A stretch of 36,243 nucleotides of DNA, taken from the NCBI GenBank assembly GCA_947478925.1, contig CANJXY010000016.1:1-36243 (forward strand). Reading direction: 5' to 3'. Origin of the DNA: Hyphomonadaceae bacterium. Lineage in GTDB: Bacteria > Pseudomonadota > Alphaproteobacteria > Caulobacterales > Hyphomonadaceae. A program made the translations under genes and the position numbers. The notes below the pieces were generated by a model. The model saw only the letters and a program-made list of their open reading frames with translations, was not told the origin of the DNA and did not search any database. Shown here in pieces: positions 1 through 36,243 of the stretch; the first letter of the stretch is position 1, and every line of letters begins with the position of its first letter.

Positions 1-85
1 CAATGAGGTGCGTGAAACGTGCTTCCCAATCATCGAGGAAGGCGAAATCTTCGCGGAGGGAGGCGGCTTTTTCGGTTACGCTCAT
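1..85 (-). CDS. sufE: SufE family Fe-S assembly protein (N-terminal part only)
   Basis: SufE accepts sulfur from the cysteine desulfurase SufS and passes it to the SUF scaffold in the cytoplasm. Only the first 28 codons are here, because the gene runs off the left edge. The visible residues, starting MSVTEKAASLREDFAFLDDW and followed by EARFTHLI, match the conserved SufE start in which a Leu-Arg-Glu-Asp-Phe-x-Phe-Leu-x-Asp-Trp-Glu-x-Arg pattern precedes the Tyr/His-Leu-Ile helix. The active-site cysteine lies outside the window. The ATG at 85 is the natural start, although no strong Shine-Dalgarno sequence precedes it and the frame stays open upstream. The call rests on N-terminal similarity alone. 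Confidence 0.75.
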   Translation of the reverse strand, partial: MSVTEKAASLREDFAFLDDWEARFTHLI

Positions 86-188
86 GCGCAGGGAGATGGC
101 CCGACGGAGCGCAGAGAGCAAGTGGCCTGCTCGGGTGAACCGGCTACCTGGTACTCGGGTGATCCTAACCGCGCTGGCGCGAGTGGAT

Positions 189-467
189 CTAGGCCATACT
201 GGCGCGGCCAGGGCGGTTGACGCCGCTCTTGACCACGCTGGCGATGCACGCGTCTTCATACCCGCCCATGTTCTCGCAGGGGATGCCGGGGCGGGTGCAT
301 AGACTTTCGGCGTTGCGTCGTGGGCTGACGTAGATCGTCTCCACGTGAGCATGGCGGTCGTAGGTGAAGACACCCTGAAGGAGCGGTCGGGATTGAGCGG
401 AAGCGGCGGCTTCACCATGGCGGCAAGATAACACGGTGCCGCGACAGCCCGTGTCGGCAGTGTGCAA
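189..467 (-). CDS. Small hypothetical protein, possibly frameshifted
   Basis: This 92-codon frame is not a family I recognise. Its C-terminal two thirds look protein-like, with several Cys residues and a segment reading YVSPRRNAESLCTRPGIPC followed by a Gly-Gly-Tyr-Glu-Asp-Ala-Cys stretch. The N-terminus looks poor. An ATG at 418 in another frame begins a more natural N-terminus (MVKPPLPLNPDRSF), so a frameshift near 370-375 would join the two. It may be a real small gene with a sequencing or natural frameshift, a remnant, or a chance ORF. It lies between sufE and a membrane-protein gene on the same strand. Confidence 0.35.
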   Translation of the reverse strand: MHTADTGCRGTVLSCRHGEAAASAQSRPLLQGVFTYDRHAHVETIYVSPRRNAESLCTRPGIPCENMGGYEDACIASVVKSGVNRPGRASMA

Positions 468-479
468 TTGCCAGCGACC

Positions 480-899
480 TCAGTTTCTTGCTGGACGCCA
501 GAGCGGTCCGACGGCCAGAAAAAGCACCGCTACGTTGAAAGCCGCGTTGGACGGATTGACGGACGTGAGTGATCCTGCGCTGTCGAGCACAAACCAGGAC
601 AGAATGCCTGCCAGCACGGTTCGGCGCACTGCTTCAGGTGCAGCGTCGTAAACCCAGGTCGACAGGCACCAGATCGTGACGCCCCAGCCCATCAAAAATC
701 CGCCGGTCAGAGCCGACAAGAACCGGGTGTCGGGAGAGTCGTAGATTGTGGCGCCGTCGAGAGGCCAGCTCAGGAGATCGAGCGTGAAGCGCGCTGGTTC
801 GAGGGTCGGTGCCATGGTCCCCAGAAAGAAAACCGGACCGAATGATCCGATGACGACGGCTGTGAACTTGAGCCACAGCTTGTGGAGTCGACGCGACAT
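480..899 (-). CDS. Small integral membrane protein, unknown function
   Basis: The product is 139 residues with about four hydrophobic segments. The first (about residues 11-29) follows a basic N-terminus, MSRRLHKLWLKF, and others include GFLMGWGVTIWCLSTWV and a C-terminal AFNVAVLFLAVGPLW. The loop after the first helix carries a Thr-Met-Ala-Pro sequence. I chose the ATG at 899 over the one at 929 because AAGAGGAAA lies eight bases upstream of it. The pattern is typical of uncharacterised alphaproteobacterial inner-membrane proteins, and no enzymatic motif is visible. The neighbouring genes on the same strand give no functional clue. Confidence 0.7.
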   Translation of the reverse strand: MSRRLHKLWLKFTAVVIGSFGPVFFLGTMAPTLEPARFTLDLLSWPLDGATIYDSPDTRFLSALTGGFLMGWGVTIWCLSTWVYDAAPEAVRRTVLAGILSWFVLDSAGSLTSVNPSNAAFNVAVLFLAVGPLWRPARN

Positions 900-975
900 C
901 GCTTGCTTTCCTCTTGAGGGGTGGCGCAAGCGTAGAGAAAGCGGGGGCGGCCAAGCAATTACTTGAGAGGTAAGT

Positions 976-1014
976 TCGCCAAAACAAAACCGCCCCGGTG
1001 TGAACCGGGGCGGC
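976..1014 (-). terminator. Rho-independent terminator of the gene at 1038-2084
   Basis: A perfect 10-bp GC-rich stem (CCGCCCCGGT / ACCGGGGCGG, 990-999 and 1004-1013) with a GTGA loop lies 24 bases downstream of the minus-strand stop codon. Read on the minus strand it is followed by TTTTGTTTTGG, a standard U-tract. It separates the exported-protein gene from the membrane-protein gene at 480-899, so those two are probably separate transcripts. Confidence 0.9.
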
Positions 1015-1037
1015 TGTTTCAGATCGGCAAGACGAGC

Positions 1038-2084
1038 CTATTTCGCCAGCGTCGTGACGCAGCCCGCGATGGAGCGGTTCTTGTCGCCGTTGAGGCGGAG
1101 GCCGTAGCGGGCGAGGCAGAAAGCGTGCTCGTAGCGGGTGGCTGTGGCGGAGACGCAGCCGAACATTTCGATCTGCGCCGCTTCAAGGCAGCTGAGCGTG
1201 GTTGGATCTTTCATCGTTGCAGTCACCTGCTCGGCGTTCGACTTGTCAGCGTCGATCGTGTGCATGGCAGCCAGTGTCATCATGCGATTGGCGGTGCCCT
1301 TGAGGTTGGGATCAACCTCAAGCGTGGTCGGCGCGACGGAGACCGGGGAGACGGACGAGAAGGCTTTGCCCGGTGCGCTGACGGCGATGACCGAAACCTT
1401 GTCCCAGAGCGAATTGGCGGCATCCGGCGAGGTGGCGACGGAGGCCAGCATCGCGTTGAGGTCGGGACCGGAGAAGAGCTTCTGCACCGCCTCAGTCACC
1501 GGCTTGTTGGCTTTGGCTGCGACGCGGAGCGAACCGAGCGCAGTTTCGTTTTCCTTGGCGTTCAGGCGCTTCTTGGCCCAGCCGAAGTTCTGCATCGTGT
1601 AGGATTGCTCTTTCACGAAGGCGCCGGCGCTGGAGATGCGGCTCTTGTCGCGCGAGGTTGCGGCGAGAACAGTCTGCAGCGCGTCCTTGCCGCCGCCAAG
1701 GCTGCCTGCATAGCCGAGGTCGCGCTCGAGGCCGAGCATCAGGCGCTCGCGGCCGTAGTAATTGTCGATGTCGCGCACGCCCTTCACGAACTCCGGGTTC
1801 TGGGCGGCGAGGATTGCCGAGTAGGAGAGCCAGGACGAGGACAGCTGGTCCACGTTCGGAGCAGCGAAGGTTTCCAGCGCGTTGTCGACTTCAGCGGCGT
1901 TGCTGAGCTCGTTAACCATGATGTTCGAGACCTGCCCCTGATAGTCGGCATAGGCAGCAGCCGCTTTTGGCAGGATGCGTGCAGGAGCGGCCGGAGCCGC
2001 TGCGTCGGGTGCCTGGGACATGGCGACGGGAGTCCCCAACGCAAGGACTAGGGCGACAGCGTAGAACTTGGTGCGGTTACGCAA
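1038..2084 (-). CDS. Exported protein of unknown function
   Basis: The product is 348 residues with an N-terminal signal peptide (basic MRNRTK, hydrophobic FYAVALVLALGTPVA, likely signal peptidase I cleavage near residue 23-25), then an Ala/Pro-rich segment and a mostly helical body. Four cysteines are confined to the last 60 residues, which suggests disulfides in the periplasm. The start is TTG at 2084, supported by GGAGG six bases upstream. I do not recognise the family and see no catalytic motif. A strong terminator follows the gene, and it diverges from the histidine kinase gene across about 170 bp. Role unknown. Confidence 0.8.
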   Translation of the reverse strand: MRNRTKFYAVALVLALGTPVAMSQAPDAAAPAAPARILPKAAAAYADYQGQVSNIMVNELSNAAEVDNALETFAAPNVDQLSSSWLSYSAILAAQNPEFVKGVRDIDNYYGRERLMLGLERDLGYAGSLGGGKDALQTVLAATSRDKSRISSAGAFVKEQSYTMQNFGWAKKRLNAKENETALGSLRVAAKANKPVTEAVQKLFSGPDLNAMLASVATSPDAANSLWDKVSVIAVSAPGKAFSSVSPVSVAPTTLEVDPNLKGTANRMMTLAAMHTIDADKSNAEQVTATMKDPTTLSCLEAAQIEMFGCVSATATRYEHAFCLARYGLRLNGDKNRSIAGCVTTLAK

Positions 2085-2244
2085 TGGAACCTCCGACTTT
2101 ATCGCTTGTATCGCGGGAACTGTCTGAACCTATCAGAAGCGGCCCGCAATGTGCTTTCAATTTCAGAATGTCGCCGCATTCGTTGATGCGCGGTTAGGAT
2201 GCTCGATGGAACTGCAAGCTTCAAGCAGGCATTTTGACTCGGGG

Positions 2245-2260
2245 AGTGTCAAATGACACT
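2245..2260 (+). promoter_or_regulatory. Inverted repeat over the kinase start codon
   Basis: AGTGTC-AAAT-GACACT is a perfect 6-bp inverted repeat with a 4-base loop. The ATG at 2253 sits in the loop and stem, and the GGGGAG Shine-Dalgarno overlaps the left arm. In mRNA it could form a small hairpin masking the start. In DNA it could be an operator half-site pair. It is short enough to be chance. Confidence 0.3.
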
Positions 2261-3563
2261 TCCCAAGGCTTTGTGGCTTGGACTTTCTGCAGTTGCCGCG
2301 TTCTGGGCCTTTGCTCTGGGCGTGCCAATATGGCTCAGCTCGATGACGTTTGCCTGTTCCATCGCGCCTCCGCTCGTTGGCACATTCATGCGCGGATCGA
2401 CGTCGGCAGCCCAGGCGGTCGAAGTTGAATCGGCTCTCTGGATTGCATTTGCGACGGCCGGCGCGGCGAGCACCGGCGGAGCGACTTCGATTATCGTGAT
2501 CTTCGGCGTCGCGATCGCGGTTGCTTGGATGTCCGGCCGCGCGCGCCTGACCATCGAGATTGCTGGATTTGCACTTGGCGGCGTGCTGATCGCGCTGATT
2601 GCAGGATCGAATGGCGGGTGGATCCTTCGCCCCGACGCGACTATTCTGTCGACCGCGTATGGCCTGAGCGGTCTTGCAATGATCGCTGTGCTGGCTGGAA
2701 CTGCGGTGATGCAGGCGCCGGTCATTGCGCGGCAGAAATCTTCGACGTCAACTGACCGCGCCAAAGAAGCGGAAGCACGGCTGAGGCAGCTCGAGATCGA
2801 CCTGCGGAAAGCAGCGGCTGCGGCGGACGATGCGAAAGCGAAAGCCAATGAAGCGCGCACGCAGCTCGAAGCGCGCACGACATTCTTTGCGCAGACGAGC
2901 CATGAGCTGCGCACGCCGCTGAATGCTATCGTTGGGTTTGCAGAAATGATGCGCGGCGGAATATTCGGTCCGCTATCGGAACGCTATCAGGAATATGCAG
3001 AGCTTATTCATGAAGGCGGGAGAAATCTCACGCTTATTGTTGATGACGTGCTGGATCTCGCGCGGCTGGAAGCGGGCAAGTATGACATCTATGCGGAACC
3101 GGTGAGCCTGACCGATCTTGCGGACGAAGCTGTTCATTTCATGGGCGATGAGGCGGCGCGGAAGTCGATCAAGCTGAGTCGTGTGAGTCAGGACGACGCC
3201 GAAGCGTTCGCCGACTCGAAGGCCGTGCGGCAGATCGCCCTCAACCTGATATCGAATGCGCTGAAATTCACGCCCGCAGGGGGGGCTGTCGATGTCATTG
3301 CGGAAGAAGTTCCTGGCGGGTCGATGCTGATCGTTTCTGATTCAGGCGTAGGGATCAGTCCCGAGGAGCTCCTGAAACTGTCGCGCGCGTTCGAGCAGGG
3401 CGAGGCCGGAAAGAAGCAGAAAGGCGCTGGACTGGGACTTTCGGTAGTGCGGGCGTTCGCGGAACTTCATGGCGGACGGCTCGACATCCAGAGCCGCGAA
3501 GGGGGTGGTTCGCGGATCGGCGTCTTCTTCCCCGCAGAGGCGAGCAACCCAGCGCCGGGCTAG
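2253..3563 (+). CDS. Membrane-bound sensor histidine kinase
   Basis: The product is a 436-residue kinase. Residues 1-155 hold about five or six hydrophobic helices with almost no periplasmic loop, so it probably senses within the membrane. Residues 165-210 form a charged, Ala/Glu/Arg-rich coiled coil. The HisKA domain has the phospho-acceptor His217 in SHELRTPLNAIVGFAEMM. The ATPase domain shows NLISN (331-335), DSGVG (363-367) and GAGLGL (391-396). All key residues are present, so it should be active. No receiver domain is fused and no response regulator gene is nearby, so it is an orphan. The H-box resembles alphaproteobacterial PleC/DivJ-type kinases. The TIR gene follows 134 bp downstream on the same strand and may be co-transcribed. 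Confidence 0.92.
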   Translation: MTLPKALWLGLSAVAAFWAFALGVPIWLSSMTFACSIAPPLVGTFMRGSTSAAQAVEVESALWIAFATAGAASTGGATSIIVIFGVAIAVAWMSGRARLTIEIAGFALGGVLIALIAGSNGGWILRPDATILSTAYGLSGLAMIAVLAGTAVMQAPVIARQKSSTSTDRAKEAEARLRQLEIDLRKAAAAADDAKAKANEARTQLEARTTFFAQTSHELRTPLNAIVGFAEMMRGGIFGPLSERYQEYAELIHEGGRNLTLIVDDVLDLARLEAGKYDIYAEPVSLTDLADEAVHFMGDEAARKSIKLSRVSQDDAEAFADSKAVRQIALNLISNALKFTPAGGAVDVIAEEVPGGSMLIVSDSGVGISPEELLKLSRAFEQGEAGKKQKGAGLGLSVVRAFAELHGGRLDIQSREGGGSRIGVFFPAEASNPAPG

Positions 3564-3697
3564 CTGCAGCGGCTGTTCACCTGTCGAATACGGTCGGCAG
3601 GGAATGATTGGGTCGTAATCTCCATAAACACCATCTCCACAAGTCGATATCCCGCTGCTAGAACAATAGCGGCAGGGGGCGGCCCGGAGGGGCGGCC

Positions 3698-6151
3698 ATG
3701 ACGGATGTTTACGTGGCGTACGCTCGCGAAGACCGCGACCGCCTGCGCTTGATAACTGAAATGCTCAGATTTGAGGGCTGGGACCTCTGGATGGATCCGT
3801 TTGATCTGTCCGATGAGCCATCGCCTGTGGCGGAGCTGAAGCTGGCTTCCGCCCGAGTGATTCTCGCGTTTTGGTCCGATCGTTCGCGGACGTCGGAGGT
3901 TGTCCGGTCAGAAGCCGCGACCGGGCTCTACAAGAACAAGTTGATGCAGTTGCGGATCGATAGTGGCGCGCCGCCGCGTCCGTTCGACCAGGTCGAGTCG
4001 CTGGACTTCGCGCACTGGCGCGGGGATATCGACGATCCGATCTGGCGCCGGCTGATCGCGGGGCTGAAGCATCATGCGGGCGAACCTGCCGGAACACGCG
4101 TCTTGCCGAACACGACTCGCAATGTGATGGCGCCGCCGCTGTCCATGCCGTCCATGCAGCCGCCCTCCCAGACGCAGCCGCGTCAGAACATGGAGCCCCC
4201 GCCGTCGCGACCACAGCAGGTCTACCCGCCGCCGCAACCGGTGTTCCAGGCCGCGCCGCCGGCCGCACCCGTTTATCAGATGCCGCCCGTGCCGCCGCCG
4301 GTCTATCAGATGCCGCAGCAGCCTCCGGCGTATCAAGCGCTACCGCAACAGCCGCAATATCAACCGCAGCCGCCTGCGCCGCCGCCGACGTATCAGATGG
4401 CTGCGCAGCCGATTCAGCGGGCGCCGGCATACGATGTGCCACCTGTCCCACTGCCCCTCCCGCCGCTGGTCCCGCCGCAGGAGCCGCCATGGCGCCGGTC
4501 TGGTGGCGCGGCCGAGTTTGCGGAGGCCCGGAGCGGGTCGGGCAGGTCGGGCGGCGCGATCGGCTATACCGAGACGAAGCGCGGCGGAACGGCGTGGGGC
4601 CCTCTTGCGGCAGCCGCGATCCTGATCGTGTCGGGCGTCGGCCTGTGGTTCGGCGATCCGTTCGGCTGGCGCACAAGCGCGGGGCCAGCTGAATCCGAGC
4701 CGATCGCAATGGCGGCGCGCACGGTGAGCGATGCGCCTGTCGCCAATGGCGAACCGGTGACGACCGTGTTCGAGGATTCCGAAGAGTCGAACTCCAACTG
4801 GACGCGCGTGAACCGCAAGAGCCCGGATGCCTTGCGCGACTATGTGACGGAGTATCCGCGCGCAAGCACGGCGGAAACGGCGCGTTCGCTGTTACGCGTG
4901 ATGGATGCGCAGGCGTGGGTGACGGCAGTGACGGCCGACAACGACGCTGCGTATCAGGCCTACCTCAAACGTTTCCCCGCCGATGGCGTGATGCCGGGCG
5001 CGATGGCGGTCTCTGCGCGCGACAGGCTTGCCTCGCTCGGCAATGAGCGGCGGCAGGCGATCGAGGAAATCCAGCGCGGGCTCACTGCGCTCGATCTTTA
5101 TGGCGGACCGGTCGATGGCAAAGGAGGCGGCACCACGGCGCAGGCCGTGACCAAGTTCGCGAGCGCAAATCGTCGCTCGGCGCCGTCGCTGTTAACGTCA
5201 TCCCCGCGCGAGCTGCGCATGTTCGCGGAAGCCGTACGACGGGCGGGATCGCGTGAGATTGCGAGTGTGGAAGTTGCGGCGGCCAGCGAAGCCGATCTGC
5301 TGCGCGTGGCCCAAGCGCAGGCAAAGGCGAAAGCCGCAAGCCTCGCGGTCGCGACAGTTCCGGCAGGTAACGCGGACTCCCTCGCTATGACCCAGCAGCA
5401 GCGCATCGCAGAAGTGCAGGCGTGGAATGCGGCCGAACAGGCGGGCACGCCCGCTGCGTTCCAGGCTTATCTGGCGGCCTGGCCGAGCGGCCCGAACGTG
5501 GCGGCGGCACGAGCCGCGATCGCCAAGCCGCCAAGGGCCGCGCCCTATAGTCTCGATCTGCTCTCCGCCGATGTGCGGACCGTAGTGGACGCGGCGCGCA
5601 GGGCGCAGGCGATAGCCAACCAGAAAGCAGCGGCCGCGCGGCAGGCTGCAGCGGCGGCCGATGCGCTGACCAATGCGGGCTCGATCACCGGGGCCAACGG
5701 CGACCGCTATGTCGCGCAGATCGCCAATGGCGCGCCGAACGGCGTAGGGTTGCGGGTTCGCGGTGCCGGTGCAAATTCGGGCGACCGCTATCGCGGCGAG
5801 TTGCGCAACGGGCAGAGCGTGGGCGTTGGTGTCTACGAATTCTCTGACAATCCGGGCAATGCCGGGTCACGGGCGCAGCGCTATGAGGGCGAACACTCAG
5901 GCGATGCGGCGAGCGGCTATGGTGTCTTTTACTGGCGCAGCGGCGATAGCCTCGCGGGCAGTGGCGCAGGCGGCGGCGGACAGGCGCGCGGCGTGCTGAG
6001 CTATGACAACGGGCAACGCTATGAAGGCGACATGATCAATGGCCAGCGCGATGGCGTAGGTGTTTTCTGGGCGAGCGACGGAAGTGTCATGCAGGCGGGC
6101 CGCTGGGCGAAAGATGCGATGGCCGAGCCGATGAAAGCGCCTGCCCCATAG
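3698..6151 (+). CDS. TIR - transmembrane - peptidoglycan-binding-like - MORN protein
   Basis: The product is 817 residues in modular order. A TIR domain (about 1-125) starts MTDVYVAYAREDRDRL. A Pro/Gln linker (about 135-265) contains repeated PVYQMP-type units. One membrane helix (about 299-318) follows. Then come Trp repeats (W368, W407), a peptidoglycan-binding-1-like stretch (about 455-490, IQRGLTALDLYGGPVDG then a Thr-Ala-Gln-Ala helix), a third Trp repeat (W576), an Ala-rich helix and three or four MORN units (about 665-805, e.g. GQRYEGDMINGQRDGVGVF). The inferred topology puts TIR inside and the rest in the periplasm. TIR domains either bind partners or cleave NAD+. The usual catalytic Glu position looks shifted (P43/E46), so activity is uncertain. 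GGAGGGG precedes the ATG. Confidence 0.85.
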   Translation: MTDVYVAYAREDRDRLRLITEMLRFEGWDLWMDPFDLSDEPSPVAELKLASARVILAFWSDRSRTSEVVRSEAATGLYKNKLMQLRIDSGAPPRPFDQVESLDFAHWRGDIDDPIWRRLIAGLKHHAGEPAGTRVLPNTTRNVMAPPLSMPSMQPPSQTQPRQNMEPPPSRPQQVYPPPQPVFQAAPPAAPVYQMPPVPPPVYQMPQQPPAYQALPQQPQYQPQPPAPPPTYQMAAQPIQRAPAYDVPPVPLPLPPLVPPQEPPWRRSGGAAEFAEARSGSGRSGGAIGYTETKRGGTAWGPLAAAAILIVSGVGLWFGDPFGWRTSAGPAESEPIAMAARTVSDAPVANGEPVTTVFEDSEESNSNWTRVNRKSPDALRDYVTEYPRASTAETARSLLRVMDAQAWVTAVTADNDAAYQAYLKRFPADGVMPGAMAVSARDRLASLGNERRQAIEEIQRGLTALDLYGGPVDGKGGGTTAQAVTKFASANRRSAPSLLTSSPRELRMFAEAVRRAGSREIASVEVAAASEADLLRVAQAQAKAKAASLAVATVPAGNADSLAMTQQQRIAEVQAWNAAEQAGTPAAFQAYLAAWPSGPNVAAARAAIAKPPRAAPYSLDLLSADVRTVVDAARRAQAIANQKAAAARQAAAAADALTNAGSITGANGDRYVAQIANGAPNGVGLRVRGAGANSGDRYRGELRNGQSVGVGVYEFSDNPGNAGSRAQRYEGEHSGDAASGYGVFYWRSGDSLAGSGAGGGGQARGVLSYDNGQRYEGDMINGQRDGVGVFWASDGSVMQAGRWAKDAMAEPMKAPAP

Positions 6152-6244
6152 CTTAAACGGCCGCTTTGACCGGCCTGTGGGGTTCCGGACGCGCTGGTTT
6201 GGACGCGGGTGGAAGTTCAAGGGGTCGTGGGCAAGGCATGAGCG

Positions 6245-6433
6245 ATGGCCGAGCAGGCCAGATCCCTCAAGGTGTTCGTCTCGTATTCGCGAGCGGACGA
6301 GGGCTTGGCGGACCAGCTGATTCTGGCGTTGGAGGACAAGGGATTCAATCCCATCCTCGACCGCCGCGACATCAGCGGCGAAGCCCTAATTGCTGAGCGG
6401 CAGGCTGAGCAGCGGGTTTCCGTTGGGGCCTGA
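6245..6433 (+). pseudogene. Truncated TIR-domain gene
   Basis: The first 46 residues are a clear TIR start: LKVFVSYSRADEGLADQLI, a helix ending LEDKGFNPIL, then DRRDISG, the usual end of the first half of a TIR domain. After about 6380 the similarity stops and the frame reads 16 unrelated codons to a TGA. At that point the sequence becomes the 3' end of the convergent gene at 6386-7432. The second half of the TIR domain and any effector domain are missing, so this is almost certainly a deletion or rearrangement remnant rather than a small functional protein. It is a different TIR subtype from the gene just upstream, so it is not a simple partial duplication of it. Confidence 0.75.
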
Positions 6434-7432
6434 GAACCCGACCATGCTGGAGAGCCGCGAGACGTCCTGCGTCATGATCGTGCCGAACAGGCGCGTCTTC
6501 GTGCCTTCCGGCAAGCCCTTCATCTTCATCAGAATTGTCTGGCCGAGCTGGCAGAAATTGACGTTGTTCAGGACGTTCGATTGCGCGTCATAACCGCTGT
6601 TCTGCGCGGCGCCGGCAGCCTGCATCAGGCTCATTATCTGCGGATCACCCATCATCGAGAAGAAGGTGGACTGGATCGCGTTGATGTCATTGGCGGTCAT
6701 GGTGGTGGAGACGGTGGGCCCCCGGCGACCAGCGACGGCGAGTTCCACGAAGGAGCGGTTGGCGCGCATGCCGAGATGATAGGCAGGGCCATCGTATCGC
6801 GTGACACGCTCGAAGAAGGCGGGGCCTTGAGCGATTTGTTGGAATCTTTGGCCGGTGCAGCCGCCAATCTCCGCTTCCATCACTTTCAGGGCGTCGCCAA
6901 TTATAGTGACGCCCTCGTCGAAACCACGCGCGCCGGTGCGGCCGATGGCGGGCATCTGTCCCGGCACGAAGGTGACTGACCATAGGTTCAGCGAGCGATA
7001 TAGGTCGTCGCGGTCGCCGCCGGACATCGCGCTGTCGGCGAGTGTGTCGAGCAGGCGGTCGTGTTCGCGCGGGAAGTTGGCGGCGAGGCTGGTCATGAAA
7101 GCCCGACCGTCTGAGTCGGGGAAGGCTTCGGTGGCCAGTGCGGTGCGGGCGTCATCGCGGTCGAGGCCGGCGATGACCTGTTCGATCGGACGGGCGCCGC
7201 CCGAGAAGACGGAACCGAGTGAAGGCATTACGATGGCGGCGCCTGCAGCCAGGACGACGACGCCAGCCGCCAGAGCGATGAACTTGAGATCGATAGCATC
7301 GGGGTTGGCGACAATGGTGCGGACGGCGCCGAGACCGGGCGCGGACATCAGGCTGTCTTGGGATGGACCGTCGAAATCGACACGAGGGCGGGCCGGCGGC
7401 GGGTCGCTCGCGCTGCGTTTTCCGAATGCCAT
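6386..7432 (-). CDS. Single-pass membrane protein, unknown function
   Basis: The product is 348 residues. It has a soluble N-terminus rich in Pro/Arg/Ser, one membrane helix at about residues 52-73 (FIALAAGVVVLAAGAAIV), then a roughly 270-residue domain expected in the periplasm. That domain contains two widely spaced cysteines (GGCTG and NFCQLG) that could form a disulfide. I do not recognise the family. The ATG at 7432 is preferred over the TTG at 7444 because GGGGGAAG precedes it at the right distance. The stop codon falls almost exactly at the junction with the truncated TIR gene, so the C-terminus may itself have been altered by that rearrangement. Confidence 0.75.
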   Translation of the reverse strand: MAFGKRSASDPPPARPRVDFDGPSQDSLMSAPGLGAVRTIVANPDAIDLKFIALAAGVVVLAAGAAIVMPSLGSVFSGGARPIEQVIAGLDRDDARTALATEAFPDSDGRAFMTSLAANFPREHDRLLDTLADSAMSGGDRDDLYRSLNLWSVTFVPGQMPAIGRTGARGFDEGVTIIGDALKVMEAEIGGCTGQRFQQIAQGPAFFERVTRYDGPAYHLGMRANRSFVELAVAGRRGPTVSTTMTANDINAIQSTFFSMMGDPQIMSLMQAAGAAQNSGYDAQSNVLNNVNFCQLGQTILMKMKGLPEGTKTRLFGTIMTQDVSRLSSMVGFSGPNGNPLLSLPLSN

Positions 7433-7494
7433 TGCTTCCCCCAAGAGGCAGCGCCTGGGCGAAAGCTAGCAGGCTCTCATTTCGGGGCGGTTAG

Positions 7495-7524
7495 TCGCGA
7501 CCCGTGAAGTTTCACGGATCGCGA
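7495..7524. repeat. 30-bp near-perfect palindrome
   Basis: Two 14-base arms (TCGCGACCCGTGAA and TTCACGGATCGCGA) flank a 2-base centre with a single mismatch, which becomes a G-U wobble in minus-strand RNA. It lies 14 bp past the stop of the Old Yellow Enzyme gene and 63 bp before the start of the next minus-strand gene, with no T-tract. It could be a terminator stem, or an operator for the downstream gene. Confidence 0.6.
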
Positions 7525-7537
7525 AAGGAATCACGCC

Positions 7538-8650
7538 TCAGTAGTAGTTCTGGATCGAGGCGCCGTCATAATCGCGCAGATCGTCGAAGCGGCCGGCCTT
7601 CACTTTTGACGCCCATTCCGGATCCTGCAGCAGGGCGCGGCCCACGGCTACGAGGTCGAACTCGCCACGGTCGAGACGCTCGAGCGTTTCATCGAGCTTG
7701 CCGGCAGCCGAGCCTTCGCCGCGGAAGGATGCGGTGAACTCCGATGACAGGCCGACAGACCCGACGCTGATGGTGGGGATGCCGGTGAGCTTCTTGATCC
7801 AGCCCGCGAGGTTGAGGCCGTTCGGGCCGTCGATCTCAGGGAATTCGGGTTCGAGGATGCGGCGCTGCGAGCAGTGAATGGCGTCGACGCCGGCGTCGAC
7901 CAGAACCCGCGCCCAGGCCTCAAGATCTTTCGGGTTGGTCGCGAGCTTGGCGTTGTAGTCGACCGACTTCCACTGCGAGATGCGGATGATCATCGGCAGG
8001 TCGCCGATAGCGTCGCGGCAGCGGCGGATCGCTTCGGCTGCAAACTCGGAACGCTGGACCAGCGAGGTGCCGCCGAAGCGGTCGGTGCGCTGGTTGGTGA
8101 CGGCCCAGAAGAACTCGTCGATCAGGTAGGCGTGCGCGCCGTGCAGTTCGATCACGTCAAAGCCAAGACGCTTGGCGTCGGCGGCAGCGTCGGCATAGGC
8201 CTGCGCCATGTCGATGACTTCAGCTTCGGTCGGTTCATCGGCGATCTTCTTGCCGGTGAGCGTGATACCTGATGGGCCGTCGGACGGTGCATCCGGGAAG
8301 TGGCCGGTGCCGGGCTTGCGGCTCATGCCCTGGTGCCAGATCTGCGGACCCATTTTTCCACCGGCGGCGTGGACGGCGTCGATCACCTTCTTCCAGCCAT
8401 CGAGCGCCTTGTTACCCCAGAAAAGCGGGATCGCGGCGTCGTTCGAGGCGCCCTTGCGGCGGGTGAGCGTGCCTTCAGATAGAATAAGGCCGACATCGGC
8501 GGCGGCGCGGCGCTGATAATAGGCAACGTTTTCGTCGGTGGGATAAGCGTCCGGGGAGCGCGAGCGCGTCATCGGAGCCATGACGATGCGGTTCTTGAGT
8601 TCCACCCCGCGCAGGGTGAACGGGCGAAAGAGTGGCGAAACGTCGGTCAT
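7538..8650 (-). CDS. Old Yellow Enzyme family NADH:flavin oxidoreductase
   Basis: This is a 370-residue FMN-dependent alkene reductase of the OYE/NemA/xenobiotic reductase type, cytoplasmic. It uses NAD(P)H to reduce activated C=C bonds or nitro and nitrate-ester compounds. Visible hallmarks are KNRIVMAPMTRSR near residue 19, which binds flavin, and the His pair H170/H173 with Tyr175 in IELHGAHAYLIDEFF, the substrate anchor and proton donor. RTDRFGG follows, and a late VAVGRALLQDPEW holds the FMN phosphate. Length is normal. The start at 8650 (MTDVSPLFRPF) fits the family and is preferred to an upstream in-frame ATG at 8680. The physiological substrate cannot be read from the sequence. Confidence 0.93.
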   Translation of the reverse strand: MTDVSPLFRPFTLRGVELKNRIVMAPMTRSRSPDAYPTDENVAYYQRRAAADVGLILSEGTLTRRKGASNDAAIPLFWGNKALDGWKKVIDAVHAAGGKMGPQIWHQGMSRKPGTGHFPDAPSDGPSGITLTGKKIADEPTEAEVIDMAQAYADAAADAKRLGFDVIELHGAHAYLIDEFFWAVTNQRTDRFGGTSLVQRSEFAAEAIRRCRDAIGDLPMIIRISQWKSVDYNAKLATNPKDLEAWARVLVDAGVDAIHCSQRRILEPEFPEIDGPNGLNLAGWIKKLTGIPTISVGSVGLSSEFTASFRGEGSAAGKLDETLERLDRGEFDLVAVGRALLQDPEWASKVKAGRFDDLRDYDGASIQNYY

Positions 8651-8716
8651 GCAATAGGCTCCGTGAGCGGTTGCTCGCATGTCGGATGGCTGGAGCCGTT
8701 CGTCAATGCAGTTCGG

Positions 8717-9385
8717 CTAAGCAGTCGCTTGCGGCGTACTGGCGCGGCTACCGTCGAGGAAGACGGCCACGACAGTCAGGACGAGGTAGATTGCAAGCGC
8801 ATTTGGGCCGAAGCTGTGCAGGTTATCGGACACTTCGGCCGGCATCAGGGCGGCGATGATTTGCACCGCGACCAGCAGGGAGAGGAAGGCGGCGGCTGGC
8901 CAGGCGTTGAGCCCCGCTCGTATGCGCTGGGCCGCCCAGAACATGCCGGCGACACCGAGAAGGCCGATCTCCACCGCCTGCTCCACCACCGGTAGGTTCC
9001 ACAGGGAAAGGCCCACCTTCGGTCCATCGGGATAGAGAAGGAGGTCGGGGCGGTGGACGAGAAGGTCGGCCAGCCAGTGTGAAAAAACGACGAGACCGAT
9101 CACGACAGCGACGCGCATCGGCAGCCGGAGCAGCGCTTTTGCCAGTAGCCCAGCAATCACCGACCAGGCAAGTGCGGCGGGGAGCGAGTGCGTCCACGGC
9201 ATATGTTCGAGGACAAGCGGGCTGCCTGGCAACGAGGGATCGGAGCTACCCCGCTCGACACCTCCGATGATAAGTGCGGACCATCCGATGTCGACGAGCT
9301 GTGCGCCGGCGACGAGCGTCCACATTGGTGCGCGGGGTTCAGCGGCCTTTGCCGCAAGGGCCGCAGCGTAGTGTCCAGCAAACAT
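8717..9385 (-). CDS. Polytopic membrane protein with His motifs
   Basis: The product is 222 residues with about six hydrophobic segments. Conserved-looking polar positions are clustered: GH near the N-terminus, HMPWTHSLPAALAW in the middle, and SHWLADLLVHRPDLLLYPDG. This His/Asp arrangement recalls the YdjM / DUF457 type of membrane-bound, putatively metal-dependent hydrolases, but the match is by motif feel only. It may equally be an unrelated alphaproteobacterial membrane protein. It sits downstream of the 41-codon membrane peptide gene on the same strand and upstream of the OYE gene, with about 65 bp between each. Confidence 0.7.
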   Translation of the reverse strand: MFAGHYAAALAAKAAEPRAPMWTLVAGAQLVDIGWSALIIGGVERGSSDPSLPGSPLVLEHMPWTHSLPAALAWSVIAGLLAKALLRLPMRVAVVIGLVVFSHWLADLLVHRPDLLLYPDGPKVGLSLWNLPVVEQAVEIGLLGVAGMFWAAQRIRAGLNAWPAAAFLSLLVAVQIIAALMPAEVSDNLHSFGPNALAIYLVLTVVAVFLDGSRASTPQATA

Positions 9386-9447
9386 GAGCGTCTCCCCGCT
9401 GCGCGCACGATAGGCCCGACAGCGGGTTCAGCAAGTCGCAAAGCGAT

Positions 9448-9573
9448 CTAATGAGCCGCTGGCGCGAACAGCATCACGACCAGCGGCGCGGTCAAGATAA
9501 TGACCGCCATCAGGATAGTCCGCTTGTCGGTATGTTGAGAACGCGCATCATGTCGGACCGCGTGGGCCCGCAT
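9448..9573 (-). CDS. 41-residue single-TM small protein
   Basis: The frame starts MRAHAVRHDARSQHTDKR and continues into one hydrophobic helix (about residues 19-37, beginning TILMAVIILTAPLVVML), ending APAAH. A basic cytoplasmic head with one membrane helix is a common small-protein layout. Codons prefer G/C at third position like the neighbours. No strong ribosome-binding site precedes the ATG at 9573, so translation is not assured. It lies upstream of the polytopic membrane protein gene on the same strand and could be co-expressed with it. Function unknown. Confidence 0.5.
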   Translation of the reverse strand: MRAHAVRHDARSQHTDKRTILMAVIILTAPLVVMLFAPAAH

Positions 9574-9638
9574 GACTGCTTACATTCGATGGCAGCAAGA
9601 CGTGCGAGCATCCAATGCCGATGATGAGGGAGGATGGG

Positions 9639-10100
9639 ATGGCGCAATTACCGTTGGTGGGCGGGTGCATGTGCGGTTTGCTGCGCTATGAAGTGGGAAC
9701 CGCGCCGTTGATGATCTATAACTGCCACTGCACGAACTGCCAGAAGATTGGCGGTGCGGCTTTCAATACGTCCATGATCGTCACAGAAGCGTCGCTGCGC
9801 TTCACGCAGGGCGAGCCGGCGCTCGTGGAATGGGTAGCGGATAGCGGGTCGACGCGGTGCGGCCTGTTCTGCGGCGCGTGCGGCAGTCGGATCGTGAACG
9901 GGGGCAAGCCATCCACCGGCGTGTTCAGCCTGCGCGCCGGGACGCTCGATGACACAAGCTGGGTGCAGCCCGTCGGCGACACCTACACGCGCAGCGCGCA
10001 GCCATGGGTGCACTTCGTCGATGGCGGCCTTCAGGCCGAAACACTGCCGCCGGACTTTTCTCCTTTCGTCGCGGCGTTCAGGGCGCAGGGGCGGTTCTAG
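9639..10100 (+). CDS. GFA (CENP-V/GFA) family zinc protein
   Basis: This is a 153-residue member of the glutathione-dependent formaldehyde-activating (GFA) fold. Such proteins bind zinc through cysteines, and most members are of unknown substrate. The zinc-site pattern is complete: C10-x-C12 (GGCMCG), C29/C31/C34 (NCHCTNC), and C74 with C78/C81 (FCGAC). A Gly-Ser-Arg follows the last pair, as is usual. I chose the ATG at 9639 because AGGGAGG lies just upstream; the in-frame ATG at 9615 lacks one. It converges with the DUF4169 gene, the two stop codons overlapping in CTAG at 10097-10100. No formaldehyde-oxidation gene is adjacent, so that specific role is not supported. Confidence 0.9.
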   Translation: MAQLPLVGGCMCGLLRYEVGTAPLMIYNCHCTNCQKIGGAAFNTSMIVTEASLRFTQGEPALVEWVADSGSTRCGLFCGACGSRIVNGGKPSTGVFSLRAGTLDDTSWVQPVGDTYTRSAQPWVHFVDGGLQAETLPPDFSPFVAAFRAQGRF

Positions 10101-10288
10101 CTCTCGTCCTCGTTGCGATCACGCTTAGCGCCGTCGAGCTTGCGGACTGTGGCGGCCTTCTCGATCTCGCTGCGCTGCTTCTCGCCCTTGGTGCGGCCGA
10201 ACATCAGGCGCTGGGCGGCGGAGTCCGCTTCCTTTTGCTCGCGCGCCTTGCGCTTGCGACGGTCCTTCAGGTTGATGATGTCAGCCAT
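10097..10288 (-). CDS. DUF4169 family protein
   Basis: The product is a 63-residue, highly charged protein beginning MADIINLKDRRKRKAREQKE, with a second motif FGRTKGEKQRSEIEKA and an end resembling LDGAKRD. These are the hallmarks of the small alphaproteobacterial DUF4169 family, whose function is not known. It should be almost entirely helical and nucleic-acid or protein binding in character. The ATG at 10288 corresponds to the conserved family start; the longer frame from 10342 adds 18 unconserved residues. It shares its stop region with the convergent GFA gene. Confidence 0.88.
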   Translation of the reverse strand: MADIINLKDRRKRKAREQKEADSAAQRLMFGRTKGEKQRSEIEKAATVRKLDGAKRDRNEDES

Positions 10289-10367
10289 CGGAAGCGCCCC
10301 TGCCTCTTGCGTACTATCATCTTGCCAGCGTTGACGCGGCAATCAACCCGCTCAATGCATCGAAGGG

Positions 10368-11429
10368 TTAACGGCTGCGGCCTGTTGGAACAACGCGACC
10401 GGCAACGGCGCGAATCCATTCGGCTGTTGGCTTTTCGAAGAAGCGCATCGATGCGATCGAGGCGATTGCCGTGGCGCCCAGGACGATGGCCATTAGGATC
10501 AGTTCGGCAGCGATACTTGTCCCGAGGAACGTAAGGACGACCTGTGACGCGATCACGATAATGATCGGGTGCAGCAGATAAGCGGAATAGCTGGCGTCGC
10601 CGAGCCGCGTGGGGACGGTCTCCGGGGCGCGAGCGCGGTAGAGGTCCTGCGCGGAAGCGGCGAAGACGAGAAGGCAGGCGGGCAGTCCGTAACGCAGGAT
10701 AGACGGCTGACCCAGGGGGATGATGGCCGGAAGGGTGGCAAAGCCCGCAAGGCCCGCGAGCGCGAACGGCCAGACGGAGTTTGCGCGCACCCACGCGATA
10801 ACGGCCGGATGGCGCAGGGCGTGAGCCAGGACGCAACCGGCGGCGAATTCGAACAGGATCGGGTTAGAATAGAAATTTGCGATAAGACTTTGATCCGGTA
10901 GATTTGTGACCGCGAGATTGGCAGCAAGCCAGACAAGAGAGATCAAAGCGACGACGCCCGGTAGACGATAGCCGCGGCGAAGCATCAGCGAGATTGCGAA
11001 CATCGCGTAGAACATCATCTCGTAGTTCAGCGTCCAGCCGACGCCAAGGATGGGATAGGCCTGCCCGCTTGCATCGGCGTGCGGCACGAAGAACAGGCTG
11101 GCGAGAATGGCATCCGGCGTCAGCGCGGCTTGCGAAAACAGCCATGGCCGGATGGCCGCCAGCGCGATGACGACGCATGTGGCGAGCCAGTAGAGTGGGA
11201 CGATGCGCGCGATGCGCTTGGTCACGAACCAGGTTGAGGTTTCGTCGTCGCGCGTGGTGTGCACCATGACGAAGCCGGAGATAACGAAGAACAGGTCGAC
11301 GCCACCGGACGGCAGGTCGAGATAGGAGCGGCCAAGCGGGTCGGCCGGATGCAGGAAGCGGATCAGACAGTGGTAGGCGACGACCGCGTAGGCAGCGAGG
11401 GCGCGCAGGTTCTGGATGTTATTCAGCAC
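10368..11429 (-). CDS. Acyltransferase-3 family membrane protein
   Basis: The product is 353 residues with about ten membrane helices. Members move acyl groups, often acetyl or succinyl, onto surface sugars or lipids (OafA/WecH-type). The signature N-terminus LRALAAYAVVAYHCLIRF carries the family His (H20), and GGVDLFFVISGFVM is the second diagnostic motif, followed by basic residues before TM3. No extra SGNH domain is attached. The start is GTG at 11429, supported by AGGGAA about eight bases upstream. No glycan gene lies beside it, so the acceptor is unknown. Confidence 0.9.
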   Translation of the reverse strand: MLNNIQNLRALAAYAVVAYHCLIRFLHPADPLGRSYLDLPSGGVDLFFVISGFVMVHTTRDDETSTWFVTKRIARIVPLYWLATCVVIALAAIRPWLFSQAALTPDAILASLFFVPHADASGQAYPILGVGWTLNYEMMFYAMFAISLMLRRGYRLPGVVALISLVWLAANLAVTNLPDQSLIANFYSNPILFEFAAGCVLAHALRHPAVIAWVRANSVWPFALAGLAGFATLPAIIPLGQPSILRYGLPACLLVFAASAQDLYRARAPETVPTRLGDASYSAYLLHPIIIVIASQVVLTFLGTSIAAELILMAIVLGATAIASIASMRFFEKPTAEWIRAVAGRVVPTGRSR

Positions 11430-11526
11430 GCCGATGGATTCCCTAGCTCAGGCCGCGGACCAGCGGCCATGAACCAACGCAAGGCGATGCAGGAACGCTG
11501 CCATGCGCAGAAGCGTCGTGCGAGTG

Positions 11527-12423
11527 TTAATGCGCTGCGGCTGGCGCGTGCTGCACCGCTGCTTCTTCGGTCTTGGGGATCATCGAAAAGGCGTGTGCGG
11601 CGCGGAAGTCGCCCAGCTCGAAGGTGATCTGCTTCGGTGTCTGTTCTTTCGCGCGGGCGGCGGGATTGAGGTTAACCTGCACGGCTTCGCGCGGATCGAG
11701 CTGTTCGAGGCCGTCGATTGCCGAAGCGTTGAACGTGAAGAGCCAGATCAGGTTTCCGACCTCATCTTTGGCGGACATGACCTTGCCGGCCCATTCGACG
11801 CGCGACACAGAGCGCGGCGCAGCGGCAAGCTTGGCGCTGGCGCCAGAGAGTGAACCGAGCCAGGGCTCGGGTAGCTTTTCTGGGTCGCGAAACATCAGTT
11901 GCGCCGAGGCGGGCGTCACGCCAGCAGCCGGCATGGCGACGACGAGGCGCGTCCGGTCGGGCTGGCCCGGCACGCGGCGCAGGCCGAATATAAGTCCGCT
12001 GGTTTTGTCGGTCTGGCTGACGGCCCAGTGATCGAACTCGGAGCGCGAGGCGCCCCAGGTGGAATGGGTGGCGGGATATTCGAGGTAGGTGATTTTGGTG
12101 AACTGGCGATAGCTGTTGCGGACCGTAGCGGAGACTGACACGACTTCCGGATGACCACAGCCGAGGGACTTGGCGTGTTCGGAGACCTGCACACGGAGAC
12201 GATTCATCTCGGCGGGGTTGGTCTTCGCGCGGAGCAGCTCGCCTTCGGCCTGATAAAGGCCGGACCGGAGGGCGAGGCGCTCGCCTTCGGAGAACAAATG
12301 ACAGGTTTCGTCTGCCGCGCTGATGGCGACGCGTTCCAGCCAGGTGCGGCGCACCGCGGCGGGATCCGCAAAGGCGGGTGCGGCCGCGAGCAGGAGTGTC
12401 GAAGCGAGGAGACGAGCGAACAT
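11527..12423 (-). CDS. Exported protein, unknown function
   Basis: The product is 298 residues with a clean signal peptide (MFARLLASTLLLAAAPAFA, cleavage expected after A-F-A near residue 19). The mature part starts with a helical region containing two cysteines (DETCHLF and LGCGHPE, a likely disulfide) and goes on to a beta-rich middle. A C-terminal tail is rich in Ala and His. I do not recognise the family. It is followed by the acyltransferase gene (about 100 bp away) and preceded, 34 bp upstream, by the short single-TM gene at 12458-12613 on the same strand. These two may form a small operon. Confidence 0.78.
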   Translation of the reverse strand: MFARLLASTLLLAAAPAFADPAAVRRTWLERVAISAADETCHLFSEGERLALRSGLYQAEGELLRAKTNPAEMNRLRVQVSEHAKSLGCGHPEVVSVSATVRNSYRQFTKITYLEYPATHSTWGASRSEFDHWAVSQTDKTSGLIFGLRRVPGQPDRTRLVVAMPAAGVTPASAQLMFRDPEKLPEPWLGSLSGASAKLAAAPRSVSRVEWAGKVMSAKDEVGNLIWLFTFNASAIDGLEQLDPREAVQVNLNPAARAKEQTPKQITFELGDFRAAHAFSMIPKTEEAAVQHAPAAAH

Positions 12424-12457
12424 CGGCCAACGCTAGGGCGAGCCGATTTAGGATATG

Positions 12458-12613
12458 TTACGGGCGCTGCGCGGCCTCCTCGCGGAGCTCTTTGGCAACT
12501 GAAATCAGACCGCAGATGAGCAGGCCGACGATGATGGCGAGCACATAAACGCCGATGCGCTCGGCCTCCGGTGTCGGCTGGTTGACGATGAAACTGGCAG
12601 TCTCGAGCGTCAT
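12458..12613 (-). CDS. 51-residue single-TM small protein
   Basis: The frame MTLETASFIVNQPTPEAERI leads into one helix (about residues 21-40, GVYVLAIIVGLLICGLISVA) and a charged tail KELREEAAQRP. The acidic N-terminus and basic tail suggest N-out/C-in topology. It sits 34 bp upstream of the exported-protein gene on the same strand and diverges from the DUF1491 gene over 81 bp. No strong ribosome-binding site is visible. The longer frame from 12781 would overlap the DUF1491 gene and is unlikely. Function unknown. Confidence 0.65.
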   Translation of the reverse strand: MTLETASFIVNQPTPEAERIGVYVLAIIVGLLICGLISVAKELREEAAQRP

Positions 12614-12694
12614 GCTTGCCCAACATGTTAACGCGGTTCTTCCAAAAATCGTGCAAAGCGGGCGCCAGCCGGCGGATTTGTGGTAAATGGCCTG

Positions 12695-13027
12695 ATGGCT
12701 CGCGAGATTCCTGCCCACCTCTGGGTTTCGGCCCTGTTGCGCCGCGCCTCCCTCGCGGGCGCGTTCGCAACGATTGTCCATCGCGGGGACGAGGAACGGG
12801 GCGATGTCCTGGTGAAGGTCACGCGGGCACGGGGCGAGGCGCGGCTCTATGCCCCCGCGTTCAACCCGGAAGGGCCGACCGAGTTCGAGCGGTTGGCGGC
12901 GGAAGACGAACCTGGGGCCGACGCGCTGATCGCCAAGCGGCTAAAGAGCGATCGCGACCTCTGGGTCGTGGAGATCGAGGACCGCGACGGGCGGCACTTT
13001 CTGACGGAGAAGGTGCGCAAGCCTTAG
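12695..13027 (+). CDS. DUF1491 family protein
   Basis: This is a 110-residue soluble protein of the alphaproteobacterial DUF1491 family, function unknown. The family start is obvious (IPAHLWVSALLRRASLAGAF), followed by a beta-rich core with DVLVKVTRARGEARLYAPAF and the C-terminal signature DRDLWVVEIEDRDGRHFLTE. The ATG at 12695 fits the family start better than the in-frame GTG at 12680. It converges with the lipoprotein gene at 13034, leaving only 6 bp between the two stop codons. Confidence 0.9.
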   Translation: MAREIPAHLWVSALLRRASLAGAFATIVHRGDEERGDVLVKVTRARGEARLYAPAFNPEGPTEFERLAAEDEPGADALIAKRLKSDRDLWVVEIEDRDGRHFLTEKVRKP

Positions 13028-13033
13028 CCTTGC

Positions 13034-14350
13034 TCAGCGTTCCAGCGACGCATTAGGCGCGGCGGCCGGGACCTCAGCGGCGCGGCGAGATTTCACATAG
13101 ACGAGGCTGCAGCGATTGTTTGGATCGGCGTGGATGCGCACTGGCTGGCTGCCCAACGTGGCGCCACTGGAATCCTTGAACACGGCCTCGGTCGGAAAGG
13201 TGTCGGGCGGTAGCGTCGTGTAGTCGATGTGGGCCGGCAGGTTGTCCCAATAGCGCGTGTCGGCCTCCGGTGCGGTCGACTCTGCGACCAGCAGCGCGCC
13301 GACGCCGAGGATCGCAAGACCCGCAGCCCACGCCAAAGCCTCGTCAGAGTCGTCATCACCCTCGTCGCTGTCTTTGTGATGGTGACGGCGGTTGTGGTCG
13401 TAATCGTCGTCGTCCGGCGCGTTCCAAGACGCGACGTCGAGCGCGACATCGGCAAGTTGCAGGGAGACGGCGCCCACGATTGTCGCGCCATCCTTGAACT
13501 CAGCCTTACCGGCAAGGATCTTATCGACCTGCCGTCCGCCGCGCGTGGTGGCTTGCCAGTAGAGGTCTTCGCCGAAGTTTGCACGGTAGGGCACGCCGCG
13601 TGCCATGAAGGTGACGCTGGCCTCGGGCACCGGGTCAGGCGCAATGTAGGCGAGCGATTCGCCATAATCGCCCTCGCCGACCTTCTTCGGTGAGAGGCCC
13701 ATGTCCGCGATGGCGAGCGTGCGGTCGCCCGAGGCAGGGACGAAGATGCCGGCGCGCGATTGCGTGGCGCGGCTGTAGAAGTCGCGTGCGAGAGCGGTGT
13801 TACCTTCGCATTGCGAGGCCCAACCAGAGAGCACGTCGAGCACAGCGAAGTCTGACTGGTAGCGCTGGTCTTCGGCGAAAGCGTCCTGCAGCTGGCCGCC
13901 CTGGAAGACGGCGCGGGCGTTACCGTAGTCGCCTTGAGCGAGATAGATCAGGCCGCGATAGTAGAAGGCCATCGCGCGTTCATAGGCCTCGCCCTTGAAC
14001 TCCTTCGAGCGTTCAGGCGTAAAATTCGAGCGCGCCTTTTTGGCTCTCGGATTGTCGGCGTAGATCGTCTCGATATGGTTGAGCGCGTCGTCGAACGAGG
14101 CGGCGGCGATGGCGTAGTCACCCGCTTCAAAAGCGGCAAGGCCCGCGCGTTCCTGATTGAGTACGCGGTTGCGCTGGCCGCCTATGAGAACCGACGCGTA
14201 GAGGTGATGCGTGCCATCCGGCTTGTCGGCCAGCCACGCATCCATCTTGCCGGGAGCGACATGAACCGTGTCGTCAAGTGTTCCGCAGGCGGCAAGCCCG
14301 ACGGCTGCCGCTGCGGTCAGTAGACCAAGCCGGAAGCGCGGCTGCGCCAT
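13034..14350 (-). CDS. TPR-containing lipoprotein (COG3014-like), downstream of lpoB-like gene
   Basis: The product is 438 residues. A lipobox (GLAAC, Cys22) indicates anchoring to the outer or inner membrane. TPR-like helices follow (AAFEAGDYAIAAASFDDAL near 70-90 and YYRGLIYLAQGDYGNARAVF near 130-149). Then come a beta-rich region, a strongly Asp/His-rich segment (about 313-337) and a hydrophobic stretch (about 338-356). In other bacteria COG3014-type TPR lipoproteins are found next to LpoB-type lipoproteins, as here, where the lpoB-like gene ends 18 bp upstream. A role in envelope assembly is inferred, not shown. The Asp/His segment could bind divalent metal. Confidence 0.8.
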   Translation of the reverse strand: MAQPRFRLGLLTAAAAVGLAACGTLDDTVHVAPGKMDAWLADKPDGTHHLYASVLIGGQRNRVLNQERAGLAAFEAGDYAIAAASFDDALNHIETIYADNPRAKKARSNFTPERSKEFKGEAYERAMAFYYRGLIYLAQGDYGNARAVFQGGQLQDAFAEDQRYQSDFAVLDVLSGWASQCEGNTALARDFYSRATQSRAGIFVPASGDRTLAIADMGLSPKKVGEGDYGESLAYIAPDPVPEASVTFMARGVPYRANFGEDLYWQATTRGGRQVDKILAGKAEFKDGATIVGAVSLQLADVALDVASWNAPDDDDYDHNRRHHHKDSDEGDDDSDEALAWAAGLAILGVGALLVAESTAPEADTRYWDNLPAHIDYTTLPPDTFPTEAVFKDSSGATLGSQPVRIHADPNNRCSLVYVKSRRAAEVPAAAPNASLER

Positions 14351-14368
14351 TGCGCGTCCCCGCCCAAG

Positions 14369-14998
14369 CTATCTGTAGATGACGTCGTCAGCGCCGGCGC
14401 GCGCGACCTGATACATGCCGGTCCAGACGATCTCGCTGGTTTCGACGTTCACCATCTCGAACGTCACCTGATTATACCGCTGGATCAGGCCCTGGCTCGG
14501 CTGGATCTGCTCGGTCGACGTAAGGCGGCCACGCAGACGATAGTCGACGCCAAGCTGGGCCTTGGCCTGTGCCAGCGTTCCGGCATCGGTGACGCCGTTG
14601 CGTTTCATGTCGCGCTCATCGGCGACCATGTCGAAGGATTCGCGCGAGACAAAGCGCATGCGGCCGCCAGCGGCGCGTTGCAGGTTCACACGCAGATTGT
14701 CGACAATGATGTTGGTGTTGATGCGCTGGGCGCTCTCATTCCGGAAGTATTCCGCATCGAGAATAATCCGCGGTGGCGCTGGCTGGCCCGCGATCGACGG
14801 GTCGACCAGCATGTCGTGCATCATGCGGTCGGCCATCACCACAATGTCCTGGCCTTCGATCCCGACGCCCTGAACCGGGCCGGGCTGGCTGGGGTCGAGG
14901 GTCACGGTCTGCATGCCCGATGCGTAGGGCGCCGGTTCGGAGGCGCAGGCCGTTGCGAGCGCCGCCAGACCAATACAGGCGATGAGTTTAGGTGACAT
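14369..14998 (-). CDS. LpoB-family lipoprotein (PBP activator-like)
   Basis: The product is 209 residues. LpoB of gammaproteobacteria is an outer-membrane lipoprotein that activates PBP1b; alphaproteobacterial relatives are uncharacterised. The signal peptide ends in LATACASEP (lipobox TAC). The core holds the LpoB-type order: a helix VVMADRMMHDMLVDP, a strand PPRIILDAEYFRNES, a helix NIIVDNLRVNLQ, then RFVSRES, an AQAKAQLGVDYRLRGRL turn and the ending NVETSEIVWTGMYQV. The ATG at 14998 is the lipoprotein start; the 15049 start adds unrelated residues. It appears to be the first gene of an operon with the TPR lipoprotein. A class A PBP is encoded at 26360-28300. Confidence 0.82.
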   Translation of the reverse strand: MSPKLIACIGLAALATACASEPAPYASGMQTVTLDPSQPGPVQGVGIEGQDIVVMADRMMHDMLVDPSIAGQPAPPRIILDAEYFRNESAQRINTNIIVDNLRVNLQRAAGGRMRFVSRESFDMVADERDMKRNGVTDAGTLAQAKAQLGVDYRLRGRLTSTEQIQPSQGLIQRYNQVTFEMVNVETSEIVWTGMYQVARAGADDVIYR

Positions 14999-15104
14999 GT
15001 TGTGTGTCCCGTGAGCGAATAGTCCCGGATCAAGGAGGCGTCTTTCCACCTGAACGGCCCCTGAACGGGAGGGACCAGGTCTCGATTTTCAGTAGATTGT
15101 CCGG

Positions 15105-15710
15105 TCAGGCGCCGGGCGGCGGCGCGGTGGCGGAAAGGCTGGGCCGGGCGCTTATGGAGGAAAGCCAGGCGCGCAGAGTGGGTGCTTCGGCGTCCCAGGC
15201 GAGATCGCCGAGCCGGAAGTCGACATAGGCCAATGCGCAGGCAAGCGAAATGTCGCCGATATCGGGCTGCTCGCGCGTGGGGATGAGGGTACTGAAATGG
15301 GCGACCGAGCGGCGGATGGCGGATGTCCAGCGCATGAGCCATTCCGGGGAGCGTTGCTGGTCCGGGCGCTTGCGTTCCATCACGATGGCGAAAGCCGCGT
15401 CCATTATGCCGTCTGCCAACGCTTCGCGGGTCAAGGCATCGATACGGGCGGCGGGGTTGGTGGGGAACAGGCGCGGGGTGTCAGACAGGCTGTCGAGCCA
15501 GGCGCAGATTACTGGGCTATCGACGATGCACTGCCCATTGTCGAGCACTAGCGCCGGCACTTTGCCCAACGGGTTGGCGGCCTGCAGCTCCGGCGGGTTC
15601 GACAGGGGTGAGGTGGTGACAATCTCCAGTCGCCCCTCAATCCCCTTCTCGATCGCCAGTGCGCGACATTTGCGAGCATAGGGGGAGGTGGGCGAGTAGA
15701 AGAGTTTCAT
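15105..15710 (-). CDS. Glutathione S-transferase family protein
   Basis: This is a 201-residue cytosolic GST fold. The thioredoxin-like N-terminal half begins MKLFYSPTSPYARKCRALAI, resembling the bacterial Ser/Cys-type active-site loop. The cis-proline motif is in NPLGKVPALVLDNGQ, and VDSPVICAWLDSL holds the Asp-Ser pair that binds the glutathione gamma-glutamyl group. The helical C-terminal half includes DIGDISLACALAYVDFRLGD. All expected positions are present. The start at 15710 matches the family; the frame extends 53 unconserved residues further upstream. It diverges from prfC across 99 bp. Substrate unknown. Confidence 0.92.
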   Translation of the reverse strand: MKLFYSPTSPYARKCRALAIEKGIEGRLEIVTTSPLSNPPELQAANPLGKVPALVLDNGQCIVDSPVICAWLDSLSDTPRLFPTNPAARIDALTREALADGIMDAAFAIVMERKRPDQQRSPEWLMRWTSAIRRSVAHFSTLIPTREQPDIGDISLACALAYVDFRLGDLAWDAEAPTLRAWLSSISARPSLSATAPPPGA

Positions 15711-15809
15711 AGGGCGATTTCCTGCGGAAGTGGGGGGATTTATAGCGCGGTTCCCTGCGCCCGCCACCCGGTGTGGACCTTTCCAGCGCACCTCTGTAAT
15801 AGCCCGCCC

Positions 15810-17408
15810 ATGACCCTTTCCCCCGAAGCAGAAGCCGCGCGCAGGCGGACGTTTGCGATCATCGCGCACCCCGACGCCGGCAAGACGACGCTGACGGAAA
15901 ACCTGTTGCTGGCAGGCGGCGCTATCCGTGCCGCTGGCGCGGTGAAGGCGCGCGGCGAGCGTCGTCGGACCATGTCGGACTGGATGAAGATCGAGCGCGA
16001 TCGCGGCATTTCGGTTTCAGCGTCGGTGATGACGTTCGAATACAACGGCAACATCTTCAACCTGCTCGACACGCCGGGTCACGAGGATTTCTCAGAAGAC
16101 ACCTATCGCACGCTGACGGCGGCGGACTCGGCCATCATGGTGCTGGACGCTGCGAAGGGCATCGAGCCGCAGACGCTGAAATTGTTCGAGGTGTGCCGGC
16201 TACGCGACATTCCGATCATCACCTATATCAATAAAATGGACCGCGAGGCGCAGGATCCGTTCGCGCTGCTCGACGAGATCGAGCAGAAGCTAGCGATGTC
16301 GGCCGCGCCGCTCTACTGGCCGCAAGGCTCGGGCGATCGACTGCGAGGCATGAAGGATCTGCGCACAGGTGAGTTCGTGACCTACCAGCGGATCATCGCA
16401 CATGACGGCTCTGTCGAGTTCAAGACGGAGCGTGTCCGTAGGGACCGCTTTGACGAGATGATGGACGCGGGCGAACAGGCCCAGCTCGAGGAGCAGGCCG
16501 AGATGGCGGCGGGCGTTTGCAAGCCATACGATCACCAGTCCTATCGAGAAGGGCACATGACGCCTGTCGTGTTCGGCTCCGCGCTGCGCCATTTCGGCGT
16601 CAAGGAATTACTCGACACAATCGATATCGAAGCGCCGCCACCGCGCGTGCAGAAGGCGAAGATCAAGGGGCAGGCGGCGGAGGTCGGGCCGGACAGCAAG
16701 GAAGTCACCGGCTTCGTGTTCAAGATCCAGGCAAACATGGATCCCAATCACCGCGACCGCATCGCGTTCTTCCGCATGGTGTCGGGCCGGTTCCAGCGCG
16801 GCATGCGCCTGAAGACGCCGTCGGGCAAGCAGATCGGCATCACCTCACCTGTGATGTTCATGGCGCAGGATCGCGAGATTGCGGACGAGGCTTTCGGTGG
16901 TGACGTGATCGGTATTCCCAACCACGGCCAGCTGCGTGTTGGCGATGCGCTAAGTGAGACGGGCAATGTGCAGTTCGCGGGCATTCCGAACTTTGCGCCG
17001 GAAATCCTGCGCCGCGTTCGCACTAAGGACCCCATGAAATCCAAGCACCTGCGCAAAGCGCTGGAGGGACTTGCCGAAGAGGGCGTGACCCAGCTGTTCA
17101 CACCCGAGATCGGCTCCGACATGATTGTCGGCGCCGTGGGGCAGCTGCAGATAGAGGTGATGGCCGAGCGTATCGCGACCGAGAACAATCTCGAAGTGCT
17201 GTTCGAGGCCTCGCCATGGTCGGCCGCGCGGTGGATCGCGAGTGACGATCGCGCGAAGATCGATGCGTTCCTTGAGACCAATCGGGGCACGGTCGCCAAG
17301 GACCTCGACGGCGCGCCGGTCTATCTGGCGAAGAACTCGTGGGATGTGGGCTATGTGTCGGAAAAGAACCCGGCGATCCGTTTCACGAAGACGAAGGAAC
17401 GGGCCTAG
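15810..17408 (+). CDS. prfC: Peptide chain release factor 3
   Basis: This is a 532-residue translational GTPase that removes RF1/RF2 from the ribosome after termination. GTPase motifs are complete: G1 AHPDAGKTT (19-27), G2 in DRGISVSASVMTF, G3 DTPGH (87-91) and G4 NKMD (141-144). The RF3-specific features are present too: the RRTMSDWMKIE segment after switch I, FVFKIQANMDPNHRDRIAFF in domain 2 and VGAVGQLQIEVMAERI in domain 3. The length is normal. The ATG at 15810 gives the usual N-terminus, though no strong Shine-Dalgarno is seen. It is followed about 200 bp later by rsgA on the same strand. Confidence 0.97.
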   Translation: MTLSPEAEAARRRTFAIIAHPDAGKTTLTENLLLAGGAIRAAGAVKARGERRRTMSDWMKIERDRGISVSASVMTFEYNGNIFNLLDTPGHEDFSEDTYRTLTAADSAIMVLDAAKGIEPQTLKLFEVCRLRDIPIITYINKMDREAQDPFALLDEIEQKLAMSAAPLYWPQGSGDRLRGMKDLRTGEFVTYQRIIAHDGSVEFKTERVRRDRFDEMMDAGEQAQLEEQAEMAAGVCKPYDHQSYREGHMTPVVFGSALRHFGVKELLDTIDIEAPPPRVQKAKIKGQAAEVGPDSKEVTGFVFKIQANMDPNHRDRIAFFRMVSGRFQRGMRLKTPSGKQIGITSPVMFMAQDREIADEAFGGDVIGIPNHGQLRVGDALSETGNVQFAGIPNFAPEILRRVRTKDPMKSKHLRKALEGLAEEGVTQLFTPEIGSDMIVGAVGQLQIEVMAERIATENNLEVLFEASPWSAARWIASDDRAKIDAFLETNRGTVAKDLDGAPVYLAKNSWDVGYVSEKNPAIRFTKTKERA

Positions 17409-17502
17409 GGGCGCAGGCGCGATCTTGGCAGGTCGCTTGACGGCAGCCAGCTTCGGCCTCAAAATCGTAACCAGTTTCAGCACCAGCGCGCGGGAGGGTT
17501 TG

Positions 17503-17559
17503 ATGATGGATATTGTTTCTGCGGGCCTCTATCGTGTCGCTGGTCTGTGCGCGCTCTGA
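17503..17559 (+). CDS. Possible 18-residue leader peptide before rsgA
   Basis: A strong GGGAGGG Shine-Dalgarno at about 17491 stands at good distance from ATG ATG, followed by a short frame (MMDIVSAGLYRVAGLCAL) ending in TGA at 17557-17559. The last codons and stop overlap a GC-rich stem (GCGCG-ctctga-CGCGC). A T-rich stretch precedes the rsgA start 52 bp downstream, and rsgA itself has no visible Shine-Dalgarno. It could be a regulatory leader for rsgA or chance. Confidence 0.35.
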   Translation: MMDIVSAGLYRVAGLCAL

Positions 17560-17611
17560 CGCGCGTCTCGCCGGCGGTTGCTTTTGATTTTCCGCTGACG
17601 GATTTTTTCCG

Positions 17612-18688
17612 ATGACAATCGAGGACTATGGCTGGAGCGAGATTCTCCAGTACGATTTTGCGCCCTATGCGGCGCTGGGCCTTCTGCCCGCGCGCGTGAC
17701 AGCGCACCATAGGGGTTTGTGGCGGCTGGTGACATCCGAGGGCGAATTTTCGGGACGCCTGAATGGGAAATTCAAGCTCGAGGCAGGGCCCGGCGATCAC
17801 CCCGCCGTAGGCGACTGGCTGGCGGTGAGCCGGGATGGCGCCTCCAACGACGCGACGATCCACGCGCTGCTGCCTCGCCGCAGCATGTTTACACGACGCG
17901 CCGTGAGTGACCCCGGCATGCAGGTTGTGGCCGCAAACGTCGATGTAGCGTTTCTGGTTGCGGCCCTGAACGGCGATCTGAATATCAGACGGCTGGAACG
18001 CTATCTCGTCGCAACGCGCGACAGCGGCGCCTCTCCTGTCATTGTGCTGACCAAGGCGGACCTGAGTGACGATCGCGCCGGCGCGCTTGCGGAGGTGGAG
18101 GCCGTTGCCGGCGGCGCGCCCATCATTGTCGTGTCCGCGAAACGGGGTGAAGGCCTTGAGGCATTCGACAGGTGGTTGAAGCCCGGTGTCACCGCGGCGT
18201 TGCTGGGGAGTTCGGGTGCCGGAAAATCCACACTGCTCAATGCGCTGGCGGGGCGGACGCTGATGGACACAGGCGCAATTCGTGAGGGTGACGATCGCGG
18301 GCGTCACACCACTACCCACCGTGAGCTGTTCCGCCTGCCGGGCGGCGCGCTGCTGATCGATACGCCGGGGATGCGCGAGCTTGGCCTTCTTGATGTTGAA
18401 GAGGCGCTTGATGTCAGTTTCGAAGACGTGACGTCGTTGTTCAGCGAATGCCGGTTCAACGACTGTTCGCATGGCGGCGAACCGGGATGCGCCGTCGCAG
18501 CGGCGCTTGCGGCTGGGTCACTGCCGGCAGGCCGTTGGGCCGCCTATCTCAAGCTTCAGAAGGAGCTGGAGTTCGTCGCAACGCGCGACAATCCGGCTGC
18601 TGAAGCCGCCAAGCGCGCCAAATGGAAGCAGGTCCACAAGGCGCAACGCGCGAAGTACCGGCACAGACGGAACAATGAGGACGGCTGA
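17612..18688 (+). CDS. rsgA: Ribosome small subunit-dependent GTPase A
   Basis: This is a 358-residue circularly permuted GTPase (RsgA/YjeQ) acting in late 30S maturation. An N-terminal OB-fold (about 20-100) is followed by the permuted motifs in order: G4 TKAD (147-150), the SAK motif (175-177), G1 GSSGAGKST (199-207), a switch segment RGRHTTT (229-235) and G3 DTPGM (250-254). The C-terminal zinc knuckle is C280-x4-C285-x-H287-x5-C293, continuing EPGCAV. A basic tail ends the protein. All key residues are present. The upstream leader-like ORF may influence translation, since no ribosome-binding site precedes the ATG. Confidence 0.96.
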   Translation: MTIEDYGWSEILQYDFAPYAALGLLPARVTAHHRGLWRLVTSEGEFSGRLNGKFKLEAGPGDHPAVGDWLAVSRDGASNDATIHALLPRRSMFTRRAVSDPGMQVVAANVDVAFLVAALNGDLNIRRLERYLVATRDSGASPVIVLTKADLSDDRAGALAEVEAVAGGAPIIVVSAKRGEGLEAFDRWLKPGVTAALLGSSGAGKSTLLNALAGRTLMDTGAIREGDDRGRHTTTHRELFRLPGGALLIDTPGMRELGLLDVEEALDVSFEDVTSLFSECRFNDCSHGGEPGCAVAAALAAGSLPAGRWAAYLKLQKELEFVATRDNPAAEAAKRAKWKQVHKAQRAKYRHRRNNEDG

Positions 18689-18693
18689 TCCTG

Positions 18694-19449
18694 CTAGGGC
18701 AGCGTCAACGAAGGCGGCGGGCTGACGCGGCCGTCCGGGCGCGCAACCGCGAGCATGCGTTTGAAGGCGGGACGGTCTTCGACCTTCACCTGCCACGCGG
18801 CGATGTGCGGATACTTCACGGGGTCGGCTACGTTCATGCGGATGGCGTAGCTGATCGGGAAGACCATCATGATGTCGGCTGCAGTGAATTCGGCACCGCC
18901 GAACCAGGGGTGCTTGGCGAGGAAGTCGTCGGCGAAGCGCATTGCGCGCTGGCCGTCGGTTTCTTTCTCGCCGCGCGGGGCCTTGTTGTCGGTCGCGCGC
19001 GCGACGCGATAGTCGGCGACCACATCCGAGGCGAGCGTGCCTTCTGCGTAATGCATGAAGCGCAGGTAGGATGCGTAGTCGGGCGACGTGACGGCGGGCT
19101 CGAGCCGGTCGCCGCCATTGCGGTCCATGATGAATTGTAGAATCGCGCCGGATTCCACCAGCAGCTCGCCATTGTAGAAGACGGTGGGCGCGACGCGCAT
19201 GCCGGGGTTCACGGCGAATATGTCCTCGAACGAGCCGGCGACATCGCCGCGTCGGAATTTCAGCTCGTAGGGCAGGCCGAGTTCCTCGCACAGCCACACC
19301 ACGCGCTCCGAGCGGCGGCCCTCGGCGTGATAGATGACGATTTTGGGCGTTGTCTTTTCAACAACGGTGTTTGTCGGGGAGGTGGACGTACAGGCGGCCG
19401 GCATGCCGGCCAGCACAACGGCGAGCATGAGCGCGCGGGCGAATTTCAT
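18694..19449 (-). CDS. GST-fold protein with N-terminal export signal
   Basis: The product is 251 residues. A signal sequence (MKFARALMLAVVLAGMPAAC) is followed by a short Ser/Thr linker and a complete GST fold: KIVIYHAEGRRSERVVWLCE at the start, GMRVAPTVFYNGELLVESGA with the cis-Pro and Glu-Ser pair, and a C-terminal domain with WFGGAEFTAADIMMVFPISY. Canonical GSTs are cytosolic, so the export signal is unusual. Cys20 could be lipidated, but the -3 residue is Pro, which is atypical of a lipobox, so ordinary cleavage is also possible. It ends 5 bp from the convergent rsgA stop and diverges from another GST gene over 165 bp. Confidence 0.85.
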   Translation of the reverse strand: MKFARALMLAVVLAGMPAACTSTSPTNTVVEKTTPKIVIYHAEGRRSERVVWLCEELGLPYELKFRRGDVAGSFEDIFAVNPGMRVAPTVFYNGELLVESGAILQFIMDRNGGDRLEPAVTSPDYASYLRFMHYAEGTLASDVVADYRVARATDNKAPRGEKETDGQRAMRFADDFLAKHPWFGGAEFTAADIMMVFPISYAIRMNVADPVKYPHIAAWQVKVEDRPAFKRMLAVARPDGRVSPPPSLTLP

Positions 19450-19512
19450 AGCGGCCTCCCCAAATCTGTTCGTGCGGTCAGGCGTCTTTGCGCCTTCTCC
19501 TATGGAGACCGT

Positions 19513-19550
19513 AACATTGTTCGTCACGGTGACCAGTCACACTGCTGACA
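19513..19550. promoter_or_regulatory. Cluster of short inverted repeats between two GST genes
   Basis: Between divergent GST genes, three small symmetric sites follow one another: AACA-T-TGTT, GTCAC-G-GTGAC (19523-19533) and CAGT-CAC-ACTG. They are spaced like operator half-sites for a dimeric regulator controlling both genes. No regulator gene is adjacent. Prediction only. Confidence 0.3.
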
Positions 19551-19614
19551 CTCCCCCGGCGGCAGGCGCATAGTAGAGTCCTCGGATCGCAAGCCGGACG
19601 GGCAGGAGTGTCCC

Positions 19615-20238
19615 ATGATCGAGTTCTGGACCAATCCCATGAGCCGTGGACAGATTGTACACTGGATGATGGAGGAACTGAGCCAGCCCTACACTACCAA
19701 TTGGCTGGAGTGGGGGCCGGGCGGCAACAAGAGCGCGGATTTTCTGGCGGTCAATCCTATGGGGAAGGTTCCGACCGTCAGACACAACGGTAGGGTCGTG
19801 ACGGAAGCGGCGGCGATCTGTCTTTATCTCGCGGAAGTATTTCCGCAGGCGAAGCTTAAGCCAGAGGGAGCTGCGCTGGCGGACTACTATCGCTACACAT
19901 TTTTTTGCGCCGGGCCGATCGAACAGGCCGTCACCGCGAATTCGATGAAGTGGCAGGTGCCGGAAGGCCGTGACATGATGGCGGGCTTCGGCACGTATGA
20001 AAACGCGGTGAACGCACTCGAGAAGATGTTGAGCGATCGCGACTATGTCTGCGGTAAAACGTTCACGGCGGCTGATGTCTATGTCGGCAGCACCGTGGAT
20101 TGGGGGCTTTCCTTCAAGTCGATCCCGACACGCCCGGTGTTTGAAGCGTATGCGGAAAGGCTGCGCGCTCGACCGGCCTACAAGTCGTTCAAGGCGATCA
20201 ATGCAGCACGTGTCGCCGAGGTGCAGGCGACGCCGTGA
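19615..20238 (+). CDS. Glutathione S-transferase family protein
   Basis: This is a 207-residue cytosolic GST. MIEFWTNPMSRGQIVHWMME starts the thioredoxin-like half, with a Ser/Arg loop at the active site. NPMGKVPTVRHNGRVVTEAAAI contains the cis-Pro and the Glu-Ala pair near the glutathione site. The C-terminal domain has the usual FTAADVYVGSTVDWG helix. AGGAG precedes the ATG by about seven bases. It is divergent from the exported GST-like gene, with which it shares the promoter region, and convergent with the GmrSD-like gene. Substrate unknown. Confidence 0.93.
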   Translation: MIEFWTNPMSRGQIVHWMMEELSQPYTTNWLEWGPGGNKSADFLAVNPMGKVPTVRHNGRVVTEAAAICLYLAEVFPQAKLKPEGAALADYYRYTFFCAGPIEQAVTANSMKWQVPEGRDMMAGFGTYENAVNALEKMLSDRDYVCGKTFTAADVYVGSTVDWGLSFKSIPTRPVFEAYAERLRARPAYKSFKAINAARVAEVQATP

Positions 20239-20252
20239 TCAAGAGCTGAGCC

Positions 20253-21989
20253 TCAGCTGCCCGACACTTCGATATCAAGGAACTTGATGGTTGCGTCTGT
20301 GATGCGTCGGGTACGCTCGCGGATGGCGTCGGGCGTCCAGATTTTCTGGCGCGCGATCTCGTTGGAAAACCGGCTGCGGAAGCGGGCATACGCTTTGCGC
20401 TTTTCCTCGAACGGCGCATTGCCCAACTCGTCCTGCGGCAGCACGCAGAGATTGCCCGTCATCTCGCGCAACGTGGCAAGCTCGTTGAACTCCAGACCAG
20501 CCTCGAACTCAGTCCAGCGTTCTTCCGGGTTGCGCGGATAGACGTGCTCGACCGATGACTTGGTGTCGATCAGATAGCGTGGCACGCGGTCGCCATGCAT
20601 CGCGGCCTCGATCCAGCGCATCATGGTAGAGCGGCGCGGGCTTTCCGTGATTGGCCCAGAGAGGTTGCGGATCAGGCGTTCATTCTGCGCCTGGGTGAAG
20701 GTGAAGCCCGCTTGTCGTCCATACGTGCCGCGCGCAAAGCGCTCCACGCGCCGGCCCATCATTTCCGCCAAGCGGCGCGGGTCCGGCGTTGAGACGGTTA
20801 GCGCGAAACAGACGCGATCTAGCGTGTCGATCCTTCCCGCGAGGTCGCCTGGCCGCGAGCGCATCTTCAGCAGCATGGCGTAAGCGCGCCATTGGTCCCA
20901 CTTGAGCAATTGCAAGCGGCGCAGGCTGGCGTGAACGCCATCCGCGATCTCCGCGTTGTTCTCTTCGTAAATCCATTTGAATGCCGAGCGATACTGCAGC
21001 AGCGTATCCGACGCCCACTTCACGCCGTTCGATCCCGGATAGTAGCGCCGGATGTGCTCCATCAGCTGGATGGAGTAGTCCGACGATTGCGGCATGCGCC
21101 GCTCGATGAAATCCACTGAGCGCAGGAAAGCGTCGAAGCCATCTTCACCCAAATCATCCTGGATGTCGTTCCAGACGCCGAGAATACGCTTGGCCTGTTC
21201 GTCCGCGTCGGGCAGCGGCGAAGTGAGATCGATCAACTGGCCTTTGACGATCTCTTCCGGCTTCAGCGGCAGCCCGCCGGAGTTGATGCTGACAAAAGCC
21301 TTGGCCGCCATGCGCCGGTCCGAGATCCGCGTCACGGTGATGATGGACCCCTCGGCGAGGAAACTCACGAAGGCGGAGAGGCGCTCGACGCTCCAGTTCT
21401 TGAACATCGCGCGCGCCGTCATCACGCAGGTGCGCAGGTTGTGGCTGGCGTCGGTCAATTGCGGGTGCGGACGATGGCGCTTTGCCGTGCGGCCGGGGGC
21501 CAGAATGTCCGACTCCAGCGTATTGTGCTTCATCATCAGGTTGAGCCGCCACAACCCGACGTCATTGGCCAGGAGGTCGTGAACCGGATGTTTGCGTTCG
21601 GCGTCGATCAGGTCACGCAGAACCGCGAAGAACACCGTGTAGGTGGTCAGGCGCTGAAGCCCATCATAGATATCGAAATGGTCAGCGGCCTGGTGCAGCA
21701 CGACCGTGCCGACGAATACATAGGGCTCTGTGATCTCGAGATCACGGTTCAGTTCCGGCACCGGGATGGGCTGGTGGCTGGGCGGATCGCGGGATTCGGG
21801 AAGGCTATCGGCTTCCTTCTCGGGGTCGAGCCCGAATTCCCCAAAGGCGGAAATCAGGTCTTCGAGGAGCGACGCCTGCTGGTGTTCGGTCCAGCAATAG
21901 TCGCGTTGCACGCGCGCCGGCCGGAAAGCGCCCAGCCGAAGAAGTTCACCGATACTGATGGCCTGGGAACGTATGACCGCGCTACGCAT
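20253..21989 (-). CDS. GmrSD-like DUF262/DUF1524 protein
   Basis: The product is 578 residues. An N-terminal DUF262 domain (ParB/sulfiredoxin-like fold, often NTP-driven) shows RDYCWTEHQQASLLEDLI (about 29-46), IYDGLQRLTTY (107-117, usually DGQQR, here L111) and FVSINSGGLPLKPEEIVKGQ (about 232-251). A C-terminal DUF1524 HNH-type nuclease region has SSVEHVYPRNP (E481-H482) and TGNLCVLPQDELGN (N513, N524) followed by FEEKRKAY. Known GmrSD-family proteins cut DNA with modified bases as type IV restriction. No partner restriction gene is adjacent, so defence is inferred from family. The DGQQR change could affect nucleotide use. Confidence 0.85.
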   Translation of the reverse strand: MRSAVIRSQAISIGELLRLGAFRPARVQRDYCWTEHQQASLLEDLISAFGEFGLDPEKEADSLPESRDPPSHQPIPVPELNRDLEITEPYVFVGTVVLHQAADHFDIYDGLQRLTTYTVFFAVLRDLIDAERKHPVHDLLANDVGLWRLNLMMKHNTLESDILAPGRTAKRHRPHPQLTDASHNLRTCVMTARAMFKNWSVERLSAFVSFLAEGSIITVTRISDRRMAAKAFVSINSGGLPLKPEEIVKGQLIDLTSPLPDADEQAKRILGVWNDIQDDLGEDGFDAFLRSVDFIERRMPQSSDYSIQLMEHIRRYYPGSNGVKWASDTLLQYRSAFKWIYEENNAEIADGVHASLRRLQLLKWDQWRAYAMLLKMRSRPGDLAGRIDTLDRVCFALTVSTPDPRRLAEMMGRRVERFARGTYGRQAGFTFTQAQNERLIRNLSGPITESPRRSTMMRWIEAAMHGDRVPRYLIDTKSSVEHVYPRNPEERWTEFEAGLEFNELATLREMTGNLCVLPQDELGNAPFEEKRKAYARFRSRFSNEIARQKIWTPDAIRERTRRITDATIKFLDIEVSGS

Positions 21990-22157
21990 GCAAGATCCGT
22001 CTGCCCCCCGACGCGCGCAAAGCTAGGCGAGCGGTGCAGCCTCCGCAATTGAGGAACTGCTATTGGGCGAGGGATGTGTATCCGCACGCGACGATGATTC
22101 GCGGTTTGCGGGAAAGAACCTCTGGCAGCTCCCGGGACCGCCGGCACAAAGGGCGGA

Positions 22158-23255
22158 TCAGGCCGCCTGGGCGGCCGTGCCCTTGGCGCGTACCTTCCAG
22201 AAGCGGAGCGCACGTTGCGCCGCGGCGACCGGGACCTGTTCGTAGAGCGCGCCGTACTCCTGGGTCCTGCCGATGCCGCCGTCGGCGCCAGCGATCATGA
22301 TACAGATGGTGACGAACAGGCCGCGATCGAAGCCTGCGCCACGGCACAGCATGGCGAGTGCATCGAGATCCTTGCCATCGACCAGGCGCTGGGCAAGGTC
22401 GAACTCGACATCGACGAGTTGTGCGAAAGCGATACCGAAGGCCGTGCGGCGTTCTTCGCGCAGCATCTGGACAAGGATTGCAGGTTTGAGACTGCCAGCC
22501 TTGTCGAGCTTGGCGACCAGCTCTTTCGCGGTCGAATAGTCGGACGGCAGGGCCCCATAGGCGGACGAGAGATGGTTGCGGCTGGCTTCCAGCGCGGCTT
22601 CCAGTTCGGCTGGCGAGACGCCGTGGAATTTGCGCATGATCTCGCGGCGCAGGTCGAGCTCGACGCGGAGGTAGACGTTGTTGAGCATGTCGAGCGGGAC
22701 ATTGGCGTTGCGCACCAACGGGGCATGCAGCACGGGGCTCGTCTCGGCGCGCTCTGCGACACGCTGATAGGTCTGGCGGTCGAGGAGGGCGGTATTGTTC
22801 TGCAGCAGCGATGCGACAACGCGGTCTTCGCCTCGTTCAACCAGCGCGCTCGACACCTTCACGCCGATGTCGGGACGACGCGTGACGGCCATCATGTGAT
22901 CTTGCGATTTCTTGTCGATGACTTCGAGAATGTCGGTCTCGGTCAGCGATTTTGATCTTTCGATCACGGGGGCCGCAACCGCGATGTCATCCATGGCGAG
23001 GCGGCGAGCTGTGCGGCGAAGCGGGGCGGCGCTTTCTGCAACTTTGCGCGACAGTTCGATGCGAACCTGCGTTTCGAGGTCTTGCGCCACGGCGCCGACG
23101 ATCTCGTCAAACAGAACGGACTCGCTTTCCGAGCGCTGTTCGGGATGCGCCATGAAGACGTCGGTGATCTGACGGAGAAGCTCGCGACGTTTCTCGCTTG
23201 ACCCTTCGCGGGCTAGGTCCAGCAGCAAGGCGAAATTGTTGGCGCCACCGGCCAT
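22158..23255 (-). CDS. DUF2336 family protein
   Basis: This is a 365-residue soluble all-helical protein of the alphaproteobacterial DUF2336 family, whose function is not established. The body is made of repeated helical hairpins resembling HEAT repeats; examples are VRIELSRKVAESAAPLRRTA, and SKSLTETDILEVIDKKSQDH continued by RRPDIGVKVSSALVERGEDR. The C-terminus carries FDLAQRLVDGKDLDALAMLC and FDRGLFVTICIMI, typical of the family's conserved end. Its AGGGAG Shine-Dalgarno lies inside a predicted hairpin in the 5' leader, which suggests control at translation. A role in stress or cell-cycle signalling is sometimes suggested from context; nothing here tests that. Confidence 0.85.
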   Translation of the reverse strand: MAGGANNFALLLDLAREGSSEKRRELLRQITDVFMAHPEQRSESESVLFDEIVGAVAQDLETQVRIELSRKVAESAAPLRRTARRLAMDDIAVAAPVIERSKSLTETDILEVIDKKSQDHMMAVTRRPDIGVKVSSALVERGEDRVVASLLQNNTALLDRQTYQRVAERAETSPVLHAPLVRNANVPLDMLNNVYLRVELDLRREIMRKFHGVSPAELEAALEASRNHLSSAYGALPSDYSTAKELVAKLDKAGSLKPAILVQMLREERRTAFGIAFAQLVDVEFDLAQRLVDGKDLDALAMLCRGAGFDRGLFVTICIMIAGADGGIGRTQEYGALYEQVPVAAAQRALRFWKVRAKGTAAQAA

Positions 23256-23257
23256 GC

Positions 23258-23290
23258 TAGTCTCCCTTAGTCCCCAAGAGAGGGAAACTA
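23258..23290 (-). promoter_or_regulatory. Leader hairpin covering the DUF2336 ribosome-binding site
   Basis: In minus-strand RNA, UAGUUUCCCU (23290-23281) can pair fully with AGGGAGACUA (23267-23258). That gives ten base pairs with one G-U wobble, around a 13-base loop. The second arm contains the AGGGAG Shine-Dalgarno, and the AUG follows two bases after the stem. Folding would block initiation, so this could act as a thermosensor or protein-responsive switch. Confidence 0.5.
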
Positions 23291-23378
23291 AGCGGTCGCG
23301 GTTAAAAAACAGCTGTCCATTCTATCGGAATTTCGCGGCGATCCCCAGCTCGACGCCACGAAATGGCGGATTTTGCGG

Positions 23379-25196
23379 TTACGAGCGGGTTAACGCTTCG
23401 CGCTTCTCTTCCAGCGCCAGCCATTCTTCCTCGTACTTGGACAGCTCGATCCGTGCTGCTGCAGCACGATTGGCACGAGCGTGGAATGCCTTCGGATCTT
23501 TTGCAAAGAGCGAGGAATCCGCCATCGCATCTTCCAGATCGACGATTTCCTGCTGCCGTTCTGGCATCAGCTTGTTGAGCTCTTCCAGCCGGCGCTGATC
23601 CTTGTAGCTGAGCTTCACCGCGGGCGCTTTTGGCCCGGAGGGCGCCTCCACGGCGCGTGACGTTCGGCCCGCAGCTTTCTCGGTCTGCCGGCGCTGCGAC
23701 ACATAGTCTGAGTATCCACCAGGCGTTTCTAGCCAGTCGCCATTGCCTTCCGGCGTCAGGATCGAGGTGACCACATTGTCGATGAAAGCCCGGTCGTGGC
23801 TGACCAGAAGGAGCGTGCCGTCGAACTCGCTCAGCATGTCTTCGAGCAGGTCCAGTGTCTCAATGTCGAGATCGTTGGTCGGCTCGTCGAGCACCAGAAG
23901 GTTGGACGGCTTCGCGAGCGCGATCGCCAGTGTCAGCCTGTTGCGCTCGCCGCCCGACAGCGCGTGTACCGGCTGGTGCAGCTGACGGCTCTCGAACAGG
24001 AAGTCTTTCGCATAGGCCGCCACGTGCTTGGGCGTCCCCCGCACGAGAATCTGATCTCCGCCCAGCGGCGCCAGCGTGTTCCACAGCGTCGCCGTCGGCG
24101 ATAGGCTAGCGCGCGTCTGGTCAAGATAGGCGATGTCGAGATTCTTCGCGAGCCGCACTGTGCCTGAATCTGGCGCCAGCTGTCCGAGCAGCAGCTTGAT
24201 CAGCGTCGTCTTGCCGGCACCGTTCGAGCCCACCATGCCGAGCCGGTCGCCTCGCATCACGCGCAGCGAGAGATTATTGACGATCGGCAGCGGACCGCCC
24301 GGTGTCTGGAACGTCTTCGACAGGCCTTTCGCCTCGATCACCAGCCGCCCGGATTGCGCGCCTGAATCGATTGCGAGGTTCGCCGTGCTCGCGGCCTGGT
24401 TCAACGCGGTGCGCTTCTCCGACTTGTCCGCCCGCATCTCATGCAACTTGCGCACGCGGCCCATATTGCGCTTGCGCCGCGCCGTGACGCCGCGCGCCAT
24501 CCAGCGCTCCTCGGCCTTCAACTGCGTGTTGAGCTTGTCGAGCGCCTTCTCCTCGTCGGCCTCGACCGTCTCCACCCACTCCTCGAAGGCGACATAGCCC
24601 TTGTCCATCTGGCGAACCACGCCCTGGCGTAGCCAAGCCACGGACGTGGAAATGTTCTCGAGGAACCGCCTGTCGTGGCTCACGACCAGAAGCGCGCCAC
24701 GATAGGCCTTCAGCTCTTCTTCCAGCAATTCGATCGCCGGCACGTCGAGGTGGTTGGTTGGCTCGTCGAGCAGCAGGATGTCAGGGTCATGCGCGAAGGC
24801 GTGGGCTAGGGCGATGCGCCGCGCCTGTCCGCCTGATGCCGTCTTCAGCGGCAGTTCCAGCGGCACGCCCCACGAGCCAAGCTCGGACTCCGCCCGGTAC
24901 ATCATGTCCGGGTCGAGCCCCTCGGAGACATAGTCCAGCGCCGTCTCGAAGCCCGAGAAGTCCGGCTCTTGCAGGAGGTGCCGCGCCACGATGCCCGGCT
25001 GCACGAAGATCTCACCTGCGTCCGGTTCGATCGCGCGGCCGAGAATGCGCATCAGCGTCGATTTCCCCGCCCCGTTGCGCCCGACCAACGCCATCCGCTC
25101 CCCCCGCGCGAGCGAGAGGTCGACCCCCGTAAACAGGGGGGTCGCGCCAAGCGTGAGCATCACGCCACGAAGAACAACAATCGGAGGACCGGCCAT
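23379..25196 (-). CDS. uup: ABC-F family ATPase, Uup type
   Basis: This is a 605-residue cytoplasmic protein with two ABC domains and no membrane segments, as in ABC-F proteins that act on the ribosome. Domain 1: Walker A GRNGAGKST (39-47), signature ASGGQ (120-124), Walker B LLLDEPTNHLD (141-151). A charged linker with ARRKRNMGRVRKLHEMR follows. Domain 2: Walker A GSNGAGKTT, signature LSGGE, Walker B LVLDEPTNDLD. The C-terminal coiled coil (KDQRRLEELNKLMPERQQEI onward) is the Uup hallmark, known in E. coli for branched-DNA binding. All catalytic residues, including the Glu after Walker B in both domains, are intact. Confidence 0.93.
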   Translation of the reverse strand: MAGPPIVVLRGVMLTLGATPLFTGVDLSLARGERMALVGRNGAGKSTLMRILGRAIEPDAGEIFVQPGIVARHLLQEPDFSGFETALDYVSEGLDPDMMYRAESELGSWGVPLELPLKTASGGQARRIALAHAFAHDPDILLLDEPTNHLDVPAIELLEEELKAYRGALLVVSHDRRFLENISTSVAWLRQGVVRQMDKGYVAFEEWVETVEADEEKALDKLNTQLKAEERWMARGVTARRKRNMGRVRKLHEMRADKSEKRTALNQAASTANLAIDSGAQSGRLVIEAKGLSKTFQTPGGPLPIVNNLSLRVMRGDRLGMVGSNGAGKTTLIKLLLGQLAPDSGTVRLAKNLDIAYLDQTRASLSPTATLWNTLAPLGGDQILVRGTPKHVAAYAKDFLFESRQLHQPVHALSGGERNRLTLAIALAKPSNLLVLDEPTNDLDIETLDLLEDMLSEFDGTLLLVSHDRAFIDNVVTSILTPEGNGDWLETPGGYSDYVSQRRQTEKAAGRTSRAVEAPSGPKAPAVKLSYKDQRRLEELNKLMPERQQEIVDLEDAMADSSLFAKDPKAFHARANRAAAARIELSKYEEEWLALEEKREALTRS

Positions 25197-25304
25197 GCGC
25201 GCATGGACCTGAACCGCGAGGGAAGGTCAAGCGCTTCCACCGGCGAAGGGGGGGGCGGCGAAGCCGACGGAGGTTGGGAGGGGTGTCGTCGGACGGACGG
25301 GCGG

Positions 25305-26273
25305 CTAGGGAATAACCACCCGTGCCGTCCGGGGAGGTGCAGGATGGTCAACAACGCGCACGATCTCGCTTGGCGGCACGAACCCGAACGGTGCAGAGCC
25401 CTGTGGCCACCAGTCCATGATCAGCGCAAACATGCTGGTCAGGATTGTCAGCCATGCCGTCATCTTAAGATCTTTGTCTGGATGGCGCGTGAGCACGAAC
25501 ATCGGGTCGTGCGAAAACTCGAACTTCAGATAGTAGCTGCCGACCACGTTCGGACGGTTCTTCCGAAGCCGACGAAACTTCCATCGCTGGTAAATGTTTT
25601 TGCCCTTGGCAGCTTCCATCTGCGCCACGCGCTCCAGAATGAATAGGTCTTTTCCGGAGGCGACCTGCTCCTTGAATTCAATTCCCGTCGAGATCAGGGG
25701 AATCCCGTCATCGTCATGCCAGTGTTTGAGAATTTCATGTTGCTCAGCGTAATCGCGAGCGCGCTCTTTCATTGGCAAGATTGGATCGATTGGCTTTTCG
25801 GACTCGAACGGTGGAAAGCAGACATCGGCCGTCGGCACGTCCGTAATTTCCTGTCCATCGATCTTTTCGGCTCTGCGTAGTTTCTGAGGAGATATGCTCA
25901 ACCGGATGTTACGCTCGCCATGAACAACCTGGCTCCGTCGCCGGCCGTTCGCGTCCGTATAAACGTAAAGAACCTTCACGTTGGCAGTAACGCCATCCAT
26001 GTTCATCTCCATCATTTCCCGATGGAGACACAGCGTCTGCTCATTGAGCCGAGCAGAGGAATGCTTTCGAATGGCGATTGGCCCGATCTCGGCGCCCTGC
26101 TTGTCGCCGCTGTAAATGCTCGCGATGACGCGGATCGTGAAATAGACGATCACGATCAGAGCCAGACTACGTGTCCAAGGGTTCTGAAGGACGGCAAAGA
26201 CAAGCTCGACCCACGCGTTTGATGTCTTGGGCAAGCCGCTCAAGGCAGCTGCCGACGATCCACCGAAATCCAT
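25305..26273 (-). CDS. Membrane protein of unknown function
   Basis: The product is 322 residues with one membrane helix near the N-terminus (about 31-49, SLALIVIVYFTIRVIASIY) and another near the C-terminus (about 272-290, MTAWLTILTSMFALIMDWW). A beta-rich soluble domain of roughly 220 residues lies between them, probably on one side of the membrane. No family is recognised. Of two nearby ATGs, 26273 is preferred because GGGGGA is six bases upstream; from 26279 it would be too close. The base composition is slightly more AT-rich than its neighbours, which may point to a different origin. It lies between the uup and class A PBP genes on the same strand. Confidence 0.78.
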   Translation of the reverse strand: MDFGGSSAAALSGLPKTSNAWVELVFAVLQNPWTRSLALIVIVYFTIRVIASIYSGDKQGAEIGPIAIRKHSSARLNEQTLCLHREMMEMNMDGVTANVKVLYVYTDANGRRRSQVVHGERNIRLSISPQKLRRAEKIDGQEITDVPTADVCFPPFESEKPIDPILPMKERARDYAEQHEILKHWHDDDGIPLISTGIEFKEQVASGKDLFILERVAQMEAAKGKNIYQRWKFRRLRKNRPNVVGSYYLKFEFSHDPMFVLTRHPDKDLKMTAWLTILTSMFALIMDWWPQGSAPFGFVPPSEIVRVVDHPAPPRTARVVIP

Positions 26274-26359
26274 ACCCATTCCCCCGGAGACTTTTGCCTC
26301 TCATTTATCGGGTAGACACTAGGCAGCTAAGTTACGGTCGTGCAACAAGGGACAAACCG

Positions 26360-28300
26360 CTAACCCCCGCCTCGCGCTTCCACCGCGGCAAACGCGCTCG
26401 ACAGGCGGCGGTAGAAGTTCAGCCGGTCCATGTCCTCGGTGGAGAGGTATTCTTCGGCGCGTTTGGCGCCGGGGAGAGCTTCGGGCGTTATGCCTTCATG
26501 GGCGGGCGCCATCATCGCAGCCCAGATGCGCGATGACATTTCGCCGCCCGTCACCTTGGCCATCGGCTTGTCGTCATCGTTGCCGACCCAGACACCGCCG
26601 ACGAAGCGCGTCGTGTAGCCGATGAACCAGGCATCGCGCCATTCCTGGCTGGTGCCGGTCTTGCCTGCGATGTCCCATCCGCCGAAGCGTGCGCCACCGC
26701 CGGTGCCGGCGACGACAACGCGCGTCAGCATCGAGTTCATATCGGCGGCGAGATTTTCAGGATAGATGCGCGGCACGGCGACAGCCGGATTTGTGTAAAG
26801 AAGGTCGCCTTTCGAGTTGCGGATTTCCTCGATCATGTAGGGCGACATCTGCAGGCCGCCCTTGGCGAGCACGCCGAACGCCTTGGTCATCTCGAAGAGC
26901 GTCACTTCGTCCGAACCGAGCGTGATCGAGGGATAGTTATGCAGAGGCGACTTGATGCCGAAGCGCTGCGCCAGCGCCGTCACTTTCGGAATGCCGATCT
27001 CGTAGCCGACCTGGGCGGCGACCGTGTTAAGGGATTCCGCCATCGCCTCCGACAGCGTGACCGCGCCGCGGTACTCCCCGCCATAGTTGCGCGGCCGCCA
27101 GTTCTGGATCGTCACCGGCATGTCGAAGCGCACGGTGCCGGGCGTCATGCCGTCCTCGAGGGCTGCGGCGTAGACGAACATCTTGAACGATGAGCCGGGC
27201 TGGCGGCGCGCCTGTGTTGCGCGGTTGAATTTCGAAGTCAGATAATTGCGCCCGCCCACCATGGCGCGGATCGCCCCGGTAGCGTTGTCGAGGATCAGGG
27301 CTGCGCCTTCGGAGGCCCGGCGATCCTTGCCCATTGTGGCAAGGCCGTTTTCGACAGCCTTCTGCGCAGCTTCCTGCAGGCGCAGGTCTAGCGATAGCTT
27401 GATCACCATGTCAGGCGGCGGGTTGGGTAACAGGTCCTGAACGCGTTCAACCGCATAGTCGAGCGCATGACCGGTGAAGCTGTCGGGTCTGCCCTTTGCG
27501 AAGGCCAGTGTCTGTGTGGAGGCCTCGTCGCGCTGCGCGGCCGTGATGAAACCTTCCTGCGCCATCTCGCGGAGCACGTATTCCTGCCGCTGCTTAGCGC
27601 GGGCCGTGGCCGCGGTCTGCGTGAAGCGCGACGGCGCCTTAGGGAAGGAGGCGAGCATGGCCGACTCGGCGATCGTCAGGTCAGCCGGCGCCTTGTCGAA
27701 AAATGTATGGGCGGCAGCATCGAGGCCGTAGGCGCCTGCGCCGAGATAGATGCGGTTGAGGTAAAGGTCGAGGATCTCGTCCTTTGTCAGCATACGCTCG
27801 AGGTCCCCGGCGAGGCGTGCTTCCTGCGCTTTGCGTTTCAGCGTCTGGTCGGGGGTGAGAAAGAGGTTTTTGACCAACTGCTGCGTGATGGTCGATGCGC
27901 CCTGAACGGTATGGCCCTTGGTGGCGTTGGCCATGGTCGCGCGTATGATCGCCCACATGTCGACGCCGGTATGCTCGCGGAAGCGCTTGTCCTCGGCGGC
28001 GATAAAGGCGTCGACCACGTGCTTGGGGAGCGCCTTGGCGGAGACAGCCCGGCCATAGCGGAAGCCGCGGATCGAAATCGTCTTACCCTGCGTGTCGATG
28101 AACTCGACCGCAGGCTCGCGGTTCATTGTCCACAGCGCCTGCTTGTCGGGCAGTACGGGCATCTGGGCAAACAGGGTGTTCCACAAGAGGCCGAAGGTCA
28201 TGAGGCCGGTCGCGGCCAGGGTTCCGACCCCCTTAAGCACAGGCGGCGCCCAGCGCATCAATGCGCTGCGGCCGTGCGGGATTGTGGCTTCACTCGGCAT
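26360..28300 (-). CDS. Class A penicillin-binding protein (PBP1A type)
   Basis: This is a 646-residue bifunctional peptidoglycan synthase anchored by one N-terminal helix (about 21-43) with the rest in the periplasm. The glycosyltransferase domain has Glu103 in AAEDKRF and QGASTITQQLVKN (133-145). The transpeptidase domain has the active-site serine in GSSFKM (S370, K373), ESLN (SxN, 423-425) and KTGTS (547-551). All catalytic residues are intact. It is shorter than E. coli PBP1a and seems to lack the OB-fold insertion. The LpoB-like lipoprotein encoded at 14369 is a possible activator. The Trp-repeat lipoprotein gene lies just upstream on the same strand. Confidence 0.94.
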   Translation of the reverse strand: MPSEATIPHGRSALMRWAPPVLKGVGTLAATGLMTFGLLWNTLFAQMPVLPDKQALWTMNREPAVEFIDTQGKTISIRGFRYGRAVSAKALPKHVVDAFIAAEDKRFREHTGVDMWAIIRATMANATKGHTVQGASTITQQLVKNLFLTPDQTLKRKAQEARLAGDLERMLTKDEILDLYLNRIYLGAGAYGLDAAAHTFFDKAPADLTIAESAMLASFPKAPSRFTQTAATARAKQRQEYVLREMAQEGFITAAQRDEASTQTLAFAKGRPDSFTGHALDYAVERVQDLLPNPPPDMVIKLSLDLRLQEAAQKAVENGLATMGKDRRASEGAALILDNATGAIRAMVGGRNYLTSKFNRATQARRQPGSSFKMFVYAAALEDGMTPGTVRFDMPVTIQNWRPRNYGGEYRGAVTLSEAMAESLNTVAAQVGYEIGIPKVTALAQRFGIKSPLHNYPSITLGSDEVTLFEMTKAFGVLAKGGLQMSPYMIEEIRNSKGDLLYTNPAVAVPRIYPENLAADMNSMLTRVVVAGTGGGARFGGWDIAGKTGTSQEWRDAWFIGYTTRFVGGVWVGNDDDKPMAKVTGGEMSSRIWAAMMAPAHEGITPEALPGAKRAEEYLSTEDMDRLNFYRRLSSAFAAVEARGGG

Positions 28301-28435
28301 GGTCTTCCGTCAGCCCTCTAACCCATCCGCCCATTCTCCAGATAGCACCCCCCCGGGGCAAGTCACGGCCCATTCGGCCGCACAGGACGGAACGCGAGCG
28401 AAACAGACGCGCAGGGCGTCCGTCTGCCGGTTGCG

Positions 28436-29776
28436 TCACTGGTTATCCGGCGCCGGGTTGAACCGATTTGGCTGCCGGGGCGCCGGCGGAGGTGGAGGCG
28501 GTGGTGACGTATTTGAGATCTGCGGGGGCGGTGGTGGTGGTGGTGGTGGGGGCGGCGGCGATGCCGCAGGCGCGGCTGGTGGCGGAGGCGGGGCGCCGTT
28601 GGGTTGGGGGTTGAAGCGGGTGGTGGGGAAATCGGTCCGCGGCGGCGTGGGTTGTGCGCCCGGCGCTGGCGGGCTCGGCGGCTTCTGCCCCCTAAACAGC
28701 GGCGGGTAGGTGTTGGGCTGGTCGTGATTGTTGTGATCGTCGTGGCTGTCGTGATTGTCATAGTCGCCGCGATGCCCGCCACGATCGCGGTCACGATCCC
28801 GGTTGCGTCCGTCGCCATAGCTCCAGCCACGGTCCCAGCCGATATCCCAACCATAATCCCAGCCGTACGAATAGCTCGAACGGATCCAGTCGATGCGATG
28901 GTAAGCCGTCTGGTACCAGGCACCCCACGGGTACATCCGCCGGTAATTCTCGTAAGCCCAGATCTCGTCGACCATGGCCGCATAGCGCCAGGCTTCATAA
29001 TCGCGCGCCCGCAGATCATCGATCGACCGCGTCGCTTCCACGCGCCAGCGACCCCATGGCTGCGACTGCAAGTAGAAATCGTACGCCGCGATCGAATTGT
29101 CGGCGAGCGCACGGCGCCAGCCCTCGTCATCGCGGCGATAAATCGCGTCGATCTCGATCCGCGCATCGGCGGCATACTTCGAACGCGGATAGGCCCGCAG
29201 GAATTCGTCCAGCTCGACCGGCGAGCCTGAACGCTTAGCCCTCACGAACGCGCCCTGGTCTGTCTTCCACAGCACATCGAGGCGTCCGCGTGCATCGACG
29301 AAATGCGCCCCGCGCGGCCAATCCCGAATGAAGACCTCAAAGCGCTCGATACTATCCTGCGCCTTGGCCTGTTCCCACTCCGATCTTTCCTGCGCGGCGA
29401 GGCGCGGTGCGGCCAACACGGCGCGGCGCCCGTCGGCCTCGGCCGAATGCACGCCCCACGGATACTTCGAGAGGAAGCCTTCATAGCCTTCTTCGGTGTC
29501 GATCTTTTTGGCGGTCATCCAGCTCTGCGCCTCGATCGCGGTCAGCTCCTCGATCCGCCGCTGCGCCATGACCACATTCGGACCATCGGGATGCATGCGC
29601 ATGTATTCGGAATAGGCTGGCGGCGTATCCAGCCGGGCCGCCTGGCTCCAGTCCATCTGGAGTATTTCCTCGGGTGTCGGCCCCAACTCGCAAGCGCCGA
29701 GCAGGGCGAAAGCCGAGACAGCGGCAGCAAGCCGGATCATCGTGCGGATCTTTAGATCGGAGCGTGCAGCGCCCAT
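28436..29776 (-). CDS. Lipoprotein with six Trp repeats and polyproline tail
   Basis: The product is 446 residues. The signal peptide ends in LLGAC (Cys29). Six repeats of about 33-43 residues follow, with Trp/Phe starts near W43, W86, W134, F177, W220 and W263. Their consensus is W-x-x-A, then Tyr/Phe-x-x-Tyr/Phe/Leu, x-x-x-x-Pro-x-Gly, and an Ala-rich helix. Next is a Tyr/Trp/Gly-rich stretch (about 300-322), an Arg/Asp/His-rich stretch (about 323-353) and a long proline-rich tail with runs of Pro. The start at 29776 has GGGAGGA eight bases upstream; the internal ATG at 29740 has none. Similar repeats occur in the TIR-MORN protein of this window. The function is unknown; a cell-wall-spanning scaffold is plausible. 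Confidence 0.82.
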   Translation of the reverse strand: MGAARSDLKIRTMIRLAAAVSAFALLGACELGPTPEEILQMDWSQAARLDTPPAYSEYMRMHPDGPNVVMAQRRIEELTAIEAQSWMTAKKIDTEEGYEGFLSKYPWGVHSAEADGRRAVLAAPRLAAQERSEWEQAKAQDSIERFEVFIRDWPRGAHFVDARGRLDVLWKTDQGAFVRAKRSGSPVELDEFLRAYPRSKYAADARIEIDAIYRRDDEGWRRALADNSIAAYDFYLQSQPWGRWRVEATRSIDDLRARDYEAWRYAAMVDEIWAYENYRRMYPWGAWYQTAYHRIDWIRSSYSYGWDYGWDIGWDRGWSYGDGRNRDRDRDRGGHRGDYDNHDSHDDHNNHDQPNTYPPLFRGQKPPSPPAPGAQPTPPRTDFPTTRFNPQPNGAPPPPPAAPAASPPPPPPPPPPPPQISNTSPPPPPPPAPRQPNRFNPAPDNQ

Positions 29777-29874
29777 GGGTCAGTCCTCCCGAGTATTCTC
29801 ACTATAGCAACGATTATGAACGGAAGCGGAATGGGATTTTGCGGCTGCAGACTTTGCCTGCGCTGCCCAGGTCC

Positions 29875-30408
29875 TTAGCGCATCGATGCCAGCAGACCCC
29901 TGAACCAGTCTCGTATGCCGCGCACGAAAACGGCAGACGCCTTCCACACGCCGGTCGATTTTGCCCAGCCGAGCGCGAGGTCGCGTAGGTGGATCACCCA
30001 TATCATCAGCTGGTTGAACCAGCCTATGCGCATGAGGGGGGCGTAACCGACATGGAAGATGCGATCGCAGGTCAGGATCGAGGCGACTTGTGCGACCAGT
30101 AGCAGGATCACGCCTTGCAGGGGGTGGCCGACAGCGCCCCAGTAGATCGCGAACAGCTTGGCAGGCTCGAGCACGATGAACGGCACAATGAGCAGCGCCA
30201 GCACTGCATAGGGTGACAGGCCGCGTATCGCCTTTGCGAGCAGCTGGAACAGCTGAAGGCGACCGAGCCAGTGGATAGCAGGGCGGAACAGCGGGAAGAG
30301 AAGTTCGTCGAGGGCGGTGTAGATCACGACGCCGATAGTCACGACGATCCGGGCGATGACGCGGAAGGGCGCGAGGAAGGGGGAGGGTGAGCGAGTTGGC
30401 TGAGTCAT
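29875..30408 (-). CDS. Membrane-associated protein, unknown function
   Basis: The product is 177 residues. An N-terminal hydrophobic region (about 15-35) is followed by an amphipathic segment, then two strong helices (about 65-85 PYAVLALLIVPFIVLEPAKL and 92-112), and a Trp/Arg-rich C-terminus (WFNQLMIWVIHLRDLALGWA and WFRGLLASM). The pattern is that of a small inner-membrane protein common in alphaproteobacteria, with no catalytic motif. It lies about 100 bp upstream of the Trp-repeat lipoprotein gene on the same strand and diverges from the decayed lipoprotein gene. Confidence 0.72.
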   Translation of the reverse strand: MTQPTRSPSPFLAPFRVIARIVVTIGVVIYTALDELLFPLFRPAIHWLGRLQLFQLLAKAIRGLSPYAVLALLIVPFIVLEPAKLFAIYWGAVGHPLQGVILLLVAQVASILTCDRIFHVGYAPLMRIGWFNQLMIWVIHLRDLALGWAKSTGVWKASAVFVRGIRDWFRGLLASMR

Positions 30409-30464
30409 GCCTCAATGCGGCTCATATAGGCTCGGTCGTCAATGCAGTTCAAACGCCACCATTC

Positions 30465-30489
30465 GTTGGCAAAAAGAGAAGTTGCCAAC
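30465..30489. promoter_or_regulatory. Inverted repeat in divergent intergenic region
   Basis: GTTGGCAA and TTGCCAAC form a perfect 8-bp inverted repeat separated by AAAGAGAAG. It lies 57 bp upstream of the membrane-protein gene starting at 30408 and before the decayed lipoprotein gene. The 17-bp centre-to-centre spacing fits a dimeric repressor site. No T-tract follows, so a terminator is unlikely. Confidence 0.35.
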
Positions 30490-30564
30490 TCGCAAACCAA
30501 CGCCGCGCGCCAAACACGCCCCCTTCGCTCCGGTCAATCAGTCAGGACGGGCCTGACAGCGGGG

Positions 30565-31031
30565 GTAGCCAAAAGACAAAAGCTTGCTGCGTCCGTTTGG
30601 GTAGCGGCGACGCTCTGAGCGTGCGCGATGATCACGCGTGGGACAAGGCAGGCGATTGAAGCGAGAACGACACCGTCCGGTGCGGCTGCCGAAAACATGA
30701 ATGGCCAAGACTGCAAAGCTACGCCATGCGTGCTTCATGACGTTGCGCGGAATTCGGACATCGCCGTCACGATTACAAGGCCCGACTACAAGACCGTCAC
30801 TTCCAACGTCTCCGATACCACTGCTGGCGGTGGCGGCGCGGCGATGGCCGGCAATCCTATCTTCGGCAGTCCGATTGTCGCCGGCGTCGACACCAAGACC
30901 GTTCGATGCAGAACCTCGTTCCGAATCCGCTGGACGTGACGCCGGAAGTCGCGGCACCGACGGCCAGCACGCCGGCGGCCAAAGCGCACTCAGGAAGGAC
31001 ATCCCGTTTACCGGTAAATGGGCGGCGCTGA
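30565..31031 (+). pseudogene. Decayed lipoprotein gene
   Basis: The frame through 30571-30630 encodes a typical signal peptide (KRQKLAASVWVAATL), then TGA (30616-30618) where a Ser is expected, then ACAMITRGTRQAIEA, the start of a known kind of alphaproteobacterial lipoprotein (lipobox ...L-S-A-C). The body continues through CKATPC, ITRPDYKTVTSNVSDTTAGG and AGNPIFGSPIVAGVDTKT. Between about 30893 and 30906 the frame shifts by one base and goes on as MQNLVPNPLDVTPEV, the usual Pro-Asn-Pro end. No normal start codon is in frame upstream. So at least a nonsense codon, a frameshift and a lost start are present. Sequencing error could explain one of these but hardly all. Confidence 0.65.
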
Positions 31032-31068
31032 TCGATGAGGCAACGCCGCTTCTGTCTTTCACGAGGCG

Positions 31069-31878
31069 TCAGCGCCCCGTAAACTTCGCCGCTCGTTTCT
31101 CCACGAAATGCGCGACGCCTTCCTTGAAGTCTTCAGATTTGAAAGAGGCGGGCATGTCGCCATTGGCGCTGTCGATGGCGTCGCCCAGCGACTGGAATTG
31201 TGCGTTCCAGATCTCGCGCTTCATTTCCTTCAGGGAACGCGGCGAAACGTCGGTCGCAAGCATCTTGGCATAGGCAGCCGTCTCGCGCGCGAAGTCGCCG
31301 GCCGGGATGACGCGATTGACGAGGCGCAACTGCAGCGCCTCGGCAGCCGTGAAAACGCGCGAGGAATAGAGCAGGTCTGCGGCCGCCGCGAAGCCGATAA
31401 GGCGCGGCAACAACCACGAGATGCCGTGCTCGGCGACGAGGCCGCGTTTGGAGAAGGCGGTCGTGAACTTTGCCGTGTCGGCGGCGAGGCGGATGTCGCA
31501 GTAAAGCGCCATGATAAGGCCGAGGCCCGCCGCTGAGCCGTTGATGGCGCCGATGATCGGCTTGGGCACGGCGGGAAACCACGAATACTGCTTCTGGAAG
31601 TTGGGATTCGCAGAGGCATCCCACGGCTCGGCGGCGGACGTGTTGCGGCCGGACGACTGAATGCCCTGCAGCATGTTCATGTCGGCCCCGGCGCAGAAAC
31701 CCTTGCCCGCTCCGGTCAGCACAATGACGCGCACCGAGTCGTCATTGCTTGCCTCGCGCATGGCCGCGCGTACATCGCGCTCCATCTCGCCGCGCCAAGC
31801 ATTTAGCTTTTCGGGGCGATTGAGCGTGACCCAGGCAACGCCGTCTTCCGCGCTGTAGAGGATGTCGTCATAATCCAT
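31069..31878 (-). CDS. Enoyl-CoA hydratase/isomerase family protein
   Basis: This is a 269-residue crotonase-fold enzyme. Members hydrate, isomerise or otherwise process acyl-CoA thioesters, usually in fatty-acid or amino-acid breakdown in the cytoplasm. VTLNRPEKLNAWRGEM opens the fold. The oxyanion hole is formed by GKGFCAGADMNML and by INGSAAGLGLIMALYCDIRL. The active-site helix is FSKRGLVAEHGISWLLPRLI, containing the Glu usual in hydratases of this subgroup. The C-terminal FKEGVAHFVEKR is the family end signature. Length is normal. The neighbouring genes do not form a recognisable beta-oxidation operon, so the substrate cannot be named. Confidence 0.92.
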   Translation of the reverse strand: MDYDDILYSAEDGVAWVTLNRPEKLNAWRGEMERDVRAAMREASNDDSVRVIVLTGAGKGFCAGADMNMLQGIQSSGRNTSAAEPWDASANPNFQKQYSWFPAVPKPIIGAINGSAAGLGLIMALYCDIRLAADTAKFTTAFSKRGLVAEHGISWLLPRLIGFAAAADLLYSSRVFTAAEALQLRLVNRVIPAGDFARETAAYAKMLATDVSPRSLKEMKREIWNAQFQSLGDAIDSANGDMPASFKSEDFKEGVAHFVEKRAAKFTGR

Positions 31879-31976
31879 GTTTCGCTCGCGTGTTTGACTG
31901 CTGCCTTCTGAGAGAAGCGTACGCCAGCGCCAGCCACGAGCAAGGCCATACCGATATTGACCGCGCGGCGTCGACG

Positions 31977-34127
31977 TCAGTTTCCGTCGGCTTTTGCCTT
32001 CGCCTGTTTCTCGAACGCTTTGTCGTCATTGGCGCGGCGAATGATGTACTGGCGGATAGCTTCAATCTGTTCCGGCGTGTACTCGCCGGCCCAGCCCACC
32101 ATGCCCTTTTCCTTGAGCAGGCCGTCATGAACAATCAGCTGCCATTGCTTTTCGCTGTTGAGCGCGGCGGAATGACGGATGTCAGTCACTAGAGCGCCGG
32201 CAACCGCTGCAACGCCGTGGCAGACGATGCACTTATTAGAGTAGAGAGTAGCACCATCAGCGACTTGGGCGGCAGTGCCGGTGAAGGGTGGCGGATCCAG
32301 CACTGATGTTGCGGTAGGCGGCGGGGTGGGCAGGGCAGCGTTGCCGCCGATGCGGAAGACAAGTACGCGGCTGATGTTGCGGATGATGCCGGACTGGCGC
32401 GTGACGTCGCCTTGGGTCAGGTCCCAGACGCCGCCCCAACCGGCTAGAACAGCGACATACTGTGTGCCGTTCACCGAATAGGTCATCGGCGCAGCAATCA
32501 CGCCTGTCTGCGTCGGGAATGACCACAGCTGCTTGCCAGTGTCGGCGGTGTAGGCACGGAATTCGCCACCCGCCGTGCCCTGGAAGACGAGGTTCCCGGC
32601 CGTCGCGAGAGTGCCGCCATTCCACGGCCCCGGATACTTCACCGTCCAGCGTGCAGATTGCGTAACCGGGTCCCAGGCGACGAGGGCGCCCGTGTTGGCG
32701 GCCGCAGCCGCCGCTGAGGATTTCGGATCAACTGTGCCTGCCGTCAGTGTGAGATCGATACCCACTTGGAAGCCGATCTTGGTTGGCTTCCAGTCCTTGT
32801 TTGCGCTCGTGTATAGGAACCCCGCTTCATTTGTCGGGATATAGACGAGACCGGTCGTCGGGCTGAACGACATCGGGTTCCACGTGTGCGCGCCGGTTGC
32901 ACTGGGCAGCGCGACGAACGGCTTGCCGGTGATCTCGTAGCGCGCCTCGGGATTAACGTTCGGGCGGCCGGTTACGGGATCGAGACCCGACGCCCAGTTG
33001 ACCGTGGCGAAGGCCTTGCCCGAGATAAATCTGCCCGACTTTGCGTCGAGCACGTAGAAGAAGCCGTTCTTTGGCGCATGCATGACGACGCGCGTCGGCG
33101 TGCCGTTGACCGGCAGCGTCGCGGCGATGATCTGCTGATCGGAATCGAAGTCCCAACGATCTTCCGGCGTCTCCTGGAAGTGCCAGGCATACTCGCCGGT
33201 GTCCGGATGGATCGCGACGATCGATGCTGTGTAGAGATTGTCGCCTTCCTTGGTGTTGCGGAACGCTGGGTTCCACGGTTCGGCGTTGGCTGTGCCGAAA
33301 TACACAAGGTCGGTCTCGGGATCATATGTGATCGAATCCCAGACGGTGCCGCCACCGCCCAGCTTCCACCATTCGCCGCTCCAGGTCTTGGCGGCGGCAT
33401 CGAGGTGTTTGCCTTCCGACGGTTTCGACGGATCGCCGGGGACTGTGTAGAAGCGCCACGCCTCCACCCCTGTTTCGGCGTCGAAGGCAGCCAGATAGCC
33501 GCGCGTGATGTATTCGGATCCGGCCGCGCCGATCAGCACCTTGCCTTTTACGATACGCGGCGCGCCAGTGATGGCCATATGCGAGTCAGGCGGCACAGAC
33601 GTCTGGTCCCACACGACCTTGCCTGTGTCGGCGTCGAGTGCAACGACGTGTCCGGCAATTGTCGCGACATAGACTTTGCCTTTGTAAACGGCGACGCCGC
33701 GATTGACCGCATCGCAGCACACATCAACCAGCTTCTCGCGCGGTACTTCTGGATCGTACGACCACAATGCCTTGCCCGTGGCGGCGTCATACGCCTTCAC
33801 CATGCTCCAGGCCGTCGAGACGTACATGACGCCATCGACGACGATCGGCGTCGCTTCCTGACCTCGCGCGGTATCGAGATCGGACGACCAGGCGAGGCCG
33901 AGCCCGCTCACGGTCTTCTCGTCAACTTGCGTCAGCGGCGAAAATCTCTGCTCGTCATAGGTGCGGCCATACGACATCCAGTTCGCGCCATCCTTGTTGG
34001 CGTCAAGCAGCCGCCCATCGTCGACGTTGGCGTTCTTTGCGCTGACGACGGGCGTCTCTGGCTTTGGCGAACAGGCTGCGAGCGCCAGCACACAGATCGC
34101 CAGGGCTGCTCGATTCGAGTGGCGCAA
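31977..34127 (-). CDS. PQQ-dependent quinohaemoprotein alcohol dehydrogenase, lipid-anchored
   Basis: This is a 716-residue periplasmic enzyme. A lipobox (LALAAC, Cys19) is followed by an eight-bladed beta-propeller binding PQQ, and a C-terminal cytochrome c domain with CIVCH (633-637) and a likely Met676 ligand. Such type II enzymes oxidise alcohols and pass electrons from PQQ to haem. PQQ-site features are the vicinal cysteines C137-C138, Glu205 (GSEYITRG), Asn281 (GTANAEPW) and Asp326 in RWDFDSDQQ. Asp328, two residues after the catalytic Asp, is the position linked to lanthanide use in other PQQ dehydrogenases. The start is TTG at 34127 with GGGAGAG upstream. No PQQ synthesis genes are nearby. 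Confidence 0.92.
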   Translation of the reverse strand: MRHSNRAALAICVLALAACSPKPETPVVSAKNANVDDGRLLDANKDGANWMSYGRTYDEQRFSPLTQVDEKTVSGLGLAWSSDLDTARGQEATPIVVDGVMYVSTAWSMVKAYDAATGKALWSYDPEVPREKLVDVCCDAVNRGVAVYKGKVYVATIAGHVVALDADTGKVVWDQTSVPPDSHMAITGAPRIVKGKVLIGAAGSEYITRGYLAAFDAETGVEAWRFYTVPGDPSKPSEGKHLDAAAKTWSGEWWKLGGGGTVWDSITYDPETDLVYFGTANAEPWNPAFRNTKEGDNLYTASIVAIHPDTGEYAWHFQETPEDRWDFDSDQQIIAATLPVNGTPTRVVMHAPKNGFFYVLDAKSGRFISGKAFATVNWASGLDPVTGRPNVNPEARYEITGKPFVALPSATGAHTWNPMSFSPTTGLVYIPTNEAGFLYTSANKDWKPTKIGFQVGIDLTLTAGTVDPKSSAAAAAANTGALVAWDPVTQSARWTVKYPGPWNGGTLATAGNLVFQGTAGGEFRAYTADTGKQLWSFPTQTGVIAAPMTYSVNGTQYVAVLAGWGGVWDLTQGDVTRQSGIIRNISRVLVFRIGGNAALPTPPPTATSVLDPPPFTGTAAQVADGATLYSNKCIVCHGVAAVAGALVTDIRHSAALNSEKQWQLIVHDGLLKEKGMVGWAGEYTPEQIEAIRQYIIRRANDDKAFEKQAKAKADGN

Positions 34128-34456
34128 GATTTCTCTCCCGAAAAAGATCGCTGACGTCGCAGCGCAGACGCTTGCCGATCCCGGGGGAGGTACTTCTGGA
34201 TCAGCAGCGCAATTTTCACGACACTGCTACACGCAGTAACACTTGTCGATACTCATGCCGACGGCTGAACGTCCGGAAGACACCCATCGCTGAGAACTCA
34301 TGTTGATGTGGGCGCGTCGTTACACCAAGTGCGTCGAGCCGGTAGGGCCCCCACGCCTTCCGGCCGGAAGGACGCGCGGCGAAAGCGGGGCGCTCTTCTT
34401 ATTCCGCTGGGCTTTTTGTGTTGGCTCTTTGTAACGGGTGGAAGCGCGGCTTCGGA
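34128..34456. other. Intergenic region upstream of the PQQ dehydrogenase gene
   Basis: This stretch of about 330 bases has no convincing gene. It holds the promoter region of the dehydrogenase and a perfect 16-bp palindrome, CCTTCCGGCCGGAAGG (34356-34371). The palindrome has no T-tract, so it is more like a protein-binding site or stem than a terminator. I see no repeats or mobile-element ends. Confidence 0.5.
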
Positions 34457-34660
34457 TCAACCGCCGAACAGGGTGTGATCGTGCGGCTGCAAGATCGCGG
34501 TCGTACTCTGGACGACATGGCCAAGCACATCGAGCAGGTGATCGGCGGCGACCACTGCACTCTCCAGCATCCAGCCCGCAAAAACAAAGCTGAGCAGCAG
34601 CAAGCTAACGCCAGCGAGTTTGAAGAACGGCTCAGTAGCGATCTGGGCGTGGCTGCTCAT
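34457..34660 (-). CDS. 67-residue single-TM small protein
   Basis: The frame starts MSSHAQIATEPFFKL, followed by one hydrophobic helix (about residues 14-34, LAGVSLLLLSFVFAGWMLE). The second half is amphipathic and His-rich (AADHLLDVLGHVVQ and LQPHDHTLFGG). The ribosome-binding site is weak. The longer frame upstream to 34900 has poor composition and is ignored. The opposite strand also has a frame here, but it lacks any recognisable structure. Isolated, so function unknown. The His-rich tail could bind metal. Confidence 0.5.
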   Translation of the reverse strand: MSSHAQIATEPFFKLAGVSLLLLSFVFAGWMLESAVVAADHLLDVLGHVVQSTTAILQPHDHTLFGG

Positions 34661-35196
34661 TGGTGCCTGTCCGGGCAATCTCGTTTTCGTGTTACAATGA
34701 TTAGGAGGGCAATTGCTTGCGTATGCAATATTTTTGACATGAACCTCAGCGGTTTTTGCTTTAAAAGTGCATGGTCCATTGCTGTCTGTCAGGTTCGCGT
34801 CAGACTTTGCACGTGGTTGGGGTGAGCAAGACCAGATCGGCTCCGGAAATGTGCGCCAGCTTACAAATCTTCGCGCGATCGATGGAACTTTTATCCGCAA
34901 TACTTGCAGGCATTAGGGCGTTCATCGGCCGAGACCTCGCGCGTGTGAGAGAACGCCATTGCTAGCGAGCTTGTTACTGTGGCAGCGCGACCACAGCCTG
35001 ACTCGCATCTGCTGATCGATTGGGGTGCCGCGATCGCCCGCACACGCGCCGGGCTGGACGCTGGCAGGTGGGCTGTGGGTCATCTCCTCCAATCGGGATG
35101 GCGCTGACGGCGTCGTGGGAGATCGGCGCCATCGGGGGCAGCTGCCTCCACTATGCGGATCCGGACTGTCACGTGCGCGAACGCCTGCCGCGTCCG
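34661..35196. other. Gene-poor, locally AT-rich intergenic region
   Basis: This is about 535 bases with no convincing gene. The part from about 34680 to 34790 is clearly more AT-rich than the rest of the window. It holds a perfect AGGAGG (34703-34708) before a TTG that opens a 9-codon frame, whose TGA overlaps an ATG (ATGA at 34739-34742) opening a 28-codon frame. Another short frame (ending DWGAAIARTRAGLDAGRWAV plus a few residues, stop near 35107) has no clear start. These are too short to call as genes. Confidence 0.4.
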
Positions 35197-35292
35197 ATGA
35201 CGACGCCGGACATGCTGAAAAGTCCTGCACTGTGGGCGGTGGGAGTTCCACTGCCGATCATCCCGCTTCCGTATCTCTTCCACGTCGTCTAG
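35197..35292 (+). CDS. Possible 31-residue hydrophobic peptide
   Basis: The frame MTTPDMLKSPALWAVGVPLP continues IIPLPYLFHVV and stops directly before the convergent stop codon of the gene at 35293, with no base between. That tight packing and the hydrophobic, Pro-rich composition resemble short alphaproteobacterial membrane peptides. There is no good ribosome-binding site, so it may be chance. Confidence 0.35.
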   Translation: MTTPDMLKSPALWAVGVPLPIIPLPYLFHVV

Positions 35293-35517
35293 TCAGCGCC
35301 GGGCGCGGAAGACGAGGAGGAAGAGGGCGGCTGCGGCGATGGCCTGGGCCAGCATGACGCCGAGAGCAACGGCAAGTTGATAGGGCGCGATGCCCGAGAT
35401 GAACATGAAGGGTGAGAAGGCGTAAACGCCGACAAGCGGGGCGATGATCACGACAACAAGAAGCGTAAGCAGGATTGCTCCGCGCAGCTGCTTCTCGACT
35501 CCGCCCGATTCAGACAT
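35293..35517 (-). CDS. Small two-TM membrane protein
   Basis: The product is 74 residues with two hydrophobic helices (about 13-38, AILLTLLVVVIIAPLVGVYA, and about 45-69) and a basic end FRARR, so both ends should be cytoplasmic. AGGAAGC precedes the ATG by about six bases. It lies 17 bp downstream of the four-TM membrane-protein gene at 35535-35933 on the same strand, and the two are probably co-transcribed. Function unknown. Confidence 0.75.
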   Translation of the reverse strand: MSESGGVEKQLRGAILLTLLVVVIIAPLVGVYAFSPFMFISGIAPYQLAVALGVMLAQAIAAAALFLLVFRARR

Positions 35518-35534
35518 CTCAGCTTCCTAGAACA

Positions 35535-35933
35535 TCAGTCTTCGCTGATCCACCCTAACGAGGTGAGGAGCGCGGAGAAGCCCCAGGTGGACAGGAAGCA
35601 TGCCGCCACCGAGATAAAAAACGCCGGCCAGAATTCCAGCCCCAATTTCTGAAGGCCGATGAGGCCGACGAAAAAGATCAGCCCCGGCCAGAACAACAGG
35701 AATGTCTTCAACGTGAAAGCGTTCGCGATGCTCGTTCCGCTCTTTGCATCCAACGCGAGCGAGGCCACCGTCAATATGCTCATGAGCGGCAGGGCGACGA
35801 GCGCGGCCGCGAGCCAACTGGAGCGCTTGGCGATTTCGGAGAGGGCGATGACGACGATTGCGGTCGCGATGCCTTTGCCCAGCGTGCCCAGGAACGCGCC
35901 GGACGTGACTGCCTTGATGAAGCCTTCGAACAC
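35535..35933 (-). CDS. DUF3147-like small membrane protein
   Basis: The product is 132 residues with four hydrophobic helices. A glycine-rich first helix is followed by a basic loop (EIAKRSSWLAAALVALPLMS). The third, Pro-containing helix (FLLFWPGLIFFVGLIGL) and the fourth (FWPAFFISVAACFLSTWGFS) complete it. The arrangement and ALVALPLMSIL segment resemble DUF3147 proteins, whose function is unknown. The start is GTG at 35933 with GGGAGGGG upstream. It is probably the first gene of a two-gene operon with the small protein at 35293-35517. Confidence 0.7.
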   Translation of the reverse strand: MFEGFIKAVTSGAFLGTLGKGIATAIVVIALSEIAKRSSWLAAALVALPLMSILTVASLALDAKSGTSIANAFTLKTFLLFWPGLIFFVGLIGLQKLGLEFWPAFFISVAACFLSTWGFSALLTSLGWISED

Positions 35934-36087
35934 GCGGACCCCTCCCTGCCTTCCCCGGTGGACACTGGCCGTGCGAAGGGCACGCGGTCAATGGCAGACC
36001 CGGTCTGGGCCGTTTGCAACGATCTTCATCGCGGCGCGTTTTACTAGGTAGAAGCGCATTTGCGCTGGCGGACCGGGAGCGTTGGGT

Positions 36088-36243
36088 ATGATGCAGAAGA
36101 TAGCGATCGCGTGCGCGCTGGCTGGGCTTGCTGGCCTTGCTGCCTGCGAGAAGGCGGGCGAGTCCGTCGATACGGCGCTGGAGAAAGTCACGACCGGAGA
36201 AGCAAAGCCTGGTGATGGCGCGTTCGAGAAAGCCGGCGAGACG
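36088..36243 (+). CDS. Lipoprotein (N-terminal part only)
   Basis: 52 codons are visible before the window ends. MMQKIAIACALAGLAGLAAC is a clear lipoprotein signal peptide with Cys20 as the lipidated residue (lipobox GLAAC), followed by a Lys/Glu/Gly-rich segment (EKAGESVDTALEKVTTGEAK). GGGAG lies about ten bases upstream. Either of the two consecutive ATGs (36088, 36091) may be used. The family cannot be judged from this part. Confidence 0.75.
   Translation, partial: MMQKIAIACALAGLAGLAACEKAGESVDTALEKVTTGEAKPGDGAFEKAGET

Follow-up and report, generated by a model that had tools for sequence, protein, structure and literature searches.

The stretch of DNA analysed here (the window, 36,243 nucleotides) carries a single open reading frame at 3698..6151 on the forward strand that encodes a protein of 817 residues. 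From the N-terminus, the product consists of a TIR domain, a linker, a membrane helix, a Trp repeat, a PG_binding_1-like stretch, a second Trp repeat, a coil and MORN repeats. An earlier note on this DNA had listed these modules in this order in one chain (TIR, linker, helix, Trp repeats, peptidoglycan-binding-like part, MORN), and Pfam and hydropathy bore it out.

The TIR domain (residues 1-128; 3698..4081, +) was identified by Pfam, alignment and a structure model. TIR_2 (PF13676) matched residues 4-115 with E = 3.2e-9 and 37.8 bits, above the cut-off of 28. A Pro/Gln-rich linker of variable length follows (4082..4585, +). The long linker of the earlier note is real in the window protein but is not conserved, being nearly missing in nine of the 13 other unbroken kinase-linked orthologues; those nine are 633-733 residues long. 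A single membrane helix is predicted from hydropathy at residues 301-319 (4598..4654, +), and just after it lies a D-P-F-x-W motif common to most orthologues. Two Trp-anchored repeats, defined by our own pattern, occupy residues 407-440 (4916..5017, +) and 576-609 (5423..5524, +), with the PG_binding_1-like stretch between them (residues 452-487; 5051..5158, +). An Ala/Arg-rich segment, presumed helical (residues 615-655; 5540..5662, +), also occurs in relatives whose N-termini differ. The MORN repeats span residues 694-805 (5777..6112, +); Pfam placed MORN (PF02493) in three stretches with E = 2.3e-9 and 37 bits against a cut-off of 22.5, and this part of the protein matched a PDB MORN1 chain at E = 5.3e-10. 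Across the protein family (n = 15, window protein included), TIR_2 and MORN were each found in 15/15 members at E <= 0.1. NCBIfam matched only HxsA, an identity that was rejected because the score of 17.3 bits fell short of the 121.65 required.

The kinase locus and its conservation

Directly upstream of the TIR gene lies a gene for a multi-pass histidine kinase with a DivJ-like core (HisKA, HATPase_c; 2253..3563, +). Divergent from the kinase gene is a gene for a secreted-type protein (1038..2084, -) whose N-terminus holds a hydrophobic, signal-like segment and which has four conserved cysteines. The kinase matched DivJ (NF050805) in its kinase core only, at 221.4 bits, and ranked second among the genome's 33 matches; with an equivalog cut-off of 1000 bits, its identification as DivJ itself was rejected. 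The four cysteines of the secreted protein, near its C-terminus, were kept in 16/16 aligned sequences. No Pfam family passed its cut-off for this protein, and a PDB search returned nothing under E 0.23. The neighbours that Pfam could name were the histidine kinase, an FMN oxidoreductase and a YdjM protein, the others having no family over cut-off; a DUF1491 gene lies at 12680-13027 in the window. An ORF of 62 residues at 6245-6433 (+), whose start matches TIR_2 positions 1-41, is a remnant of a second TIR gene. Scans found no promoter (0.9 expected) and four terminators (3.2 expected). GANTC occurs once, at 2236, and not in the 134-bp gap between the kinase and TIR genes.

Seventeen loci were compared, namely the window and L039-L054. 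In 16 of them the TIR gene directly follows the kinase gene, which is divergent from the secreted gene; in the remaining one, L054, the gene is sited elsewhere and encodes a sister protein that lacks the PG stretch. One of the 16 kinase-linked loci, L049, stops at a contig edge inside the TIR gene. In L048 (8224-11095, -; genome G023) the orthologue runs out of frame before MORN, which is encoded in a different frame. The kinase and the TIR protein may be functionally linked; a gap of 134 bp between their genes does not establish a shared transcript.

The secreted protein was found in 101 of the 105 genomes of the taxonomic family, and the C-terminal part of the TIR protein in 18, of which 14 belong to its own genus. 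Thirty of the regions compared carry the secreted gene, and in 29 it is divergent from a membrane kinase; the remaining one stops at a contig edge. The secreted protein is an unnamed core partner of this kinase. A further comparison covered 14 regions, from 13 genomes, in which the secreted gene occurs without a TIR gene. In 13 of these the kinase adjoined it (L085 is cut off by the end of its contig), and in 13/13 a homologue of DUF1491 started at most 5.5 kb from the kinase start. Since the kinase and secreted genes are paired elsewhere without it, the TIR gene is an addition to an older pair.

Within the genus, 14 of 15 genomes carry an orthologue, as do two further genera; the one genome of the genus that lacks it is 73% complete. 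Amino-acid and silent change were compared in five pairs. Their ratio was 0.045-0.31 in the TIR domain and 0.09-0.37 over the full-length protein, against 0.09-0.18 in the kinase and 0.096-0.38 in the secreted protein; these values are rough, since several of the silent distances approach or exceed 1. In four of the pairs the ratio of the TIR protein exceeded that of the kinase. The TIR gene is under purifying selection.

Bacterial TIR domains are known above all as immune effectors, and the earlier note had proposed that the protein could report cell-wall damage or phage entry to the cytoplasm. As an abortive-infection receptor, it would respond to wall damage or injection by clustering of its TIR domains, NAD+ would drop and the cell would die. 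TIR NADases do serve phage defence (SpbK and Thoeris, in the accessible part of the source), and Zorya defence depends on peptidoglycan binding (accessible part of PMC11890865); other TIR genes are present in the genome, and a gene for a TIR-helix-WD40 protein comes next in L045. Nevertheless, the same core locus was seen in 16/16 kinase-linked loci and 14/15 genomes of the genus, and the gene is under purifying selection. Viral contigs gave 21 pattern matches, none of which was confirmed as a relative, and one of 72,556 plasmid records matched, in the TIR part only, with no full-length relative. PADLOC 2.0.0, run on four proteins at E <= 0.01, had no match for the TIR protein and two of its neighbours, while the kinase weakly matched PDC-M43B at its ATPase part (20.3 bits). 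This picture of selection and mobility is unexpected for a mobile defence gene and compatible with a fixed one. These results, together with the stable kinase neighbour, leave a report of phage entry unsupported, and an anti-phage receptor appears distinctly unlikely. The stable site beside a core sensor kinase makes a built-in envelope signalling protein likelier than a mobile phage-defence gene.

Membrane topology and the C-terminal modules

Only one clear hydrophobic segment was detected, at residues 301-319, with a mean hydropathy of 1.78 against 1.01 for the next best window. Across the kinase-linked clade the helix has a modest mean hydropathy of 1.46-2.42. Charges were compared over 20 residues on each side of the helix in 16 proteins, comprising the 15-member alignment and L081. 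In 15 of the 16, Lys/Arg residues were more numerous before the helix than after it (for example, five against two in L044), and in L054 the numbers were equal. Net charge was higher before the helix in 13/16; L051 had equal values, and L050 and L054 showed the opposite bias. Cys after the helix was found in none of the 16. Given this excess of Lys/Arg next to TIR, the simplest topology has TIR inside and the PG and MORN parts outside, in agreement with the arrangement first supposed, and hydropathy and charge did not place all modules on one side. The protein thus probably spans the inner membrane once, with TIR in the cytoplasm and the PG-like and MORN parts in the periplasm, as judged from hydropathy and charge.

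The PG_binding_1 (PF01471) match at residues 452-487 turned out to be borderline in the window protein, with E = 1.4e-4 and 22.4 bits against a curated Pfam cut-off of 23, and consistent in the family, where 14/15 members matched at E <= 0.1 (best E 2.7e-7). When 11 members were scored singly, the window protein as a whole and the ten others by their repeat/PG part only, five passed the cut-off (5/10 of the others) and six, including the window protein, fell below it. The structure model of the Trp-repeat/PG region had a pLDDT of 47, and the best PDB profile match was a spore cortex-lytic enzyme at E = 0.16. Since this model failed, the PG fold is assigned on a sequence basis only. The stretch is present in the 14 kinase-linked loci other than L048 and L049.

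Two sister proteins, in L054 and L081, are sited away from the kinase locus; they have the BB-loop Gly and Trp repeats, and Pfam found no PG_binding_1 match in them. They may reflect the state that preceded the move of the TIR gene to the kinase locus.

A search with the C-terminal profile matched at least 26 of 398 genomes in the order, ten of them outside the family, and a class-wide search matched at least 25 of 385; in both, up to three candidates per genome were scored, so that absence is soft. Outside the own genome, the 27 matches listed class-wide all begin at model position 309 or later, in the coil or MORN part. Thirteen regions (L121-L133) were inspected, 12 from the ten extra-family genomes and L133 from the own genus, with Pfam scans of ten of the 13 proteins. 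All share the coil+MORN C-terminal module, and none of the ten scanned proteins matched PG_binding_1 at E <= 0.01. TIR and MORN occur without a membrane segment in L125, L127, L132 and L133 (in L132 with MORN under cut-off), and with one in L121 and L126. A caspase and MORN stand behind an N-terminal hydrophobic segment in L128 and L130, the latter with MORN at 22.4 bits against the cut-off of 22.5. Multi-pass N-termini precede MORN in L129 and, by sequence, in L131, and a membrane segment precedes it in L122 and, by sequence, in L123 and L124. Within a single order, the module stands behind N-termini of the TIR, caspase, multi-pass and single-helix types, and at least four of the proteins lack a membrane helix. 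As TIR and caspase proteins both carry it, coil+MORN is a module common to both, and it probably sits on either side of the membrane.

These relatives bear on the reading of TIR plus MORN as a trans-envelope design. The helix is present in the window protein, but the combination is not in itself trans-envelope because relatives without a membrane segment exist. It is conceivable, though very unlikely, that the window protein is of this soluble type, its hydrophobic segment merely acting as an anchor or its C-terminal half lying in the cytoplasm, with no signalling across the envelope. The four TIR, coil and MORN proteins without a membrane segment and the modest helix hydropathy would fit such an arrangement. 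The Lys/Arg bias, the lack of Cys after the helix and the PG_binding_1-like stretch argue against it, as do the N-terminal hydrophobic segments before MORN in L122, L128 and L130.

The TIR domain and its active site

The TIR domain was modelled from a two-row alignment with a pLDDT of 76.5, and the structure prediction proposed in the earlier note gave a TIR-type fold. In the alignment, residue E72 falls on the Glu of the SARM1 C helix, and by motif it matches E208 of AbTir. The catalytic Glu of SARM1 is E642; PDB entry 7cm7 is titled E642A. This position is Glu in 16/16 rows of the family alignment. It is also Glu in 28/28 TIRs compared, which comprise 14 of the clade, seven sister or order-level TIR-MORN proteins and seven other TIRs of the own genome.

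The surroundings of this Glu differ between the clade and the other TIRs. The Trp position of the WxxxE motif, four residues before the Glu, is W or F in 0/14 of the clade, whereas it is W in eight and F in six of the 14 others. The BB-loop Gly, six residues past the Asp position of strand B, is present in 3/14 of the clade (L044, L045 and L046) as opposed to 13/14 of the others, and by alignment the BB loop of the clade is one residue shorter. This loop is the most variable region of the clade, with an entropy of 1.83 against 1.17 overall (1.51 against 1.39 in the other 14 TIRs). Residues 73-88, just past E72, have an entropy of 0.69, compared with 1.33 in the other TIRs, and the first strand one of 0.63.

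Mutation of R151, D167 or E208 is reported to inhibit the NADase activity of AbTir (accessible part of PMC11374754). AbTir positions were placed here by alignment, and the two in the C helix by motif. R151 corresponds to R17 (R in 13/16 rows) and D167 to D33 (D in 12/16 rows). S140 is changed to A7, with Ser in only 6/16 rows, and W204 is changed to V68. In the same part of PMC11374754, formation of the cyclic AbTir product requires W204, and NADase activity of TcpC is unaffected by W240A, a mutation of the matching Trp. With W204 tied to the cyclic product and the TcpC Trp dispensable, NADase activity with a linear product and no activity are both possible. Because the surroundings of the active site are unlike those of other TIRs, NAD cleavage cannot be assumed. 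The TIR of this clade may be inactive, given that the WxxxE Trp is absent, the BB-loop Gly mostly gone and S140 replaced by Ala here.

A TIR of this kind might be a non-enzymatic assembly domain, and the protein a scaffold tethered to the wall, bringing the cell's other TIR proteins, or the kinase, together at one place on the envelope. The altered features of the clade would suit this role, namely the shorter and most variable BB loop, the loss of its Gly in most members and of the WxxxE Trp in 14/14, and the highly conserved residues 73-88, as expected for a contact surface. The genome (3.9 Mb) also holds 14 TIR_2 matches, the window gene and the remnant included. Nevertheless, E72 in 16/16 rows and the largely kept R17 and D33 would be unexpected if catalysis had been lost, and TcpC W240A keeps NADase activity (PMC11374754, accessible part). 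A pure scaffold is a doubtful, if credible, possibility.

A proposed role in envelope signalling, and related systems

The explanation we tentatively prefer, at somewhat less than an even chance, is that of a lineage-specific, wall-tethered, single-pass TIR protein of envelope signalling that forms one module with the DivJ-like kinase and the secreted protein. In this module, to which TIR would have been added in one lineage, the C-terminal half would be periplasmic and its PG_binding_1-like stretch would touch the cell wall, with the MORN repeats as a putative platform for binding or clustering. A change in the state of the wall or envelope may then alter the clustering of the cytoplasmic TIR domains, which would either cleave NAD+ or recruit partners through TIR-TIR contacts. 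If NAD+ is cleaved, linear ADP-ribose is perhaps the product, since the clade has lost the WxxxE Trp that goes with a cyclic product in AbTir. The role would be in envelope-linked growth or cell-cycle control, or in stress-triggered arrest, and not in mobile phage defence.

Should the topology and the coupling be right, a TIR effector would have been recruited into ordinary envelope signalling. TIR stands in a core envelope-kinase locus in 14/15 genomes of the genus with its catalytic Glu kept and the usual partners of this residue changed, and the clade allows a concrete test of the need for the WxxxE Trp and the BB loop. A bolder and rather unlikely version sees a Toll-like-receptor counterpart in reverse, in which a wall-sensing single-pass receptor feeds a core histidine kinase of cell-cycle type through a cytoplasmic TIR with an altered site, the TIR-MORN gene having joined the old pair and its TIR having been reshaped afterwards.

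No paper with TIR, a membrane helix, peptidoglycan binding and MORN in one chain was found in literature that covered preprints and subscription papers thinly, nor one combining TIR domain, MORN, peptidoglycan-binding and bacteria; the word 'MORN' does not occur in the accessible parts of PMC7159879 and PMC7075850. The earlier statement that no system with this module order is described thus held within this coverage, and a characterised homologue with another role was looked for and not found.

Among known proteins, the bacterial TIR NADases AbTir, PdTIR and BtTir and the animal SARM1 are alike in TIR fold and catalytic Glu, and AbTir also in the R151 and D167 positions kept in the window protein. 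The window clade differs from them in lacking the WxxxE Trp and, in 11/14, the BB-loop Gly, and the window protein in its fusion to a membrane helix and to wall-binding-like and MORN parts. With respect to Thoeris, no ThsA-type partner is seen beside the TIR gene among the Pfam-named neighbours, and the ThsB_TIR profile matched 3/15 family members with a best E of 0.027.

Zorya (ZorA/ZorB) would be nearest by working principle, having inner-membrane proteins with a periplasmic peptidoglycan-binding part and action in the cytoplasm, and its defence needs peptidoglycan binding by ZorB (accessible part of PMC11890865). Its peptidoglycan part is Pal-like, whereas that of the window protein is PG_binding_1-like, and the Zorya models in PADLOC had no match to the TIR protein or three neighbours. 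Toll-like receptors are likewise single-pass, with a cytoplasmic TIR and a sensing part outside (accessible part of PMC7075850). Their order is the reverse of that in the window protein, where TIR is N-terminal, the outside parts are unrelated, and there is no evidence that the two designs have a common descent.

The window protein belongs among TIR proteins with added sensor parts, a known kind. In its own genome, an N-terminal TIR followed by one helix and then another domain is a recurring plan, seen in the TIR-helix-FGE-sulfatase proteins of L002 and L005. These differ in their C-terminal domain and have the WxxxE motif. The same N-terminal arrangement, again with a different C-terminal domain, is found in L045, where the gene next to the TIR-MORN gene encodes an unbroken TIR-membrane helix-WD40 protein.
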